Positions 1 through 64,000 of a DNA stretch of 64,000 nt are shown piece by piece. The position numbers were made by a program, and so were the translations under genes. The stretch's first letter is position 1. Each line of letters begins with the position of its first letter. The notes beneath the pieces were generated by a model that did not search any database, was not told the origin of the DNA, and saw only the letters and a program-made list of their open reading frames with translations. The DNA is taken from assembly GCF_012863495.1 (NCBI RefSeq), contig NZ_JAAVJL010000001.1:3219501-3283500 (forward strand), written 5' to 3'. Source of the stretch: Pseudanabaena yagii GIHE-NHR1. Its GTDB lineage: Bacteria > Cyanobacteriota > Cyanobacteriia > Pseudanabaenales > Pseudanabaenaceae.

Positions 1-648
1 CGCATTTTGTTAGCACTAAGGTTTGATCCGATTTCCCAAAATTTAGTGATTGGTCGCAAGGGAATCGTGGCGATCGAGCATTATTTAACGGTGCGCTATT
101 TTATGTATTTACAGGTTTATAACCATGCGAAAAACTTAGCCGCCAGATTTGTTTTAGAAAAGATTTTTCATAGAGCCAAAGCCTTAATTTCTGCAAATCT
201 TTCTCCAAATCAAATATTTGCCGATCGCACCATTACCGCTTGGCTCACCCAAGATCCGCAAACTCTTACCTGTGAGGAATATCTTGCCTCCGATGATATA
301 GTTTTTGCCTATCACATCCATCGCTGGCTCGATAGTGAGGATGCAATTCTCGCGGATTTATGCCGACGCTTTCTAGATCGCGAGCTATTCCACGCCACTG
401 AAATCTCACACCTCGATGACATTCAGCAACAGGAACAACTGGATATTTGGTACGCAAAATTGCAAGCTCAGGGACTAGAGCCAAAATACTATTGTGGTAT
501 CCGTGTATCGAGGACTAAGGGCTATAGCATTTATCGCCAAGGCATTAATATTCAAACGGAACAGGGCTTGCAGGATATAGCCCGACTTTCGCCATTAGTG
601 CAAGCGATCGTGCATCCAATTCAAAGAGCTTGGTTGGTGCATCCATAA
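1..648 (+). CDS. HD-domain phosphohydrolase, C-terminal part (cut by window edge)
   Basis: The frame is open from base 1, so the N-terminal HD metal-binding part lies outside the window. The visible ~215 residues fit the C-terminal half of dGTPase/SAMHD1-like HD phosphohydrolases (COG1078): a helix with the pattern E-x-YL-x-R-x-FMYLQVY-x-H, then a charged helical region (HRWLDSEDAILADLCRRFLDR) and a short mixed tail. Family members hydrolyse (d)NTPs or other phosphate esters, but the catalytic residues are not visible here, so substrate is unknown. The gene ends inside a perfect palindrome that probably terminates transcription from both sides. Confidence 0.7.
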   Translation, partial: RILLALRFDPISQNLVIGRKGIVAIEHYLTVRYFMYLQVYNHAKNLAARFVLEKIFHRAKALISANLSPNQIFADRTITAWLTQDPQTLTCEEYLASDDIVFAYHIHRWLDSEDAILADLCRRFLDRELFHATEISHLDDIQQQEQLDIWYAKLQAQGLEPKYYCGIRVSRTKGYSIYRQGINIQTEQGLQDIARLSPLVQAIVHPIQRAWLVHP

Positions 649-672
649 AGGGGCTTAAGCCCCTTTATGGAT
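641..672. terminator. Bidirectional terminator-like palindrome
   Basis: A perfect 32-nt palindrome (core AAAGGGGCTTAAGCCCCTTT) covers the stop codon of the HD gene and ends one base before the stop of the convergent old yellow enzyme gene. Its position between two converging genes fits a shared terminator. Confidence 0.7.
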
Positions 673-673
673 A

Positions 674-1762
674 TTAGCCTTGCCAAGTGGGATAGTCGGT
701 ATAGCCTTTTTCATCACCACCGTAGAAGGTATTGCGATCTGGCTTATTCAATGGCGCATTTGCTGCGAAACGTTCTACGAGATCGGGATTAGCGATGTAG
801 AGACGACCAAAGGCAACGAGATCGGCAGAATCTGAGGCGATCGCTTGATTACCAGTTTCAAAGCTATAACCACCTGCGGTAATAATCGTGCCGTTATAAA
901 TAGGTCTGAAGAACTCTGCACCGAGATCGGGTTGATCTTCAGCAGAGCCAAACCCTTCGACTCTGGGTGCGACCAAATGCAAATAGGCAAGATTAAAGCG
1001 ATTTAGTTTCTTCACAGCATAGCCAAAGATCGCGGCACGATTGGAATCATACATACTGTTGAATGTGCCACTAGGAGAGATTCTCACCCCAACGCGATCG
1101 CTACCCCATACATCTACTACTGCCTCGGTGACTTCCAATAATAGACGAGTGCGATTCTCTACTGAGCCGCCATAGATATCGGTACGAAGATTGGTGTTGT
1201 CTTGCAAGAATTGATCGAGGAGATAGCCATTAGCACTGTGAATCTCTACACCATCAAATCCTGCTTCTAGAGCATTCTTTGCACCAATGCGATATTGCTC
1301 GATGATTTGGGGAATTTCCTCTAGTTCCAAAGCGCGAGGTGTGACAAAGGGCTTCATCCCCGTATAGGTAGCGGCTTCACCTTCTGGGGCGATCGCTGAT
1401 GGTGCAACGGGCAATTTGCCATCGGGCTGTAAATCTGGATGCGAGATTCTACCTACGTGCCAAAGTTGTAAGAAGATTTTGCCGCCCTTGGCATGGACCG
1501 CATCCGTGACTAGTTTCCAACCTGCAACCTGCTCAGGAGAATGAATGCCGGGGGTATTGGGATAGCCTAAGCCTTCGGGAGAAATCTGTGTAGCTTCAGT
1601 AATTAATAATCCTGCTGAAGCACGCTGTTCGTAATGTAATGCGTTTAATGCTGTCGGCACGTTACCAGCAGCAGCCCGATTGCGCGTTAAGGGAGCCATC
1701 ACGATCCGATTAGGCAATGTATAACGACCTAGCTTAACTGAAGAGAGAAGAGGTGCGCTCAT
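674..1762 (-). CDS. Old yellow enzyme family alkene reductase (FMN)
   Basis: Encodes a 362-aa soluble flavoenzyme of the NADH:flavin oxidoreductase/old yellow enzyme family (NemA/OYE type), which reduces activated C=C bonds of enals, enones, quinones or nitro compounds using NAD(P)H. Full length for the family. The N-terminal PLTRNRA motif after strand 1 and the substrate-binding pair H175/N178 in HSANGYLLDQF, followed by Y180, are visible; the C-terminal FMN phosphate-binding region (TAGGYS, AFGRLYIANPDL) is intact. It is divergent from an ArsR-type gene, and its promoter carries an inverted repeat over the -10 box, suggesting repression by that neighbour. The physiological substrate is unknown; detoxification of electrophiles is the family expectation. 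Confidence 0.93.
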   Translation of the reverse strand: MSAPLLSSVKLGRYTLPNRIVMAPLTRNRAAAGNVPTALNALHYEQRASAGLLITEATQISPEGLGYPNTPGIHSPEQVAGWKLVTDAVHAKGGKIFLQLWHVGRISHPDLQPDGKLPVAPSAIAPEGEAATYTGMKPFVTPRALELEEIPQIIEQYRIGAKNALEAGFDGVEIHSANGYLLDQFLQDNTNLRTDIYGGSVENRTRLLLEVTEAVVDVWGSDRVGVRISPSGTFNSMYDSNRAAIFGYAVKKLNRFNLAYLHLVAPRVEGFGSAEDQPDLGAEFFRPIYNGTIITAGGYSFETGNQAIASDSADLVAFGRLYIANPDLVERFAANAPLNKPDRNTFYGGDEKGYTDYPTWQG

Positions 1763-1799
1763 GGGTTTAATTGTTATGTAAGAAGGTTTGGATTTCTGA

Positions 1800-1819
1800 T
1801 GTTCGATTATAGGCGAACA
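1800..1819. promoter_or_regulatory. Candidate operator TGTTCG-N8-CGAACA
   Basis: A perfect 6-bp inverted repeat with an 8-bp spacer lies 38-57 bp upstream of the old yellow enzyme start. Its spacer contains that gene's TATAAT box, so a dimeric regulator bound here would block RNA polymerase. The divergent ArsR-type protein is the obvious candidate. This is inferred from position and symmetry. Confidence 0.5.
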
Positions 1820-1835
1820 ATAAAACTTTATGCAA
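1806..1835 (-). promoter_or_regulatory. Sigma-70-type promoter of the old yellow enzyme gene
   Basis: On the minus strand TTGCAT (1835-1830) and a perfect TATAAT (1811-1806) are separated by 18 bp. The predicted transcription start near 1799 gives a leader of about 36 nt. The -10 hexamer sits inside the inverted repeat 1800-1819. Confidence 0.55.
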
Positions 1836-1953
1836 TAATGTAATGGTATCCTTTCTAAAATTTATTTCTTTTGAGATACTAAGCATGATGCACTGCACCA
1901 AGCTTAGTTCGTTATCAAAATGATTTGGATAGATTTGTTTAAAGTTGTCTGTG

Positions 1954-2256
1954 ATGCGTCAATATCAACATCCCGATCGCGAAAATATTTCTCTCACTGG
2001 AGTGTTCTATGCCCTCAGCGATCCCACACGCCTCCAAATTGTGAAAATGCTAGCAACACAGGAAGAGATTACCTGCGGAGAATTCTGTTTGGAAATGAGC
2101 AAATCTACGCAGTCCCATCATTTCAAGGTATTGCGCGATATGGGAATTATGTATACACGCCTAGAAGGAACCCAGCATTACAATTCCCTCCGTCGCGAAG
2201 ATTTAGATGCGCGTTTTCCCAACTTATTAGATGCTGTGTTGAATGGCATAAATTAA
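1954..2256 (+). CDS. ArsR-family winged-helix transcriptional regulator
   Basis: A 100-aa winged-helix repressor of ArsR type. The alpha-1/alpha-2 motif ALSDPTRLQIVKML and recognition helix (KSTQSHHFKVLRDMGI) are clear, followed by the wing (YTRLEGTQHYNSL). The ATG at 1954 is chosen because residues before it (TTG at 1945) are not family-like; no clear Shine-Dalgarno sequence is seen. Two cysteines, C41 and C45 (C-x3-C), sit just before the HTH, an arrangement that could sense metal, thiol or redox state. It is divergent from the old yellow enzyme gene and probably controls it. The usual ArsR metal motif ELCVCDL is not present as such, so the inducer is open. Confidence 0.85.
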   Translation: MRQYQHPDRENISLTGVFYALSDPTRLQIVKMLATQEEITCGEFCLEMSKSTQSHHFKVLRDMGIMYTRLEGTQHYNSLRREDLDARFPNLLDAVLNGIN

Positions 2257-2284
2257 AAGCAGTGCTTAGCACTGCTTTTAATTT
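2250..2284. terminator. Bidirectional terminator between arsR-type gene and carbonic anhydrase
   Basis: Perfect inverted repeat with 17-nt arms (AAATTAAAAGCAGTGCT and its complement) around one base. It lies between two converging genes and ends with A/T tracts on both strands; it overlaps the stop codon of the carbonic anhydrase gene by two bases. Confidence 0.75.
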
Positions 2285-3077
2285 ATCTGGCGGAACCACG
2301 ATAGATGCGATCGGCTTGTTCGCGAGGCATCCATGAGGGTAAATCACCCGGGTTGTTGGTTGGTGTTTGAGGTGCAGTCTTTTGGTATGCCGATGGAATT
2401 GGCGGCGCATCGGTATGCACAAAATGTCCATTGTTGTCACTACTAGAATTAGCTAGCAGAGTTTGTGGCACTTCAAAATCATCGGTTTCAGGATTATAGG
2501 CAAGCACTTCTCCTGTTTCAATGTCATAGATCCAGCCATAAATTGCCATCTTGTTTTGATGCAACTTTGAGCGAATAACAGGATAAGTTTTCAGATTCTC
2601 AATCTGTGTAACTACATTCTCCGCCATTGTAATAGCCAGCAATTCCTCACCCTTGGTATCAGCGTAGTTTTCTTGAATTAGGCGACGGGTTGACTCAGCA
2701 TGTTGTAGCCATTCATAGACTAGAGGCATCTCAGTTCTGAGTTTTTCCAGCTTCAATAAACCCTTCATCGCGCCACAGTTAGAATGTCCACAGATAATGA
2801 CCTGCTCAATACCGAGGGCATGAATGGCATATTCGATCGCTGCACCTTCGCCACCATTGGCAGCACCAAAGGGCGGTACTAAGTTTCCTGCATTGCGGAT
2901 TACAAATAGCTCACCGACACCTGACTGGGTAATTAGATGTGGCACGATCCGCGAATCGGAGCAAGTAATAAACAATACTCGCGGTTTTTGTCCTTCGGCG
3001 AGTTGTTCAAAAATTTCTTGGTTGGCAGGGAAGTAGGACGATTGAAACTTATGTAAACCCTTTAGTAGCTTTCTCAT
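2283..3077 (-). CDS. ccaA: Beta-class carbonic anhydrase, carboxysomal CcaA type
   Basis: Zinc enzyme interconverting CO2 and bicarbonate. The 264-aa protein shows the beta-class ligands C39, H98 and C101 and the D41-R43 catalytic dyad (CSDSR; HSNCGA). It is ~45-70 residues longer than the E. coli-type enzyme because of a C-terminal tail after residue ~195. That tail runs through a Ser/Pro/Thr-rich linker to WMPREQADRIYRG. Cyanobacterial CcaA (IcfA) proteins packaged in beta-carboxysomes have such an extension, so a carboxysomal role is likely; a cytosolic or periplasmic beta-CA is the alternative, but no signal peptide is present. No ccm genes are nearby, as is common for ccaA. Confidence 0.88.
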   Translation of the reverse strand: MRKLLKGLHKFQSSYFPANQEIFEQLAEGQKPRVLFITCSDSRIVPHLITQSGVGELFVIRNAGNLVPPFGAANGGEGAAIEYAIHALGIEQVIICGHSNCGAMKGLLKLEKLRTEMPLVYEWLQHAESTRRLIQENYADTKGEELLAITMAENVVTQIENLKTYPVIRSKLHQNKMAIYGWIYDIETGEVLAYNPETDDFEVPQTLLANSSSDNNGHFVHTDAPPIPSAYQKTAPQTPTNNPGDLPSWMPREQADRIYRGSAR

Positions 3078-3133
3078 ATACCAGTGTTGACTCAGGATGC
3101 AGCAATTTATTGCTTGCTTATTGTTATTTAGTT

Positions 3134-3271
3134 TATAGCGCTTTGCGCTCTCACTAAAACCAAGTCGATAATTTGTAAAGTCTAACCAAATACTCCCTTC
3201 CCACCGAAGAAATAGACATATAAAACCAAGAAACAGCGGTGCGGGGCGAAGCCCCGCACCGCTGTTTCTTG
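3134..3271. repeat. Hairpin element region (TATAGCG-flank family)
   Basis: A left-flank motif TATAGCGCTTTGCGCTC at 3134-3150, followed by ACTAAAACCAAG, matches the ends of hairpin elements at 5.9 and 32.9 kb. After ~60 bases comes a perfect hairpin with 21-bp arms (3227-3247 and 3251-3271) around GAA, also preceded by AAAACCAAG. It lies between the carbonic anhydrase promoter side and the end of the next minus-strand gene. It may be two partial copies or one expanded copy. Confidence 0.6.
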
Positions 3272-3300
3272 ACTGGGAAAAGAGTAGGACTTCTCAAATT

Positions 3301-3615
3301 TTAAACTTGAGGAATCGTACACCACATTGATCGCGTTAATTGAAAGCCGAGTTTTACCGAGAGGCGATCGCCATTTAGTAAATGTTGGCGAGTCTTTTTT
3401 AAGATTTCTGAATTGGCACAATAGATTCTAGCTATTGCATACTTGCGGTTTGGTAGTAGCACACGCAAAAGTAAGATCGTGCCACTTGACCATGCGATCG
3501 TCCGAAATTTGGTATCTCTCTTGGGGGCAATCCATTGAAATTTTCTACCGCTAGCTTTTAAATATGCGCCAAAATCACTTAATGCTACAGGTATATTTGT
3601 CAACTTCAATTCCAT
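3301..3615 (-). CDS. Small protein of unknown function
   Basis: A 104-aa reading frame with ATG start at 3615, Lys/Arg-rich and Leu/Ile-rich, without a recognised domain, signal peptide or metal motif. An overlapping frame on the same strand (3182-3421) runs through the hairpin and is not believed. Flanking hairpins at 3227-3271 and 3707-3745 make this the most plausible gene of the 0.75-kb spacer between carbonic anhydrase and the SIMPL protein, but coding is not certain. Confidence 0.4.
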   Translation of the reverse strand: MELKLTNIPVALSDFGAYLKASGRKFQWIAPKRDTKFRTIAWSSGTILLLRVLLPNRKYAIARIYCANSEILKKTRQHLLNGDRLSVKLGFQLTRSMWCTIPQV

Positions 3616-3706
3616 TGCTTACTCTGAAAAATTTGCATCTTGATTCCTACAAAATATTTATTGATTTTGTCCTAAAAAACAATAGTTATTTAGCTGAGAA
3701 AAGCTC

Positions 3707-3745
3707 AATAAGGAAAGGTGGAGCCTTGCTCCGTCTTTCCTTATT
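3707..3745. terminator. Hairpin with terminator character
   Basis: Inverted repeat with 18-nt arms (AATAAGGAAAGGTGGAGC and a partner pairing through two G-T wobbles) and a 3-nt loop, in the spacer between the small hypothetical gene and the SIMPL gene. No gene on either strand ends directly at it, so it may be a dispersed hairpin. Confidence 0.45.
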
Positions 3746-3790
3746 TGGTTTATAGATAGTTAGGGGAAACATCAGCATTAAGCATCAGTG

Positions 3791-3829
3791 AAAAACTATG
3801 GCGTACGCGCAGCGTGCGTCATAGTTTTT
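3791..3829. terminator. Hairpin downstream of the SIMPL gene
   Basis: Arms of 18 nt (AAAAACTATGGCGTACGC and near-complement) around GCA, ending in a T tract, 8 bp from the stop codon of the minus-strand SIMPL gene. It contains the GCGTACGCGCAGCGTGCG motif, which I recall as a common dispersed cyanobacterial palindrome; serves plausibly as terminator. Confidence 0.6.
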
Positions 3830-3836
3830 TAGCTAC

Positions 3837-4568
3837 TTAGTAGGTGATTTGCAAAGTGACAGAAGCATCAACTTTCTGCTCACCACCTAAAATCGGTACG
3901 GAATTAGCATCCTTTGCAAATGCTTGTAAACGTGATTGTGCAACTGGATAAGCGATCGCTGATTCACCAACATTAATTGTCTTGATAGTTTTGGCTGTAA
4001 AACCTAAAGCACCCAAAACCGTATTGGACTGAGTTTGAGCATCTTTCACCGCATCCTGAAGTGCTAGTTGCTTGGCAGCATTTAACTCCGCATCCGTAGC
4101 GATAAAGGTGATTTGCTCAATTTGATTTGCACCTGAGTTAACCGCCGCATCAAGGGTAGAACCTGCTTTATCAATGTCTACGACAAAGCTGACTGTAGTT
4201 TGTCCCGTAAATCCATCTTGACGTTGGCGATTGTTTTCATAGACATATTTAGGATTAAGTTGAATGCTCGTAGTTTGGAGCTTCTCTACGCCTAGTTGTT
4301 GTAGGCGCGAAACAATGCTATTTGCTTGACGACCAATTTCCTCTTGAACAGCGATCGCGGTTTTACCCTCGGCAGTTACTCCTAGTTGAATTCTCGCTTT
4401 GGTGGTTTTGACGGATCTTTCACCTCGACCTGTGACAGTGATAACGCGCTCATTTTTAATGGCTTGAATGCTTGCCGAATTTTCTTGGGCTTTTGCGGAA
4501 GGGGCAATGATTGCGATCGAGGGAACGCAAAAGGCAAGACTAAGAACGAATGTAGTTAAGTGACGCAT
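3837..4568 (-). CDS. SIMPL-domain periplasmic protein (YggE/DUF541 family)
   Basis: A 243-aa exported protein. The Sec signal peptide covers residues 1-27 (hydrophobic core then PSAKA cleavage site). The mature part is one SIMPL (DUF541) domain: ITVTGRGERSVKTTKARIQLGV at its start, then the segments on repeated alpha/beta units to VTLQITY at the C terminus. E. coli YggE of this family is linked to protection from oxidative stress, but the biochemical function is unresolved. It is monocistronic, bounded by hairpins on its 3' side and a 150-bp spacer upstream. Confidence 0.85.
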   Translation of the reverse strand: MRHLTTFVLSLAFCVPSIAIIAPSAKAQENSASIQAIKNERVITVTGRGERSVKTTKARIQLGVTAEGKTAIAVQEEIGRQANSIVSRLQQLGVEKLQTTSIQLNPKYVYENNRQRQDGFTGQTTVSFVVDIDKAGSTLDAAVNSGANQIEQITFIATDAELNAAKQLALQDAVKDAQTQSNTVLGALGFTAKTIKTINVGESAIAYPVAQSRLQAFAKDANSVPILGGEQKVDASVTLQITY

Positions 4569-4690
4569 AGGATTAACTCTCTTTTATTTTTTGATATTTT
4601 CATTTCTACTGTCTTTACGATATCACTCAAATAATAGAGAGTTCATCTGGTTGCACTTTCGGAAACAACAATATACAAGGTTCCCTTTTT

Positions 4691-4723
4691 TAACAAAATA
4701 AGCACGAAGTGCTTATTTTGTTA
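4691..4723. terminator. Terminator of the phosphoesterase gene
   Basis: Perfect 15-bp stem (TAACAAAATAAGCAC and complement) with a GAA loop. It includes the stop codon of the minus-strand phosphoesterase gene and ends in T-rich sequence. Confidence 0.7.
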
Positions 4724-5851
4724 GATCTTGATATCACGGCGGGTAATGCGACCGTTAGGCGCATCAATGTAGCGAGGTAAAGTACTCTGATCGATAACCT
4801 TGAGCGTATCCATATCGTAGGTTGTATAGATCGTTTCCGCAGTTTCTAGCTTAATATCGATGACGGAAACAGTCCGATTTGGGGTAATGTCACCACTCAA
4901 AAGGCGGCGAGGTCCATCGCCTAAAACACCTGCATTCAGAAGCTCCAATTTCCCTTTATGGGCAGGATAATAGGCGTGATCATGTCCACTAATGTAGGTG
5001 TGAACGTTGTATTTCTCAAACAAAGCTCTTAAGCGATCGGCATCATCTAGATAATTACCTGGTGTCTCACGTCCCTTAGCAACCGCATAGAGGGGTAAAT
5101 GCCCGATCGCAATGCGTAACTTCGCTTTTTGAGCAGCTTCACTCGCGAGACTTTTTTCTGCCCATTTCAACTGATCCGATGGAATCTCTGAGGTGGAGGC
5201 ATCCCAAGTTAAAAAGAAAATATCATTTTGGGTAAATGTATAGTAGAAGGGAAATCCTGCGCGATCGACAAAGTTCAAATTCGCATCATGCTTGGGATCT
5301 TGCCAATATTTAAGCACAGCATTGCGATCGTTCTCAAAGGTTGACTTCCCTCCAAAGGATGAACCCGATGCGTCATGATTCCCAATCGTAAATCCAAAGG
5401 GAAGTTTCGCTTTACGAATTGGCGCAGCAATATGTTTATCAAAGCCTTGCCACATAGCTTCTATTTCCGAAGGTTTGAGACTATTGTCTTGCCCTGCCAC
5501 CATATCGCCGCCACATAATACTAAGTCTGGTTCCCAAGCTGGCACAAAGACGATCGCCTGTTTGACCTGATCAATATAGTCAGTAGAGCCATAGGCACTA
5601 TTAAGATCGCTAATCAGGACGATTCGCACATCGCCTCGCGCAGGGGCATATAGTCCTTTAGGTGCAGGATTTGGCGATCGCGCTACAGTTGATTTGGCGG
5701 GTTTAGGATTATTGGCTGTAGTTGCTTTAGGATCTGCGGGGGTGATCGCTTCAGGTTTACGACTCAAGATTCCTGAAACTGCCGCACCACCAACGCCACC
5801 ACCAATTGCTAATCCACCTAATATCAATAACTGCCGCCGTTTGATTGCCAT
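4721..5851 (-). CDS. Tat-exported metallophosphoesterase
   Basis: A 376-aa calcineurin-like phosphoesterase. The start at 5851 (MAIKRRQLLILGG) is preferred to the longer frame because it begins a twin-arginine-like signal (KRRQLL followed by a Gly/Ala-rich hydrophobic stretch), and upstream codons run into a hairpin element. A Pro-rich linker precedes the catalytic domain. Metal motifs follow in order: ISDLN (family normally D-x-H, here Asn in place of His), GGDMV, GNHD, GHLP and GHDH. The Asn substitution in the first motif may alter metal site 1 but is tolerated in some purple-acid-like members. Substrate unknown; it acts in the periplasm or at the membrane. It is transcribed away from the HDAC-like gene. 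Confidence 0.85.
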   Translation of the reverse strand: MAIKRRQLLILGGLAIGGGVGGAAVSGILSRKPEAITPADPKATTANNPKPAKSTVARSPNPAPKGLYAPARGDVRIVLISDLNSAYGSTDYIDQVKQAIVFVPAWEPDLVLCGGDMVAGQDNSLKPSEIEAMWQGFDKHIAAPIRKAKLPFGFTIGNHDASGSSFGGKSTFENDRNAVLKYWQDPKHDANLNFVDRAGFPFYYTFTQNDIFFLTWDASTSEIPSDQLKWAEKSLASEAAQKAKLRIAIGHLPLYAVAKGRETPGNYLDDADRLRALFEKYNVHTYISGHDHAYYPAHKGKLELLNAGVLGDGPRRLLSGDITPNRTVSVIDIKLETAETIYTTYDMDTLKVIDQSTLPRYIDAPNGRITRRDIKI

Positions 5852-5931
5852 AGGAAATAAAATATCTACTTGCAGCAATATTTTATAGCGTTTATAGTGA
5901 TCGCGGATATCGAGTGCAGCCCTTGCCGATT

Positions 5932-6031
5932 TACAGTGCTTTGTTCTCAAACCTAAACCAAGAAGAATTTTGAAAGCGTTGCTTTGCAACGCTTTCAAAA
6001 TTCTTCTTGGTTTGTTTGATCGGTAATTGCT
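5932..6031. repeat. Dispersed hairpin element, copy at 5.9 kb
   Basis: Left end TACAGTGCTTTG, then AAACCAAGAAG leading into a perfect 28-bp stem (5955-5982 and 5986-6013) with a TTT loop, then GTTTGATCGGTAATTGCT. The same left and right flanks surround a different but related stem at 32904-33008, showing a conserved element larger than the hairpin. It sits between divergent starts of the phosphoesterase and HDAC-like genes. Confidence 0.75.
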
Positions 6032-6081
6032 GGAGTAAGCAGTTTGATAGGGATTCTAGAGACCAAATAAATACAAAATCA

Positions 6082-6999
6082 ATGGATTTACCTTTTGTCT
6101 ATCATCCCAACTACGTCGCACCGATCGCTAATACCCATCGCTTCCCGATGGAGAAATTTCGCTTGCTTTACGAGATGCTCATTGCTGATGGAGTCGCCCG
6201 ACCCGAGCACTTTTTTCGACCAGAATTACCAGATTTAGAAATCATCGCCTCAGTCCACGATCGCCAATATGTCGAGGCATACTGGCAAGGCACACTCGAC
6301 CACAAAGCCCAACGCCGTATCGGTTTACCTTGGAGTTATGAACTTGCCTATCGGACGAGGATTGCTGTTGGTGGCACATTATTAACTGCCAGATTAGCAT
6401 TAGCTCATGGTTTAGCCTGCAACACCGCAGGGGGAACTCATCACGCATTTGCGAATTATGGTTCAGGCTTTTGTATCTTTAATGATCTGGCGATCGCTTC
6501 GCGAGTATTGCTCAATGAGGGGCTAGTCAAAAAGATATTAATTGTCGATTTGGATGTGCATCAAGGTGATGGCACGGCGCTCATTTTTCAGGATGAGCCG
6601 AATGTATTCACTTTTTCTATGCATTGCCAGATTAACTTCCCTTCCGTTAAACAAATTAGCGATCGCGATGTTCCCTTACCTGAAGGGATGGAAGATGATG
6701 CTTATTTACGCACCCTTGCCAATCATTTACCCGATTTACTGAGTGAAATTCAGCCTGATCTGGTTCTCTATGATGCAGGAGTAGATCCACATATAGGCGA
6801 TCGCTTAGGCAAATTAGCACTTACGGATTCGGGACTCTATCGGCGCGATATGCAGGTTTTAAGTACCTGTGTGTCCCAAGGTTTCCCTGTTGCCTGTGTG
6901 ATTGGTGGTGGTTACTGCGAAGATATGCGATCGCTAGTTTATCGACATTCTCTTCTACATCGCGCCGCCAGTGATGTTTATCGCCAATATCGACTATAG
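6082..6999 (+). CDS. Histone deacetylase-family (class II-like) amidohydrolase
   Basis: A 305-aa arginase/deacetylase-fold zinc enzyme. From the ATG at 6082 it shows the tandem histidines H120-H121 (AGGTHHAF), the zinc ligands D158 and H160 (DLDVHQGDG), and the third zinc Asp region (YDAGVDPHIGD). The C terminus has the GGGY motif with the transition-state Tyr (IGGGYCED). Bacterial members deacetylate acetylated lysines, polyamines or acetoin-like small molecules; the substrate here cannot be read. The earlier in-frame start at 6007 lies inside a hairpin element and is rejected. It converges with the Uma2 gene, overlapping it by 6 bp. Confidence 0.9.
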   Translation: MDLPFVYHPNYVAPIANTHRFPMEKFRLLYEMLIADGVARPEHFFRPELPDLEIIASVHDRQYVEAYWQGTLDHKAQRRIGLPWSYELAYRTRIAVGGTLLTARLALAHGLACNTAGGTHHAFANYGSGFCIFNDLAIASRVLLNEGLVKKILIVDLDVHQGDGTALIFQDEPNVFTFSMHCQINFPSVKQISDRDVPLPEGMEDDAYLRTLANHLPDLLSEIQPDLVLYDAGVDPHIGDRLGKLALTDSGLYRRDMQVLSTCVSQGFPVACVIGGGYCEDMRSLVYRHSLLHRAASDVYRQYRL

Positions 7000-7596
7000 C
7001 CCTTGCCGAAATGCTTTGAGTGCTGATTTTGGTTCTGCCATCAGTAAACAACGGGCAAGTAATTCCAAATCAAGCTGGGGTAAACATTCACTTTGGGCAA
7101 TCGCCTCATAGCCATTGTCACGTAACCGATAGAGAGAAAATTTGCCATCTTCCCAAAACCATACTTCCTTGGTGTTAAAGCGACGGTAACGCTCTAATTT
7201 GGCGACATTACCACTGGTAAAAATCACTTCAATTGCCAAATCGCGATCGCTCACTTTATTACCAAAGCAAAAAGACAAATCTGGCTCTACACTTGCGCCT
7301 TTAGCTTCTGATTCCAACGTAGCGCTACCCGTAGGAATAAAATCGATATCCATTTCTGCAAAGTAAATTCCCAACAACATCGAGAGTAAATGCACGATGA
7401 TTTCATGGGCAGCAGATGTGGTCATAATCTCGATAGTACCATCAAGATAGTTGAGATGGATATTACGTGAATCACCGATTAAAGCCGAAAGTGTCTTAAA
7501 TTCTTTCCATGAGTATCTATTCGGAAAAACAAAGTGTTGAGCTTCCGTTTTGGGCTGATCTATTTCTATAGGTTTCGTTGATTCTTGAGCAATCAC
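6994..7596 (-). CDS. Uma2-family (DUF820) restriction-endonuclease-fold protein
   Basis: A ~200-aa protein of the Uma2/DUF820 family, which is greatly expanded in cyanobacteria and has a PD-(D/E)xK nuclease fold; functions are mostly unknown. Visible are FPNRYSWKEFKTL, the core LDGTIEIMT, the catalytic-type VEPDLSF (Asp) and AIEVIFTSG (E-x-V in place of E-x-K), and the C-terminal R-Y-x-x-x-x-KEVWFWEDG. The start is set at GTG 7596, since the upstream 54 codons run through a repeat fragment at 7666-7688 and are not family-like. No Shine-Dalgarno is evident. A second family member is at 55.3 kb. Confidence 0.8.
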   Translation of the reverse strand: MIAQESTKPIEIDQPKTEAQHFVFPNRYSWKEFKTLSALIGDSRNIHLNYLDGTIEIMTTSAAHEIIVHLLSMLLGIYFAEMDIDFIPTGSATLESEAKGASVEPDLSFCFGNKVSDRDLAIEVIFTSGNVAKLERYRRFNTKEVWFWEDGKFSLYRLRDNGYEAIAQSECLPQLDLELLARCLLMAEPKSALKAFRQGL

Positions 7597-7665
7597 GATA
7601 TTGTAAGGATAATAGTGACTATCGCAAATATAAGTGAAACTATAGCACAACCTCACATCAAGCAA

Positions 7666-7688
7666 GTTGGCTGAGCGCAGTCGAAGCC
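7666..7688. repeat. Fragment of the MITE hairpin
   Basis: GTTGGCTGAGCGCAGTCGAA matches one arm of the central hairpin of the MITE copies at 14.3, 35.6 and 37.0 kb. Neither terminal repeat is present, so this is a degenerate remnant or a related solo repeat. Confidence 0.6.
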
Positions 7689-7693
7689 TATTT

Positions 7694-9019
7694 TTAAACT
7701 CTAGAAGAAAAACTATGGGCTTTGAGGATCGCCGCAACGAGAAAGGCATAGGAAACACCGCCGACGATCGCCAATAGCCAAAAACTGACTAAGGCACTGG
7801 TATTCCATAGGGCATGAAGCAAAGCGGAACTGAGATATCCAATTGTGAGAATTTGCCAACGGAGCGAAGGTTTCATTACGCTTAAACCGATGAAATAGCC
7901 GAAATAGCCGCTATATGCCATATGTCCTGCTACGGAACCAAGCACGCGGGGAATTAATAGCTGTAAACCCGTCAGTTCGGCAATCTCAGGGCTAAGCGCT
8001 TGATTCGCTACACTCTGGACAATACTGGGAACATATAAACCGAGAGTTTCGGTTAAGGTAAAGCCAACTGCGGAAGCTGCGCCAATTAAGATGCCATCCA
8101 AAGGTTCGCTAATACCAATACGTGATCGCCATTTCTTGCCCAATCGCAAACCCATAAACCAGAGCGAAAACACAGGTAATGCCTTGAGCAATTCCTCCAT
8201 CATCCCTGCCCCAAAAAACATGGAAATCAAAACACTGACAAAACTCACCTGTCCCGTCGGCGCAGTTCCGGGGAGGACTTTATAGAAGAACCAGAGAAAC
8301 AGATTTAAAATGGGGCTTCTGAGAATTATTGCGGTAAATATCGCTGCGCCTAAAATTATCCACCAAGGCTTATTCTTGCCGCAAAGTTGATAGACAAAAT
8401 AATAGGCGGCGAGGCTGATATAGACAGAAATTGTGAGATTAAATAATTGCGGCTGCCCCAAAAAAGCAAACATCATCACCACAAATCCGACCGTTGCCAT
8501 CCCCGGAAGGAGATAGGCTTTTTTCCATAGATCGTTCCCTGTTGAGAAAATTGGCAATAGTTTTGTCAGCGTAATGCTCGTAATTTGCGATCGCGGACGA
8601 CGACTATAGTCTGTACCCACCGTGGTATCAGGGCTAGACTCTAGCTCAAAGATAAATTGGGGACCATCTTTGGTTAACTGGATGCGATCGCCATGTTGCA
8701 GAGCGTAACAGCCATATAGGCGGCGATCGTTGATAAATGTGCCATTGGCGCTATCGAGATCGCAAATTTCCCAACCCTGAAAATTTTTATTAGCTATGGG
8801 GCGAATCTCCGCATGGCGACGGGAAACTGCTCCATAAAGATTGATATTGATCGCGATGTCACAATTAGGATCGCGCCCTAGGGTAATGATGCGATCGCCT
8901 AAAGTCGCCACGATTTCAGCCCGATCAAAGCCTTGGCGATCGGCTGAAATTTCTTTGAGAAAGGCGATTGAGGTAAGGCGATCATACATAGCTTCATTTA
9001 TATCATTAGTGCAGGTCAT
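7694..9019 (-). CDS. FHA domain fused to PrsW-type intramembrane protease
   Basis: A ~441-aa fusion protein. Residues ~20-130 form an FHA phosphothreonine-binding domain (ITLGRDPNCDIAIN, SRRHAEI, SANGTFIND). After a linker, eight or so hydrophobic helices carry the PrsW hallmarks: a di-glutamate in MMEELLKALPVF, a middle HMAYSGYFGYF motif and HALWN near the end. PrsW in Bacillus performs site-1 cleavage of an anti-sigma factor; such FHA fusions would link cleavage to Ser/Thr phosphorylation. Start ATG 9019 is chosen over the GTG two codons upstream; a later ATG at residue ~11 is possible. It stands alone between Uma2 and bioD. No sigma/anti-sigma pair is nearby, so the target is unknown. Confidence 0.85.
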   Translation of the reverse strand: MTCTNDINEAMYDRLTSIAFLKEISADRQGFDRAEIVATLGDRIITLGRDPNCDIAININLYGAVSRRHAEIRPIANKNFQGWEICDLDSANGTFINDRRLYGCYALQHGDRIQLTKDGPQFIFELESSPDTTVGTDYSRRPRSQITSITLTKLLPIFSTGNDLWKKAYLLPGMATVGFVVMMFAFLGQPQLFNLTISVYISLAAYYFVYQLCGKNKPWWIILGAAIFTAIILRSPILNLFLWFFYKVLPGTAPTGQVSFVSVLISMFFGAGMMEELLKALPVFSLWFMGLRLGKKWRSRIGISEPLDGILIGAASAVGFTLTETLGLYVPSIVQSVANQALSPEIAELTGLQLLIPRVLGSVAGHMAYSGYFGYFIGLSVMKPSLRWQILTIGYLSSALLHALWNTSALVSFWLLAIVGGVSYAFLVAAILKAHSFSSRV

Positions 9020-9041
9020 CGCCACAGGATACCCTTACTAA

Positions 9042-9070
9042 ATGTGAACCTCGCTTCGCGAGGTTCACAT
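9042..9070. terminator. Terminator-like hairpin downstream of bioD
   Basis: Perfect 13-bp stem (ATGTGAACCTCGC and complement) around TTC, 6 bp past the bioD stop on the minus strand and just upstream of the FHA-PrsW start. Confidence 0.6.
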
Positions 9071-9075
9071 AAGCA

Positions 9076-9780
9076 CTAAATTAGAATTCTTTCTATATCT
9101 AAATCGGAAGCAGCATGGGCAAGTTGGGAAATATCGCTGAGATTCTCAATATAGGGCAGTATCCCCAATACAGGAACTGAAGTCAGTCGGGAAATCATCT
9201 GGGGTGGCGCAAGTTGCTCGATTTCTTCCTCTGTGTAGGTTTGTGAGCAACTCAGAACAATTCCGCGCAACTTCACCTTCTGCAAAGTTGCTAGAGCAAC
9301 ATTTGCGATCGCTTGAGAAATTGCACCCAATCGCACAGGCACAACTAAGATCGCATCCAGATGCCAATCTCGCGCCAAATCCGCCACAATATACTCATCA
9401 GTAATTGGCGAACCTAATCCACCCATTGCTTCCACTAGCAAACATTCCTTTTGCTGTTGCAATTTCTGGAACTGTTGCCAAATTAGTCCTAAATCGATCG
9501 CTTTCCCTTCCTTATAAGCAGCGATCGCAGGGGCAATGGGAGTCTCAAAATATAGGGGTGTAATCTCCGCAAGGGTTTGCGATAGGGAAAAAGTTTGATT
9601 ATAAAATTCGCGATCGCCTTCTCCCGATTGCAAAGGCTTATAAATTCCGAGGGATGTACTGGGGGTATTCTGGGAAAAATTGCGATCGCGATAGGTTAAC
9701 CAATAGGCGGCTAGGGCTGCGGTTAACACAGTCTTACCCACACCCGTATCACTACCAACAATCAATAAAGGTTTCGTCAT
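9076..9780 (-). CDS. bioD: Dethiobiotin synthetase
   Basis: ATP-dependent carboxylase closing the ureido ring of biotin: 7,8-diaminopelargonate + CO2 + ATP gives dethiobiotin. The 234-aa protein has the BioD P-loop GSDTGVGKT (residues 9-17), the substrate segment YKPLQSGE and the VEAMGGLGSPI motif, where the usual EGAGG is VEAMGG. LILVVPVRLGAI-type strand and a C-terminal ILPY motif complete it. Length is normal. No other bio gene is adjacent. It lies downstream of thrS on the same strand but is separated by a terminator-like hairpin, so it is probably transcribed separately. Confidence 0.93.
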   Translation of the reverse strand: MTKPLLIVGSDTGVGKTVLTAALAAYWLTYRDRNFSQNTPSTSLGIYKPLQSGEGDREFYNQTFSLSQTLAEITPLYFETPIAPAIAAYKEGKAIDLGLIWQQFQKLQQQKECLLVEAMGGLGSPITDEYIVADLARDWHLDAILVVPVRLGAISQAIANVALATLQKVKLRGIVLSCSQTYTEEEIEQLAPPQMISRLTSVPVLGILPYIENLSDISQLAHAASDLDIERILI

Positions 9781-9810
9781 TATGTTAGAAGTTCAAGTTT
9801 TTGAATATTG

Positions 9811-9834
9811 AAAAAGGGGCATAAGCCCCTTTTT
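9811..9834. terminator. Terminator-like hairpin between thrS and bioD
   Basis: AAAAAGGGGC and GCCCCTTTTT pair around ATAA. It lies 90 bp past the thrS stop and 30 bp before the bioD start on the minus strand. A further CCCCCCTTGAAAGGGGG-type repeat, common in cyanobacterial spacers, is at about 9864-9887. Confidence 0.65.
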
Positions 9835-9923
9835 GAGAATTTTGATCCAGATTTCCCCCCCTCTGTCCCCCCTTGAAAGGGGGAGGTAAAGATTTTTTCT
9901 TGAGGGCTAGGGAGGGGTAAAAC

Positions 9924-11759
9924 CTAGAACCAAGTACGATCGCTAATGGCAGATTTCATCTTGCTAATGGCTTCATTGACAGAGATTGCACCAAGCTCAC
10001 CATTTTTACGGCTACGGATACTCAAGGTTCCTGCTTCAACTTCCTTTGCACCGATCACTGCCATTACAGGCACTTTCTCCAGTTCGGCTTTACGGATTTG
10101 CTTAGCCATGCGATCGCCGCTATAGTCTAGCTGGACACGCAAACCTGCGGCTTTCATCTTGGTTGCAACTTCCTCAGCATATGCCATTTGACTGTCGGAG
10201 ACGGCAATGAGCTTAGCTTGGACAGGTGCTAACCAGAGGGGGAAATCCCCTGCATAGTTCTCAATCAAGACACCTATGAAGCGCTCAACGGAACCAAACA
10301 AAGCACGGTGAATCATGATTGGTTGATGGCGCACACCATCTTCACCGACATACTCCATCTTGAAGCGATCGGGCAAATTGAAATCTAGCTGAATCGTTGA
10401 ACATTGCCAACGGCGACCGATCGCATCTTCGATCTTGATATCAATTTTTGGACCGTAAAATGCGCCGCCACCTTCATCAACGACATAGTTCCAACCCTTA
10501 TGATTGAGCGCTTGTTTGAGAGCTTCCGTAGATTTTTCCCAGATTGCATCGGAACCGACATATTTTTCAGGACGGGTGGAAAGATTGATCTCATAGTTCT
10601 CAAAACCAAAGGTGGAGAGAATCAATTCCGCAAGATTGAGAACACCGAGGATTTCCGATTCAATTTGTTCTTCGGTGCAGAAAATGTGAGCATCATCTTG
10701 GGTAAAGCCGCGCACGCGCATCAATCCGTGCATCGTTCCAGAGCGCTCGTAACGATAGACCGTTCCAAGCTCGGCGTAGCGAATGGGGAACTCTTTATAG
10801 GAATGGAGCGTATCTTTGTAAATCAGCACATGGAAAGGACAGTTCATCGGCTTTAGCTGATAAACCTGATGTTCCACTTCCATCGGCTGAAACATACTTT
10901 CGCGATAGAAGTCGTTATGTCCTGAGATTTTCCATAAATCCAAGTTTGCCATATGGGGCGTAGTTACCGCCTCATAGCCATTCTGAGCATGGGTCTCTTT
11001 CCAGAAGGTTTCGATGGTGTTACGGATAATCGCGCCTTTAGGATGCCAGAACACCAAACCACCACCAGCATCTTCTTGAATGCTGAATAGTTGCAAATCT
11101 TTACCGATGGTGCGGTGATCGCGACGTTTTGCTTCTTCGAGCATGGCATGGTAAGCCTGAAGTTGCTCAGGGTTTTCCCATGCCGTGCCGTAGATCCGTT
11201 GCAGCATCGGATTCTTTTCATCTCCACGCCAATATGCACCTGCAATGCTTTCGAGTGCAAAAGCATCGGGATGAATATCGCCAGTACTTTCGAGGTGAGG
11301 ACCCGCGCACAAGTCCCACCAAGGTTGCTTTTCAAATTTCTCTGGATCACCGATGAAATAGCGGCTAATATTTTGCCCTTCGGGAATCGCAGCTAGCAAC
11401 TCAATTTTGTAAGGCTCATTGAGTTTTTCGATTTCCGCTAGCATCTCAGGACGAGGCAATTCCTGACGCACAAGGGGTTGATTCCACTTGATGATCCGTT
11501 TCATTTCCTTAGCGATCGCTTTTAAGTCACTAGGAGCAAAAGGCTCTTTGCGATCGAAGTCGTAATAAAAGCCATTTTCAGTTGCAGGACCGATCGTCAC
11601 CTTCGCATCGGGATATAACTTCTGGACTGCCATTGCCATCACATGGGAGCAAGTGTGGCGAATCCGCGCTAGTTTTTCGGTATCGGCTTGCCGCAGGATA
11701 TCACTAGGTTTAATATCACTAGGTTTGCTTTCGCTGGGCTTTACTGCAACTGCATCCAT
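9924..11759 (-). CDS. thrS: Threonine--tRNA ligase
   Basis: Charges tRNA-Thr in the cytosol. The 611-aa protein lacks the N-terminal TGS domain of E. coli ThrRS and begins with a short disordered repeat (KPSESKPSDIKPSD) before the editing domain. The latter shows HTCSHVMAMAV, the H-x3-H zinc-like motif. Class II motif 2 (YRYERSGTMHGLMRVRGFTQDDAHIF), the catalytic zinc Cys in MNCPFHVLIY, motif 3 (HRALFGSVERFIGVLIE) and the anticodon-binding domain follow. TGS-less ThrRS of this size is usual in cyanobacteria. No T-box or other leader is seen upstream. Confidence 0.97.
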   Translation of the reverse strand: MDAVAVKPSESKPSDIKPSDILRQADTEKLARIRHTCSHVMAMAVQKLYPDAKVTIGPATENGFYYDFDRKEPFAPSDLKAIAKEMKRIIKWNQPLVRQELPRPEMLAEIEKLNEPYKIELLAAIPEGQNISRYFIGDPEKFEKQPWWDLCAGPHLESTGDIHPDAFALESIAGAYWRGDEKNPMLQRIYGTAWENPEQLQAYHAMLEEAKRRDHRTIGKDLQLFSIQEDAGGGLVFWHPKGAIIRNTIETFWKETHAQNGYEAVTTPHMANLDLWKISGHNDFYRESMFQPMEVEHQVYQLKPMNCPFHVLIYKDTLHSYKEFPIRYAELGTVYRYERSGTMHGLMRVRGFTQDDAHIFCTEEQIESEILGVLNLAELILSTFGFENYEINLSTRPEKYVGSDAIWEKSTEALKQALNHKGWNYVVDEGGGAFYGPKIDIKIEDAIGRRWQCSTIQLDFNLPDRFKMEYVGEDGVRHQPIMIHRALFGSVERFIGVLIENYAGDFPLWLAPVQAKLIAVSDSQMAYAEEVATKMKAAGLRVQLDYSGDRMAKQIRKAELEKVPVMAVIGAKEVEAGTLSIRSRKNGELGAISVNEAISKMKSAISDRTWF

Positions 11760-11848
11760 AACTTGATGTCGTGACCTTTATTGATTACAAGAGTTACAAA
11801 AATTTTACTTAGAGTCTAACATCTTAGCTTTTTTATTGCATTAGAGGC

Positions 11849-12637
11849 TTAAATTAGATCTGATTCCTGAAATTTCGCATTAATTGCACAACGAGCCGCC
11901 GCCGCAAACAATGCACTATCTGCAAGAGATGACTCTAGATGGACTTTTATTTCATCGGCTAGCTCTTGTAGTTTTTGATTATGGGGATTTTCAATAGCTG
12001 AAACTAAAATTTTGTTTAGTTCACGTAAATCATTCAGCTTCTGTCGCCTAGATTCAACTAGATCTTCCGAGTTAAGATCTAAATAATCAATCGTAATTTG
12101 TCCCCTTTTATTTCCGTCAATTGCATAGGCATACTCAGCCCGAAAACCGATAAATTCTTCAGGATTCTCTTTCCCACAATCGATAAATAAGGGGATTTCT
12201 TTGGTAATCCGTTGGTTATGATTGGTTGCCCGTTTATTGGGGTCTTGTAGAGGAAATAGATTCTTCTTGTGTCTTGAATTGCAGTATGAACAGGAGAGAT
12301 AAAGGTTTTCCCATTGATAGGCTAACCAGTAGTAAGCTGGATACTTTAAGGGTTCGCCTTGTGCCTGTCGATATGCTCCTTTAGGGCGAAAATGCTCTAC
12401 ATCGCCATTTTTACCAATGATCCTTTCGCAGAAGCAACATTTCTGATGCTGTGCTTTGATTAGGGCTTCTTTGACGCTTTCATGGGCATAGATGGAACTG
12501 GCAAAATTAAATTTTTCTTGGTTGGTTTCATAGGCGGATGGATTGAGAGAATATGCATCACAATGAGATTTACATTTTTGTTTGCCGTCTGTGGTTAGTT
12601 TCTTAGGTGCTGTTTTGGGTTTGTGAATCCGAATCAC
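11849..12637 (-). CDS. HNH endonuclease, PtuB-like, partner of the adjacent ATPase
   Basis: A 262-aa HNH-type nuclease of the TIGR02646/PtuB kind. The zinc-and-catalytic signature is clear: C67-x2-C70, D79-V-E-H82-F-R-P, and C116-x2-C119-N-S-R-H123. Start is GTG at 12637, overlapping the ATPase stop (GTGA) and preceded by GGAGG inside the ATPase gene, so the two are translationally coupled. In Septu and in the Ec78 retron system, such an HNH protein is the DNA/RNA-cutting effector of an ABC-like ATPase. N-terminal residues 1-45 are Lys-rich. Anti-phage function here is inferred from family and pairing. It could also be a stand-alone overcoming-lysogenisation-type (OLD-like) module of unknown role. 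Confidence 0.85.
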   Translation of the reverse strand: MIRIHKPKTAPKKLTTDGKQKCKSHCDAYSLNPSAYETNQEKFNFASSIYAHESVKEALIKAQHQKCCFCERIIGKNGDVEHFRPKGAYRQAQGEPLKYPAYYWLAYQWENLYLSCSYCNSRHKKNLFPLQDPNKRATNHNQRITKEIPLFIDCGKENPEEFIGFRAEYAYAIDGNKRGQITIDYLDLNSEDLVESRRQKLNDLRELNKILVSAIENPHNQKLQELADEIKVHLESSLADSALFAAAARCAINAKFQESDLI

Positions 12638-14070
12638 TCAACTGCCTCCGTCACAGGTTTGTCTAATAATTTGGCAGCACGACGGATGATGTCCATAGCT
12701 TTGATGTCTTCGGAAGTTTCAGCAGTGGGCAAAGTTCCGATTTGTGCTTCTAATTCTTTTAATTCAGCGCGATCGCTTGCAGTCAGTTTTGCTTTGGTGA
12801 GGAGTTCTTTGCGGCGTTGTAGTAAAGGCTCAATTTTCGCAGGTCTTGCTGATGGCATTTCAAAAACACTGGTCAGCACTTGATCAACTCGCCAATTGTC
12901 GATAATTTCTGGATTATTGATTATTTTAACTTGATCGCCTTCTCGTCTTAACAAAACAATATTGGCATCCTGTGCAGCTTGAACTACTAGTGGACTATGG
13001 GCGGTAACAATAAATTGCGTATTTGGGAAGCGATCGGTCAGAAATTGCATGATATCCCTTTGCCATTTTGGATGCATATGCAAGTCAATCTCATCAACCA
13101 AAACAATTGCTGGTTCGGCAAGTGGATCTTCGCTATCAGGATAACGCTCAAATAGTCTTACGGCTAGATCAACCATCCAAGAGATTGTCGTGCGATAGCC
13201 TAAGCCTAAACTAGATAAACGTACCCATCCAAAAGGTGTTAAAAATTTTGCTGTAGGAATATCTTGATATTCATCTATCTCAATACGGATGTCTTGTATA
13301 TCTGGCAAAATTTGTTTTAGAATTTCGACAATCTGTTTAAGTCGCTTTTTTAGATGAGTTTTTCTTTTGCCAGAAGAAGATGATTTAACCGCATAATCAG
13401 TTTTTAGTAACCATTCTTCTGCATTAATAAGTAAAGCATCATCAGAAAAAAGACTAGCTGAATTGTCAGAGTTATTACTATCGCTTAGAGAAGTCCCTCC
13501 CATTTTCCTTGTTGCTCCATAGCCATAGCAGATTGCACCTTTGAATTCCCCTCTAGATTTTTCACATTCAGAATCAACAATAACTGAAACATAATCTTTT
13601 TGGAATTCAAGATTTTTAACTATCTTAAAAGAATTAAGAGTGATATTGCTAGCATAACTAACATTAATTGCAGGAATTGTTGCACCTCTATATGATTCAT
13701 GTATGGCAATTCCTATCTCTTCCCAGATTTCTTCAAAGTTATAAGACTGCCAAAGCATAGGCTCAAAGTCTATTTCTACTTGTTTAAATTTTTCTACTCC
13801 ATCTATTGCAATTGAATGCTCATATGATTCTGGTCTCATTTCCATACCAGCTAAGCAACGTAATAGCGTCGTTTTCCCAACTCCATTATTTCCTAAAATT
13901 ACTGTCCACTGTGCGGGATGACCATCTTTATTCGATAAATTTAACGTTTGTCGTTCCTTGAAGCACAGGAGATCTTCTACTTCCATGGAAAGTAAATATA
14001 CTGGAGGATCTTCATTTTTTGATGCCGTAGATTTACGTCTGGTTGTAGCTTTCTTGGGCTGATTAGTCAT
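12634..14070 (-). CDS. ABC/SMC-type AAA ATPase, PtuA-like
   Basis: A 478-aa soluble ATPase of the AAA_21/AAA_23 group. Walker A GNNGVGKT is at 60-67, an ABC-like signature SSLGLGYRTT at 286-295, Walker B IVLVDE at 322-327 and the H-loop TAHS at 356-359. A ~180-residue insert between Walker A and the signature includes a Ser/Asn-rich loop (196-210) and a Lys-rich segment. The C-terminal tail after 400 is helical and charged. It directly precedes and overlaps the HNH gene, the PtuA-PtuB arrangement. The N-terminal ~20 residues are Lys/Arg/Thr-rich and likely disordered. No TOPRIM domain is seen, which argues against an OLD/Gabija ATPase. Confidence 0.88.
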   Translation of the reverse strand: MTNQPKKATTRRKSTASKNEDPPVYLLSMEVEDLLCFKERQTLNLSNKDGHPAQWTVILGNNGVGKTTLLRCLAGMEMRPESYEHSIAIDGVEKFKQVEIDFEPMLWQSYNFEEIWEEIGIAIHESYRGATIPAINVSYASNITLNSFKIVKNLEFQKDYVSVIVDSECEKSRGEFKGAICYGYGATRKMGGTSLSDSNNSDNSASLFSDDALLINAEEWLLKTDYAVKSSSSGKRKTHLKKRLKQIVEILKQILPDIQDIRIEIDEYQDIPTAKFLTPFGWVRLSSLGLGYRTTISWMVDLAVRLFERYPDSEDPLAEPAIVLVDEIDLHMHPKWQRDIMQFLTDRFPNTQFIVTAHSPLVVQAAQDANIVLLRREGDQVKIINNPEIIDNWRVDQVLTSVFEMPSARPAKIEPLLQRRKELLTKAKLTASDRAELKELEAQIGTLPTAETSEDIKAMDIIRRAAKLLDKPVTEAVE

Positions 14071-14278
14071 AACTTTGGGGCGAGAAACCCGATGCGCGAG
14101 CTAACTATCTAGATATTGTTATACTAACAGATGCTCGATCTAGCAGAAAATGATGATTGAAAAGAATGATTTTGGGCATTGGTTAGCTAATGTTGGGATG
14201 AGTTCTGAAATGCATATTTCATGCTAATAAAAAAGATGCAAACATGGCGATCGCGATTTAGCTGACCAATGCCTACAA

Positions 14279-14396
14279 TTAGGGACTTGCGGATAAAAAA
14301 TGTCCCACCAAAGTTATCTAGCTTCGACTTCGCTCAGCTAACGTTGGCTGAGCGGAGTCGAAGCCACAGTTACTTTAATTAATAGCAAGTCCCTTA
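14279..14396. mobile_element. MITE with GGGACTTGC ends, copy 1
   Basis: A 112-bp non-coding element (14282-14393) begins GGGACTTGC and ends GCAAGTCCC. It contains a central hairpin (GCTTCGACTTCGCTCAGC ... GCTGAGCGGAGTCGAAGC) and is flanked by TTA on both sides (14279-14281, 14394-14396). Two near-identical or diverged copies lie at 35.6 and 36.9 kb, each with its own matching 3-bp flanks. This pattern fits a miniature element moved by an IS5/IS1031-like transposase, an inference from the 3-bp duplication. The rest of the 14071-14278 spacer shows no gene. Confidence 0.8.
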
Positions 14397-15146
14397 GAGC
14401 AAAATCATGCCATATTGCAAATTGCTTAAAGAAGTCACATCAATGGCATTACCTCGAATATCCAGTCTTACTAAATTCTGGAGGTTCGCAATTTCTGGGG
14501 GCAAACTCGTAAGCTGATTGTAGGACAAATCGAGTTCGGTTATATTCGTGAGATTCCCAATTTCCGCAGGAATAGAAGTTAGTTGATTATTCCCAAGATA
14601 GAGATCGGTCAAATTGGTGAGATTACCAATTTCTTCGGGTAAACTGGTGAGTTGGTTTTTGCGTAAATCAAGTTCCGTTAAGCTCTTGAGATTACCAATT
14701 TCTATAGGCAAACTAGCGAGTTGGTTTTCACAGAGATCGAGCCATGTTAAGAACTTCAGCATTCCCATCTCTGATGGCAAATCCGTGAGTGCATTATTAC
14801 TAATATCTAGTCTTACAAGATTAGATAAATATTTGATTTCGGGCGGTAATTGCGAGATGCGATTTTCTGCTAGATTGAGTACCGTCAAATTTTTGAGATA
14901 CATGACCGCATCAGGAATTTTAGTCAACTGATTGCATTCCAAATGTAGCCAAGTTAGATGATGTAAATTCGCGATCGCATCGGGAAGCGTTGTCAATTGA
15001 TTTTCGCTCAAATAAAGCCAAACCAAGTCGGCTAATTTCCCAATTGCTTCGGGAACTGCGGTCATTTGCAGTTCACTAAGGTAGAGAGAGTTGGATTCTG
15101 CAACTCTAGCCATCTCAATTGTCTCAAGGATAACCTGTTCGTTCAT
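14394..15146 (-). CDS. Leucine-rich-repeat protein
   Basis: A 250-aa protein made almost entirely of ~23-residue leucine-rich repeats of the L-x-x-L-x-L-x-x-N-x-L-T-x-L-P type, eight to nine copies from residue ~15 to ~235. The N-terminal cap is MNEQVILETIEMARV; no signal peptide, transmembrane segment or GTPase (Roc-COR) domain is attached. Such proteins are interaction scaffolds; no partner is evident. Start 15146 is chosen because longer frames run antisense through conserved menH codons. Its start is only 9 bp from that of menH on the other strand. Its TAA stop coincides with the 3-bp flank of a MITE, so the element is inserted exactly at the gene end. Confidence 0.8.
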   Translation of the reverse strand: MNEQVILETIEMARVAESNSLYLSELQMTAVPEAIGKLADLVWLYLSENQLTTLPDAIANLHHLTWLHLECNQLTKIPDAVMYLKNLTVLNLAENRISQLPPEIKYLSNLVRLDISNNALTDLPSEMGMLKFLTWLDLCENQLASLPIEIGNLKSLTELDLRKNQLTSLPEEIGNLTNLTDLYLGNNQLTSIPAEIGNLTNITELDLSYNQLTSLPPEIANLQNLVRLDIRGNAIDVTSLSNLQYGMILL

Positions 15147-15155
15147 TGTGGGATT

Positions 15156-16001
15156 ATGGTACGCAGAGTACAAATTGGTAACTGTGGGGTTACATACTAC
15201 GCAGAGGGAGATCCCAGACATCCAGCAATTTTGTTTTTGCATGGATTTATGGGTGATTGCCATGAGTTTAAACAAGCGATCGCGGGGTTGTCTAAACAGT
15301 TTTATTGTGTGGCGATCGATCTAATGGGACATGGACAGACACACTTAATCGATCAAGCCCCTCAAGATGCAGTTATCGTTACCAAACAAGAGCATTACTA
15401 CACAATACAAGCCAGCGCTTATCTTGTCATTGAATTTTTGGATTTTCTTCGCTTAGATTGCTGTTTCTTAATAGGTTACTCGATGGGCGGCAGGTTGGCT
15501 TTATATCTAACCATTCATTTTCCGCAATATTTTCATAAAGTAGTTTTAGAATCAGCCTCCGCAGGTTTAAGCACGGATACTGAAAGGAGCGATCGCTTAG
15601 CTAAAGATCAGCAACTCGCCGCTAAATTAGAAAGTGGTGATTTTAGGCAATTTCTAGAATATTGGTATCAACAGCCTATTTTTGCCTCGCTGCGATCGCA
15701 TCCCCATTTTCCCGAATTATTAGAACAACGGCTCAATAACTCACCGTCTCAATTATCTAAATCTCTACGCAATCTTAGTACAGGGATGCAACCATCATTA
15801 TGGGAGGATCTGCCTAAAATCGAAATTCCCTTACTTTTGCTAGCAGGAGAGTTAGATCCTAAGTTTGTCAAAATCAATCAACAAATGGAACAACTAACCA
15901 AAGGTTCCCAGTTAGAAATTGTGCCTAACTGCGGACACAATATCCATTTTGAGAATACCGAATTGTTTGTCGAAAAGATTCAAGCTTTTTTCTCAAAATA
16001 A
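15156..16001 (+). CDS. menH: 2-succinyl-6-hydroxy-2,4-cyclohexadiene-1-carboxylate synthase (MenH)
   Basis: An alpha/beta hydrolase-fold lyase that removes pyruvate from SEPHCHC in phylloquinone/menaquinone synthesis. In 281 residues it shows the oxyanion motif LHGFMGD, nucleophile elbow GYSMGGR, the MenH-typical STGMQPSLWEDL, and the Asp (GELDPKF) and His (NCGHNIHFE) of the triad. ATG 15156 gives a family-like start (VQIGNCGVTYYAEGD). The preceding enzyme MenD is encoded at 33.8 kb, and a DHNA-CoA-thioesterase-like gene at 37.1 kb. menH is divergent from the leucine-rich-repeat gene with nine bases between start codons, so its promoter must lie inside that gene. Confidence 0.88.
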   Translation: MVRRVQIGNCGVTYYAEGDPRHPAILFLHGFMGDCHEFKQAIAGLSKQFYCVAIDLMGHGQTHLIDQAPQDAVIVTKQEHYYTIQASAYLVIEFLDFLRLDCCFLIGYSMGGRLALYLTIHFPQYFHKVVLESASAGLSTDTERSDRLAKDQQLAAKLESGDFRQFLEYWYQQPIFASLRSHPHFPELLEQRLNNSPSQLSKSLRNLSTGMQPSLWEDLPKIEIPLLLLAGELDPKFVKINQQMEQLTKGSQLEIVPNCGHNIHFENTELFVEKIQAFFSK

Positions 16002-16030
16002 AGGCGGCGCATTGCGCCGCCTTTATTTTG
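15994..16030. terminator. Bidirectional terminator
   Basis: 17-bp perfect stem (CAAAATAAAGGCGGCGC and complement) around ATT, covering the menH stop and ending 3 bp before the stop of the convergent GH10-like gene, with T tracts on both strands. Confidence 0.8.
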
Positions 16031-16032
16031 AG

Positions 16033-17316
16033 TTAGCTTCTTGCAGAAGCGATACTTTTTATGTCTGGACGAGTTGCAGGTGCAAAAAAGAGTGATTCAA
16101 AAGATGCGTCACGATTGCCTAGTGTTTCATAGAAGAAAAAGGAAAACCCATCAAAGGACATCTCACGAGCAACCTTGACCTGTCCCTTAATTTGACGCAT
16201 ATCGACATTTTGAATTCTTAAACCTGTCAAAATTCCCACAGCAACAGGAACTTTTTGGCGGATTTCCTGCCATTCAGGACGTTCTAACTCCCTCGTAAAG
16301 TTTTCGATATTATCTCGATATAGCTGGACAACTAACTCATCCACCAATCCTAAATAAACCCAGCTATACCAATCTTGGAGGTACTTTTTATAGGAAAAAT
16401 CCTTAGGATTAGGAGATAAAGAAATTAGACAGTTAGGCTTGACTGCTCTCACAGCTTTAGCGATCTTTTGCATTAAGTTGCTGAGCTTACTAGCCCGCCA
16501 TTTCATCCATTCAGGATCTTGAAAATCATCAGATGGCAACCTACCGAAATGCTCTTTTTTATATAAAGCGACCGTATAAGGATCGTAGCCAAGCTCTGAT
16601 GGCATACCAAAATGATCGTCTAGTTGAATACCATCTAAGTCATATTTTTTGACGACTTCCACAATGAGATCTGTCAGAAATTTTTGGACTTCAGGATGGG
16701 CAGGGGTAAGCCAAACCAGTCGATGCTCGTTATTTTCGCCATGAACGAAAACTTGAGAGCCATCTTTGCGGTTGCTAACCCAGTCAGGATGTTGACGCAT
16801 CAACTCCGAACCTTCCTCAGTCATTAATCCATATTCAAACCAAGGAATGACTGCAAAATTTTGCTCATGCCCCAATTCGATCACCTCGGCGAGCATATCG
16901 CGGTTTTGCAGGTCAGGGTTAGGATCAATCTCTACGCCAAAGGTTTTTTCTGCAACCTTGCTAGGATAGAGGGTATGTCCCCCATTCCAAACGGTGGGAT
17001 AAAGGGTATTAAATTTTAAGCGCTTTAATCTGTTAATTGCCTGTTGAATGCGTTGTCTGGAAAATAAAACATCACTATCAACATTAGTGAGCCAGATGCC
17101 ACGCAACTCGTTGTTATTGGTGGGTCGAATTGGAGTAATTGTTGGTTGCTCAATTGTGTTAATCGCAGCATCACTCGCAGGAGCGTTACTACTAACAGGA
17201 GTTTGAGCGATCGCCCAAAAAGGAAAATTGAGCATTAACGCGATCGCTAATCCTAAGAATGTCAAAATCAGAAAGCGTAATCGCGATCGCCAAAATACAA
17301 AATTAATTTTCCCCAT
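16033..17316 (-). CDS. Exported glycoside hydrolase family 10-like protein (GHL10/DUF187)
   Basis: A 427-aa exported TIM-barrel protein. Residues ~12-38 form a signal peptide or uncleaved anchor (LRFLILTFLGLAIALML ... AIAQ). After a Ser/Thr/Pro linker, the GHL10 domain starts with LRGIWLTNVDSDVLFSRQRI. It continues through NTLYPTVWNGG, VIPWFEYGLM, a YDLDGIQLDDHFGMP motif and the VDELVVQLYR strand. Cyanobacteria usually carry several such proteins; the role (peptidoglycan or polysaccharide cleavage) is not established. The DGIQLDDH acidic residues are the likely active site. Monocistronic. Confidence 0.85.
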   Translation of the reverse strand: MGKINFVFWRSRLRFLILTFLGLAIALMLNFPFWAIAQTPVSSNAPASDAAINTIEQPTITPIRPTNNNELRGIWLTNVDSDVLFSRQRIQQAINRLKRLKFNTLYPTVWNGGHTLYPSKVAEKTFGVEIDPNPDLQNRDMLAEVIELGHEQNFAVIPWFEYGLMTEEGSELMRQHPDWVSNRKDGSQVFVHGENNEHRLVWLTPAHPEVQKFLTDLIVEVVKKYDLDGIQLDDHFGMPSELGYDPYTVALYKKEHFGRLPSDDFQDPEWMKWRASKLSNLMQKIAKAVRAVKPNCLISLSPNPKDFSYKKYLQDWYSWVYLGLVDELVVQLYRDNIENFTRELERPEWQEIRQKVPVAVGILTGLRIQNVDMRQIKGQVKVAREMSFDGFSFFFYETLGNRDASFESLFFAPATRPDIKSIASARS

Positions 17317-17509
17317 AACAAATGAGCTAGGTAAGCTCTAACTCCTCACATTTAGGCTTCAATCTTTTGCAATTATAATTGTATAGCTTTGTATCGCTAT
17401 TGTAAGCAAACTCAAAATATGAGTGGTGGAATTTATGCAGGCACTCATATTTTGAGTTCCATGTTCTAACTAACTCAAGCATTACTATAAAATCTGTTGA
17501 AGTTTGTAT

Positions 17510-17552
17510 AGAATTTTTGAAAGCGTGGCTTTGCCACGCTTTCAAAAATTCT
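17510..17552. repeat. Perfect intergenic hairpin
   Basis: Arms AGAATTTTTGAAAGCGTGGC and its exact complement around TTT. The stem resembles the 5955-6013 hairpin (GAATTTTGAAAGCGTTGC), indicating relation to the same element family. Confidence 0.65.
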
Positions 17553-17622
17553 TAATTCACTGTAATTCTATGATGATAATTAGTTCATATCTATACATAG
17601 CCTGTTTAGTTTTTATGTAGTG

Positions 17623-17701
17623 CAGAGAAAATTTTGGAAATCTTGCAAAGCAAGATTTCCAAAATTTTCTCTGGGTTTTAAAGAAGTGCAAAGCGCTGAT
17701 A
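17623..17701 (-). repeat. Dispersed hairpin element, reverse copy
   Basis: A perfect 24-bp stem (17623-17646 and 17650-17673) around AAA is followed by sequence whose reverse complement reads TATCAGCGCTTTGCACTTC then AAAACCCAGAG. That matches the left flank of the copy at 32904 (TACAGCGCTTTGCGCTC, AAACCAAG). The copy lies in inverse orientation. Confidence 0.65.
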
Positions 17702-17848
17702 GTTAAGCAATTTGCTAATTTTGCCAATAATAAAGTGACTTACAGAGTGGGTATATTCATTACTTTTTGGGAAATGAATAAGTAGCTTGATGCAATTAAA
17801 TACAACACCCACAAAACTCTGTTATACGCACAGCCTACAAGTTTTTTA

Positions 17849-18334
17849 TTAGGTTTCTTTGGTTTGAGGACCTAATAAACTGCGATTCATTTCCAAGATG
17901 GGGCATAGCAAATCAGCGATATGCTTCGGCAAAATCTGTCTGACCACATCCTGCATAATTAAATAAGTCACATTACAAGCTTCTTGAGCACCAAAAGCCT
18001 GCATGATTGTCTGAAACCAATATAAAAACTGTTGTCGCAAAAGATCAGGGTCATCTAATAAAACTGTCATCGCTGAATGGCGCAATACTCTTAAGGTATC
18101 CTGTTTCCATTTAACTTTCATATCCTCGCCCTTAAGTACCAGCAATTGAGGATGAGATGTTTGCAGCTTAGTAAACACAGCTTCGACGATCTGAGACTCT
18201 ACCATTTTGATACTGTGATAAGCATTAACTCTGTCGTCAAAAGAGTTGATATAGGTATCCATAAACTGCAATTCATCATCGCTAGCATAGCGTCCATCAG
18301 AGTTTATTCCTAGTTGTTGCAGTTTGCTTAACAT
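17849..18334 (-). CDS. Phycobilisome-like (phycobiliprotein-fold) protein without visible chromophore site
   Basis: A 161-aa all-helical protein. The segment YASDDELQFMDTYINSFDDRVNAYHSIKMVESQIVEAVFTKL, then DTLRVLRHSAMTVLLDDPDLLRQQFLYWFQTIMQAFG, resembles the helix layout of the phycobilisome protein family (Pfam phycobilisome). The canonical chromophore-binding Cys-84 context (RRxxxCLRDLDYYLR) is absent; the two cysteines lie elsewhere (EACNVTY, LLCPIL). It may be a chromophore-less paralogue with a regulatory or structural role, as known for orphan phycobiliprotein-like genes in cyanobacteria. A remote globin-like assignment is possible. No antenna gene is adjacent. Confidence 0.5.
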   Translation of the reverse strand: MLSKLQQLGINSDGRYASDDELQFMDTYINSFDDRVNAYHSIKMVESQIVEAVFTKLQTSHPQLLVLKGEDMKVKWKQDTLRVLRHSAMTVLLDDPDLLRQQFLYWFQTIMQAFGAQEACNVTYLIMQDVVRQILPKHIADLLCPILEMNRSLLGPQTKET

Positions 18335-18593
18335 AGCTCAACGATACTTTTTGTGATGTTTGCTTATTGAGTGAAATAGCACGTTTAAGGCGATCGCGTC
18401 CAGTTAGTTTGCGTCACACAGCAAGAAAAACTTTATCTTGACCAAAACCAGAAAGTGCTATGTATAGTTTATATGCCTAATAGTTTGAAACAATCCGCCA
18501 CTTTAAGCATTATGTCTAGCGATCGCAGATTTTTTGTTACGATCCAGATAAATTGATAAACATCTATGCGATCGTTCGCCGCAATATCCTGTC

Positions 18594-20288
18594 ATGTTAT
18601 CTGACAACGAACACATTGAAGGGCTATTCCCAGAAGCGGCACAAAACTGGGACCTAAATCGACTCTATGCCGATTTACAAGCTGCTAGTGGTAAGGAAAT
18701 TAAACCATTTGAAAAAGCTTGTTTGCGGGGGTTACTCTGTCGCTATCGCCCAGGGCAGCTTGCCTTTAAATTGGCATGGACTTCGGGGGCTTTACGGGTG
18801 GAGTTAAATAAGGGGTTATATAGATCACTAGAAGCGATCGCCGATCAGCCTATTAATACTTTACGTTGGGAAAAAGTCCCTGAATGGCTAGAGGCAAAAG
18901 GTTATAAAACTCAACGTCAAACTCTGCATAGTACTACTAGCAGTTTGCAGCTTGATCAAGGATCTCACGAGCATCTAGGAAAAGATCCAGCAGTCAATGG
19001 CAAAAATTCAGCAGATTGGGGTGAAGCGCCTAATCTACCAACTTTCTATGGACGCACTGAAGATCTTGCCAAATTAGAACAGTGGCTTGTGCGCGATCGC
19101 TGTCATCTCTTGGCAATTTGTGGCATGGGTGGCATTGGCAAGACTGCCCTAGCGGTGAAGTTAGTTGAAAATATTCAATCACAGTTTGATTGCCTAATTT
19201 GGCGATCGCTACGAGGCGCACAGCCCACTGCTCAGTTAATTTCTGATCTGCTGCAATTTCTCAATCATTCTCAGCAAACAGGTAGTAGCATTTCCGATTT
19301 ATTAGAGATTTTACGTCAGAAGCGTTGTTTAATTGTGCTGGATGACTTTGAGGCAACCCTCCAAGATGGGGAACTAGTAGGAGCCTATCGTCAAGGTTGT
19401 GAATTATATGCTGAATTGTTGCAGCGTGTGGGGGCGGAACGCCATCAAAGTTCTTTAATCCTGATTGGGCGCGAACAACCCAAAGAAATCTCGATGCACC
19501 AAGGGGAAGATCAACCAATTCGCTATTACAAAGTGAATGGATTACAGCGCCAAGGAGCCTTTGAGTTGCTAAGAGCCAGAGGCTTTAAAGGTTCTGAGAA
19601 TGGATTAGATGCGCTGATTCAACAATATCGCGGCAATCCTTCGGCACTACGAATTGTGGCAGGTACAATTCAGGAACTCTTTAATGGGAATGTTTCAGAA
19701 TTTCTCAAACAGACTGCTCTGGCGCTCGGTGATGTGTTACGCACATTGCTTTATCAACAGTTTGAGCGCCTCTCAAAATTAGAAAAAGATGTGTTGTATT
19801 GGCTAGCGATCAAGCATCGTCCAGTCTCTCTCTCTACCTTGCGCTCAGAGATGAATTTACAAGCCTCTGGTTCAGAACTAATTGATGCCCTTGAGTCATT
19901 ACGGTGGCGATCGCTAATCGAGAAAATCAGCGAACAGGGAGAAGTCATGTTTTTGCTAGAGCCTGTGGTCTTAAAGTACGTCAGTCGTCAATTTGTGGAA
20001 GAGGTAAATAAAGAGATTACGGCGATCGCTATGCAGCAAAATCTTAAATCCATTAATTTATTGCAAAGTCACGTTTTAGTCGAAGATCGCGCCCCCGACT
20101 CGATTCGGGCGATGCAGATTCGGCTTGTTCTGAAACCAATTAAAGACAAACTAAATAAAGCGATCGCCAAAAACAATATTGAGCTAGATTCCCTAAGAGA
20201 GTTACTTGCTAGTCATCAACATACGAAACCAACAGAAGGAACAAGTTACACCGAAGTTAATCTCGCTCTAATCGGCTTATGGTGGTAG
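18594..20288 (+). CDS. NB-ARC (STAND) ATPase lacking a repeat sensor domain
   Basis: A 564-aa signalling ATPase. Residues 1-105 form a helical N-terminal module (LYADLQAASGKEIKPFEKACLRGLLCR ... GLYRSLEA) typical of cyanobacterial NB-ARC/WD40 proteins. A low-complexity linker leads to the NB-ARC domain: GRTEDL at ~153, P-loop GMGGIGKT 177-184, Walker B CLIVLDD 245-251, an IGRE sensor-like strand at ~291, and a winged-helix region ~390-465. The protein stops soon after (NLALIGLWW), where relatives continue into WD40, TPR or pentapeptide repeats. It is either a naturally short form or a truncated one. An adenylate cyclase gene follows 98 bp downstream on the same strand. Confidence 0.82.
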   Translation: MLSDNEHIEGLFPEAAQNWDLNRLYADLQAASGKEIKPFEKACLRGLLCRYRPGQLAFKLAWTSGALRVELNKGLYRSLEAIADQPINTLRWEKVPEWLEAKGYKTQRQTLHSTTSSLQLDQGSHEHLGKDPAVNGKNSADWGEAPNLPTFYGRTEDLAKLEQWLVRDRCHLLAICGMGGIGKTALAVKLVENIQSQFDCLIWRSLRGAQPTAQLISDLLQFLNHSQQTGSSISDLLEILRQKRCLIVLDDFEATLQDGELVGAYRQGCELYAELLQRVGAERHQSSLILIGREQPKEISMHQGEDQPIRYYKVNGLQRQGAFELLRARGFKGSENGLDALIQQYRGNPSALRIVAGTIQELFNGNVSEFLKQTALALGDVLRTLLYQQFERLSKLEKDVLYWLAIKHRPVSLSTLRSEMNLQASGSELIDALESLRWRSLIEKISEQGEVMFLLEPVVLKYVSRQFVEEVNKEITAIAMQQNLKSINLLQSHVLVEDRAPDSIRAMQIRLVLKPIKDKLNKAIAKNNIELDSLRELLASHQHTKPTEGTSYTEVNLALIGLWW

Positions 20289-20386
20289 TTATAGGCAATC
20301 TCGCTGAATATCAATAGAGATAAGCGATCGCCTTAATTTATAAGATAAAATCCCCAGTTAATATATTACCTGCGCGATCGCAAAAC

Positions 20387-21619
20387 ATGATGTTTAGCTT
20401 TCTAAAAAGAAACCGTGATTTGGAAACACCTGAATATCAACTATGGCGACAGCAGTTTATGCAAAAGAGACTTAGTTTAGGAATGCGAATTGCATTCTTT
20501 TACTTTGTCACATTACTAGGTGAGCAATTTATATATTTATTACGGGGTTCCACTCACTTTTCGCAAATTTGGCTTATTACCATTCTGATAATTTTAGCAG
20601 CAATTATCTATGGCACAAACCATCTCAAAAGACTACGCTCACCATTACAAACCTCACTTATTTTCTTAAGTATTTCTTGGACAATTACAATACTAATCCA
20701 ACTTATTGACACCATAAGTAGGCGAGTCAAGCCAGAGATGATGTTAATTTGGTGGATGGTGACATTTTTCTCTCAAGCCACTTTAGTACCAGTCCGTTGG
20801 CGATTTCATCTCATCTCACAATTAGGAGGATTAGCCTATTATTTTATAGTAAATACTGCTGTAGGTATTGATGTGATTCCTAATAATATACCTACAATCT
20901 CTTGGTTTATTAATATATTTTGGACTTGTTTTATTAGCAATATTTCTGTTTATCTCTATGAGAAATTAGCTAAGTCAGAATTTTACGCTCGCAATACTTC
21001 TGAGAAACTGTTACTAAATATCTTACCTGAATCAATCGCAATGAGGCTTAAAGATGATGAGAACACTATTGCCGATAGCTTTACCGATGTGACAGTCTTA
21101 TTTGCGGATATTGTCGGATTTACACAACTTTCTAGTCATTTACCACCCAACCAAGTTGTGGAATTTCTCAATCAAATTTTTTCGCAATTTGATCGCTTAG
21201 TCGAAATCCACCAATTAGAAAAGATTAAAACCATTGGTGATGCCTATTTGGTAGTATCGGGACTTCCCTATCCACGACCTGATCATACTGAGGCGATCGC
21301 TGATATGGCGATCGATATGCAAATAGCGATGCATAAATTCAATCAAGAAACAGGGAAAAACCTGAATATTCGTATTGGCATTCACACAGGTCCCGTAGTT
21401 GCAGGTGTCATCGGACTGAAAAAATTTGCTTATGACCTTTGGGGAGATACGGTTAATACAGCCTCACGCATGGAATCTCATGGAGTTGCAGGCAAAATCC
21501 AAGTCAGTGCCTCTGCTTATGAGCACCTTAAACATCTCTATAAGTTTGAAGAAAGAGGTGTAATCACAGTCAAAGGTAAGGGAGACATGACCACCTATTT
21601 TTTATTGGGAAAGTATTAG
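20387..21619 (+). CDS. Membrane-anchored class III adenylate cyclase
   Basis: A 410-aa protein with about six hydrophobic helices (residues ~30-195) and a C-terminal cyclase domain (~230-405). Metal-binding Asp are D241 (FADIVGF) and D285 (IGDAYL). The purine-specifying residues are K281 (KIKTIGD) and D350 (FAYDLWGD), which point to ATP rather than GTP. Asn/Arg of NTASRM are present, so it should be active. The membrane part is not a known CHASE or MASE domain I can name; it may sense a membrane signal. It follows an NB-ARC gene in the same direction and overlaps the convergent FAD dehydrogenase gene by 4 bp. Confidence 0.92.
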   Translation: MMFSFLKRNRDLETPEYQLWRQQFMQKRLSLGMRIAFFYFVTLLGEQFIYLLRGSTHFSQIWLITILIILAAIIYGTNHLKRLRSPLQTSLIFLSISWTITILIQLIDTISRRVKPEMMLIWWMVTFFSQATLVPVRWRFHLISQLGGLAYYFIVNTAVGIDVIPNNIPTISWFINIFWTCFISNISVYLYEKLAKSEFYARNTSEKLLLNILPESIAMRLKDDENTIADSFTDVTVLFADIVGFTQLSSHLPPNQVVEFLNQIFSQFDRLVEIHQLEKIKTIGDAYLVVSGLPYPRPDHTEAIADMAIDMQIAMHKFNQETGKNLNIRIGIHTGPVVAGVIGLKKFAYDLWGDTVNTASRMESHGVAGKIQVSASAYEHLKHLYKFEERGVITVKGKGDMTTYFLLGKY

Positions 21620-23226
21620 GGACTTGCCTCTAAAAGACTCAGAGCCACAGCCTCCGCTACCTTAATCCCATCAATTCCCGCCGAGAGAATTCCGCCTGCA
21701 TAGCCTGCACCTTCCCCCGCAGGAAAAAGCCCTTCAGTATTTAGACTTTGATAGTTCTCATTGCGCTTAATTCTAATTGGCGAAGAAGTGCGTGTTTCCA
21801 CGCCTGTAAGCATGGCATCATCCATCGCAAACCCCTTGATTTTTTTATTAAATTCGGGAATCGCTTCGCGGATGGCAGCGATCGCATAGTCAGGCAAACT
21901 CTCACTGAGATCTCCCAAAAGCACATCTGGTGAATAAGATGGATGTACAGTGCCGAGAGCCTGAGAAGGGCGATTCGCTAGAAAATCTCCCACTAGCTGA
22001 GCAGGAGCTGCATAGGTTCCGCCACCAAGCTCAAAGGCACGGGATTCTAAACGGCGCTGAAAATCGATACCTGCAAGGGGATGCTCTGGATAATCTTCGG
22101 GAGTAATGCCTACAACGATGCCACTATTGGCATTGCGTTCATTGCGCGAATATTGACTCATACCATTAGTCACCACACGCCCAACCTCCGAAGTTGCCGC
22201 CACGACTAATCCCCCCGGACACATACAGAAGCTATAAACCGAGCGACCGTTTTTGCAATGATGCACTAGTTTGTAATCAGCAGCACCTAAGGTTTTATGT
22301 CCTGCATAGTCACCAAATCTAGCGCGATCAATTAGCGTTTGTGGATGCTCGATTCTGAAACCAATCGAAAAAGGTTTTGCTTCGATATATACACCGTGAT
22401 CGTAAAGCATTTGGAAGGTGTCACGGGCGCTATGACCGACAGCCAAAACTATATGATTGCTAGCAATATATTCGCCACTAGCAAGGGTCACTCCCTTCGC
22501 TTTGCCATTTTGAATATCAATATCTTCTACTCGACTTTGAAAATGGATTTCGCCACCAAGTTCTTCAATTCTGGCACGGAAATTCTGGACGATGCCAACA
22601 AGCTTAAATGTCCCAATATGCGGCTTATTGATATAGAGAATTTCAGGTGAAGCTCCTGCATTCACAAATTCGGTGAGAACTTTGCGCCCATAATGTTGAG
22701 GGTCTTTTACTTGGCTATAGAGCTTTCCATCGGAGAAAGTGCCTGCGCCACCTTCACCAAATTGAGCATTAGATTCAGGATTAAAAGCTGCTCTTTTTTT
22801 CCAGAAGTTAAAGGTGTCTGCCGTGCGATCGCGTACTGCCTTACCCCGTTCTAAAATAATCGGGCGAAATCCCATTTGCGCCAGCATTAGCCCTGCAAAC
22901 ATCCCTGCGGGTCCCAGACCGATGACAATAGGACGAGTTTTTAAATTACTAGGGGCCTTGGCTACATGGTGATAGCTCATATCTGGCGTAATTGAGACAT
23001 GAGGATCTGCTTGAAATTTTGCTAATAACTGCTTCTCTACAGATGTCTCCACATCAACAATATAAACCAAGTAAATATCTGTTTTCTTGCGCGCATCATA
23101 ACTACGCTTAAAAATAGAATAATTGGTTAATTCTTCTGGCTTAATTTGCAGCTTTTTGAGAATTGCTAATTTCAGCGCATCTTCAGGATGATCTAAGGGT
23201 AGTTTAATCTCAGTAATTCGTAACAT
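21616..23226 (-). CDS. NAD(P)/FAD-dependent dehydrogenase (COG2509 type)
   Basis: A 536-aa flavoprotein of the family of uncharacterised FAD-dependent dehydrogenases. N-terminal residues 1-90 form the family's extra alpha/beta domain (RITEIKLPLDHPEDALKLAILKKL). The dinucleotide motif VIGLGPAGMFAGL starts near residue 101, followed by LERGKAVRDR, GEGGAGTFSDGKLYSQV and a C-terminal GEGAGYAGGILSAGIDGIKVAEAVA FAD motif. Function is not established in bacteria, though the gene is nearly universal in cyanobacteria. The last codons (EASP-stop) coincide with a TTAGGGACTTGC sequence like a MITE end. Confidence 0.88.
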   Translation of the reverse strand: MLRITEIKLPLDHPEDALKLAILKKLQIKPEELTNYSIFKRSYDARKKTDIYLVYIVDVETSVEKQLLAKFQADPHVSITPDMSYHHVAKAPSNLKTRPIVIGLGPAGMFAGLMLAQMGFRPIILERGKAVRDRTADTFNFWKKRAAFNPESNAQFGEGGAGTFSDGKLYSQVKDPQHYGRKVLTEFVNAGASPEILYINKPHIGTFKLVGIVQNFRARIEELGGEIHFQSRVEDIDIQNGKAKGVTLASGEYIASNHIVLAVGHSARDTFQMLYDHGVYIEAKPFSIGFRIEHPQTLIDRARFGDYAGHKTLGAADYKLVHHCKNGRSVYSFCMCPGGLVVAATSEVGRVVTNGMSQYSRNERNANSGIVVGITPEDYPEHPLAGIDFQRRLESRAFELGGGTYAAPAQLVGDFLANRPSQALGTVHPSYSPDVLLGDLSESLPDYAIAAIREAIPEFNKKIKGFAMDDAMLTGVETRTSSPIRIKRNENYQSLNTEGLFPAGEGAGYAGGILSAGIDGIKVAEAVALSLLEASP

Positions 23227-23260
23227 ATTTAAGGCAATTCTTAGTTTATTAACTTAGCTG

Positions 23261-23319
23261 TAAGAACTTGAGTAAATCGCTTGAACATCAACAATGAAAG
23301 CTATTTACTCAAGTTCTTA
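23261..23319. terminator. Hairpin between FAD dehydrogenase and SnoaL-like gene
   Basis: 17-nt arms (TAAGAACTTGAGTAAAT at 23261-23277 and complement at 23303-23319) with a 25-nt loop. Located 27 bp after the stop of the minus-strand SnoaL-like gene; plausible terminator, though the long loop makes it weaker. Confidence 0.45.
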
Positions 23320-23345
23320 GCTTACTTGCATAAGTCCTAGAACTA

Positions 23346-23702
23346 TTAATTATAGTTTGCAATTACATTAACAACTTTACCCTCAGCATCTATTTCCATG
23401 AACTCGGCTGCTTTCACTCCATTTTGATTGATGTAATACAGGACAATGCTAGAGATTCCCCAGATGATATCGATTAGCTCAAATTTCAGCTCAGGATAGA
23501 ACGCTAGTCCTTTTTGGAAATATGCACGTAAAGCCGTCTTTCCTGACACTTTACCAGATGGTTCATTAAGTATTCTAGTAGCGATCGGTGATATCAGAAC
23601 GATATCCTCACTGTAATGAGATAGAATTGCATCTAAATCATGGGAATTCCATGTCCGAATCCAATCTTCAGCGAAAGCTAAAGCTTGACTTTCTAGAATC
23701 AT
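23346..23702 (-). CDS. SnoaL/NTF2-like fold protein
   Basis: A 118-aa protein of the nuclear-transport-factor-2-like superfamily: FAEDWIRTWNSHDLDAILSHYSEDIVLISP at the N terminus, KTALRAYFQKGLAFYPELKFEL in the middle and a terminal strand pair. These small cone-shaped domains act as isomerases, hydrolases or ligand-binding proteins; no catalytic signature decides here. A strong ribosome binding site GGAGGA lies 7 nt before the ATG at 23702. Unlinked functionally to its neighbours as far as can be seen. Confidence 0.8.
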   Translation of the reverse strand: MILESQALAFAEDWIRTWNSHDLDAILSHYSEDIVLISPIATRILNEPSGKVSGKTALRAYFQKGLAFYPELKFELIDIIWGISSIVLYYINQNGVKAAEFMEIDAEGKVVNVIANYN

Positions 23703-23815
23703 TGATTTTCCTCCAACTTCATTTATAGTTCTTTTTGCTTCACCCTAGACAAGGTGAAAGCTTGAAGACCTTGCTGATATTGATTGAGTCTGGCACATTA
23801 TGTCTATGCTTGGGT

Positions 23816-24196
23816 TCAATCTCTATCTAGCATAATCATTTTTATCTCAGAAACAAAGGTTTTTGCATCAGCGATCGCCCTATTAGCAATTATCTCATCA
23901 GCTACAAAATTGGTACTATAATCACCCGACTGTCGCAGATCGTAAACATCACTCAACAATTTAGAAATATTCGGAGATATTTTTCCTGTTTTGACAAAAT
24001 GAAGATTTATCAATTTGATCACTCCTCTATGCGTTGAAGTTTCGATCCCTTCTGACAATAGCAATGCTTGGGCTATATAGTACATCGCATAATAAGCACG
24101 GGATATACAAGAACGATAACGCTGGGAATTATGTAAAAGCTCTGCTGTTTCTAGATCTTCAGAGGCTAGATTTAATAACTTGGATATTTCACTCAT
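23816..24196 (-). CDS. HEPN-domain protein of a HEPN-MNT pair
   Basis: A 126-aa helical HEPN protein (COG1895 type): LASEDLETAELLHNSQRYRSCISRAYYAMYY at residues ~9-40 and a C-terminal helix LRQSGDYSTNFVADEIIANRAI. The nuclease motif R-x4-6-H of HEPN toxins is not evident, so it may be non-nucleolytic. Its ATG overlaps the stop of the nucleotidyltransferase gene by 4 bp (ATGA), the usual coupling in HEPN-MNT modules, where the MNT partner can AMPylate the HEPN protein. Toxin-antitoxin function is inferred only. Confidence 0.82.
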   Translation of the reverse strand: MSEISKLLNLASEDLETAELLHNSQRYRSCISRAYYAMYYIAQALLLSEGIETSTHRGVIKLINLHFVKTGKISPNISKLLSDVYDLRQSGDYSTNFVADEIIANRAIADAKTFVSEIKMIMLDRD

Positions 24197-24528
24197 AGCT
24201 CAATACCTTCACGTTTGACTACTCTAATCAAAGAAGTTGCAGAACTTAGAAAAGATGATTTTGTAGTGGGGATAATGGAAATTAACTCTTCATACTCCAT
24301 CATAAAATTCCAGCGAATATCAGATGTTCGATATATTTCCTCAGCTACATTTACAGGATCATCAAGGACTGTCATCACGTCAATATCTGAGTCAGGAGTT
24401 GCTTCTCCCCTTGCTTGAGAGCCAAATAGAATCATGGAAAATAAGCGATCGCCATAAAGATTTACTAAACTAGCTTTTAGCTCCGTTAGTAAAGAGGATA
24501 ATTGCTTGTTCTCAACAGTTTTCGTCAT
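24193..24528 (-). CDS. Minimal nucleotidyltransferase (MNT) of a HEPN-MNT pair
   Basis: A 111-aa pol-beta-superfamily minimal nucleotidyltransferase. The signature ILFGSQARGEATPDSDIDVMTVL carries the GS-x10-D-x-D catalytic triad core. In known pairs this protein is the antitoxin, transferring AMP to the HEPN toxin. It is the upstream gene, coupled to the HEPN gene by an ATGA overlap. The ATG is at 24528, 33 bp from the end of the divergent-free methyltransferase gene upstream on the same strand. Confidence 0.85.
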   Translation of the reverse strand: MTKTVENKQLSSLLTELKASLVNLYGDRLFSMILFGSQARGEATPDSDIDVMTVLDDPVNVAEEIYRTSDIRWNFMMEYEELISIIPTTKSSFLSSATSLIRVVKREGIEL

Positions 24529-24561
24529 TGTGTCTAATTCCTGACACTTTGGATGTCAATT

Positions 24562-25686
24562 CTAATATAGCTCGTACTTCATCAACTGACAGGGCAAGGC
24601 TCCATTGAGTACTGCCGTTCGTTCCGCACACTTCAATCCAATCGTCTGCGATAACTGCTTATTACCACTCAGGACAAACGCAGTCCAGCCCTTAAATTGC
24701 TGCTTGAGAACATTTCCTAATTGCTTATAAAAAGCGCCCAAATCACTATCACGTCCTAGTCTCTCACCATAGGGAGGATTGCAGAAAACAACACCACTAT
24801 CCGCAGGCGCAACGACTTCCGCCAGATCTAACGCTGAGAAATAGACATGATTGGCTAAGCCACAATTTTTGGCATTGATAATTGCTTGATCGACCACCTC
24901 AGGATTGCGATCGCTACCCCAGATAGGTGCAGGTAAGGCATCTAAACGATTATCATCAGCTTCTTGAATTAATTTAGCTAAAAGTTCTTGATCAAAATCT
25001 AGCCAAGTCTCAAAGCCAAAATGTTCGCGAAACATTCCGGGGGCAATATTTAGAGCTTTTAAGCTTGCTTCTAGAGGCAAAGTTCCTGAACCGCAGAGGG
25101 GATCGTAAAACATTTGATTGGGTTGCCAACCTGACATCTGGATGAGGGCAGCCGCAAGGGATTCCTTTAAAGGTGCGGCTCCTACCGCAGGGCGATAACC
25201 TCGGCGGTGGAGACTATTGCCAGAGCTATCGAGGCTGACGGTGCAGCCATTGTCATCAATATGCACACCGATTCGCAAATCTGCTTCGTGGGTATCTACA
25301 TCCGAGCGCTCACCAAATCGATCCATTTGCTGATCGACGATCGCATTTTTGACTTTGAGCGCTGTGAAATGCGTGTGATTAAGCTGGTCGTTTTTGCCAG
25401 TAGCATTTACCGACAAGGTCATTTCAGGGGTTAAAAATTCTGACCAGTCGATCGCTTTAATTCCTTGATAGAGATCATCCGCATCAAGGCAATCAAATTG
25501 ATCGAGGTGCATTAAGATGCGGAATGGTAATCTTGCCCAGAGATTGACGCGATAAAGTAAAGTGCGATCGCCTTCAAAGCTAACACCACAGAATCCCGCC
25601 TCAACGGAATGAGCACCTAGTTGTTCTAATTCCTGTGCTGCGAGGGCTTCTAATCCTCTCGCCACAGTCGCAAAATATTGATTCAT
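24562..25686 (-). CDS. THUMP-domain class I rRNA methyltransferase (RlmL/YcbY N-terminal type)
   Basis: A 374-aa enzyme related to the N-terminal, m2G-forming half of E. coli RlmKL. It begins MNQYFATVARGLEALAAQELEQLG, carries a THUMP domain (~40-155), and a Rossmann methyltransferase with motif I DPLCGSGTLPLEA, DRNPEVV and the catalytic NPPYGERLG for N2 of guanine. The ATG at 25686 matches the family start better than the frame six codons longer. 23S rRNA G2445 is the expected target by homology. Confidence 0.9.
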   Translation of the reverse strand: MNQYFATVARGLEALAAQELEQLGAHSVEAGFCGVSFEGDRTLLYRVNLWARLPFRILMHLDQFDCLDADDLYQGIKAIDWSEFLTPEMTLSVNATGKNDQLNHTHFTALKVKNAIVDQQMDRFGERSDVDTHEADLRIGVHIDDNGCTVSLDSSGNSLHRRGYRPAVGAAPLKESLAAALIQMSGWQPNQMFYDPLCGSGTLPLEASLKALNIAPGMFREHFGFETWLDFDQELLAKLIQEADDNRLDALPAPIWGSDRNPEVVDQAIINAKNCGLANHVYFSALDLAEVVAPADSGVVFCNPPYGERLGRDSDLGAFYKQLGNVLKQQFKGWTAFVLSGNKQLSQTIGLKCAERTAVLNGALPCQLMKYELY

Positions 25687-25757
25687 GAAACCATCATATA
25701 GCAACCTGAAATGTTTTGCTGAGAGTTACTTACGGCTAGATACAGTCTATTGAGGGA

Positions 25758-25970
25758 TCAAGCATCACAATAACAACACTTAGTAAACCAATTTTTGAAG
25801 TTGTAACAGGAACGGGCAGATATTGATAAAATTCTGGAGCATTTTTGCTGCGATAGGTCTTTTTTTAGGATGAGCTTATGCATTTGCAAAAAACGATACA
25901 TGCTACCTGTGGTCACTGATACCTCTGTTTGTTCAGCAACCTTTTCATTGTAAAAAGCGATCGCCATCAA
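25758..25970 (-). pseudogene. Possible IS630-type transposase scrap
   Basis: A 70-codon frame whose middle (EQTEVSVTTGSMYRFLQMHKLILKK) resembles the second helix-turn-helix of IS630-family transposases. Nothing before or after in any frame continues it convincingly and no terminal repeats are seen. The 25687-26022 spacer otherwise holds no gene. The call is weak; chance similarity is possible. Confidence 0.28.
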
Positions 25971-26022
25971 CTCAATCTCAACAAATTGCGATCGCCTTAA
26001 ATACTAGCAATTCCTGCTGAGA

Positions 26023-26282
26023 TTATGCTGTGACTAATTGAGCTTTTGGATTAGGTAATATTGGCTCGAAACGTAGGATCATAAATTCTTCTGGAGTTAA
26101 TCCTAGAGATTCATATGTGCGACCATTGCGATCACTAAATTCAACTTCAAAGGCTTGACCATTGGCTAGTATTTCAACGATTGTGCCAACCTGTCCACGC
26201 CATAAATTATCTTGGGGAAGATAGATAGTTAGAGCTACAACACATCTAGAAGTTTTACTGAACTTGTTCGCATATTTGTCAT
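26023..26282 (-). pseudogene. DUF4926 protein, frameshifted, next to IS insertion
   Basis: The downstream part reads VVALTIYLPQDNLWRGQVGTIVEILANGQAFEVEFSDRNGRTYESLGL, a typical DUF4926 domain (small beta-barrel protein, often in toxin-antitoxin-like or DUF6883 pairs). The expected beginning, MRTSSVKLLDV from ATG 26273, is in another frame and hits a stop at once. A two-base GT duplication around 26240 (GATGTGTTGTAG for GATGTTGTAG) explains this. The IS sits immediately upstream, its 10-bp target copy reaching into the ATG at 26282 and keeping the GGAG ribosome binding site. The longer frame to 26445 begins inside the IS and is an artefact. Confidence 0.6.
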
Positions 26283-26290
26283 CTCCAATG
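26281..26290. repeat. Target-site duplication, left copy
   Basis: ATCTCCAATG occurs here and again at 27499-27508, directly abutting the two ends of the insertion sequence. A 10-bp duplication fits the 8-10 bp known for ISAs1-family elements. Confidence 0.9.
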
Positions 26291-27498
26291 CAGGGCAACC
26301 GCATAAAAAAGTGAATAAAATTAGGAGAAAATAACAAAAGTAAAACAGCAATGAATAACCCTATCGAAGTCAGTTTACTAAGACACTTTGAAGGAGTAGA
26401 AGACCCGCGAGATAATCGAGGGAAAGAGCATAACTTGCTAGACATAATCGTAATCGCAATTTGCGCGGTGATAAGTGGGGAGAAAACTGGGAAGATATAG
26501 CGCTATTTGGAGCATCAAAACAAGAATGGCTGGGGACATTTCTTGAACTACCGAATGGGATACCCTGTGATGACACATTTGCAAGAGTGTTTGCACGAGT
26601 GAACCCGCAACAGATGCAAAATAGCTTCATCAGTTGGGTGAAATCAGTAAGTCAAGCGCTGCAGGGAGAGGTAGTAGCCATTGATGGCAAAACCTTGAGA
26701 CAATCCTACGACCGAGGAGCAGACAAAGGCGCAATTCACATGGTGAGTGCATGGGCAAGCGCAAATCGGTTGATATTAGGTCAATGCAAAGTCGATGAAA
26801 AATCCAACGAAATCACCGCCATACCAGAGTTATTAAAACTGCTGGAAATTAAAGGTTGTATTGTGACGATTGACGCAATGGGCTGCCAGAAAGAAATAGC
26901 TAGCCAAATCGTGCAACAAGGAGCCGATTATGTCTTAGCGCTCAAAGGTAATCAGGGAGGACTATTTGAAGATGTGCAGTGGTTATTTGAGCAAGCTATA
27001 AACACTGATTTTGTGGATGTAGACCATGACTTTTGCCAGTCCATAGATAAAGGACATGGGCGTTTAGAAATTCGACGTTGTTGGACTTTATCTAACTTGG
27101 ATTACCTGACTCAATTGCCTCTATGGGCTGGTTTACAGACTATTGCCTTAGTTCAAAGTGAACGCAGAATCAATGGGAAAGTCTCCACTGAAAATCGCTA
27201 CTACATTTCTAGCTTGCCTTCTAATGCTGCTCTTATTGCCAATGCTGTTCGTACTCATTGGTCGATTGAAAATTCCTTGCATTGGGTTTTAGATGTCTCT
27301 TTTCACGAAGATGCTTCCCGTATTCGCAAAGATAATTCTCCTGAAAATATGGCGATGCTGCGTCACTTTGCTCTTAATCTCTTAAGTCGCGATAAGTCTT
27401 CTAAGTTCAGTATGCGGGCGAAACGTAATAAGGCGGCTTGGGATCTGGCTTATCTAATTCATCTCCTTAACCTTTGACTTTTTTATGCGGTTGCCCTG
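26291..27498 (+). mobile_element. ISAs1-family insertion sequence
   Basis: A 1208-bp element bounded by 22-bp perfect terminal inverted repeats (containing AGGGCAACCGCATAAAAAAG; 26291-26312 and 27477-27498) and 10-bp direct repeats. It encodes one transposase region on the plus strand whose catalytic domain matches ISAs1/H-repeat proteins. The intact ends and identical duplications suggest recent insertion, just upstream of a DUF4926 gene. Confidence 0.93.
26351..27477 (+). pseudogene. ISAs1-family transposase, split by a frameshift
   Basis: Reading from ATG 26351 gives MNNPIEVSLLRHFEGVEDP ... AICAVISG, the family's N-terminal domain, then a stop soon after. The remainder (NWEDIALFGASKQEWLGTFL ... 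to the stop at 27477) is in the -1 frame from about 26478, within AGTGGGGAGAAAACTGG. Loss of one base explains it; ISAs1 elements are not known to use programmed frameshifting, but the G/A run leaves that possible. The catalytic region is intact: VVAIDGKTLRQS, VTIDAMGCQKEIA, ALKGNQ, and HWSIENSLHWVLDVSFHED with the final acidic motif. Confidence 0.85.
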
Positions 27499-27508
27499 AT
27501 CTCCAATG
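27499..27508. repeat. Target-site duplication, right copy
   Basis: ATCTCCAATG, identical to 26281-26290, immediately after the right terminal repeat of the insertion sequence. Confidence 0.9.
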
Positions 27509-27658
27509 ACTATAGAGTGTAGCAAGTCGTTAGTAATGTGTCATGCTATTGCCTGATAGAAGCGATCGCTCGCCACTCAATCTCTAAAAACAGCTATCTC
27601 TACACTTACAAGGCAAAAATAAGATTAGTTGATTGACCTTAAATACAAAAACAAGATA

Positions 27659-27686
27659 AAATAAGATTAGTCGGCTAATCTTATTT
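27659..27686. promoter_or_regulatory. Palindrome ahead of the DUF4143 ATPase gene
   Basis: Perfect 12-bp arms (AAATAAGATTAG and complement) around TCGG, ending 7 bp before the ATG at 27694. A third copy of the half-site, AAATAAGATTAG, occurs at 27617-27628. This fits an operator with an upstream half-site, or a hairpin hiding the translation start; the sequence alone does not decide. Confidence 0.5.
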
Positions 27687-27693
27687 GAAATTT

Positions 27694-29166
27694 ATGCTTG
27701 AAATCTCAGAATCAGATATTTTGTCCCGACTTCGGTTTGATAACCCTTGGTGGGAACAGGGTAAAGAAGGGGAATTAACTTACGAAGATACACCTCGACG
27801 TAAGTACTTCGAGACTTTTTATGAAAATATTTTAGATTCAAATGTTCGTCGAGCGATCGTTTTAATGGGACCAAGGCGCGTTGGTAAAACTGTTATGGTT
27901 TATCACACCATCCGCGCACTCCTAGACTCTGGTGTAGAAGCAAAAAATATTTTATATATTTCCCTTGAAACTCCAATCTACACGGGACTATATTTAGAAA
28001 GGATACTTAATTATTTTCAGAAACTTTTTGAACATAAACGCAATGCAAAACTGTTTATTTTTTTCGATGAAATTCAGTATTTGCGTGATTGGGAAGTACA
28101 TCTCAAATCTCTAGTTGACTCCTATGCAGACTATCGCTTTATTGCTACGGGTTCTGCGGCGGCAGCATTAAGACTAAAGAGCAATGAGTCTGGTGCTGGT
28201 CGCTTTAGCGATTATGTTTTGCCGCCACTAACTTTTGCTGAATACTTGATGTTCATTGGACGAGAATCTGAACTTATAAAGTTAACGCCAATTGAAGATT
28301 TTGATTTGGAGAAAAATGAATACTCTGTTACAGATATCAAAGCACTCAATGAAGAGTTTATAAATTACTTAAACTTTGGTGGATATCCAGAGGCAGTTTT
28401 TTCAGAAACCATCAGACAAGACCCTAGACAATACATCAAAAGTGACATTATCGATAAGGTATTACTTCGAGATCTTCCAAGTCTTTACGGTATTAACGAC
28501 ATTCAAGAATTAAATAGACTATTTACGACCCTAGCTTACAACTCTGGGAATGAGGTGAGCTTGGATGGATTATCTAAATCCTCTGGTGTTGCTAAAAATA
28601 CGATCAAGCGTTATCTCGAATATCTTGAGGCTGCGTTCCTAATTCGACGTGTTGAGCGAATAGACAACAATGCAAAGAGATTTAAGAGAGCGATGTGTTT
28701 CAAGGTTTACTTAACCAATCCATCCATGAGAGCCGCATTATTTGGACAGATTGATGAAAGTTCCGAATCTATAGGAGCGATGACGGAAACTGCAATTTTT
28801 AGTCAATGGCAGCACAGCAAAATTACTGAACTTTATTATGCAAGATGGAAGTCTGGAGAGGTCGATATCGTACATTTAGATAAGGTTAATCAATTACCTT
28901 CTTGGATTGTGGAAGTTAAGTGGAGCGATCGCCCTTATAGAACACTTGCAGAGCTTGATAATTGTGTTGAATTTGTGAACAAGCATCCTGATATTTCTCA
29001 ACCAATTTTGATAACTAGTCAAACTATTTCAGATAAAGACATCCACTATAAAGGAGTAGAGTTTGAATTTTGCCCCTCTAGTCTTTACGCTTATCTACTA
29101 GGAGCAAATTTATTAAAGTATATTGACAATAAGCTGGTTAGGCGGAGAGTTTCAGAAGAAATTTGA
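27694..29166 (+). CDS. AAA_14/DUF4143 ATPase
   Basis: A 490-aa protein of the widespread AAA_14-DUF4143 family. The N-terminal ATPase has Walker A MGPRRVGKT near residue 61, Walker B LFIFFDEIQYL and the sensor region FIATGSAAAAL. The C-terminal DUF4143 domain (restriction-endonuclease-like fold) follows a winged-helix segment (LDGLSKSSGVAKNTIKRYLEYLEAAFLIRRV), with E-x-A-I-F and GEVDIV ... IVEVKWSD resembling a PD-(D/E)xK core. Function is unknown. ATG 27694 is preferred to a TTG 9 bp upstream inside the palindrome. Confidence 0.85.
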   Translation: MLEISESDILSRLRFDNPWWEQGKEGELTYEDTPRRKYFETFYENILDSNVRRAIVLMGPRRVGKTVMVYHTIRALLDSGVEAKNILYISLETPIYTGLYLERILNYFQKLFEHKRNAKLFIFFDEIQYLRDWEVHLKSLVDSYADYRFIATGSAAAALRLKSNESGAGRFSDYVLPPLTFAEYLMFIGRESELIKLTPIEDFDLEKNEYSVTDIKALNEEFINYLNFGGYPEAVFSETIRQDPRQYIKSDIIDKVLLRDLPSLYGINDIQELNRLFTTLAYNSGNEVSLDGLSKSSGVAKNTIKRYLEYLEAAFLIRRVERIDNNAKRFKRAMCFKVYLTNPSMRAALFGQIDESSESIGAMTETAIFSQWQHSKITELYYARWKSGEVDIVHLDKVNQLPSWIVEVKWSDRPYRTLAELDNCVEFVNKHPDISQPILITSQTISDKDIHYKGVEFEFCPSSLYAYLLGANLLKYIDNKLVRRRVSEEI

Positions 29167-29286
29167 TGAAAATGCTATGTTTGCCAAAAGCGATCGCCAC
29201 CACAATTTTCATAGATCGCGATCAATGTCACGGTGGTAACGGTAAATTAGTAGTTAGAACCAAAAACAGCAAAAGCAAAACTAGAT

Positions 29287-30720
29287 ATGTTTGATGAAAT
29301 CGCCGATAAATTTGAGGCGGCTTGGAAAAAGTTACGCGGACAGGACAAAATCTCTGACTCCAATATACAGGGCGCGATCCGTGAAGTACGCAGGGCGCTA
29401 TTAGAGGCAGATGTCAACTTACAGGTTGTCAAAGAATTTGTCGAAGAAATCTCCAAACAGGCTCAAGGGGCTGATGTAATCGCAGGTGTGCGCCCCGATC
29501 AGCAGTTTATCAAGATCGTCTATGACGAATTGGTAAAGACGATGGGCGAGGCAAATGTGCCACTCGCTGAAGCAGCCAATGCGCCGACGGTGATTTTGAT
29601 GGCAGGTTTGCAGGGTACGGGTAAAACGACGGCTACTGCCAAACTAGCTTTACATTTACGCAAACTAGAGCGCACAGCTTTACTGGTTGCTACTGACGTA
29701 TATCGTCCTGCGGCGATCGATCAGTTGATCACCCTTGGTAAGCAAATTAATGTGCCAGTCTTTGAAATGGGGGCTGATGCTGATCCCGTGGAGATTGCCC
29801 GTCAAGGTTTGGCAAAGGCGAAGGAATTGGGCGTTAATACCGTGATCGTGGATACGGCTGGACGCTTGCAGATTGATCGCGACATGATGGATGAGCTAAG
29901 TCGCGTTAAGGATGCGATCAAGCCCGATGAAGTACTGCTGGTTGTCGATGCAATGACAGGGCAAGAGGCGGCGACTTTGACTCGTACTTTCCATGAGGAG
30001 ATTGGGATTACGGGCGCGATCTTAACCAAAATGGATGGCGATACTCGTGGTGGTGCGGCGTTATCGGTGCGGCAGATTTCGGGACAGCCGATAAAGTTTA
30101 TCGGTGTGGGCGAAAAGGTGGAGGCTTTGCAACCCTTCTATCCTGAGCGCATGGCTTCACGGATTTTGGGCATGGGCGATGTGCTGACGCTGGTGGAGAA
30201 GGCGCAGGAAGAAATTGACATTACCGATGCTGCGAAGCTCCAAGAAAAGATTCTGAGCGCCAAGTTCGACTTTGACGACTTCCTGAAGAACACCCGCATG
30301 ATGAAAAACATGGGTTCCTTTGGTGGAATGTTGAAGATGCTGCCGGGGATGAAGATTAACGACGCGCAAATTCAAGAGGCGGAAAAGCAACTCAAGCGTT
30401 GTGAGTCGATGATCTCCTCGATGACTAAGCAAGAGCGCAAAGATCCTGACCTCATTGCCAAGAGTCCTAGCCGCAAACAACGGATCGCTAATGGTTCGGG
30501 TTACAAGCTTCAGGATGTGACGAAGCTCGTTGCAGATTTCCAGAAGATGCGATCGCTGATGCAGCAAATGGGACAGGGCAAGATGCCGAATTTCCCCGGA
30601 ATGCCAAATATGGGCGGCGGCGGCTTCCCTGGAATGGGCGGTATGGGCAACCAATCTCCTGCGGGCAATCCTGTTTATGGCAAGAAGAAGAAAAAGAAAA
30701 AGGGATTTGGAGAATTGTAG
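29287..30720 (+). CDS. ffh: Signal recognition particle protein Ffh
   Basis: The GTPase subunit of SRP that binds signal peptides of membrane proteins at the ribosome and delivers them to FtsY. In 477 residues: N helix bundle, GTPase domain with GLQGTGKTT (107-115), DTAGRLQID and TKMDGDTRGG, then a Met-rich M domain (MRSLMQQMGQGKMPNFPGMPNM). A Gly/Met/Asn tail ends in KKKKKKKGFGEL. Length and tail are usual for cyanobacteria. No 4.5S RNA gene was recognised in the flanks. rpsP, often next in cyanobacteria, is not downstream. Confidence 0.97.
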   Translation: MFDEIADKFEAAWKKLRGQDKISDSNIQGAIREVRRALLEADVNLQVVKEFVEEISKQAQGADVIAGVRPDQQFIKIVYDELVKTMGEANVPLAEAANAPTVILMAGLQGTGKTTATAKLALHLRKLERTALLVATDVYRPAAIDQLITLGKQINVPVFEMGADADPVEIARQGLAKAKELGVNTVIVDTAGRLQIDRDMMDELSRVKDAIKPDEVLLVVDAMTGQEAATLTRTFHEEIGITGAILTKMDGDTRGGAALSVRQISGQPIKFIGVGEKVEALQPFYPERMASRILGMGDVLTLVEKAQEEIDITDAAKLQEKILSAKFDFDDFLKNTRMMKNMGSFGGMLKMLPGMKINDAQIQEAEKQLKRCESMISSMTKQERKDPDLIAKSPSRKQRIANGSGYKLQDVTKLVADFQKMRSLMQQMGQGKMPNFPGMPNMGGGGFPGMGGMGNQSPAGNPVYGKKKKKKKGFGEL

Positions 30721-30724
30721 GGGT

Positions 30725-30920
30725 TTTAGCTTTTGGCTTTTAGCGATTAGCTTTTGGCTTTTTGGGAATTGGGAATTGGGAATTGGTGATTGAGAATAAA
30801 AAGTCACATCTAAGAATGAAACCCAACTTCTCATTCCAAAAAGCTAAAACCTAATCGCCTAAAACCTAATCCCCCAATTACCCATCCCCAATTACCAATT
30901 ACCCATCCCCAATTACCAAC
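30725..30920. repeat. Short-word repeat tract downstream of ffh
   Basis: Tandem TTAGCTTTTGGC words and three GGGAATTGGGAATTGGG units on the left (30725-30788) are matched on the right (30840-30920) by the complementary words AAAGCTAAAACC, CCCCAATTACCCATC and ACCAATTACCC. The tract as a whole is a loose inverted repeat of simple words that is common in cyanobacterial spacers. No gene is seen in it. Confidence 0.7.
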
Positions 30921-30925
30921 AAAAA

Positions 30926-31798
30926 ATGCAACCCAAAATCATCATTCATGGCGGTGCAGGTAGCACTGTTGAGAGCAAAGGTGGTTACGAGCCAGTTCGT
31001 AAGTCATTATTTGCTGTTTTAGAAACTGTTTATCCGATGCTGCTCGATGGCGCGAAGGCGATCGATGCGGTGGTCAAGGCTTGTCAAATGCTCGAAGACG
31101 ATCCGCGCTTTAATGCGGGGACTGGCTCAGTATTGCAGTCCGATGGGCAAATCCGCATGAGTGCTTCGATTATGGATGGCGATCGCCAAAGTTTTAGTGG
31201 TGTGATCAATACGGCAAGGGTTAAGAATCCGATTGATCTGGCTAAGCATTTGCAGACTAACGACGATCGCGTTCTCTCTGATTACGGCTCGGCGGAACTT
31301 ACTCGCGAATTGGGCATCCCGATTTACAATCCCCTCACCGATGAACGCCTTGCGGAATGGGTGGAGGAGCGCAAAACTAACTTCACTCGCAAAATGGCAG
31401 ATGTGGCGATGGGAACAATCGGTGCGGTAGTTCTCGATCAATATGGCAGCATTTGTGCGGGCACATCCACAGGCGGACGTGGCTTTGAGCGCATCGGCAG
31501 AGTTAGCGACTCGGCGACCCCTGCGGGTAACTATGCCACTAAATTTGCAGGCGTAAGCTGTACGGGTGTCGGTGAAGACATTCTCGATGAAGGCTTTGCT
31601 ACTAGAGTGGTGGTGCGCGTTACCGATGGCATGACCCTTCAACAGGCGGTCGAAAAATCAATTAATGAGGCGAAAAATCGCGATCGCGATTTTGGTGCAA
31701 TATGCCTTGATGCTACTGGGGCGATCGCATGGGGTAAAACTTGTCCCGTATTGTTCGCTGCATATCATGACGGCGAAAAGATGCAAGATACACTTTAA
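30926..31798 (+). CDS. Isoaspartyl peptidase/L-asparaginase (plant-type Ntn hydrolase)
   Basis: A 290-aa precursor of the plant-type asparaginase family, which degrades isoaspartyl dipeptides and L-asparagine. It begins with IIIHGGAGS, contains the cleavage and nucleophile site MADVAMGTIGAVVLD, where autoproteolysis at Gly-Thr exposes the catalytic Thr, and the substrate loops STGGRGFERIGRVSDSATPAG and SCTGVGEDI. Length is slightly short for the family but complete. IaaA/EcAIII-like by motif. It is followed by a terminator. Confidence 0.92.
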   Translation: MQPKIIIHGGAGSTVESKGGYEPVRKSLFAVLETVYPMLLDGAKAIDAVVKACQMLEDDPRFNAGTGSVLQSDGQIRMSASIMDGDRQSFSGVINTARVKNPIDLAKHLQTNDDRVLSDYGSAELTRELGIPIYNPLTDERLAEWVEERKTNFTRKMADVAMGTIGAVVLDQYGSICAGTSTGGRGFERIGRVSDSATPAGNYATKFAGVSCTGVGEDILDEGFATRVVVRVTDGMTLQQAVEKSINEAKNRDRDFGAICLDATGAIAWGKTCPVLFAAYHDGEKMQDTL

Positions 31799-31833
31799 AG
31801 TTAGGGTGGGCATAGCTCACCTTAACTTTAAAA
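31794..31833. terminator. Terminator of the isoaspartyl peptidase gene
   Basis: TTTAAAGTTAGGGTGGGC and GCTCACCTTAACTTTAAA form an 18-bp imperfect stem overlapping the stop codon. Confidence 0.65.
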
Positions 31834-31882
31834 TCGCGATCAAGATGAGCTAAGCTCTTCAAGAGACATGAACTAAAACTTT

Positions 31883-32899
31883 ATGAAAGATGTAATCGTG
31901 ATCGGCGCAGGGATGGCAGGTTTAATCTGCGCTCAACAATTAAAGCAAGCAGGACTAGATGTCACCATTGTCGAAAAATCCGCAGGTTTAGGCGGTCGGA
32001 TGGCAACTAGGCGCTTGCAAGGTACTTGGGTCGATCACGGTGCACAGCTCATTGCCGTAAAAAGTGATAGCTTTGGTCGATTTGTCCGTAAGCTGCAAGA
32101 GAAACGGATTGTGCAGGAATGGACTCGCAATGTTTATCAACTTTCCTCTTCAGGGCTGTTTCCTCCCGAAGCCGATCAACGTCACACCCGTTATTGCTGT
32201 CCTCTAGGCATGACCGCGATCGCTAAATATCTAAGTGCAGATCTAGCAATCATTAACAATACACGCATCATTGGCGTTAGTCACAATGATGATAAATGGC
32301 AGTTATTGACCGAGCGACAAGAAACCCTCGAAACCAAAGCGATCGTGTCCACGATTCCTGCACCTCAGTTTCTGCCGCTATTTGAAGAAGTCCTCGCGCC
32401 AGCACCTAGCTTTGTACAGGCGCTCCAATCCGTCAAATTTTCACCCAGCGTGACCATTATGGCTGGTTACAGTGCCAGTAATGAAGTACCTATAGAATGG
32501 CAAGCGATTAAATGTATTAACGATCCCATTCTTGACTGGATTAGCTATGACAGCAGTAAGCATCCTGACAAGTCCTCCCAACCTGTGTTTGTGCTTCAAA
32601 GTAATGCTGAATTTGCAAAGCAATCCATGGAAGAGCCTGATCTGGAAATAGTGGGTAAGCCATTGCTACATCAAACGGGCAAACTCTTAGCGAAATGGTT
32701 AGCTAGTCCTGAATGGTGGCAAGTTCATCGTTGGCGCTATGCCATTGTCGAGGAGTCGTTAGGCGTTTCCTGTTTATCAACTGCCATTCCTTTAGCGCTT
32801 GTCTGTGCAGGTGACTGGTGCGCTGGCAAAAATATTGAAGCTGCCTATCATTCAGGAATTGCGGCGGCTGAGTCAGCGATCGAGCTAATTAAATCTTAA
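31883..32899 (+). CDS. Renalase-like NAD(P)/FAD-dependent amine-oxidase-fold oxidoreductase
   Basis: A 338-aa flavoprotein. The N-terminal GAGMAGLICAQQLKQAGLDVTIVEK dinucleotide fold and GGRMATRR motif, and the C-terminal LVCAGDWCAGKNIEAAYHSGIAAAE FAD motif are intact. This matches the renalase-like family (COG3380), whose bacterial members oxidise isomeric dihydro-NAD(P) formed by non-enzymatic damage; the assignment to that substrate is by family only. ATG 31883 directly starts the FAD motif. It is followed by a dispersed hairpin element. Confidence 0.85.
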   Translation: MKDVIVIGAGMAGLICAQQLKQAGLDVTIVEKSAGLGGRMATRRLQGTWVDHGAQLIAVKSDSFGRFVRKLQEKRIVQEWTRNVYQLSSSGLFPPEADQRHTRYCCPLGMTAIAKYLSADLAIINNTRIIGVSHNDDKWQLLTERQETLETKAIVSTIPAPQFLPLFEEVLAPAPSFVQALQSVKFSPSVTIMAGYSASNEVPIEWQAIKCINDPILDWISYDSSKHPDKSSQPVFVLQSNAEFAKQSMEEPDLEIVGKPLLHQTGKLLAKWLASPEWWQVHRWRYAIVEESLGVSCLSTAIPLALVCAGDWCAGKNIEAAYHSGIAAAESAIELIKS

Positions 32900-32903
32900 A
32901 AAA

Positions 32904-33008
32904 TACAGCGCTTTGCGCTCAAAACCAAACCAAGAAAAATTTTGAAAACGTTGCGAAGCAACGTTTTCAAAATTTTTCTTGTGGTTCGTTTGATCGGAAA
33001 TTGCTATA
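32904..33008. repeat. Dispersed hairpin element, copy at 32.9 kb
   Basis: Starts TACAGCGCTTTGCGCTC, continues AAACCAAACC into a perfect 24-bp stem (32931-32954 and 32958-32981) around GAA, then GTTCGTTTGATCGGAAATTGCTATA. Outer ends TACAGCGCTTT and (reverse) TATAGCAATTT form short imperfect terminal inverted repeats. Both flanks match the 5932-6031 copy. Confidence 0.75.
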
Positions 33009-33058
33009 AGAAAGCATAAATCTCTGTATGCAAATATAGCTAAGGGATGTGCAGTAAA

Positions 33059-33109
33059 ATAAAGAACCAGATTTTTTGTGGTGAAGTCACAAAAAATCTG
33101 GTTCTTTAT
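33059..33109. promoter_or_regulatory. Perfect hairpin upstream of maf-menD
   Basis: 22-bp perfect stem (ATAAAGAACCAGATTTTTTG-like arms) with a 7-nt loop GTGAAGT, ending 21 bp before the maf start. Either a dispersed hairpin or a leader structure of the maf-menD transcript. The T-rich end could also terminate transcription coming from upstream. Confidence 0.5.
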
Positions 33110-33130
33110 TAATCAGAATAATTGTGTTGT

Positions 33131-33757
33131 ATGTCGCATCCTGTTTTCGTCCTTGCCTCAGCCTCTCCAACCCGCAAAAAAATCCTTGAGAATGCAGGGA
33201 TTACACCGATTGTTCGGGTCAGTTACTTTGATGAAGATGCGATTCAGGTTAGTGATCCCACTTCTTTAGTGTTAACCCTTGCTCAGTGTAAAGCAAAAGC
33301 AATTCTGTCTGATTTAACGCAGGAGCTAGGTGGACAAAATGCTCTCGTGATGGGATGTGATTCCATTATGTATCTCAATGGCATGATTTATGGAAAGCCT
33401 GACACTAAGGAAATTGCGATCGCCACATGGCAAAAGATGCGTGGTAACTATTGCGAACTCTATACAGGACATTGTTTGATTGATATCCAAAATCAACGGA
33501 CAGTCATGCGTCATGGTGTCACAAAAGTATATTTTTCTGAGGCAACGGATGCAGAAATTGAAAGCTATGTCGCTTCAGGAGAACCTCTCTGCTGTGCTGG
33601 TTGCTTTACATTAGAGAAGCTCGGCGGATTACTAATTGATAAGATCGAAGGCTGCCATACTAATGTTTTAGGATTGAGTTTGCCAATCCTGCGACAAATG
33701 CTCACAGAACTTGGCTACAGCATCCAATTTAGTGCCAATGGAACTACGATCAAATGA
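33131..33757 (+). CDS. Maf-family nucleotide pyrophosphatase
   Basis: A 208-aa Maf/HAM1-like house-cleaning pyrophosphatase that hydrolyses non-canonical NTPs to NMPs. The start VFVLASASPTRKKILENAGI is the family signature (S-x-S-x-x-R), with GCDSIMYLNGMIYGKP and the glycine-rich C-terminal region GGLLIDKIEGCHTNVLGL. Start ATG 33131. Its stop overlaps the menD ATG by 4 bp (ATGA), so both are co-translated, although no pathway link is known. Confidence 0.9.
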   Translation: MSHPVFVLASASPTRKKILENAGITPIVRVSYFDEDAIQVSDPTSLVLTLAQCKAKAILSDLTQELGGQNALVMGCDSIMYLNGMIYGKPDTKEIAIATWQKMRGNYCELYTGHCLIDIQNQRTVMRHGVTKVYFSEATDAEIESYVASGEPLCCAGCFTLEKLGGLLIDKIEGCHTNVLGLSLPILRQMLTELGYSIQFSANGTTIK

Positions 33758-35556
33758 ATACCGCCAATCGCAATACTCTCTGGGCAAGCATTGTTGCTGA
33801 AGAACTCTATCGCTCTGGTGTGCGTACCGTTTGTATTTCCCCCGGTTCACGCTCAACTCCCCTTGTGATCGCTTTTGCGGAACTACGCGATCGCTATCCA
33901 GACTTCCAGATTTTGGTACATATTGATGAGCGTTCTAGCAGCTTTTTCGCCCTTGGAGTTGCGAAGGTGCAAATGGCTCCTGTGGCGCTGCTTTGCACTT
34001 CAGGAACTGCCGCTGCCAATTATTATCCTGCGATTATCGAAGCCTATTATAGTCGAATTCCCTTGATCGTCTTGACCGCCGATCGCCCACCAGAGATGCG
34101 TGATTGTGGCTCAGGTCAAACGATCGATCAGATCAATATTTATGGAAAACATGTGCGCTACTTCTTTGAAGTGGGAACTCCCGAAATCATTGGATTCCGA
34201 CTGCGCTACTTGCGATCGCTTATCAGTCGCACGGTCAGTATTGCTGTCGGTAAAGGGGATACACCCGCAGGAGCAGTACATCTCAACTTTCCCTTTGCTG
34301 ACCCCATGCCACCGCTTCCCGTTCCCACGGATGTGCCAGAGGACTTAGCGCTCAGTAGTCCAGAGGCAATGTTTGGCAATCCATCGGGAGGAGCCTATAG
34401 TCAAATCTTGGCAGGAATGCGATCTCTAGATACGAATGCGATCGCCGCCATTGCGAATCAAATCATCAGCCATCCCAAAGGTGTGATTGTCGTCGGGGTC
34501 TACGATGCACCACCTAATTTTTTAACCTCAGTCCAGAGATTAGCCAGAGCCACAGGCTATCCATTACTGATTGAAGCTACAGGGGCGCATCGTCGGGGGG
34601 AGATTGGTCATTATGACAGCTTTTTGCGATCGCCCAACTTCTGTAAAACCCATGCTCCCGAAATCATAATTCGGTTTGGGGCAATGCCCACCTCCAAGAG
34701 CTATATGCTATGGCTGGAGCGACATATTGGTTGTCAGCAAATTGTTGTTGGTAGTACCAATAGCGATCCTACCCACGGCATCACACAGGCTCTAAATGTC
34801 TATCCCGTCAGTTTTTGTGACCAGTTAGCCAATTATTTAGAGAACTATGCTCAACCTGTGTGGCAAGATAAGCAATGGCGATTAGATTTTGAACTAGCCG
34901 AAAGTATTGCTGAGCATACGATTACGGAATCGCTCACAAAAATTGATGAATTATTCGATGGTAAGGTCTATGCAGAGCTAGCTCAAATTCTTCCTGCGGA
35001 TAGTTATATCTATGTGGCTAGCAGTACGCCCATTCGTGATTTAGATACATTTTTTCATAGTGATCGCCCAATTACGGTTCTCTCAAATCGTGGTGCAAAT
35101 GGCATTGATGGAACTATATCGAGTGCGTTGGGTGCAGCATGGGGATGCGATCACCCAATGGTGCTCATTTGTGGTGATCTAGCCTTCTATCATGATTTGA
35201 ATGGCTTACTTGCCACCAAAAAATACAATATCTCACTCACAATTATTCTCTTAAATAATGATGGCGGCGGAATCTTTAATCTCTTACCAATTTCCAAATT
35301 TGAGAATACATTCGAGGAATTTTTCGGTACAGCCCATAATCTCGATTTTGCGCCAATTATTCAGGCTTATGACTGTGAACATATCCTCATTCAGGATTGG
35401 CAGCATTTCCACACAGCACTAACGAGTTCTCTAGAAACTAAAGGCACTCAAGTCCTAGAAATCAAAAGTGATCGCCAACGCAATAAAGAGCTACATTTCT
35501 CTATTTGGAATCAGGTAATTGAAAACTGCGATCGGCATTTTCCCGAAGGAAGCTGA
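33754..35556 (+). CDS. menD: SEPHCHC synthase (MenD)
   Basis: Thiamin-diphosphate enzyme joining isochorismate and 2-oxoglutarate to SEPHCHC, the second step of phylloquinone synthesis. The 600-aa protein has the N-terminal pyrimidine-binding domain (CISPGSRSTPL, HIDERSSSFFALG, CTSGTAAANYYPA), a middle domain and the C-terminal TPP motif GDLAFYHDLNG followed by NNDGGGIF. Overlap with maf by ATGA indicates coupling. MenH, the next enzyme, is at 15.2 kb. Confidence 0.95.
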   Translation: MNTANRNTLWASIVAEELYRSGVRTVCISPGSRSTPLVIAFAELRDRYPDFQILVHIDERSSSFFALGVAKVQMAPVALLCTSGTAAANYYPAIIEAYYSRIPLIVLTADRPPEMRDCGSGQTIDQINIYGKHVRYFFEVGTPEIIGFRLRYLRSLISRTVSIAVGKGDTPAGAVHLNFPFADPMPPLPVPTDVPEDLALSSPEAMFGNPSGGAYSQILAGMRSLDTNAIAAIANQIISHPKGVIVVGVYDAPPNFLTSVQRLARATGYPLLIEATGAHRRGEIGHYDSFLRSPNFCKTHAPEIIIRFGAMPTSKSYMLWLERHIGCQQIVVGSTNSDPTHGITQALNVYPVSFCDQLANYLENYAQPVWQDKQWRLDFELAESIAEHTITESLTKIDELFDGKVYAELAQILPADSYIYVASSTPIRDLDTFFHSDRPITVLSNRGANGIDGTISSALGAAWGCDHPMVLICGDLAFYHDLNGLLATKKYNISLTIILLNNDGGGIFNLLPISKFENTFEEFFGTAHNLDFAPIIQAYDCEHILIQDWQHFHTALTSSLETKGTQVLEIKSDRQRNKELHFSIWNQVIENCDRHFPEGS

Positions 35557-35571
35557 GGGGCATAGGGATTT

Positions 35572-35678
35572 GCGATTAATTAAAGTAACTACGGCTTCGA
35601 CTTCGCTCAGCCAACGTTGGCTGAGCGAAGTCGAAGCCATACAAACTCGGTGATACTTTTTTCTCGTCAAGTTCCATA
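35572..35678. mobile_element. MITE with GGGA-TTGC ends, diverged copy
   Basis: Element 35575-35675, inverted relative to the 14.3 and 36.9 kb copies. It starts GGGATTTGCGATTAATTAAAG, carries the hairpin GGCTTCGACTTCGCTCAGCC with its partner GGCTGAGCGAAGTCGAAGCC, and ends TCGTCAAGTTCC. ATA flanks both ends (35572-35574, 35676-35678). The right half is heavily diverged, so this is an older insertion. The spacer to 35864 further holds a hairpin and the ribosome binding site of the DAHP synthase gene. Confidence 0.7.
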
Positions 35679-35684
35679 CAGGAA

Positions 35685-35739
35685 AATCAGGAACTTTTAT
35701 GTAGCGTGGCTTTGCCACACTAAACAAAAGTTCCTGATT
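35685..35739. repeat. Imperfect 26-bp hairpin
   Basis: AATCAGGAACTTTTATGTAG and GTGGC-TTT-GCCAC core with a matching right arm; three mismatches in 26 pairs. Same general design (TTT loop, long stem) as the other dispersed hairpins. Confidence 0.6.
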
Positions 35740-35864
35740 AAATCGTAGAAACCTAATGATCAAGTCCATAAACTTGAATCTACCTAGAGGAACATGAGAA
35801 ATCCCATCTCTATCAATGCTTAATGTATAAAATAGCAATAGCATATAAATAAAGGAGACTAGCC

Positions 35865-36899
35865 GTGATCGTAGTAACCAAGATTGGGACACCCGCAGAG
35901 GAAGTTGCGCGGATCTGCGATGAACTATCTAGTTGGGGGTTGTCACCAGAAAAAATTGTTGGAAAGCATAAAGTTGTTTTAGGGTTAGTGGGTGAAACCG
36001 CCGACCTTGATCGCCATCGCATCGAAGAATTAAGCCCTTGGATAGAGACAGTGTTGCGAGTAGAACGTCCGTTTAAACGCGCTAGTCGCGAATATCGCCA
36101 GAATGAATCAAGCGTGGTGATCGTACCTACACCAAATGGTGATGTAGCGATCGGCGAGAATTGTCCCTTAGCCGTTGTCGCAGGTCCCTGCTCCGTTGAG
36201 AATGAAGAAATGATCGTCGAAACAGCAATGCGGGTCAAGGCTTCGGGTGCACAGTTCTTGAGAGGTGGAGCCTATAAGCCACGTACTTCTCCCTATGCTT
36301 TTCAGGGCCATGGTGAGAGCGCTCTATCCCTTTTGGCGGCGGCAAGGGATGCTAGTGGTTTAGGGATTATTACGGAAGTAATGGATACTGCTGATATTGA
36401 GAAGATTGCCGAAGTTGCTGATGTTCTGCAAATTGGTGCAAGAAATATGCAGAATTTCTCCTTATTAAAGCAGGTGGGTAAACAGAATAAACCAATTTTG
36501 CTCAAACGGGGCTTGGCAGCAACAATTGACGATTGGCTGATGGCAGCGGAATATATCCTCGCTGAAGGGAATCCCAATGTTATTCTTTGCGAACGCGGAA
36601 TTAGAACTTTCGATCGCGAATATACACGCAACACTTTAGACTTAGCGGCAATTCCTGTATTGCGTAAGTTAACCCATTTACCGATCATGATCGATCCTAG
36701 TCATGGTACTGGCTGGTCGGATTATGTGCCATCCATGAGTCTCGCCTCGATCGCTGCGGGTGTAGATTCCCTGATGATCGAAGTTCATCCCAATCCCAAG
36801 AAGGCTCTATCCGATGGGCCACAGTCCCTGACTTTTGATGCTTTTGATAAGTTAATGGTTCAAGTTAATCGCATGGCTCAAGTAATGGGAAAAGCATAA
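35865..36899 (+). CDS. aroF: 3-deoxy-7-phosphoheptulonate synthase, type I-beta
   Basis: First enzyme of the shikimate pathway, condensing PEP and erythrose 4-phosphate to DAHP. The 344-aa protein has an N-terminal ferredoxin-like/ACT-type domain (residues 1-70, MIVVTKIGTPAEEV) followed by the barrel with AGPCSVEN, GAYKPRTSPYAFQGHGE, LLKRGLAATIDDW and DPSHGTGWSDYV. This architecture is the AroA-I-beta/KDO8P-synthase-like class. The start is GTG 35865, supported by AAAGGAG 8 nt upstream. Chorismate made through this pathway also feeds phylloquinone synthesis (menD upstream), a loose functional link. Confidence 0.95.
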   Translation: MIVVTKIGTPAEEVARICDELSSWGLSPEKIVGKHKVVLGLVGETADLDRHRIEELSPWIETVLRVERPFKRASREYRQNESSVVIVPTPNGDVAIGENCPLAVVAGPCSVENEEMIVETAMRVKASGAQFLRGGAYKPRTSPYAFQGHGESALSLLAAARDASGLGIITEVMDTADIEKIAEVADVLQIGARNMQNFSLLKQVGKQNKPILLKRGLAATIDDWLMAAEYILAEGNPNVILCERGIRTFDREYTRNTLDLAAIPVLRKLTHLPIMIDPSHGTGWSDYVPSMSLASIAAGVDSLMIEVHPNPKKALSDGPQSLTFDAFDKLMVQVNRMAQVMGKA

Positions 36900-36922
36900 T
36901 CAAAAGAAGCTCCTTAGAAGCA

Positions 36923-37040
36923 TAAGGCTCTTGCGGATAAAAAATGTCCCACTAAAGTGATCCAGCTTCGACTTCGCTCAGCTAACGTTGGCTGAGCAGA
37001 GTCGAAACGACAGGTACTTTAATTAATAGCAAGTCCCTAA
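36923..37040. mobile_element. MITE with GGG-TTGC ends, copy 3
   Basis: Element 36926-37037 (112 bp) begins GGCTCTTGCGGATAAAAAAT and ends AATAGCAAGTCCC. It is flanked by TAA on both sides (36923-36925, 37038-37040) and closely matches the 14.3-kb copy in the same orientation. It lies in the spacer between the DAHP synthase and thioesterase-like genes. Confidence 0.8.
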
Positions 37041-37064
37041 GGAGTTTCTTTTGTTGAAAAAACG

Positions 37065-37487
37065 ATGAATCAAGCTTTTATTTACGATCGCACGATTAAT
37101 TTTCGTGATACTGACGCTGCTGGAGTAGTTTACTTTGCGAATGGATTAGCCCTTTGCCATGAAGCCTATGAAGCATCACTAGCCGCTTCAGGAATAAATC
37201 TGAAATCTTTTTTTCGCGGCGAAGCGATCGCTTCGCCGATTACTCATGCGAGCATTGATTTTTTTAAGCCCATGTTTTGTGGCGATCGCGTCGCCATTTC
37301 TCTGACTGCTACTCAGCTAAGCGCTGAATCCTTTCAAATTGAATATCAGCTTTATTTTAATGGTGAAGAGGAGCGTCAAAAGGCGATCGCAAAGGCTCTA
37401 ACTAAACATACCTGTATTGACACCAGCACCAGAAAGCGGTGCAATCTTTCTGAAGAACTTTTGCAATGGATTAAACTTACGCAATGA
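37065..37487 (+). CDS. Hotdog-fold thioesterase, probable DHNA-CoA thioesterase
   Basis: A 140-aa 4HBT-type hotdog protein: RTINFRDTDAAGVVYFANGLALCHEAYEA with the catalytic Asp in DTDAAGVVY, and ASIDFFKPMFCGDRVAISL. In cyanobacteria this type (Slr0204-like) hydrolyses 1,4-dihydroxy-2-naphthoyl-CoA in phylloquinone synthesis. That fits the presence of menD and menH in the window. It overlaps the methyltransferase gene by 4 bp (ATGA). A general acyl-CoA thioesterase is the alternative. Confidence 0.78.
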   Translation: MNQAFIYDRTINFRDTDAAGVVYFANGLALCHEAYEASLAASGINLKSFFRGEAIASPITHASIDFFKPMFCGDRVAISLTATQLSAESFQIEYQLYFNGEEERQKAIAKALTKHTCIDTSTRKRCNLSEELLQWIKLTQ

Positions 37488-38113
37488 CGACGATTTTACG
37501 TGACTGGAGTTATCGCTATCAATGGTTTTATGACACTGTGTCCGCAATGGCAGCCTTGAGCGTTGGTGGTGAGGCTCGATTTCGGAAGCTATTCCTCAAA
37601 GATTTACAGGTTAATCCTGAAGCAAAAGTTCTCGATCTTTGCTGTGGAGCAGGACAGGCAACGCAGGAATTGGTCAAACATTTCAAGGATGTCACTGGTT
37701 TAGATGCCTCCCCGATCGCTATTAAACGCGCTAAGCAGAATGTCCCCCAAGCTCAATATGTCGAGGCTTTCGCTGAAAATATGCCCTTTAGCGATCGCAG
37801 TTTCGATCTGGTGATTACAAGTACGGCGCTGCATGAAATGGAATCTGAACAGTTACAGGAAATTATCCAAGAAGTGCAGCGAGTTTTAACTCCTGAGGGA
37901 CAATTCATCATCATTGATTTTCATCGCCCCACTAATCCTTTGTATTGGCTACCGATCGCCACTTTTTTGTGGCTATTTGAAACTGAAACCGCATGGCAAT
38001 TGCTCAAAACCGATCTGCATCAGATGTTAAATACATCGGGGCTGACAGTCGAGTCCCGCCAACTCTATGCTGGCGGGAGTTTGCAAGTTTTGCGATCGCG
38101 CAAAGTGTTTTAA
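37484..38113 (+). CDS. Class I SAM-dependent methyltransferase, candidate for phylloquinone methylation
   Basis: A 209-aa Rossmann methyltransferase. Motif I is LDLCCGAGQATQEL, followed by TGLDASPIAIKRAK, an acidic AFAENMPFSDRSFDLV and IIDFHRPTNPLYW. The C terminus (GGSLQVLRSRK) is conserved-looking. It is translationally coupled to the DHNA-CoA-thioesterase-like gene, so demethylphylloquinone methyltransferase (MenG) is a sensible hypothesis; sequence alone does not prove the substrate, so no symbol is given. A terminator follows. Confidence 0.75.
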   Translation: MTTILRDWSYRYQWFYDTVSAMAALSVGGEARFRKLFLKDLQVNPEAKVLDLCCGAGQATQELVKHFKDVTGLDASPIAIKRAKQNVPQAQYVEAFAENMPFSDRSFDLVITSTALHEMESEQLQEIIQEVQRVLTPEGQFIIIDFHRPTNPLYWLPIATFLWLFETETAWQLLKTDLHQMLNTSGLTVESRQLYAGGSLQVLRSRKVF

Positions 38114-38133
38114 ATCAATTGTTAGCACGTTGC

Positions 38134-38171
38134 GCTAAATAAAAAAGGGCTGAAGCCCTTTTTTATTTAGC
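38134..38171. terminator. Terminator after the methyltransferase gene
   Basis: Perfect 18-bp stem (GCTAAATAAAAAAGGGCT and complement) around GA with a T tract, 20 bp past the stop codon. Confidence 0.8.
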
Positions 38172-38245
38172 AAAAATTAGAGTTATGGTATAAACTATGA
38201 AACGATTATGAAAAGCTGCAACATTGCTTAATAAGCAACCAACAA

Positions 38246-38611
38246 ATGATGTCACTAAAATCTGAACCTAGACCTGAGACTCTAGCTGCAAGCCAATTGC
38301 CATCTGTATCACAAACCAAAAATCAGATCAAAGCAGAGCATTGGCAAATTGCTATTACTACCTTTATCACAGTTTTTTTAGCAGAAATTGGTGACAAAAC
38401 GCAGCTAACAACCTTGATGATTGCAGCCCAATCTCATCAACCTTGGATTGTCTTTGCAGGAGCAGCGATCGCTTTAGTCTCAACCAGTTTATTAGGCGTA
38501 CTTGCTGGCAAATGGCTTGCCAAAACCTTTTCACCAAAATTGTTGAATACCCTAGCAGGATTAAGTTTTCTGATTCTTTCGATTAGTTTATTGTGGGATG
38601 CCATCCTCTAG
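38246..38611 (+). CDS. Half-size GDT1/TMEM165 (UPF0016) membrane protein 1
   Basis: A 121-aa protein with a ~35-residue soluble N terminus and three predicted helices. It carries one copy of the family motif E-x-G-D-K-T (FLAEIGDKTQLTTL, near residue 50). Full-length GDT1 family cation exchangers (Mn2+/Ca2+ for H+) have two such motifs in six or seven helices, so this is half a transporter that must pair. The gene for the other half lies 142 bp downstream. Half-size pairs in Synechocystis have been described as hemi manganese exchangers; equivalence here is inferred. Confidence 0.85.
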   Translation: MMSLKSEPRPETLAASQLPSVSQTKNQIKAEHWQIAITTFITVFLAEIGDKTQLTTLMIAAQSHQPWIVFAGAAIALVSTSLLGVLAGKWLAKTFSPKLLNTLAGLSFLILSISLLWDAIL

Positions 38612-38651
38612 ATAGCGCAACCATGTTTCTCCTCAAGCATCAAGATAAATA

Positions 38652-38690
38652 GGTAAGGATGGGCGGCGCGAAACGCCGCTCATCCTTACC
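38652..38690. terminator. Hairpin between the two half-GDT1 genes
   Basis: 17-nt arms (GGTAAGGATGGGCGGCG and near-complement, one G-T) around CGAAA. If it terminates transcription it would separate the two half-transporter genes; no T tract follows, so it may be a repeat instead. Confidence 0.5.
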
Positions 38691-38753
38691 ACACACAATA
38701 AATCCTTTCCTTTTTAGGACTACCAAAAATTCTCTAGTGATTATTTTAAAGAT

Positions 38754-39035
38754 ATGGACTGGCAATTATTATTTCTGAGTTTCGGGACAATTTTTTTATC
38801 CGAGCTAGGTGACAAAAGCCAATTAGCAACGATGAGCTTAAGTGGTAGCTCCACAGCCCCCAGATATGTATTTATCGGTTCAGCAGCAGCATTATTACTC
38901 GCCAGTGCCGTTGGCGTGTTTCTCGGTGATAGTATCTCTGTATTTTTGCCAACCAAGTTACTTAAGGCGATCGCCGCAGGTTTATTTGCGATTATGGCAA
39001 TGCGTCTATTTATGAGTGATGGTAGCGAAGAATAG
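38754..39035 (+). CDS. Half-size GDT1/TMEM165 (UPF0016) membrane protein 2
   Basis: A 93-aa three-helix protein with the single motif FLSELGDKSQLATM near residue 17. It is the partner half of the upstream gene. The two differ in motif residues (EIGDKT versus ELGDKS), as expected for a heteromer built like an intact GDT1 protein. Probable role: Mn2+ export from the cytosol to the periplasm or thylakoid lumen, of interest for photosystem II assembly. Confidence 0.85.
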   Translation: MDWQLLFLSFGTIFLSELGDKSQLATMSLSGSSTAPRYVFIGSAAALLLASAVGVFLGDSISVFLPTKLLKAIAAGLFAIMAMRLFMSDGSEE

Positions 39036-39066
39036 CTGTTTAAAATAGCAAAGCCATTTTGAACAA

Positions 39067-40650
39067 CTAGGGCTGATAGTCTCCTCCAGAACCATATTCC
39101 CAAGCTTCGATTTGGCGCTGTAGTTGATATTGCTGTTCGGGTAATAGATTAGCGATCGCTGGCTCAACTTGTTGACTGACCTGATTCAAGAAACTATAGG
39201 CTCCCAAACTAAGATAATGTTTCAGCCAGTCTATTAAAGTGACAATACCAACCTGCTGCATAATTTTAAGAACGAGTACTGGGTCAGCAATGGACATGGC
39301 AAGCATTGTCTGTGCTAATGGCACAAACTGCACGACATCTTGCAAAAATGGATAGAGCACCCGATCGCCTAATTTCTCCATCGCCATAAATGTGACTCCT
39401 AGCAAGTAATTAATGCGATCTCTTTCAATAGATTGATTAACAGCAACACTCATTGATTTTTGGAATAGCCAAGTAACTGAGAGGTTTGGTTGATAGGGTT
39501 GCAGTGATCGCAAATCCGATTGTGATAGCCAATCACCATGCAATGCAGCATTAAGCCCATCGGTTAAGCGTGACAAGTGACGCACCATAGAACCAAATCC
39601 ACCAAAACTAAGTGGTGACTGCATTCCTGAACTATCGCCAACTTGTAAAATCCGATCCCAAGGAGTTTGCAGAGGATTATTTTTATAGGAAGGAAAAAAG
39701 CCAAAGAGAACACGCTCAAATTGAAGTTGCTGAAGTTCGATTTCTTGATATTTAGGCAGCCAAAATAGATAGTCTTCCATCAACTGAGTAAAACTAGGAC
39801 GTTGTGGATCAGCATCAACGTAGGTAAACATATAGGTAGTTCGCCCCTCCCTAGCAGGAAAAGCTTCCCAAAAATACTGGCATTGATTTTGAATGGGAGT
39901 AAAGCTATAAATCAAGTCACCATAGGACTTTTCAGGCATTCCTTTAGCACAACTTCCTACCACCATACAGACACCATCAGGTTTGATATTGCCATATAAC
40001 TGCGATCGCGCTTGCTTCGCAATTGGTGAGAAATGACCCATTACATCTAGCAATAATCGCCCTGTAATCCTTTCTATGATGGCATGATCACGTTTAGGAA
40101 TGATTTCTACGGATATCCCGTCAGGATGAGTGCTAGCACCTTGAAATGCAGTTTGCTCGAATAATTTACCACCAGCATCGAGAAATTTTTGTTTGAGAAC
40201 CTCTAACAAATAGACAGGATCAACTCCAATATTGAGGATATCTCGCACCCATAAATCCTTACCACCCTGAAAACCAACTCTAGCAGGGTTATAGATAGTC
40301 GAGATCGCTTGTTCTAGTTCTTTTTCCGTCAGCAAATCTAGTTCCAGAAAAGCATTTAGCTCTTTACGAGAAATATTCCATTCCTGTACCCTACCCTGCA
40401 ATATTCCCTGCTCAATAATTGCCACATTCCATCCCCGTCGCTGTAACGCAGATGCAATAAATATTCCCAATGTCCCCCCGCCAACAATGACATCAAAATC
40501 TTTATCTTTAAGTTTCTCTTGGGAAGTATCAACTACTTGGGGAATTGGTTGATTAAACTGTCGATAGTTAAACCAAAAGCTGTCCATCCGCTCTAGTTGC
40601 GCTGGGATTTCTAAAGGCATTTGCGATCGCACAGTTTCAAATAAAGACAT
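39067..40650 (-). CDS. CruA/CruP-type lycopene cyclase family flavoprotein
   Basis: A 527-aa FAD-dependent protein. The dinucleotide motif DVIVGGGTLGIFIASAL and EQG begin near residue 53; GRLLLDVMGHFSPIAKQAR, YFWEAFPAREGRTTYMFTY, and GDSSGMQSPLSFGGFGSMVRHL follow, all typical of the CruA/CruP lycopene cyclase group. Length fits CruP more than CruA. CruP has weak or no cyclase activity and is linked to carotenoid protection, so the name is left open. The ATG at 40650 is supported by GGGAG 5 nt upstream, against a TTG 27 bp earlier. It is the last gene of a minus-strand operon behind a histidine kinase. Confidence 0.75.
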   Translation of the reverse strand: MSLFETVRSQMPLEIPAQLERMDSFWFNYRQFNQPIPQVVDTSQEKLKDKDFDVIVGGGTLGIFIASALQRRGWNVAIIEQGILQGRVQEWNISRKELNAFLELDLLTEKELEQAISTIYNPARVGFQGGKDLWVRDILNIGVDPVYLLEVLKQKFLDAGGKLFEQTAFQGASTHPDGISVEIIPKRDHAIIERITGRLLLDVMGHFSPIAKQARSQLYGNIKPDGVCMVVGSCAKGMPEKSYGDLIYSFTPIQNQCQYFWEAFPAREGRTTYMFTYVDADPQRPSFTQLMEDYLFWLPKYQEIELQQLQFERVLFGFFPSYKNNPLQTPWDRILQVGDSSGMQSPLSFGGFGSMVRHLSRLTDGLNAALHGDWLSQSDLRSLQPYQPNLSVTWLFQKSMSVAVNQSIERDRINYLLGVTFMAMEKLGDRVLYPFLQDVVQFVPLAQTMLAMSIADPVLVLKIMQQVGIVTLIDWLKHYLSLGAYSFLNQVSQQVEPAIANLLPEQQYQLQRQIEAWEYGSGGDYQP

Positions 40651-40692
40651 ATTGCTCCCAATTGTCAAAGTTGGCAAAGCTCCTACACCATA

Positions 40693-41208
40693 CTAACGCT
40701 GATATCGAGGATCACAATAGTCGCGTAACCATTTATTCGTGGCATCAGCGATCGCGGCATCACTTACATCCACAGGTGGAGCCTGTCCGATTCGCATAAA
40801 TGCCATTGCTAAACGCCATCCGTTAGAAGTAGGCACGACAAATAACCAATAAGCTCGTTGTGAAGTTTCAACTTTGCCCGTTTGCCTTTCCAGCATCGAG
40901 AGAAAAATCTGCTGCGGTAAGCGATCGCGTGATTGGTCTGGTGCAAGCGGCAAAGGCTCAAGCTCTGGCTGACTAATTGTCATCACTTCCCGCTTCAGTC
41001 TGAGGCGAATGTAGGTACGATTGAGATAGTCTGGCAAGTCCTTAGCCAAGGATTTACTTAAACTAGGGAAATCCGCAGGACAAACCCGATTATTGATATA
41101 GGTTTCCGCCTTGACCGCATTCGGCAGAACAGGACTATAAGCAAATATGGCGATCGCAGCGACCATTCGGAACAGATTCTGTGGCTGATTCACCCAAGTT
41201 TTGAGCAT
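40693..41208 (-). CDS. Exported protein of unknown function
   Basis: A 171-aa protein with a signal peptide (hydrophobic MVAAIAIFAYSPVLP, cleavage after NAVKA near residue 35) and no named domain. The mature part begins with YINNRVCPADFPSL and contains two Cys far apart (C~43 and C~166) that could form a disulfide in the periplasm. It starts one base after the kinase stop codon and lies 42 bp before the CruP-like gene, so all belong to one transcript. Probably conserved in cyanobacteria, but I cannot name the family. Confidence 0.7.
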   Translation of the reverse strand: MLKTWVNQPQNLFRMVAAIAIFAYSPVLPNAVKAETYINNRVCPADFPSLSKSLAKDLPDYLNRTYIRLRLKREVMTISQPELEPLPLAPDQSRDRLPQQIFLSMLERQTGKVETSQRAYWLFVVPTSNGWRLAMAFMRIGQAPPVDVSDAAIADATNKWLRDYCDPRYQR

Positions 41209-41209
41209 A

Positions 41210-44200
41210 TTATCCTTCAGAAATTAACAAAAAGCGAATATGTTTCATACTCTGTTCAGCACGTAGAGACTGTACTTGCTGCGCTAGTTTAGTACTAGCA
41301 ATGATGATATCGGGCTGAGATGCGATGACATTTGCCCGTAAATCATCTTGAGGAGAAATGGTAGTAGGGACAAAGCCCTGATTTTGCAGCATTTCTACTA
41401 ATAGGCTAATCGAGACAAAGTTATCATCAACGATGAGAATCCTTTTGCCCGTAGCGGATTTGTTAGTCAATAACAAATCAACTTCTCGCAATAGAATTAC
41501 CATGTCAACGGGCTTCGTTACATAACTATCAATTCCTAAATGGAAGCCTTGATTCTTATCATCCAGCACCGACACAATAATAATAGGAATATCTAGGGTT
41601 ACGGGATCGGATTTTAGAATGGAAGCCACATCATAACCATTAATCCCCTGCATGATAATGTCGAGAGTAATCAAATCTGGACGAACTTCACGAACTTTAG
41701 AAAGGGCAGTTTGTCCATTATCAGCCTCATAGACAGTATATCCTTTAGCTTCTAGTTCCTGTCTTAGGAGACTGCGAATACTAGAATCATCATCAATCAC
41801 TAAGATTTTTTTCGATACTCCCTCAGTATTCGGCTCTTCAGATTGCCGATCAAACGTTACTCTCTTTTTGAGCTGCTCGACAAGAACCTCAAAGTTTATT
41901 GAAGGAATTGGAGCTTTGCCATCCCCTTCTGTCGTTTTCTGAATTGGCAATGTAAATGAGAAGGTACTACCTTTACCCAACTCACTTTCAACCCAAATTC
42001 TGCCGCCATGATGTTCAATGATTTCCCGCGAAATTGGTAATCCCAAACCAGTACCTTGGGGCTTATCAGTCAAGGTGTCGCCAACCTGCTTAAACTTCTC
42101 AAATACCTTAGGTTGATCGGATTCAGAAATGCCCACACCCTGATCGACAACACTAACTGTAATCGATTGGTGATCATGCTTCACGCGACAGGTGATACTG
42201 CCTTTTTCAGTAAATTTCACTGCATTGGAGATTAAGTTGATGACTACTTGAATCAATCGATCCTTATCACCATAGATATTGGGTAAATCGGTCGCAATTT
42301 CTCGGATTGGGGCTAACCCCTTTTGCTCAAACAATGCTGAAGTTGCGGAAAAAGCACGATCAATTACTTCAGTAATGGACAAGGTATCCATGTTCCATTG
42401 CATCTTCCCTGCTTCGATTTTGGCAACATCGAGGACTTCATTAATTAACTTAGTGAGTCGGGTTCCTTCTGAAACAATAATTTCAATATTTTCCGAAACT
42501 TGACGAACACTTCTCTTTACTTTCTTATCATCGGTTTGAATTAATGGGAAAATGGATTCATCTAGTTTTTTCTGAATTAATTTGGCAAAGCCTAGTACAG
42601 AAGTGAGTGGTGTGCGTAATTCATGGGATACGGTCGAGATGAAGTCTGTTTTCATGCGGTCTACTTCTTTCTCGGCTGTAATATCACGAATTAGGATGAC
42701 CGTACCGAGATAAGCTACTCCTAATGTAGATACCGCCGAGCTTTCGACTGCCACATTAGACGATCCATGATCATGCTGGACAACGTCACTACTACCAGAT
42801 ACTCTATCAATTTCCCTAAAAATTGAAGTTGCCACGGCTTTTCCTGTACGACGATCAGGCAAAGCGAACTCAGCACTAAAGACTTGTCGTGGATTTTCCC
42901 TAGTACTATTAATAATTGAGGAAATTTCTTCCGCTCTAAAGATTTCTTTATAAGTTTCTGCATTAGCGATCGCTTTACTGCTTACCCCAATCATGCCAGC
43001 GATCGCGGGGTTAAATTGAGTAATCCGATCCTCACCATCAACTACCACAAGACCATCGACCATGTTATCGATAATCGCTTTGATTTCACTAGTTCGTTGC
43101 TCGACCTTCTGCTCTAGGGTACGGCTATAGTCCGCAAGCTGTTCCCCCGAATTTTTTAGTTGCGATGTCATTTGATTAAACGCGATCGCCAAAATGCCAA
43201 TTTCATCCTCAGTCAGAACTGGTGCTTGCGAATTCAAATTACCACCCGAAACTTGGTTTGCGGCATCAGCGATCGCTAGAATTGGTTGAGAAATCCGACG
43301 GGCAATCAAGTATACTGCCGTCAATAAAATACCAGCGGAACTTAATCCAATCAGTAAGATATCCCGTGCAAGGCGATCCGCAGGCTCGAAAGCTTCTGAC
43401 TGCGATATTTCCGCTAGCAAAGCGAGATTGAGATTATCAATCCACACGAAGCTTCCCAATACAGGTACATTTTTATAGTTTCGATACAGACCTTCGCCAT
43501 CCTTACCTTGGGCGGCGGCATTAATTCCTTCGCTCTTAATATCTTTAGCAACTTCCTGATTATCGGCACCTGCCCCCGAAAGCAGAATATTTTTGGCAGC
43601 TAATCTACCTACGACATAGGTTTCACCACTATTTCCTAAACCTGTATTTTGGCGAATAATGTCATCAACACCTTGGAGATCAAGGTCAACTGCTACCACC
43701 CCAATGCGATCACCAGCTTTGTTCGATAAAGGTGCAGCAAAGGTCATTGCCCCCTTGCCTGAAATTGGGGAAATATAGAAGTTGGGAACGATCACACGCG
43801 ATTGGTCACGGGTAAAGTAGGTGGTTGTATTACCTAAGGGCTGATATTTTCCTTCCTTTTGTTTATCCGTAGAGACGATTGTAATCCCGTTATTCGTGAG
43901 AATAGAAATTTGGCGAATGTTCGGCTTGACAGATGAGACATCTGTCATAAACTTGCGTAGTGATTCAATAGCAGTTTTAAATTCTGGGGATTCACGATCT
44001 TTAGTAAAAGTAATTTCCGCGTTCACTAAGAAATCTGGCAACTGGGTCATCAAGATTACATCACGACGCTGATTGTCAACCCATTGAGTAACCTGAGATT
44101 CCTTAAGTGATGTGGCAACATCGAGACGATCAATTGCTGAGCGCCTGAGGGCATCACGACTGCGGACATTGGCACTGACAGCTACGAGTAAAACGGTCAC

Positions 44201-44266
44201 GATCGATAGAATCGAGAAATAGCCCACAAGTTGGAGCAGCAAACGTTTCTTAAATAGGTTAAACAT
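41210..44266 (-). CDS. Hybrid sensor histidine kinase with Cache, HAMP, PAS, receiver and pseudo-receiver
   Basis: A 1018-aa membrane sensor. TM1 is ~12-33, a periplasmic double-Cache domain ~38-300, TM2 ~303-325, HAMP ~326-378 and PAS ~395-530. HisKA has H548 ([13 protein letters not shown]), and HATPase follows to ~780 ([25 protein letters not shown]). A receiver at 820-935 has phospho-acceptor D869. A second receiver-like domain (942-1018) keeps the DD pair (ILIVDDN) but has Ser at the acceptor position (S991) and ends after about 77 residues, so it is a truncated pseudo-receiver. It follows a sugar-binding lipoprotein gene by 9 bp, suggesting that this protein presents the ligand to the Cache domain. 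Confidence 0.92.
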
Positions 44267-44275
44267 TTTCTATCC

Positions 44276-45652
44276 TCATTTCCACTTAGCAAAAATATCT
44301 TTAATTTGCGCGATCGCTGTGTCCGCCGCCTGTTCGGGTGTAGCATTGCCCTGAGCCACAGATTTGATAGCTTTTCCCCATATTTTGTCTGCACCAACAC
44401 CTGCATAGGCAGGATTCTGCGCTGTATAAAACGAGGTAGTGTTTTGGAATTGTTTCGTTGCTGTTAAGATGTGCGGATCTTGTGAGTCTTTGTAATAGGG
44501 ATCTTCCAATAATTTTGGCATAGTTGGGAAATATCGCCCACCTGCCCCTTTCAAATATGTCAACAAATTATTAGGTTGAATGATATGAGACAACAAACTC
44601 TTCGCCATAGCTTGATTGCTAGAGCTTGCAAAAATAACTGCCTGTTTCACCGCAACTAGATAGTTCAGGGGCTTACCACTAGGGGCAAGCGGCCATTCGG
44701 TCGTTACTAATTTTTTGTTGTAAACCACAGAGTCAAACTGTTGAGATGCAGGGATCGACAACCCCGGATTTGCGGTCATAAATGAATTCTTGCTTAGGAA
44801 AACCTGATTGTTGTCCGCATCAGTCCATTGAGTCGCTTTAGGAGGAACATACCCATTCTTATAGAATCCAGCATACTTAGTTAATGCAGCAATAATACCT
44901 TGACGGTTTTTAGGATCGTCAATTTGGAGTTGACCATTATCGTCTAGTAAATCCACACCATAGGCTTCCAGAAATTGCTCAAACATGAAAATGGTGTCGG
45001 TGTTGGTGGGATCTGGAGACATAGGTAAGCCAATCCCATAAATATCTTTTTTCCCCTTACTTCTGGCGCGATCCTGCGCTGTTTCCCAAAATTGCCAAAA
45101 GCCATCCCAATCCCTTGGAATACTCGTATCACTTAGCCCCATATCAGATAGTAAATCTCGCCAATAATGTAGTCCTGCCGCAAGCTGAGCGATTGGGACT
45201 GCGTGATAACTACGTTTATTGGTGACTCCATTTTTATAGGACACCGCTTTGAGAGCGATCGGGCTAAATAAATCTTTGACAGGTTCTACAACATCAGTTA
45301 CATCCACCAAGTTGTTCTGCCATGCTAACTTGGGATAGAGAGCAAATTCAGCAGTATTACTAAATAGGATGTCAGGAGGATTGCCGTTGTTTAGAGCATT
45401 GTCTGCATCACGATTAATTGACCCATCATTATAAAAAGTGATTTCTACTTTGGTATTATTGTTCCTCTCCCACTCAGCAACAATCTGCGAAAGTGCTTCA
45501 GTTTCCGCAGGATAAAAGCTCTGAATCCACCAGACACGAAATTTAGAATTTTTGGGTTGAGGTCGATAATTTAAGACTGTGGAATCACTACAAGCCGCCA
45601 GCCCCAAGCCTGCTAGAGATAGTGATAGTTGGTTAAACTGACGACGACGCAT
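44276..45652 (-). CDS. Extracellular solute-binding lipoprotein (family 1, sugar type)
   Basis: A 458-aa periplasmic binding protein. The N terminus MRRRQFNQLSLSLAGLGLAAC combines a twin-arginine-like RRRQF with a lipobox (LAAC, lipidated C21). The mature chain matches ABC sugar-binding proteins: FRVWWIQSFYPAETEALSQIVAEWE, NDGSINRDADNALNNGNPPDILFSN, and the C-terminal YFPTMPKLLEDP. No permease or ATPase gene is near; instead a hybrid kinase follows at 9 bp. It may thus act as a chemosensory co-receptor rather than as part of a transporter. Ligand unknown. Confidence 0.88.
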   Translation of the reverse strand: MRRRQFNQLSLSLAGLGLAACSDSTVLNYRPQPKNSKFRVWWIQSFYPAETEALSQIVAEWERNNNTKVEITFYNDGSINRDADNALNNGNPPDILFSNTAEFALYPKLAWQNNLVDVTDVVEPVKDLFSPIALKAVSYKNGVTNKRSYHAVPIAQLAAGLHYWRDLLSDMGLSDTSIPRDWDGFWQFWETAQDRARSKGKKDIYGIGLPMSPDPTNTDTIFMFEQFLEAYGVDLLDDNGQLQIDDPKNRQGIIAALTKYAGFYKNGYVPPKATQWTDADNNQVFLSKNSFMTANPGLSIPASQQFDSVVYNKKLVTTEWPLAPSGKPLNYLVAVKQAVIFASSSNQAMAKSLLSHIIQPNNLLTYLKGAGGRYFPTMPKLLEDPYYKDSQDPHILTATKQFQNTTSFYTAQNPAYAGVGADKIWGKAIKSVAQGNATPEQAADTAIAQIKDIFAKWK

Positions 45653-45714
45653 AGATTTTTAAGATTAAGGAATTAATCAAAATAGTAATTTAATAGAAAT
45701 TGATATAGGCAGAA

Positions 45715-46365
45715 CTAAGCACCACTTATAGCAGTTCCGAGATGAGTTAAGTCTGGCAAAACAACAGTTTCTGTGTCAAAAGGATAGGTTTGAGGATATT
45801 GCAACACCCTGCCTATAAATTTTACACCTGCAACGATCGCACCTTCATAATCAGCGATCGCATCGCCAACCATTAACACGCGATCGGGATTAAACCCATG
45901 ATTTGTTAAAATCTCTTGAATAATAGCGCTTTTTTTAGCAGGAGAACCATGTACAGAGACAAAATAATGGTTCATGTTACGGCGTGACACAATCCGTTTC
46001 AATTCTTCATCAGGAGTGCCAGAGGCAACAAATAGAGGAATTGATTGATAATACTTTTCGAGAAAATCATCGGCTCCTAATACATAGGGCGATGCTATTA
46101 CTGCATCTTCAACATATTGTGAGAAGCGATCGCCGAGTTGTATTTCCACTTCTTTCGTTAAGGATTTTCCTAGCAAAACTTCTTGATAATAGCGAAATTT
46201 TTCAAAGCGCGATATGCCATTATGCAAAAGATGATAGTCCATCACCTGCTGCACTATTTGCTCTCCATATTCTTGATATAGGGCAGCAAAGGCTTTAGTT
46301 TTGACATCTACTGATTCAACGATGACTCCATCAAAATCAAACACAATTGCATCATATTTTTTCAT
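45715..46365 (-). CDS. HAD-superfamily phosphatase
   Basis: A ~216-aa HAD subfamily IA hydrolase: motif I DFDGVIVESVDVK, motif II VASGTPDEEL, Lys in SPAKKSAI and motif IV MVGDAIADYEGA are intact. The cap region (AFAALYQEYGEQIVQQVMDYHLLHNGISRFEKFRYYQ) is seen in phosphatases of polysaccharide or deoxy-sugar gene clusters. ATG 46365 gives a start right before the family fold; an earlier ATG at 46389 is possible. It follows the 2-hydroxyacid dehydrogenase gene but is separated by a terminator-like hairpin. Confidence 0.85.
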   Translation of the reverse strand: MKKYDAIVFDFDGVIVESVDVKTKAFAALYQEYGEQIVQQVMDYHLLHNGISRFEKFRYYQEVLLGKSLTKEVEIQLGDRFSQYVEDAVIASPYVLGADDFLEKYYQSIPLFVASGTPDEELKRIVSRRNMNHYFVSVHGSPAKKSAIIQEILTNHGFNPDRVLMVGDAIADYEGAIVAGVKFIGRVLQYPQTYPFDTETVVLPDLTHLGTAISGA

Positions 46366-46405
46366 TACATTTCCCACAAAATTTGTCATGCAAAAATTTT
46401 CACGC

Positions 46406-46438
46406 AAAAAAGGAGAGTGCTTAGCACTCTCCTTTTTT
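46406..46438. terminator. Terminator after the 2-hydroxyacid dehydrogenase gene
   Basis: Perfect 16-bp stem (AAAAAAGGAGAGTGCT and complement) around one base, overlapping the minus-strand stop codon. The HAD gene downstream may need readthrough or its own promoter. Confidence 0.75.
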
Positions 46439-47369
46439 ATTTTGCTAAACCAAGATTTACGAGGCTATCAAACAGATTTTGAGCAGCTTCTTCTTCCATT
46501 TGCGTTCTTGCTTCCTTGGCATAGGAACCCATATGGGGAGTCAAAATGACTTGAGGCAGGCTCGCCAACTTGCCAGAGTAGGGTTCCTCTTCAAAGACAT
46601 CAAGGGCGGCTCCTGCCAAGTGTCCTGATACTAATGCATCATATAAAGCTTCTTCATCAACGATCCCGCCTCTCGAAGTATTGATTAAAATGCTACCCGC
46701 CTGCATCTTATTGATGAAGTCGCGATCGACCAAATGATCATTTTCTTTACTGTAGGGAATGTGAATTGTCACTACAGTTGACATAGCCAGAAATTCATCT
46801 AAAGATTGAATACAAACTGTATCGGCAAATAGGGAATTACCAGCAATATCATAGGCAATTCTTTTTGCTCCAAAAGTTTTCAGGAGTTGCCCCACTCGAT
46901 TGCCAACCCTTCCATAGCCTAATAAGCCTACAACTTGAGATGCTAGGAGTCTTCCCATTAATGGCTTCCATGTTCCCTCACGCAATTGGCGATCAGCTTC
47001 TGAAATCCGTCTTAATGTCGCAAGAATTAAACTCACTGCTAGTTCAGCAACCGCAATTACTGGGGCTGTAGGCGTTATGTGAACAGGGATACCCATTTCT
47101 TCAGCCGCTACTAGATCGACGCTATCAGTTCCGATCCCACATCGTGAAATAATTTTGAGAGACTTAGCAGAGGAGAGAACATTGCGTGTGATTGGTTCGA
47201 CCCCCGCAATCATACCTACAACATCATCATTGAGAAATTCTAAAAGCTCTGATTCTTTGAGCTTTCTCCCATAGGGATTCAAAACAATTTCAAATCCTTG
47301 TTGTTGCAGATTTTGTAAAATTTGATTGTTTTGCAGATCGAAAGAAGAAGTACTAATTAATAATTTCAT
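46437..47369 (-). CDS. D-isomer-specific 2-hydroxyacid dehydrogenase (phosphoglycerate-dehydrogenase-like)
   Basis: A 310-aa NAD-dependent dehydrogenase of the SerA/formate dehydrogenase family without regulatory ACT domains. Seen are SRCGIGTDSVDL, the NAD motif GLLGYGRVGNRVGQLL, catalytic Arg region INTSRGGIVDEEAL, the Glu in DVFEEEP and His in TPHMGS. It is too short for housekeeping SerA and lies in a cluster with SDR, cupin, HAD and AEC genes, so a specialised 2-hydroxyacid such as a sugar acid is likely. Confidence 0.88.
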   Translation of the reverse strand: MKLLISTSSFDLQNNQILQNLQQQGFEIVLNPYGRKLKESELLEFLNDDVVGMIAGVEPITRNVLSSAKSLKIISRCGIGTDSVDLVAAEEMGIPVHITPTAPVIAVAELAVSLILATLRRISEADRQLREGTWKPLMGRLLASQVVGLLGYGRVGNRVGQLLKTFGAKRIAYDIAGNSLFADTVCIQSLDEFLAMSTVVTIHIPYSKENDHLVDRDFINKMQAGSILINTSRGGIVDEEALYDALVSGHLAGAALDVFEEEPYSGKLASLPQVILTPHMGSYAKEARTQMEEEAAQNLFDSLVNLGLAK

Positions 47370-47575
47370 GGTTTACTTGCCTATTTTTTAACCAATTTTT
47401 TTGCACACAAAAAATACTGAAACCATGACTGCAAGTTCAAGATTATAGACAATATAAGCAAATATTTTTAAATATGTCTTAAATACATTAGATAGAAAAT
47501 TTCTTATATTTTCAATGAATTCGTTAGCCCATTTAAGATGTAATTAAATTTAAGTTCAATACATCTTCTTTGTGT
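47370..47575. other. AT-rich spacer, probable promoter region
   Basis: A 206-bp AT-rich spacer between two minus-strand genes, without a hairpin. It probably holds the promoter for the 2-hydroxyacid dehydrogenase gene; I see no sharply defined -35/-10 pair. Confidence 0.35.
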
Positions 47576-48598
47576 TTATGAAAATAGCCATAGCCAAATA
47601 GGTATGGTAAACAATAGAAGTACTACGCCAAAGGCTAAGGTTGTAACGGTCAAATCACGATCAAGGTTGTAGGCTTGAGCAATAACAAGGGTCGAAAAGG
47701 CTGGAGGCATTGCCATCTGCAAAACCATCGCTAGCCGAGGTTCTCCTGTAACTCCAAAAAACATCAATCCTGTACCCACCACTAATGGGGTGAGCAGCAT
47801 TTTGATCGATAAACAAGTGAGAGCTTTTTTGATGTTTTTGAGAGTCTGTAGTTGACTAAGCTGCATCCCAATCATGACCAGCGAGAGGGTAACAGTTGTC
47901 CATGCGATCGCATTCATCCCTGAAGTAATTACCGTTGGCAAGGGAACAAATCGCATACCAACACCGATTGGTAAACTCCATAAAGCAGGAGTCTTCGCCA
48001 TAGATACAAATGGATTTGGTCTGGGCTGGTTGTTAGCCGTGCTACCAAAACGACTTGCCAAAGCAATACCTACGGAATAGGCAGCGATCGTAGAACCAAT
48101 CAGGTCATAAAATAGCGACCATGCAAAATATTGTGGTCCCACTAGGGCAAGGCTCACGGGATATCCCATAAAAGCGGTATTCCCTAGGGTCATGGCAAGC
48201 AAAAAACTGCCTTGAGTTGGTCCTGACCATGCACTTTCTTGTTGGATAGTTGCGTTTGTCCCTGATGTTACTTCAACAGTATTTTCGCGGGATGTGATGC
48301 CTCTTGACAAAGACCGAAATCTTTCATCACTCACACCTAGATCGATCCAGATCCATGCCAAACCTGCGCCAACAAAAATTGCCACCCAAGCGGTAGTTGG
48401 CGCAATCACAATCCATCCTGATAAATCGGCTTGGCGCAAAAAGGAAACAATCCCAATGGGAACTCCCACAAATAGTAAAGCTTTGCCGAGATAGGTGGTG
48501 TAGACTCTGGGTAGGAGTTTTCCTAATACATATCCCAATAGAGTCCATCCAATTAATCTCACGTACAGCATGACGAGGGGGTTTTCTAGTGTAAACAT
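47576..48598 (-). CDS. AEC-family (auxin efflux carrier) transporter
   Basis: A 340-aa polytopic protein with about ten hydrophobic helices. It has the AEC features: GNTAFMGYPVSLALVGPQYFAWSLFYDLIGS (the conserved helix-break Pro/Asn region), ALWSLPIGVGM, and MPPAFSTLVIAQAYNLDRDLTVTTLAFG near the C terminus. Bacterial AEC proteins export or import malate, malonate or related organic acids. It is in line with the cupin-SDR genes upstream (96 bp gap), so an organic acid product or substrate of that cluster is a reasonable guess. Confidence 0.88.
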   Translation of the reverse strand: MFTLENPLVMLYVRLIGWTLLGYVLGKLLPRVYTTYLGKALLFVGVPIGIVSFLRQADLSGWIVIAPTTAWVAIFVGAGLAWIWIDLGVSDERFRSLSRGITSRENTVEVTSGTNATIQQESAWSGPTQGSFLLAMTLGNTAFMGYPVSLALVGPQYFAWSLFYDLIGSTIAAYSVGIALASRFGSTANNQPRPNPFVSMAKTPALWSLPIGVGMRFVPLPTVITSGMNAIAWTTVTLSLVMIGMQLSQLQTLKNIKKALTCLSIKMLLTPLVVGTGLMFFGVTGEPRLAMVLQMAMPPAFSTLVIAQAYNLDRDLTVTTLAFGVVLLLFTIPIWLWLFS

Positions 48599-48694
48599 AG
48601 AATTAAACGTACAAACTAAGTGTGAGAGTTGCCAAGCATACTATAGCGGTTTTCATTTCCTCTTAAGCAAAATCAAAGCCTAAAAACTGGACTA

Positions 48695-49456
48695 CTAGAA
48701 TTGTCCACCATTGACATCAACGATCGCACCCGTCATGTAGCTGGATAAATGTGATGCGAGAAATAGAATTACATTTACCTGTTCTTCCATAGAGGCAATT
48801 CTTCCCAAAGGGATGGAATCAATCAGTTTTTGTTCTGCTTCTGGTGGCAAAGTTGCTGCTAGCATTGGGGTATAGGTTTGACTGGGGCAAATTGCATTAA
48901 CATTAATTTGAAAGGGGGCTAGCTCGTAAGCAAGCTGTCTCGTAAAGCCCACGACTCCAGCCTTGGAGGCAACATAGTGAATTCCTGATATTTTGCTTCT
49001 AAAATGCCCTGCGATCGAAGAAACATTGATAATGTTGCCACTTCGTTGTTGCTTCATGATCGGTACTGCATATTTACAGCAAAGGAAAAGACTTGTGAGA
49101 TTGGTTGCTATGACTCTGTTCCAATCCTCAAGGGAAATATCTTCAATTTTAGCAATTTGATTGATTGCAGCATTGTTGATCAAGATATCAATTCGCCCAT
49201 ATCTCTCAAAAACTGAAGCGATCGCCTGTTTAACTTGAGTCTCGTCAGTAACATCGCAGGGTAGCGATAGGGCAGATTTACCTGCTGCATTCAGTTGTGA
49301 AGTGATTGCCTCTGCACCACTACGAGAAATAAATATGGTATGTGCGCCATAATTCGCGATCGCCTCTGCCACGGCTTGACCAATACCACTACTTGCACCA
49401 GTAATGATCGCTACTTTCCCCTTGAAATCTTGAGGAAATTCATGGAATTTGGTCAT
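48695..49456 (-). CDS. Short-chain dehydrogenase/reductase (FabG-like)
   Basis: A 253-aa classical SDR. Cofactor motif GASSGIGQ is at 20-27, NNAA near 95-98, and the catalytic Ser in NVSS (146-147), Y161 and K165 (Y-x3-K) are present; C-terminal MTGAIVDVNGGQF is typical. It follows the cupin gene by 14 bp on the same strand. The real FAS-II ketoreductase is not implied; substrate is probably a sugar or hydroxy acid given its company. Confidence 0.9.
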   Translation of the reverse strand: MTKFHEFPQDFKGKVAIITGASSGIGQAVAEAIANYGAHTIFISRSGAEAITSQLNAAGKSALSLPCDVTDETQVKQAIASVFERYGRIDILINNAAINQIAKIEDISLEDWNRVIATNLTSLFLCCKYAVPIMKQQRSGNIINVSSIAGHFRSKISGIHYVASKAGVVGFTRQLAYELAPFQINVNAICPSQTYTPMLAATLPPEAEQKLIDSIPLGRIASMEEQVNVILFLASHLSSYMTGAIVDVNGGQF

Positions 49457-49470
49457 GATTGCTACATCAA

Positions 49471-49920
49471 CTAATTCTTTGCAAAAACGTGATCTTCCAC
49501 AAAAATGTGATTGACATCAGGTTTACCGATCGCTAAACGAATCGATGGCTGATCGCCTACAACCCGAATATTGTGAATGACCTTGCGTGGTACAAAAACG
49601 ATGTCATCCTTTTTGGCGCGATAGGTTCCATAACCATCCACATCCCACTCTAGTTCACCTTCCATGATTACCCACCATTCATCCTCATTGGCATGATAGT
49701 GAGTGCGATTGCTTTCACCAGGTTTTTGGCAAATCATCACGGCACTCATCATATCGGTGTAAATGAGCCGCACTGACCAAGATGGTTCGCCCATCTCTTT
49801 TTTGATATCTTCTAAGCGATTGAAGATGCGATTGATGCTGCCGTGGGTATTCGCCTTGGCAACTCCATCATTTTTCATAACGCTAGCGAGGTCTTTGTCT
49901 TGTGTCACGATCGCGGTCAT
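49471..49920 (-). CDS. Cupin-domain protein
   Basis: A 149-aa single-domain cupin. The metal motif 1 is HYHANEDEWWVIMEGELEW (His-x-His-x4-Glu) and motif 2 is PRKVIHNIRV. A ~50-residue helical N terminus precedes it. First gene of the minus-strand cupin-SDR-AEC run, with a gap of about 200 bp to the porin upstream. Enzyme or sensor role is not decidable. Confidence 0.85.
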   Translation of the reverse strand: MTAIVTQDKDLASVMKNDGVAKANTHGSINRIFNRLEDIKKEMGEPSWSVRLIYTDMMSAVMICQKPGESNRTHYHANEDEWWVIMEGELEWDVDGYGTYRAKKDDIVFVPRKVIHNIRVVGDQPSIRLAIGKPDVNHIFVEDHVFAKN

Positions 49921-50088
49921 AGGTCATTACTCCATCAAGCTTTGTCTGAAACAAAATCATGAATCTAAAGATAACATGACCTTAGACTTGGTACATAGTT
50001 AGATAATTACAATCAACCTATGATACTGATCACAAAATTAAGGTCAGTTAATTTGCTAAAAACACTGCTTGGAAATAGATTTTGCAAA

Positions 50089-50115
50089 AAAAAGCACCCC
50101 ATCGGGGTGCTTTTT
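50089..50115. terminator. Terminator of the porin gene
   Basis: AAAAAGCACCCC and GGGGTGCTTTTT around ATC, 7 bp past the porin stop on the minus strand. Confidence 0.85.
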
Positions 50116-50121
50116 GATTAG

Positions 50122-51765
50122 TTAGAAAGTGAACGTTGTCCGAATTACACCAACAGTTGCGGTCGGATTAGTACTCACACCTTCAGGATTGAAGACCCAG
50201 AAAACCCCAGGAGTAATACTGATGTTTTTACTGATGCGATAGCGATAGAAAAGTTCTAAATGGTAAGGAGTCGAATTAACTGCCCCTAAAGTTGCTGCGC
50301 CACTTACAGATGTGCGATTAATAGGCTGACCAAAAAGAATGCTACCTGCACTTCCTTCGCTAAACAAGTCATTGAGGGTCAAACCAGTAATCCAACTGGT
50401 AAAGGTAGTCGATGCAGAAGCACTTACGGCATCAGCGAAAATCACCGTTCCCCAAGTATGGAATGTCAGTTTTGGAGTGATTTTCCAAGCCAAGTTACCT
50501 GCGATCGAGTTAGCACGAATAGAACCCGTAACGCCACTGATGGATTCATTACTAGTGAGTCCAGTCCCCAAAGAACTAGTACCTGTAGTAGCTCCAGACT
50601 GATGGTAAGTATTTGCGTAGGTGATTGAAGTGTCTAGATTGTCAGCAGGTTTAAATAAAAGCTGCACAAGAGCAATTGTTGATCCACCGAACAACCCTGT
50701 AGATCCACCAGGAGAAGCACTCGCAGGATCTGATGAACCATAGCCTGCCTGTAGTCTGACTTTATCTGTAATTGACCAATCAAAACCAAATAAAGAAGAT
50801 GTACCAGCAATCCGCATTAAGGGATCGAAGCGCCCAAATCTAGAGATAGATCCTTGCCCATTGCTTGCCACAGGAGAAAGCACTGTGAAGAATTCGTCAG
50901 GGAAGCTACGAGGTGCAATGTAGAAGTTTACCTTATTGTCAAATGCGGGGAATTTGTAATCAAGAAGGCTAAGAGCAAATGAGTTGTCTGTTACAACTGC
51001 ACCAGGTCCAATACGGACTGTATTTGTACCTAAAAGGTTAGCGAGACTACCAGTAGTAGAACTACTTGCAGCAACAAGATTATTACTGGTTTCTAGACGA
51101 GTTCTGAGAAGGTCTTTACCTGTAAAGCTAGTATTGAGAACCAAGCGAGTACGATTGCTTAAGGTAACGTTAGAGTTTTTAGAACCAGCAGTACCTGCTG
51201 TTGCAGAAACAATAACTTCGCCCGTGAGTTTAGTAGTAGTTGAGAATTGTTGTGCTTCTAGCTTGGTGACTTTGGCATCGAGGGCATCAACGCGACCACG
51301 CAGAGTAGCAAGTTCGGCAGCAAATTCTTCCTGTAGTTTTTTTAATGTAGCGAGATCTTCTTTGCTAACTTTGTCAGCGAGACCTGCGGAAATGATTTCA
51401 TTGATTTTATCGAGACAAGCATTTAAGCCTGCGGCAAATTCGTAACGACTGGTGGCTTGTTTGCCGCGAAAAGTGCGATCGGGATAACCAGCAATACAAC
51501 CATAACGCTCAACCAAAGATTGCAAAGCAGTAAATGCCCAATCAGTTGGTTTGATATCACTAAGTTGTGAGACTGACGTAACATTTTGAGCTGTTGTTGC
51601 TGGTTCAGTACTTGCAGTATCTAGTTGAATAGACTTGTAAGGATCATTATTTGCAAACAAAGATGTTGTATTTGTTTCTGCATGAGCCAGACTAGGAACC
51701 ATGGATAAGGTTGTCAAGAAAGACAAACAACCTATACTGACAACGGATTTTCTAACTTTAAGCAT
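50122..51765 (-). CDS. SLH-domain outer-membrane porin (cyanobacterial iron-uptake/OprB type)
   Basis: A 547-aa outer-membrane protein. From ATG 51765: signal peptide (residues 1-30, cleavage after AHA), then an SLH domain (~60-115: SQLSDIKPTDWAFTALQSL ... GCIAGYPDRTFRGKQATSRYEFAAGLNA) that binds peptidoglycan. A coiled coil (~125-165, LKKLQEEFAAELATLRGRVDALDAKVTKLE) and a beta-barrel ending in a C-terminal Phe (TTFTF) follow. This is the standard cyanobacterial porin layout. Whether it passes iron, inorganic ions or sugars cannot be read. The GAGGG upstream supports the chosen start. Confidence 0.92.
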   Translation of the reverse strand: MLKVRKSVVSIGCLSFLTTLSMVPSLAHAETNTTSLFANNDPYKSIQLDTASTEPATTAQNVTSVSQLSDIKPTDWAFTALQSLVERYGCIAGYPDRTFRGKQATSRYEFAAGLNACLDKINEIISAGLADKVSKEDLATLKKLQEEFAAELATLRGRVDALDAKVTKLEAQQFSTTTKLTGEVIVSATAGTAGSKNSNVTLSNRTRLVLNTSFTGKDLLRTRLETSNNLVAASSSTTGSLANLLGTNTVRIGPGAVVTDNSFALSLLDYKFPAFDNKVNFYIAPRSFPDEFFTVLSPVASNGQGSISRFGRFDPLMRIAGTSSLFGFDWSITDKVRLQAGYGSSDPASASPGGSTGLFGGSTIALVQLLFKPADNLDTSITYANTYHQSGATTGTSSLGTGLTSNESISGVTGSIRANSIAGNLAWKITPKLTFHTWGTVIFADAVSASASTTFTSWITGLTLNDLFSEGSAGSILFGQPINRTSVSGAATLGAVNSTPYHLELFYRYRISKNISITPGVFWVFNPEGVSTNPTATVGVIRTTFTF

Positions 51766-51915
51766 TCTAAAATTACCCTCTTCATACACCTAGCTTATAA
51801 GGTTAAACTTGTTAGCCTTGGATGTCAAAAGAATATTTGGCTGATATTTTATAAAATCGCCCAATCAACACCCAAATCATTTAATGAGTATTGAATTTAA
51901 TCTAAGTAAAATTCC

Positions 51916-52779
51916 ATGCTGGACTATCATCTTCAAAAATTACTAGATTCTGCCAAAAAAGAGATATTTAGCGGTAAATTGCCTAACTACATTCCTTTAC
52001 TCGCTCAAGTTAATCCTCAGGCAATTAGTATCGCGATCAATCAACTAAACAGCGATGGGAAGTTTGATATGACTGTAGCGGGTAATACTCAACTAACTTT
52101 TCCTTTGATGAGCGTGATCAAGCCATTTTTATTGTTGTATTTGTTAGAAATAAAGGGTATTAATGAAATTTTTGGCATAGTCGATCGCCAATCAACATCG
52201 GTAGCATTTAACGCAATTCCTGAAGGAAAACCTGCAAATCCGATGATTAATAGTGGGGCGATCGCTATCTCCTCCCTATTGCCATCCTACGAAGCCTTAC
52301 AAATCTGGCTCAATCAGCAATCGGGAGCAAATCTTAGCCTCGATCGTGAAATGTTAGCTTCGGTGCGATCGGTTGCTAATCGCCGCAATTTAGCGATCGC
52401 CTCTCAATTGCAGTCTTTAGGGATAATTCCCAATCCTAACCATGCCCTTAATGTTTATGAAGAAATTTGTTGTTTGCGAGGCAATGTGCAGGATCTGGCA
52501 AAAATTGGGACTTTGCTTTTAAATACAAATATAAATACAAATAAATCGCCAAATATTGAGATTGTGTTAGAAATTATGACCCAGTGCGGCATGTATGGAG
52601 CTTCTGCCGAATTTGCTCAAGATATTGGGTTGCCCTCAAAATCGAGTGTCAGTGGCGCTTTACTATCAATAATTCCTGAGCGAGCTGCGATCGCTTGTTA
52701 TAGTCCAGCCCTTGATGCGATCGGCAACTCAGTTGCAGGTATATTCTTGCTAAAAAATATCAAATCTTACTTATTGTGA
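51916..52779 (+). CDS. glsA: Glutaminase
   Basis: Hydrolyses L-glutamine to glutamate and ammonia. The 287-aa serine-dependent beta-lactamase-fold protein has the S66-x-x-K69 motif (MSVIK), the NPMINSGAIA signature, the VNE-like NVYEEICCLRGNVQDLAKIG region and KSSVSGALLSIIP near the C terminus. Slightly short for GlsA (usually ~305-310) but all motifs are present. It is divergent from the porin, and its 3' end overlaps the convergent HxlR gene by 13 bp. Confidence 0.92.
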   Translation: MLDYHLQKLLDSAKKEIFSGKLPNYIPLLAQVNPQAISIAINQLNSDGKFDMTVAGNTQLTFPLMSVIKPFLLLYLLEIKGINEIFGIVDRQSTSVAFNAIPEGKPANPMINSGAIAISSLLPSYEALQIWLNQQSGANLSLDREMLASVRSVANRRNLAIASQLQSLGIIPNPNHALNVYEEICCLRGNVQDLAKIGTLLLNTNINTNKSPNIEIVLEIMTQCGMYGASAEFAQDIGLPSKSSVSGALLSIIPERAAIACYSPALDAIGNSVAGIFLLKNIKSYLL

Positions 52780-53162
52780 ATTGACTCTACCGCGAAACTT
52801 GCTGAGACACCAGCATCTGACGGACGATCAAGCAGAATCTGTGTGTCAGGAATATGCTTCAAGCCCCAAGCAATTATTACTTTTAAAACAGGACGCAGAC
52901 TTCTTCCCTGATCGGTGAGGTGATAATTCATGCGGCGGGAGTGATTACTGTAAGGTTGTTTCGCTACCAAACCTAAGTCCTCAAGTAATTTAAGACGGTT
53001 TGCCAAGATATTCGTAGAGATACCTTCAGGAGATTCTAGAAACTCTTCAAAACGTTGCTTTCCGAAGAACATCATGTCTCTGATGACAAGTAACGTCCAG
53101 CGATCGCCAATCAAATCCAAAGTACAGGAGACAGGGCAAGGAGATCGTCTTGGTTGGGACAT
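52767..53162 (-). CDS. HxlR-family transcriptional regulator
   Basis: A 131-aa winged-helix regulator: CPVSCTLDLIGDRWTLLVIRDMMFFGKQRFEEFLESPEGISTNILANRLKLLEDLGLV, then the wing YSNHSRRMNYHLTDQGRSL. The Cys pair near the N terminus (CPVSC) is typical for HxlR/YodB members that sense electrophiles or formaldehyde. ATG 53162 is chosen. No obvious target gene is divergent within this region other than acpP at 53.4 kb, which is unlikely as a target. Confidence 0.88.
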   Translation of the reverse strand: MSQPRRSPCPVSCTLDLIGDRWTLLVIRDMMFFGKQRFEEFLESPEGISTNILANRLKLLEDLGLVAKQPYSNHSRRMNYHLTDQGRSLRPVLKVIIAWGLKHIPDTQILLDRPSDAGVSASFAVESIHNK

Positions 53163-53405
53163 AGCTAAAATCAAATTTATTTAAATTGACTCAATTACTT
53201 GCATTTTACAAGCTATACCTGCTAATCTACATTTTAACTTGCAATTTAAAAGTTATATATGGATACAACAATCCAAAAGATGACACGTCCTAAGCTGTAT
53301 CGAAATTTTTAGATAGGTTCTTCACGATCATGTATATACAGCTACCTTTATCCGATAAAATGAAAAACGCTAAAAAGTTTTTGGTTGTAAACAGAGAATA
53401 AGTAA

Positions 53406-53645
53406 ATGAGTAGTACCTTTGAGCAAGTTCAAGAGATCGTTGCATCCCAATTAGGCGTTGATAAAGCCGAAGTTAAGCCTGAAGCTAGCTTTGCGAACGA
53501 CCTTGGCGCTGACTCTCTCGATACTGTCGAACTAGTTATGGCTCTGGAAGAAAAATTCGGCGTTGAAATCCCAGACGAAGACGCAGAAAAAATCGCCACT
53601 GTTAAAGACGCTGTTGATTACATTGACAGCAAACAAGCTGCTTAA
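53406..53645 (+). CDS. acpP: Acyl carrier protein
   Basis: Carries fatty-acyl chains on phosphopantetheine in fatty-acid synthesis. The 79-aa acidic protein has [18 protein letters not shown] with phosphopantetheine Ser S37. fabF follows 141 bp downstream, the usual cyanobacterial pairing. Upstream, TATACAGC and TAAAAT-like boxes around 53334-53360 suggest a promoter, not proven. Confidence 0.97.
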
Positions 53646-53786
53646 GCAATTGTTTTCAATGGAGGCTTTGTTGCTCAGCAACAAGGCTTTTATTTTCTAT
53701 TAGGATATGCGTGCATGTCCTAATAGAAAATCACCCTAGCCGCACCTTAAAACCATAAAATTTTGACATAACTGATTCCAAACGAA

Positions 53787-55043
53787 ATGCAAAACCCTCA
53801 GCCCCTCTCTCGCGTCGTTGTCACTGGACTAGGTGCAATCACACCGATCGGTAACACGGTCGAAGAATATTGGCAAGGTCTAGTTGATGGCAAAAACGGG
53901 ATTACAGAAATTACTCGCTTCGATACAACTGATCATGAATGTCGTGTGGGCGGCGAAGTTAAGGATTTTGATCCACTTACCTATATCCCTGCCAAAGAAG
54001 CACGACGGATGGATCGCTTTGCTCAATTTGGTGTAAGTGCCAGTATTCAAGCATTGCGCGATGCTAATCTCGAAATTACGCCAGTCAATGCTGCTCAAAT
54101 CGGTGTATTGCTAGGTACTGGGATTGGTGGCTTGCAAGTACTCGAAGATCAGCATGAAATTATCCGCACTAAGGGACCCTCTCGCTGTAGCCCATTTATG
54201 ATTCCGATGATGATCGGCAATATGGCAGCAGGTTTGACGGCAATTCACACGGGCGCACAGGGACCCAACTCCTGCACGGTGACTGCTTGCGCGGCAGGTT
54301 CCAATGCGATCGGCGACGCATTTCGTTTGGTACAAAGTGGTTTTGCTCAGGCCATGATTTGCGGTGGTACGGAGGCGGCGATTACTCCTCTAGGCTTTGC
54401 AGGTTTTGCTTCTGCTAGAGCCATGTCACGACGTAATGATGACCCTGCTCATGCGTCACGCCCCTTTGATAAGGATCGCGATGGCTTTGTAATGGGTGAA
54501 GGCGCAGGTATTTTAATCCTCGAAAATCTCGAACATGCTCTAGCGCGTGGGGCAAAAATCTATGCCGAGATTGTTGGCTACGGCTGTACTTGCGATGCCT
54601 ATCACATGACTTCCCCTTCGCCCGATGGTGAGGGAGCTATCCGTGCGATGTCTCTTGCCCTCAAGAATGCTGATGTCACTCCTGAAATGGTGGACTATAT
54701 CAATGCTCACGGGACAAGCACTGCCGCGAATGATAAGACGGAAACGAAGGCAATCAAGAAAGTTTTAGGTGATCATGCCTATAAGACTGCGGTTAGTTCT
54801 ACTAAGTCAATGACAGGCCACTTGCTCGGCGGCTCGGGTGGTATCGAGGCAGTGGCAACAGTTCTAGCAGTTAAGAATGACATTGCGCCGCCAACCATGA
54901 ATTTAGAAAATCCCGATCCTGAATGCGATCTCGATTATGTACCTAACAAGTCCCGTCCGATGACAATCAATGTAGCGACTTCTAACTCCTTTGGATTTGG
55001 TGGTCATAACGTAACTCTAGTTTTCAAAAAATACCAAGCATAA
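53787..55043 (+). CDS. fabF: 3-oxoacyl-ACP synthase II
   Basis: KAS II condensing enzyme extending acyl-ACP with malonyl-ACP. 418 aa, nucleophile C168 in [16 protein letters not shown], His residues in [14 protein letters not shown] and [14 protein letters not shown], and the C-terminal [15 protein letters not shown]. In operon-like order behind acpP. Several hairpins follow the gene. Confidence 0.97.
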
Positions 55044-55070
55044 TCACGCATAACTTATTCTCATTTTGCC

Positions 55071-55163
55071 TATAGCGTTTACCAGTCTAGTGAAGTACAG
55101 ATTTGTTTCCCCGCCAAAGGCGGGGAAACAAATCTATGTACATCGCTTGCTTGAAAAACGCTA
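55071..55163. repeat. Hairpin element with TAGCGTTT terminal repeats
   Basis: Outer ends TATAGCGTTT (55071-55080) and AAACGCTA (55156-55163) frame a 17-bp perfect stem (AGATTTGTTTCCCCGCC and complement, AAA loop). The reverse complement of its right part (TAGCGTTTTTCAAGCAAGCG) matches the left part of the element at 57478 (TAGCGCTTTTCCAGCAAGCG), so the two are related inverted copies. Confidence 0.75.
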
Positions 55164-55207
55164 CAAGACAAAATGAAAATTCAAAACCCTTACTGTAATT
55201 GTTTTTT

Positions 55208-55241
55208 GTTTTGAGAAGGAGGATATCCTCCTTCTCAAAAC
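55208..55241. terminator. Palindrome downstream of fabF
   Basis: Perfect 34-nt palindrome (GTTTTGAGAAGGAGGAT and complement) without a loop, 165 bp past fabF. Likely terminator or dispersed palindrome. Confidence 0.55.
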
Positions 55242-55246
55242 GTTAT

Positions 55247-55283
55247 AAAAAGAGAGGTGGCGCAATGCGCTGCCTCTCTTTTT
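55247..55283. terminator. Second terminator-like hairpin downstream of fabF
   Basis: AAAAAGAGAGGTGGCGC and GCGCTGCCTCTCTTTTT around AAT, one mismatch/wobble, ending in a T tract, 44 bp before the Uma2 start. Confidence 0.65.
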
Positions 55284-55326
55284 GGATTTGCAGTAAACTA
55301 TCTAGAGTGCAAGAAAAATTGTTTTT

Positions 55327-56016
55327 ATGACGATCGCTCTCGAAGCTTATCCAAACGAACAAATTGGCAATATTGCAACAGACATTACTAGCAATATTAT
55401 TGCCAATGTCGTGTTGTCAAATATTAGCTGGCAAACCTATCAAGCAATGCTTACTGATATTGGCGATCGCAGTTCTGTTCGTTTAGTTTATGACCGAGGA
55501 GTTTTAGAAATTAGGATGCCGTCAGATTTTCATGAGGCAATTAATCGCTTATTAGCCCGCATCGTTGGAGTTTTAGCGGAGGAGCTAGATTTACCATTAA
55601 AAGAATTTGGCTCAGTCACACTAAATCGGAGTGACATCAAAAAAGGAGCAGAGCCAGACTCTAGTTTTTACATTCAAAATGCCGATCACATAAGCGGTAA
55701 TAGGATTGATATTTCTGTAGAGCCGCCACCAGACTTGATTATCGAAGTTGACATTACTAATTCTAGTGAGCGAAGCTTGGCAGTCTATCAGCAACTAGGA
55801 ATTCCAGAAATATGGCGCTACACAAAAGACAATGTAAAAATCTTGCAATTGCGAGATGGTGATTACCTTGAATGTGAGTTTAGTGCAATTTTCGTGATGA
55901 TATCTGGGGAAATACTTGGAAATTTTCTCCAGATGTCATCAACGGAAAATAGCACTAGTATTGTCCGTGCTGTCCGCAAATGGATGGCTGAAACATATAT
56001 GAATAGAGATTTTTAA
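55327..56016 (+). CDS. Uma2-family (DUF820) endonuclease-fold protein
   Basis: A 229-aa family member: LSNISWQTYQAMLTDIGDRSSVRLVYDRGVLEIRMPSDFHEAINRLL, then KGAEPDSSFYIQNA (Asp) and PDLIIEVDITNSS (Glu), and RYTKDNVKILQLRDGDYLE. The expected Lys after E-x-V/I is Asp (EVD), as in many Uma2 proteins. Function unknown. It differs clearly from the 7.0-kb paralogue. Located between two inverted hairpin elements at 55071 and 57478. Confidence 0.82.
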   Translation: MTIALEAYPNEQIGNIATDITSNIIANVVLSNISWQTYQAMLTDIGDRSSVRLVYDRGVLEIRMPSDFHEAINRLLARIVGVLAEELDLPLKEFGSVTLNRSDIKKGAEPDSSFYIQNADHISGNRIDISVEPPPDLIIEVDITNSSERSLAVYQQLGIPEIWRYTKDNVKILQLRDGDYLECEFSAIFVMISGEILGNFLQMSSTENSTSIVRAVRKWMAETYMNRDF

Positions 56017-56040
56017 GAATGACACTAAGTGTCATTCTTA
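56014..56040. terminator. Bidirectional terminator
   Basis: Perfect 13-bp stem (TAAGAATGACACT and complement) around A, covering the Uma2 stop and lying 11 bp before the stop of the convergent substrate-binding protein. Confidence 0.75.
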
Positions 56041-56050
56041 AAGTTTTAAC

Positions 56051-57445
56051 TTAACGCAATGGCACAAAGTCATAGCCAACGCCTGAGCGATCGCCTTTGC
56101 TAACTTTGACTAAAATTGAAGCATTAGCCCGATCGCCTGATGGTTGAAAGGTGATTTTGCCTGCTGCACCGTCAAGCTCAAAGCTGGGATTAGATAGTGC
56201 CTGTTGTAGCCCTTCACGACTAGAACTTTTTTTCAAACCACCAATAATTGCTAAGGTCGCATCGTAGCTTGTGGCTGACCGCCAGTTGACATCGCCGCCC
56301 CACAACTTTACAGCATTAGCGGAAAAGGGATTATTTGCCAAAAAATCAGGATGCCAAGGCACGCTTAACACCATGTCAGCGATCGCACTTTGCCCTAGTT
56401 GCAAAGTTTTGAAGGTATACATAGTAGAGTCACCCAGCAATAAAAGACGATTTCTGGCAATAATGGCGATTTCTGTCCCCTTTTCAATCTTTTCGACCCC
56501 CGGTGATAACAACAGAGCATCAACGCGATCGCCTAGCATATCCTCAACTACCTTATCAGCGCTAAAGCTTGGACTAGCGACATCACAATTAATGCGACTA
56601 ACTTTGGCTCCATCCGTAAATATGGCAGCCGTAAATTCCTCCTTAATCGATTGACTAGCCTTAGCCTCTGAATTAAAGCAAATTCCAATATTTTTCTTGT
56701 TTAGTTTCTTGACTGTGTAATGGGATAGCGAATCGGCTTGAAATCTTACGCTAGGTACTGTCCGAAAAATATAGCTACCTATGCCTGAGAGTTCCTTGGC
56801 GGTACTTGTAGAAGACATCATCACCAGTCCTCCCGCTTGATAGATCGGCACTGTCGCAATGGAAACTTCGCTAGAGTTATGTCCAATCACAGCAAGGATA
56901 GTTTGGTCTTGGACTAGAGACTGCGATACTTTTACACCTATTTCGGTTTTATTATCATCATTAACGATCGCAATTTTAAGCGGCATTCCATTAATGCCAC
57001 CCTGATTATTTACTTCAGTTTGGGCTTGGGAAACTCCCCGTAAAATTTCCTTCGCTACATTCAAGTTGCCACCAATAGGTACACTCACGGCAACTTTTAA
57101 GGATGGGCGATCGCCAATTTTGGCATTATTTAAATAAATTAAAGCTTCAGGATCGTTACGTTGTTTACTGAGTGAGGCTTCCAACTTAGCTGTAGCGGTG
57201 GCATAGTCCTTTTTCGCAATGGCAGCGATCGCCGCCTCTTTGTCAGCATTGGACTCAGCAGTAATCAGCAATTTTTCGCCTTCACTTTTGCGTGTAGTCA
57301 AGTCAAAGTTAGCGTTACTAATCGATGAAGAGGCATTAGGGTTTGTTTTACCTTGACCAAAAAATAAAAAACCGCCACCAGCTAGTCCACCAAAGATGGC
57401 TAAAGTTATACCCAACACCACTAGTTCTTTCTTATTGTTTGCCAT
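56051..57445 (-). CDS. Membrane-anchored periplasmic ligand-binding protein (Leu/Ile/Val type)
   Basis: A 464-aa protein. From ATG 57445: an N-terminal membrane anchor (residues 8-30), a linker with a TPR-like helix pair (~62-100: AAIAAIAKKDYATATAKLEASLSKQRNDPEALIYLNN), then a type I periplasmic-binding domain (VAVSVPIGGNLNVAKEILRGVSQAQTEVN, VIGHNSSEVSIATVPIY, SSTSTAKEL). No ABC permease is near. In cyanobacteria this layout also occurs as the extracellular part of sensors. Codons upstream of 57445 run into a hairpin element and are not believed. Confidence 0.85.
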   Translation of the reverse strand: MANNKKELVVLGITLAIFGGLAGGGFLFFGQGKTNPNASSSISNANFDLTTRKSEGEKLLITAESNADKEAAIAAIAKKDYATATAKLEASLSKQRNDPEALIYLNNAKIGDRPSLKVAVSVPIGGNLNVAKEILRGVSQAQTEVNNQGGINGMPLKIAIVNDDNKTEIGVKVSQSLVQDQTILAVIGHNSSEVSIATVPIYQAGGLVMMSSTSTAKELSGIGSYIFRTVPSVRFQADSLSHYTVKKLNKKNIGICFNSEAKASQSIKEEFTAAIFTDGAKVSRINCDVASPSFSADKVVEDMLGDRVDALLLSPGVEKIEKGTEIAIIARNRLLLLGDSTMYTFKTLQLGQSAIADMVLSVPWHPDFLANNPFSANAVKLWGGDVNWRSATSYDATLAIIGGLKKSSSREGLQQALSNPSFELDGAAGKITFQPSGDRANASILVKVSKGDRSGVGYDFVPLR

Positions 57446-57477
57446 AACTGTCTGCACGAAATGCCGTTCAGTGATTA

Positions 57478-57559
57478 TATAGCGCTTTTCCAGCAAGCGA
57501 GTTAGAGGTTTGTTTTCCCGCCGAAGGCGGGAAAACAAACCTCTCTGGGAAATGCTATA
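57478..57559. repeat. Hairpin element, inverted relative of the 55.1-kb copy
   Basis: Begins TATAGCGCTTTTCCAGCAAG and ends TGCTATA. In between is a 19-bp perfect stem (AGAGGTTTGTTTTCCCGCC and complement) around GAA. Left part matches the reverse complement of the right part of 55071-55163. Confidence 0.75.
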
Positions 57560-58192
57560 GCGATTTGCAAGGAACTACTTATGATTAGGTTTGTCTAGTT
57601 CAGAATTTGTCAGAAAAAGCTAGAAAAAATGATCTGGCTTTTTCTGTTCCCATAACTTGCTTGTTAATGTCTTGATTGTTGTCATGAAATATCAGAAATT
57701 TTATCGTTAAAAACAAGTTTGAGTAAGCCCAAAAATATTGTTAAACCCCGAAAACCTTGCTAATAGATGTTTTTGAGGTTTACATCTATACAATTACCTT
57801 GCATAACAAGTTTAAATAAACTGTGCTAACTTAAAAGCCATAGAAAACCTTTAGTTCTCTACTTTATTCTCTAGTTTGCAATCTAAATTTTTCTGACGAG
57901 TCTAACGGATGGGTGTTGAGCAATTACCAATTTGATTAAGAGATTCTAATTATTATTTTAGCAATTGTGTTGGCAATAGTATTTTGATGTGTTGAGTACA
58001 AACTATTAGATTATTTATAGTTTGTTTATCTAACTAGATGGAGATTTAGTTAGGAAGTTCCAACCTAAAACTAGTAATTAGAATTAAAACCTGTATACAA
58101 AGCAAATAATATTTTTCTGACTCGTTAGTTTTTGATAGAGGGCATCTAGGCAAGAGTAATTAATAACAATTTAGTGGATTGTGAGGAAAACG
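57560..58192. other. Long gene-free spacer
   Basis: About 630 bp of AT-rich sequence between the divergent binding-protein and HTH-protein genes. No frame on either strand looks coding and no strong hairpin, tRNA or riboswitch was recognised. It must include both promoters; the ribosome binding site GAGG at 58183-58186 belongs to the HTH gene. Confidence 0.5.
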
Positions 58193-58717
58193 ATGACTAT
58201 TGATGACGCACTCAATATTGTGGATTCCGTTTTGGGAAACAAGAGCCTTAGCACAATCCAAGAGGCTATTTTTCGCCAAACTTGGGAGGGCAAGACCTAT
58301 TCCGAAATCGCAGAGCAGGCTGGTTATGATGCGGCTTATATTCGTGATGTGGGTTACAAACTATGGCAGTTACTATCAGAAGCCTTTGGCGATCGCGTGA
58401 CTAAAAATAATTTGCAGGTGGTATTGCGCCGCTATAGCAATCGCACGATGCAGGAGCGATCGCTACAGGTTAGTAATGCTATTCCCATTAACATGAATTA
58501 CCCCACGGCTCCCGTTAATTTACCGATCGCCACGGAGTCCTTCAGTCAAGAAATTAGTAATGGCGCGGCAAAGCTCTTGCAATTGCTATCGAGACTTTTG
58601 ACTGAACCGATTGGCGATCGCCACGTTAATCAATATTTGCAGCAGATGCATGACGCAAGTACGGACTCAGCTTTGAAATTGACGATTACAGTAAATCTCA
58701 GCATGGCAGCAGAATAA
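58193..58717 (+). CDS. Stand-alone HTH protein of the NB-ARC/VMAP N-terminal type
   Basis: A 174-aa protein. Residues 1-85 (MTIDDALNIVDSVLGNKSLSTIQEAIFRQTWEGKTYSEIAEQAGYDAAYIRDVGYKLWQLLSEAFGDRVTKNNLQVVLRRY) correspond to the HTH module that usually heads large cyanobacterial NB-ARC or AAA signalling proteins. Here there is no ATPase behind it; the remaining 90 residues are polar with a helical C terminus. The ATG at 58193 is supported by GAGG 6 nt upstream, against GTG 58181. It might be a DNA-binding regulator or an adaptor interacting with ATPases elsewhere. A 0.6-kb spacer precedes it. Confidence 0.75.
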   Translation: MTIDDALNIVDSVLGNKSLSTIQEAIFRQTWEGKTYSEIAEQAGYDAAYIRDVGYKLWQLLSEAFGDRVTKNNLQVVLRRYSNRTMQERSLQVSNAIPINMNYPTAPVNLPIATESFSQEISNGAAKLLQLLSRLLTEPIGDRHVNQYLQQMHDASTDSALKLTITVNLSMAAE

Positions 58718-58748
58718 AAAAATCCCGCGCATTGCGCGGGATTTTTTT
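58716..58748. terminator. Bidirectional terminator between HTH gene and purD
   Basis: Perfect 15-bp stem (AAAAAAATCCCGCGC and complement) around ATT, overlapping both stop codons. Confidence 0.85.
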
Positions 58749-60021
58749 AGTTAATAGCTTTGCTAGCAATATCCTTACGGTAATATATGCCGTCGTAAGC
58801 AATAAAATTAACAGCACTATAAACATTCGTAATTGCCTTGCGAATGTCATCACCTAGGGCGGTCACACCCAGAACTCTGCCCCCATTAGTGACTAACGCA
58901 TTATTCTTGAGCTTAGTACCCGATTGAAAGACAAAAGCACCAATGTCTTCAGCCTTGCCGATACCTGTGACAAATTGACCAACTTCTACCTTGTCAGGAT
59001 AGCCATCGGCGGCGGTAACGACACAGACTGAAGCCTGATTTTTCCATTGCAATGGTGCAAAGCTATCGAGTCGTCCCTCGACACAAGCTAAGAGCAAATC
59101 ATCGAGATTGTCATCAAGTAAGGGCAGTACCGCCTGTGTTTCAGGATCACCAAATCGACAATTAAACTCCACCACTTTGGGTTCACCCTCAGGCGTGACC
59201 ATTAAACCTGCATAGAGACAGCCACGATAGTCAATACCTCTCGCACTCAAAGCCGCGATCGCAGGTTCTAAAACTTGCGTCTGTACCTTTGCCATTAACT
59301 CAGGTGTCGCGATCGGCGCAGGGGCATAGGCTCCCATCCCACCCGTGTTGGGACCCGTATCACCATCACCGAGACGTTTGTGATCTTGAGCAGGAATTAG
59401 GGGGCGAATGGTTTTGCCATCGGTAATCGCGAGGACAGATACTTCCTGACCTGTCATAAACTCTTCAATGACCACCGTTTCGCCTGCGGAGCCAAATTGT
59501 CCCGAAAAGATGCGGTCTAGAGCAGCGATCGCTTCATCAATCTCCATCGCCACGGTTACACCCTTACCACTGGCTAAGCCATCAGCCTTAATGACGATTG
59601 GTGCTCCCTGTTCATGCACATAGGCTTGGGCAGATTCAAGATTGTTGAAGGTGGCACTAGCTGCTGTAGGAATATTCGCTTCCAGCATGAGTTGCTTTGC
59701 CCAAGACTTACTTGCCTCGATCTGAGCACCTTCTTTAGTGGGACCAAAAATTAATGCTTCCGCAGCTTGGAAATAATCAACAATACCAAGCGCTAACGGC
59801 AGTTCAGGTCCCACAATCGTGAAACCTACCCCCTGCACCTGAGCAAAACGCAACATTCCCTCAAAGTCATCGATACTCAGAGAAACGTTTTGACAGTTGG
59901 GCATAGTTGCCGTACCACCATTTCCTGGTATGCAAAAGACGCGATCGATATTTGGAGATTGCAGCAGTTTCCAAGCTAAGGCGTGTTCTCTACCGCCACT
60001 GCCAACTACGAGGACTTTCAA
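58747..60021 (-). CDS. purD: Phosphoribosylamine--glycine ligase
   Basis: ATP-grasp enzyme forming glycinamide ribonucleotide in purine synthesis. 424 aa: MKVLVVGSGGREHALAWKL at the start, FGPTKEGAQIEASKSWAKQLM, ADGLASGKGVTVA, a VVIEEFMTGQEVSVLAITDG ATP-binding loop, and metal-binding FNCRFGDPETQAVLPLL. The C-terminal domain is complete. No other pur gene nearby. Confidence 0.97.
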   Translation of the reverse strand: MKVLVVGSGGREHALAWKLLQSPNIDRVFCIPGNGGTATMPNCQNVSLSIDDFEGMLRFAQVQGVGFTIVGPELPLALGIVDYFQAAEALIFGPTKEGAQIEASKSWAKQLMLEANIPTAASATFNNLESAQAYVHEQGAPIVIKADGLASGKGVTVAMEIDEAIAALDRIFSGQFGSAGETVVIEEFMTGQEVSVLAITDGKTIRPLIPAQDHKRLGDGDTGPNTGGMGAYAPAPIATPELMAKVQTQVLEPAIAALSARGIDYRGCLYAGLMVTPEGEPKVVEFNCRFGDPETQAVLPLLDDNLDDLLLACVEGRLDSFAPLQWKNQASVCVVTAADGYPDKVEVGQFVTGIGKAEDIGAFVFQSGTKLKNNALVTNGGRVLGVTALGDDIRKAITNVYSAVNFIAYDGIYYRKDIASKAIN

Positions 60022-60241
60022 ATTACACCTTTAATGCTCACACTAGTTATGCTTTCTTGGGGGTTATGGCATGTAGCACTTTGCACTGCACACCATAACT
60101 TTCATGCAATTTGCAACTTCAGAAAGCTCTGGTTGATCAGATTATTTGCAATGACTAGCTACTCGATTTAACTGTTCGAGCAGCATCAGAAGTTCAAAAA
60201 ATCTAATTTGACAGGAACTTATTATACCTAAGGAATAGATC

Positions 60242-60856
60242 CTATGCGAATTTCATAGTAATTTCATCACTAAAGCTTGCCTTCTTGCTGAACTCAAAAG
60301 CACCAGCGACCGAACCCCAAATATGCTCATCGGTTTCTACGCTATAGCCGCGATCAAGGCTACTGTAGCTGTTTTCCGTAACTTCAAAGTCAATCGTTAG
60401 GTAGGTATTGACACCTTTGCGGGTAAGACAACATTTTTTGCCTGGTTCGACAGTGCCCTTAAAGGTCTTGTCATCGGCACGATGTACCCATTGCGTGCAG
60501 CCATGGAGTTGATCGATCGCCTCAGCATCAATTGCCGCTAAGCGATCGCGATCGCGACTTGCCCCAAAAAAGGTTTCTGCATTTTTCAGGCGATAGTTGA
60601 GGATTTCAATGCGATCGTTGGCATAGGTCAAATGTAAAACGGCTGTGCGATAGGGATGATTGATCTCATAGTCATAGGCTTGCTCAAGGTATAGCCACAC
60701 ACCATCCTCGGTAATCGGATTGGGCAAGGCGCGGACACCCACACGAATATGGGCAAAAAATGGAGGGTTTTCGATCGCCTGCTCCCAATTACTATGATCG
60801 CCTGCTAGCCATTGAGCAAGGACATAAACATCAGTGGGATTAGTTACAACTGTCAT
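60242..60856 (-). CDS. cpcT: CpcT/CpeT-type phycobiliprotein lyase
   Basis: A 204-aa chromophore lyase of the T family, lipocalin-like barrel. CpcT attaches phycocyanobilin to Cys-153 of phycocyanin/phycoerythrocyanin beta subunits. Seen are the start VLAQWLAGDHSNWEQAIENPPFFAHIRVGVRALP, the strand WLYLEQAYDYEINHPYRTAVLHL, CTQWVHRADDKTFKGTVEPGKKC and the terminal GSVAGAFEFSKKASF. CpcT versus CpeT or CpcT-like cannot be told apart with certainty. It is an unlinked lyase gene, as usual in cyanobacteria. Confidence 0.88.
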   Translation of the reverse strand: MTVVTNPTDVYVLAQWLAGDHSNWEQAIENPPFFAHIRVGVRALPNPITEDGVWLYLEQAYDYEINHPYRTAVLHLTYANDRIEILNYRLKNAETFFGASRDRDRLAAIDAEAIDQLHGCTQWVHRADDKTFKGTVEPGKKCCLTRKGVNTYLTIDFEVTENSYSSLDRGYSVETDEHIWGSVAGAFEFSKKASFSDEITMKFA

Positions 60857-60924
60857 AGTTTATAAAAAAGGTAAAAAATAAAAATAATATGTATTGTTGG
60901 CGGTTTCGCCGCATCCAGATAATT

Positions 60925-63900
60925 TTATCCCTGAATCTTGCTAATCAGTTGCGTCATACTTTCGATGGTAATGGGTTTACTGATGTAGTCATCCATGCCT
61001 GCATCCAAACAAGCTTGGCGATCCTCAGCCATTGCATTAGCGGTCATAGCAACAATCTTCACATCAGCAATCTGAGGGTTTTCACGAATGTGCTTAGTCG
61101 CTGTAAATCCATCCATTTCAGGCATTTGGATATCCATGAGGATCAGATCATAGCGGCATTCAGTAGCGGCTTGCAAAGCCTCTAAGCCATTGTTGGCGAA
61201 GTCAACTTGATAGCCCAGTTTTTTCAGCATTAAGTTGGCGATCATCTGATTAATGGGATTGTCCTCCACCAGCAAAATATTTAAGGGGGATTTTGCCGCC
61301 ATCTGGACATCAAGGACTTTCTTGGCTGGGGCAAATAACTGGGGTTGAGACAGAATATCAGTGAGTGCTACAACGATCGTAAAGTGAAAGATCGCGCCTT
61401 GATGATTGCGTCCAGATTGCCACTCTAAGGGTGGATTGCCCCCTACTTGTCCAAAACTTTCGACCCAAACTGTACCATCCATCATTTCGATTAGCCGTTT
61501 GCTAATGGCAAGTCCCAAACCAGTACCGCCATATTTACGACTAATGGAAGCATCGGCTTGGGTGAATGGTTGAAATAACTTATCAATGCGATCGCTAGGG
61601 ATGCCGATGCCTGTATCAGCGATCGCAAAATTTAACTGATATTTATTTAATACAGGTTTACCAGCTATGGCGAAAATCTGACCAGTCACTGATAACGAAA
61701 TATGCCCCTGTTTCGTAAATTTAACGGCATTGCCAACCAGATTTAAGAGAATTTGACGGAGTCGATTAGGATCGCCGATGACCATCTTCGGAACATCTGT
61801 GGCGATCGCATAATTCAGTGCAATTTGTTTAGTAGATGCTTGGCTTTCTAGTAACTTGCATATAGAACTGACCACATCTTCCAAATCAAAAGACTTCGCT
61901 TCTATTTCTAACTGTCCTGACTCAATTTTGGAGAAGTCAAGGATGTCATTGAGCACAACCAAGAGCGCATCCCCACTTTCTTTGATAGTTTTGACAAAAT
62001 CCGCTTGTTCTTCCGTAAGTTCAGTGGTTTCGAGAATCTGTGCCATGCCAATCACACCATTCATCGGTGTACGAATTTCATGACTCATATTGGCAAGGAA
62101 TGCACTCTTAGCCTTATTGGCATTGTCAGCAGCAATAGCCGCCTTTGCCAATGACATTTCTACCTGTTTGCGATCGGTAATATCTCTGGCGGCTGAATAA
62201 ACAAGGTTGCCCACAGGAAAAGAGCGCCATTCAATCCAGCGATAGGAACCATCAAAACAACGATAACGATTAATAAAGTTTAAAGTGTTTTCCTGATGAG
62301 ATAATTTAGTGAGTTCTTTAATCGTATCGTTGAGATCGTCTGGATGTACATAATCAAGGAATCTACGCCCTTCAAGATCTTCTAGGCGATAGCCGAGCGT
62401 GTGTTCCCATTGACGATTGAGGCGGAGAAAATAACCATCAGTATTGGCAATACAGAGCAAATCTAGGGCAACTGAAAAGAAGCGATCTAACTCTTCCGTC
62501 TTGTTCTTAAGATCAACTTCTGCTTGTTTGCGTTTAGCCTCAATCCGTGCCTTTTCGCTAATATCTCTACCAATAACAACTAGCCCTTTACGGCTACCAT
62601 CGGGATTAAAAATGGGTAATTTGACGACATCAAAAATGCGAAATGTGCCATCACGTTGAGGAACTTGCTCTTCCACATAAGCGATCTCTTTCTGTTGCCA
62701 AATAATTTCATCAGTGAGCGCACAGTAAATTAAAGCATCATGATAGAACGGATCTAACCTTGCCATATCCCCATCGGTTTTGCCAAAATAATCATCTGGA
62801 AGCTCAAACAGATTTAGACCTTGACGATTAACGATTAAATATTTACCTTCACCATCCTTCATGAAAATCGCATCGGGAACAGCTTCCACTAGAGTATTTA
62901 GCCAATAAGCTTTATCTTGCAATTCCACAGTTTTGATAGCTAGCGCCTGTCTCAATTGTTCAGCCATTTGATTAAAGGAGGCAGATAAAGAATTTATCTC
63001 CGCGATTAAACCATCTTCAGGTAAAGATTCTATCCATACGCCATCTGCCATTGCTTTACTAGATTGACGCATCCGCACAATCGGCGCTGTAATCCACTGA
63101 GTCGTAATAAGTCCAATCCCTGTAGCGATTAATAATGTGATCACAATCAAGTTAATTGATTGATTGGTACTCGCTCGCATTTCCGCCATAAACTCTGATT
63201 CGGGCACAACCGTCACAATCAGCCAATTCAAGCCTTGCCCATCCTGATAAGGAGTAATACTGACAAAATAATGTTCGTTATTACTAGAAAAATCAAGTCT
63301 TTCTGGTTTATGAATATTTGCCAAATCACCAAAGCGATCGCGTAAAAATTTAGCCGTATCACTGATCAAAAAACTGGGACTATTAAAAGCTTTGAGGAGC
63401 TTTTGTGCTTTGATGTTTGGAATAACTTGGTATGGCTTTTCTGCCGAGGTGGCGACTAAGGTTCCATCCCGTTCCATCATAAACACTGCCCCTGATTTGA
63501 TGTTAATGGTTCGCAAAAAACGACTCATATCTTCAAGGGAGCGTATGCCATAGGTAACACCTAACAAATCACCACTTTTTAGGTCATAGATCGGCTCCGC
63601 AAGCGCAACTAACAATTCTCCTGTATAGATGTGTGGATATACAATTGTCCATGCAGCTTTCTTGGCTTTGACTGCTACTTGGAACCAAGGACGCTGACGA
63701 GAATCAAAGTAAGTATTCGTTTGTGTAGATTGGGCTAATGAACCATCGGGATTAGTGGTAGAGCTAATATAGTCACCTCCTCCATTAGGAGCCGCCCGCA
63801 TTACCAAGGTTCCATTTTGCAAAAGCTCAACTGATCGATGTCCACCTAAAGGTGTGCCAAATCCAATGATCGTAATTTTGGCGAAGGCGCTAAGTTGCAT

Positions 63901-64000
63901 TTGTTCCCATGCCTGTCGCTCTTGGCTAGGAAAATCATTAAAGCTCCATTTACCAAGGCGAAGAGCACTGATATTGTTTTTATTAACTTGATCAATTGCC
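60925..64000 (-). CDS. Hybrid sensor histidine kinase with Cache, HAMP, two PAS and receiver (cut by window edge)
   Basis: The frame stays open to the right window edge, so the N terminus (first TM helix and start of the Cache domain) lies outside; ~1024 residues are visible. Order: double Cache ([14 protein letters not shown] ... [23 protein letters not shown]), TM2, HAMP ([11 protein letters not shown]), PAS 1 ([20 protein letters not shown]), PAS 2 ([24 protein letters not shown]), HisKA with [19 protein letters not shown], HATPase ([25 protein letters not shown]) and a receiver with [12 protein letters not shown] phospho-acceptor. This is the BarA/ArcB-like layout with no Hpt. No separate response regulator gene is adjacent in the window. 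Confidence 0.93.

Follow-up and report, generated by a model that had tools for sequence, protein, structure and literature searches.

Five neighbouring genes, encoding a cupin, a classical SDR, an AEC transporter, a D-2-hydroxyacid dehydrogenase (DH) and a HAD phosphatase, behave as a unit within the cyanobacterial genus Pseudanabaena. We describe them from a 64,000-nucleotide stretch of the genome of Pseudanabaena yagii GIHE-NHR1 (hereafter the window), where all five open reading frames are intact, lie on the minus strand and follow one another in the order of transcription cupin, SDR, AEC, DH, HAD. This agrees with a preliminary description of the window, which had placed five co-oriented genes at 45715–49920, and each reading frame carries a Pfam domain of its family. 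The gene set and its order, its block-wise presence in the genus, the protein families, their catalytic motifs and the occurrence of two constituent pairs (cupin–SDR and DH–HAD) in glycan-type loci are direct observations. The reading that we favour, tentatively and with somewhat less than even confidence, is that the unit combines acid-sugar-type enzymes with a common cyanobacterial AEC transporter and may make and export a free hydroxy or keto acid. The genes and their neighbours are as follows.

41210–44266, minus strand: dCache-HAMP-PAS hybrid histidine kinase, syntenic neighbour (domain scan)
44276–45652, minus strand: SBP_bac_8 solute-binding lipoprotein (SBP), syntenic neighbour (Pfam PF13416, 2.4e-22)
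45715–46365, minus strand: HAD phosphatase, 216 aa in its ATG form (Pfam HAD_2, 1.5e-17)
46406–46438, no strand assigned: near-symmetric terminator-like hairpin separating DH from HAD, placed on the plus strand in the scan
46437–47369, minus strand: D-2-hydroxyacid dehydrogenase (DH), 310 aa (Pfam 2-Hacid_dh_C, 2.4e-53)
47576–48598, minus strand: AEC/Mem_trans membrane transporter, 340 aa (Pfam PF03547, 6.2e-17)
48695–49456, minus strand: classical SDR, 253 aa (Pfam adh_short_C2, 2e-64)
49471–49920, minus strand: cupin, 149 aa (Pfam Cupin_2, 1.9e-14)
50122–51789, minus strand: OprB/SomB-type porin, syntenic neighbour upstream of the cupin (domain scan)

In the window the SDR gene starts 14 nt downstream of the cupin gene, and the kinase gene 9 nt downstream of the SBP gene. 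Gaps of 96 and 206 nt flank the AEC gene and the hairpin parts HAD from DH, which weakens any claim that the five genes form a single operon. Because the listed TTG start of HAD (46407) falls inside this terminator-like hairpin, the ATG at 46365 is the likelier start. Scanning the region for promoters and terminators gave no excess over shuffled sequence (11 vs. 15.4, and four terminator sites, the hairpin included, vs. a shuffle mean of 5.5). In eight of the 12 Pseudanabaena loci holding HAD, the DH–HAD gap is 20–50 nt with no such stem; comparable stems downstream of DH were seen only at L025, L027 and L029.

Among the matches listed, all five genes were found in 19 of 26 Pseudanabaena genomes, a further genome had all but HAD, and the remaining six had none of the five; the matched stretches were free of internal stops at all 14 loci compared. 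This pattern of presence and absence bears out, for Pseudanabaena, the idea of a real co-occurring unit. It also bears on another explanation, that these are neighbours with separate roles held together by the ordinary synteny of the genus. The flanking fabF and glutaminase genes are indeed syntenic as well (10 of 14 Pseudanabaena loci), and AEC genes are widespread elsewhere in the absence of the other cluster genes. However, the five genes come or go as a block among the matches listed, and both enzyme pairs recur outside Pseudanabaena, so that we consider this explanation very unlikely.

With the window proteins as queries against 244 genomes of the phylum, DH was matched in three (E ≤ 1e-65) and HAD in six (E ≤ 1e-18); three genomes had both, as neighbours in every case. 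A profile search of 372 genomes found DH in five, HAD in seven and both in four, again always as neighbours, and the corresponding naive hypergeometric probability of 2e-7 is indicative only, as three of the four genomes belong to one genus and the profiles include rows from the window and from genome G150. The five-gene set recurs within Pseudanabaena; outside the genus it splits into the cupin–SDR and DH–HAD pairs.

The cupin was matched in three of 244 phylum genomes, its own among them, and, among the matches listed, in 20 of 26 Pseudanabaena genomes as opposed to none of 12 genomes from the rest of the family; at E ≤ 1e-55 the SDR was found only in G000 and G193 among 194 phylum genomes, both of them Pseudanabaena. 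Metal-binding cupins follow the consensus G(X)5HXH(X)3-4E(X)6G, and the window cupin conforms to it at residues 68–88 (GESNRTHYHANEDEWWVIMEG); its motif 2 is relaxed and its predicted structure is poor (pLDDT 53). The SDR carries the motifs TGASSGIG and YVASK. A relative of it (42%) adjoins a cupin relative at locus L006 of genome G209, the one genome where the pair occurs with a CTP_transf_3 cytidylyltransferase; with NTP_transferase, nucleotide-sugar dehydratase and Wzz genes around it, L006 is by its gene content a surface-glycan locus. Two further cupin matches were set aside: a plasmid match (L055, 39% over 77 residues) has no partner genes of the cluster there, and a Thorarchaeota match (L039) is weak (46% over 51 residues) and also lacks the partner genes. 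Searches with the cupin gave no match in phages and no confirmed match in viral contigs.

DH and HAD relatives lie as neighbours (up to 1.5 kb apart) in Pseudanabaena, in G150 (L043, from another class), on an Acuticoccus plasmid (L050) and on a viral contig (L056). A CTP_transf_3 gene is also present at L043 and L050, an HpcH/HpaI aldolase at L050 and a NeuB at L056; a cupin-like reading frame at L043 scores below the Pfam cut-off. Four of the five plasmid HAD loci looked at, from 19 records, were without DH. G209 had neither a DH match at E ≤ 1e-65 nor a HAD match at E ≤ 1e-18, presuming that it was drawn in the same 244 genomes as the cupin count, and therefore the two pairs may belong to separate pathways.

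That relatives of both pairs are found with cytidylyltransferases favours another explanation, in which the five genes supply a surface-glycan precursor and the activating nucleotidyltransferase is encoded elsewhere. However, a search for PF02348 (CTP_transf_3), the sole nucleotidyltransferase family covered, gave nothing at E ≤ 0.001 for the window's genome, with 11 of 14 control genomes positive, and a strong match was missing in 11 of the 20 cluster-bearing genomes. The unit is therefore independent of PF02348, and CMP-activation of that type is unsupported in the window's genome. The genes scanned near the cluster include no glycosyltransferase either, and we consider a glycan-precursor role quite unlikely.

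DH has no regulatory domain; it contains the GxGxxG motif (GYGRVG...AYD) with Asp174 as the Asp of the betaB-alphaD loop that marks NAD specificity. Its closest PDB chain by sequence is 1wwk, a Type IIIH 3-phosphoglycerate dehydrogenase (SerA), which it resembles in fold family, length and the Asp for NAD. In their beta3-alpha3 loop, SerA enzymes carry an Arg-Ser motif whose Arg is invariant and binds phosphate (PMC6303947). Unlike SerA, DH has Ala-Gly at the aligned position, within a signature [IV]AG[VT]E that is present in the window and at 24 of the 26 related loci compared, the exceptions being L057 (Arg-Ser) and L063 (neither); the Acuticoccus variant starts VAG. The DHs with glycan-type partners bear the signature, and L057, the one viral DH with the canonical Arg-Ser, and L063, lacking the signature, have no detected partner. 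Against the NCBIfam PGDH equivalog, DH scores 231.7 bits over residues 16–304. The cut-off is 454, and on this 525-position model it is almost out of range for a short type III enzyme, so that the shortfall is weak evidence.

The preliminary description had called DH a short PGDH-like enzyme and had envisaged a phosphorylated hydroxy or sugar acid as what the cluster handles. Because the SerA-invariant Arg-Ser is absent from DH, 'PGDH-like' is, on these motifs, not supported as a functional assignment, and a phosphorylated substrate for DH is therefore not indicated.

The HAD protein shows the motifs DFDG and GDAIAD, the Lys and a helical cap after motif I, as HAD_2 phosphatases do, and its AF2 model has a pLDDT of 84. 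Fold matches to this model include phosphatases, among them the acid-sugar phosphatase NANP (2gfh), and are generic in that phosphoglycolate phosphatases and beta-phosphoglucomutases score alike; a fold search against a viral library returned just generic HAD-type matches. The suggestion that this HAD is of a glycan-cluster type held up, its relatives adjoining cytidylyltransferases.

A photorespiratory or metabolite-repair side route could also be imagined, in which HAD would be a phosphoglycolate phosphatase, DH a hydroxypyruvate/glyoxylate reductase and the AEC protein a glycolate exporter. Besides the fold matches, it draws on the similarity of DH to the glycerate dehydrogenase/glyoxylate reductase 2cuk and on a weak similarity of HAD to the NCBIfam phosphoglycolate phosphatase model (8.3e-11; 41.8 bits, well short of the cut-off of 225). 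However, it leaves the cupin and SDR unexplained and sits poorly with the restriction of the cupin to one genus of its family among the matches listed, photorespiration being general in cyanobacteria; we regard it as highly improbable.

The AEC gene belongs to its family by score (PF03547, 61.7 bits against a gathering score of 25.7), and the family was found at E ≤ 1e-40 in 44 of 194 phylum genomes, two of the 44 being Pseudanabaena. At 10 of 10 loci from other genomes, no other cluster gene lay within about 1.5 kb of the AEC relative. As judged from these relatives, it is an ordinary cyanobacterial transporter, often present without the other cluster genes. The earlier term 'organic-acid-type exporter' is no more than a family label and is not supported as to substrate or direction of transport.

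The opposite direction of transport underlies another explanation, uptake and breakdown: a sugar acid from outside would be bound or sensed by the porin, SBP and dCache kinase and would enter through AEC, after which the SDR, DH, HAD and cupin would pass it on to central metabolism. The porin is kept in 12 of 14 Pseudanabaena loci; in 12 of 14 the SBP follows HAD, with the hybrid histidine kinase after it in the same 12, and the SBP has a weak similarity to carbohydrate ABC binding proteins. However, neither an ABC permease nor a sugar kinase or aldolase is present among the cluster genes and scanned neighbours, and the outside relatives of the enzymes are largely in glycan-type loci. We consider uptake unlikely.

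Among known systems, a close likeness is to the modules that activate acid sugars (ulosonic-acid-like) for surface glycans, made up of NeuB or an aldolase, a HAD phosphatase and CTP_transf_3, in that such loci contain relatives of the HAD and DH subfamilies. Unlike these modules, the Pseudanabaena cluster has an AEC transporter and, in a domain scan of its genes, no aldolase, NeuB-type synthase or cytidylyltransferase. In Campylobacter, PtmA/PtmB is an SDR adjoining a CMP-legionaminate synthetase; L006 has a similar trait, an SDR beside a NeuA-family enzyme, but the Pseudanabaena cluster lacks a NeuA-family gene. PhpE is a 2-hydroxyacid dehydrogenase, the trait that the cluster shares with the phosphinothricin PhpE/PhpF system, a dehydrogenase plus a cytidylyltransferase following phosphonate logic. 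The PhpF product is CMP-5'-phosphonoformate (PMC8976061). We rejected phosphonate synthesis on the lack of a PEP mutase match (TIGR02320) in all 26 Pseudanabaena genomes, with a weak control (0 of 14 above the cut-off, 6 of 14 below it).

For the favoured reading, manufacture and export of a free acid, we infer substrates, step order, export direction and product as follows. The unit would have been assembled from two surface-glycan acid-sugar-type pairs, cupin–SDR and DH–HAD, plus the AEC transporter. HAD would take the phosphate off a small sugar-acid phosphate, DH would convert the 2-keto form and the 2-hydroxy form into each other with NAD(H), and the cupin and SDR may act on another carbon of that skeleton by isomerisation, oxidation or reduction. 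The AEC protein would then export the free, non-nucleotide-activated acid.

We found no description of this gene set and its partners in the open-licence literature, within which the preliminary remark that no pathway with this set was described holds. A bolder version, which we put forward as doubtful, is that Pseudanabaena has an undescribed pathway redirecting the acid-sugar chemistry of CMP-activated surface glycans to a free secreted hydroxy or keto acid, which might serve as a signal or metal ligand or be an overflow product, by way of a new [IV]AG[VT]E 2-hydroxyacid dehydrogenase subfamily whose members act alongside phosphatases in bacteria as well as on plasmids and in phages.

The DH subfamily is found in glycan-type loci of both bacteria and viral contigs and, despite lacking the phosphate motif of SerA, carries the annotation phosphoglycerate dehydrogenase, the Acuticoccus plasmid DH being a case in point. 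Identifying the substrate of DH would set these annotations right and might bring to light a new acid sugar, and the cluster defines a candidate accessory pathway in Pseudanabaena, a common genus of filamentous freshwater cyanobacteria.

The five co-oriented genes that the preliminary description proposed to process and transport a phosphorylated hydroxy or sugar acid are present as described in the window; each lies on the minus strand and has a clear Pfam match.

Genes of the cluster in the window
49471-49920, minus strand, cupin
48695-49456, minus strand, SDR
47576-48598, minus strand, AEC transporter
46437-47369, minus strand, 2-hydroxyacid dehydrogenase (DH)
45715-46365 (ATG start), minus strand, HAD phosphatase (HAD)

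The intergenic gaps are 14 nt (cupin-SDR), 96 nt (SDR-AEC), 206 nt (AEC-DH) and 71 nt (DH-HAD), the last with a terminator-like hairpin at 46406-46438. Because the annotated TTG start of HAD sits within this hairpin, the ATG at 46365 is the likelier start. Among the 12 Pseudanabaena-group (genus) loci with HAD, the DH-HAD gap is 20-50 nt with no comparable stem in eight and 67-83 nt in four, three of which (L025, L027, L029) have a comparable stem.

The cluster is largely a property of the genus. The cupin is encoded with 89-97% identity at 14 loci of the named collection (11 Pseudanabaena, one Phormidium tenue, two uncultured cyanobacterium). It occurs in 20 of 26 genus genomes but in none of 12 from the rest of the family, and a sample of 244 phylum genomes has it in three, its own included, two of the three being Pseudanabaena. 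When window positions 44300-51700 were compared as DNA with the same 26 genus genomes, all five genes were matched in 19, and G274, a 76% complete genome, matched all except HAD. The six cupin-less genomes gave no match to any of the five genes among the matches listed, where a partial porin was the best match for four of them. Two of the six, G259 and G263, with best matches of 3.0e-90 and 3.8e-90, may hold weak cluster remnants, weaker than the matches listed; in G259, DH and HAD were also not found in profile searches of 372 genomes (DH E<=1e-75, HAD E<=1e-30).

At the 14 named loci, which overlap in part with the 26 genomes, the order cupin-SDR-AEC-DH is invariant, none of the stretches matched contains an internal stop, and a porin lies upstream in 12. 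HAD, a solute-binding protein and a histidine kinase come next in 12; the exceptions are L026, whose sequence stops shortly past DH, and L034, with other genes across 4.8 kb downstream of DH. At L034:11592-16438 these genes are unrelated, and HAD and the solute-binding protein were not found in that stretch. In the window (41210-45652) a solute-binding lipoprotein gene is followed after 9 nt by a dCache hybrid histidine kinase, an order kept in 12 of the 14 loci, and the two are possibly a binding-protein-assisted sensor. Since fabF and glutaminase are likewise syntenic (10 of 14), gene order by itself is weak evidence; presence as a block is better evidence for a unit. That the five are unrelated neighbours, a reading for which such general synteny leaves room and against which the block presence speaks, we consider quite unlikely.

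Co-occurrence in other genomes, whose lack would have told against the proposed cluster, was thus found within the genus; outside it only two pairs recur, and not the five-gene set. The cupin-SDR pair recurs once, in G209 (44% and 42% identical), followed by a CTP_transf_3 cytidylyltransferase (PF02348), with NTP_transferase, nucleotide-sugar dehydratase and Wzz genes in the vicinity. G209 is absent from the genomes with DH (E<=1e-65) and HAD (E<=1e-18) in a search of 244 phylum genomes with the window's own proteins. That search found DH in three genomes and HAD in six, both together in three (the window's own, G193 and G150) and adjoining in each. A profile search of 372 genomes (DH E<=1e-75, HAD E<=1e-30), whose profiles include the window and G150 rows, found DH in five and HAD in seven, with both in four, three of them Pseudanabaena, and at most 1.5 kb apart in all four. 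In G150, from another class, the order is a cupin-like ORF (under the Pfam cut-off, 18.6 vs 27.2 bits), DH, epimerase, Cyclase and HAD, with CTP_transf_3 1.1 kb beyond. In the fifth DH genome, G032, which is without a HAD of the cluster type, an inositol-monophosphatase-family gene adjoins DH. At L082:6156-7920, such a gene adjoins, in place of HAD, a DH with the [IV]AG[VT]E signature described below.

Among plasmids, DH (48%) and HAD (43%) have their best matches side by side on Acuticoccus NZ_CP094833.1, accompanied by HpcH/HpaI, CTP_transf_3 and epimerase genes; 19 plasmid records matched HAD, and of the five examined the other four are without DH. In three further HAD genomes (G155, G103, G165; 30-33% identical), CTP_transf_3 and an HMGL-like gene lie near HAD, with HpcH/HpaI also in G155. 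An HMGL-like, CTP_transf_3 and HAD set recurs in three cyanobacterial genomes (L083:4103-7854, L084:4251-7423, L085:7036-10064), adjoining ABC_tran and ABC2_membrane genes at L083 and, judged by eye, look-alikes at L084. In Azospirillum sp. B510 (L052:7457-9645), a HAD of the same subfamily, without DH, has a 4-base overlap with a malonyl-CoA synthase gene.

Nine viral contigs carry a DH relative. In L056, DH and HAD (5989-7529; 43% and 41% identical to the window's) overlap by a few bases, with a NeuB-family gene (734-1534) 4.5 kb upstream, a possible phage-borne acid-sugar module. A cytidylyltransferase relative precedes DH in L058, L059, L060, L061 and L064, the last two also with an HpcH/HpaI relative; no partner genes were found around DH in L057, L062 (which begins 287 bases upstream of the DH match) and L063. 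As L058-L060 are alike, and L061, L062 and L064 are alike, they represent few independent cases. At L060:5252-7084 and L061:4109-7231, the cytidylyltransferase-DH sets (with HpcH/HpaI in L061) are followed by small DFDG ORFs with no Pfam match.

The closest PDB chain to DH by sequence is 1wwk, a phosphoglycerate dehydrogenase placed in type IIIH by PMC6303947. That paper describes the beta3-alpha3 loop of SerA enzymes as carrying an Arg-Ser motif with an invariant phosphate-binding Arg. Aligned to 1wwk, the window's DH reads Ala-Gly at this position, and [IV]AG[VT]E stands there in 24 of 26 related loci (14/14 genus, L043 of G150, the Acuticoccus plasmid, L082 and 7/9 viral); the two without it, L057 (Arg-Ser) and L063 (neither), have no detected partner genes. 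Because Ala-Gly replaces the motif, this subfamily is not SerA by the Arg-Ser criterion. The pathway first guessed is partly supported overall.

HAD retains its catalytic motifs, and its predicted structure (pLDDT 84) matches many phosphatases of the C1-cap type; N-acetylneuraminate phosphatase ranks 5th, with phosphoglycolate phosphatases beside it, a spread too generic to single out a substrate. A photorespiratory or repair route, to which the phosphoglycolate phosphatases might point, seems very unlikely. SDR passes the cut-off of two broad subfamily models, and no equivalog model reaches its own among the matches listed (25 of 237 models).

CTP_transf_3 has no match in the window's genome, and strong matches (E<=1e-20) occur in 9/20 cluster-bearing vs 2/6 cluster-less genus genomes; hence the unit does not need it. 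A glycan-precursor pathway, which the settings of both pairs outside the genus recall and the absence of this one nucleotidyltransferase family disfavours, is unlikely. PEP mutase was found in none of the 26 genus genomes; control genomes passing the same cut-off were likewise none.

The AEC transporter kind is common in cyanobacteria (44/194 genomes), with no cluster genes within ~1.5 kb at the 10 of 10 loci examined in other genomes. On the simplest account, two acid-sugar-type enzyme pairs have been combined with an AEC transporter, and the free acid leaves (or enters) the cell. Entry, with uptake and breakdown, would sit with the possible sensor next door and strikes us as rather unlikely; we tentatively favour biosynthesis with export of the free acid.
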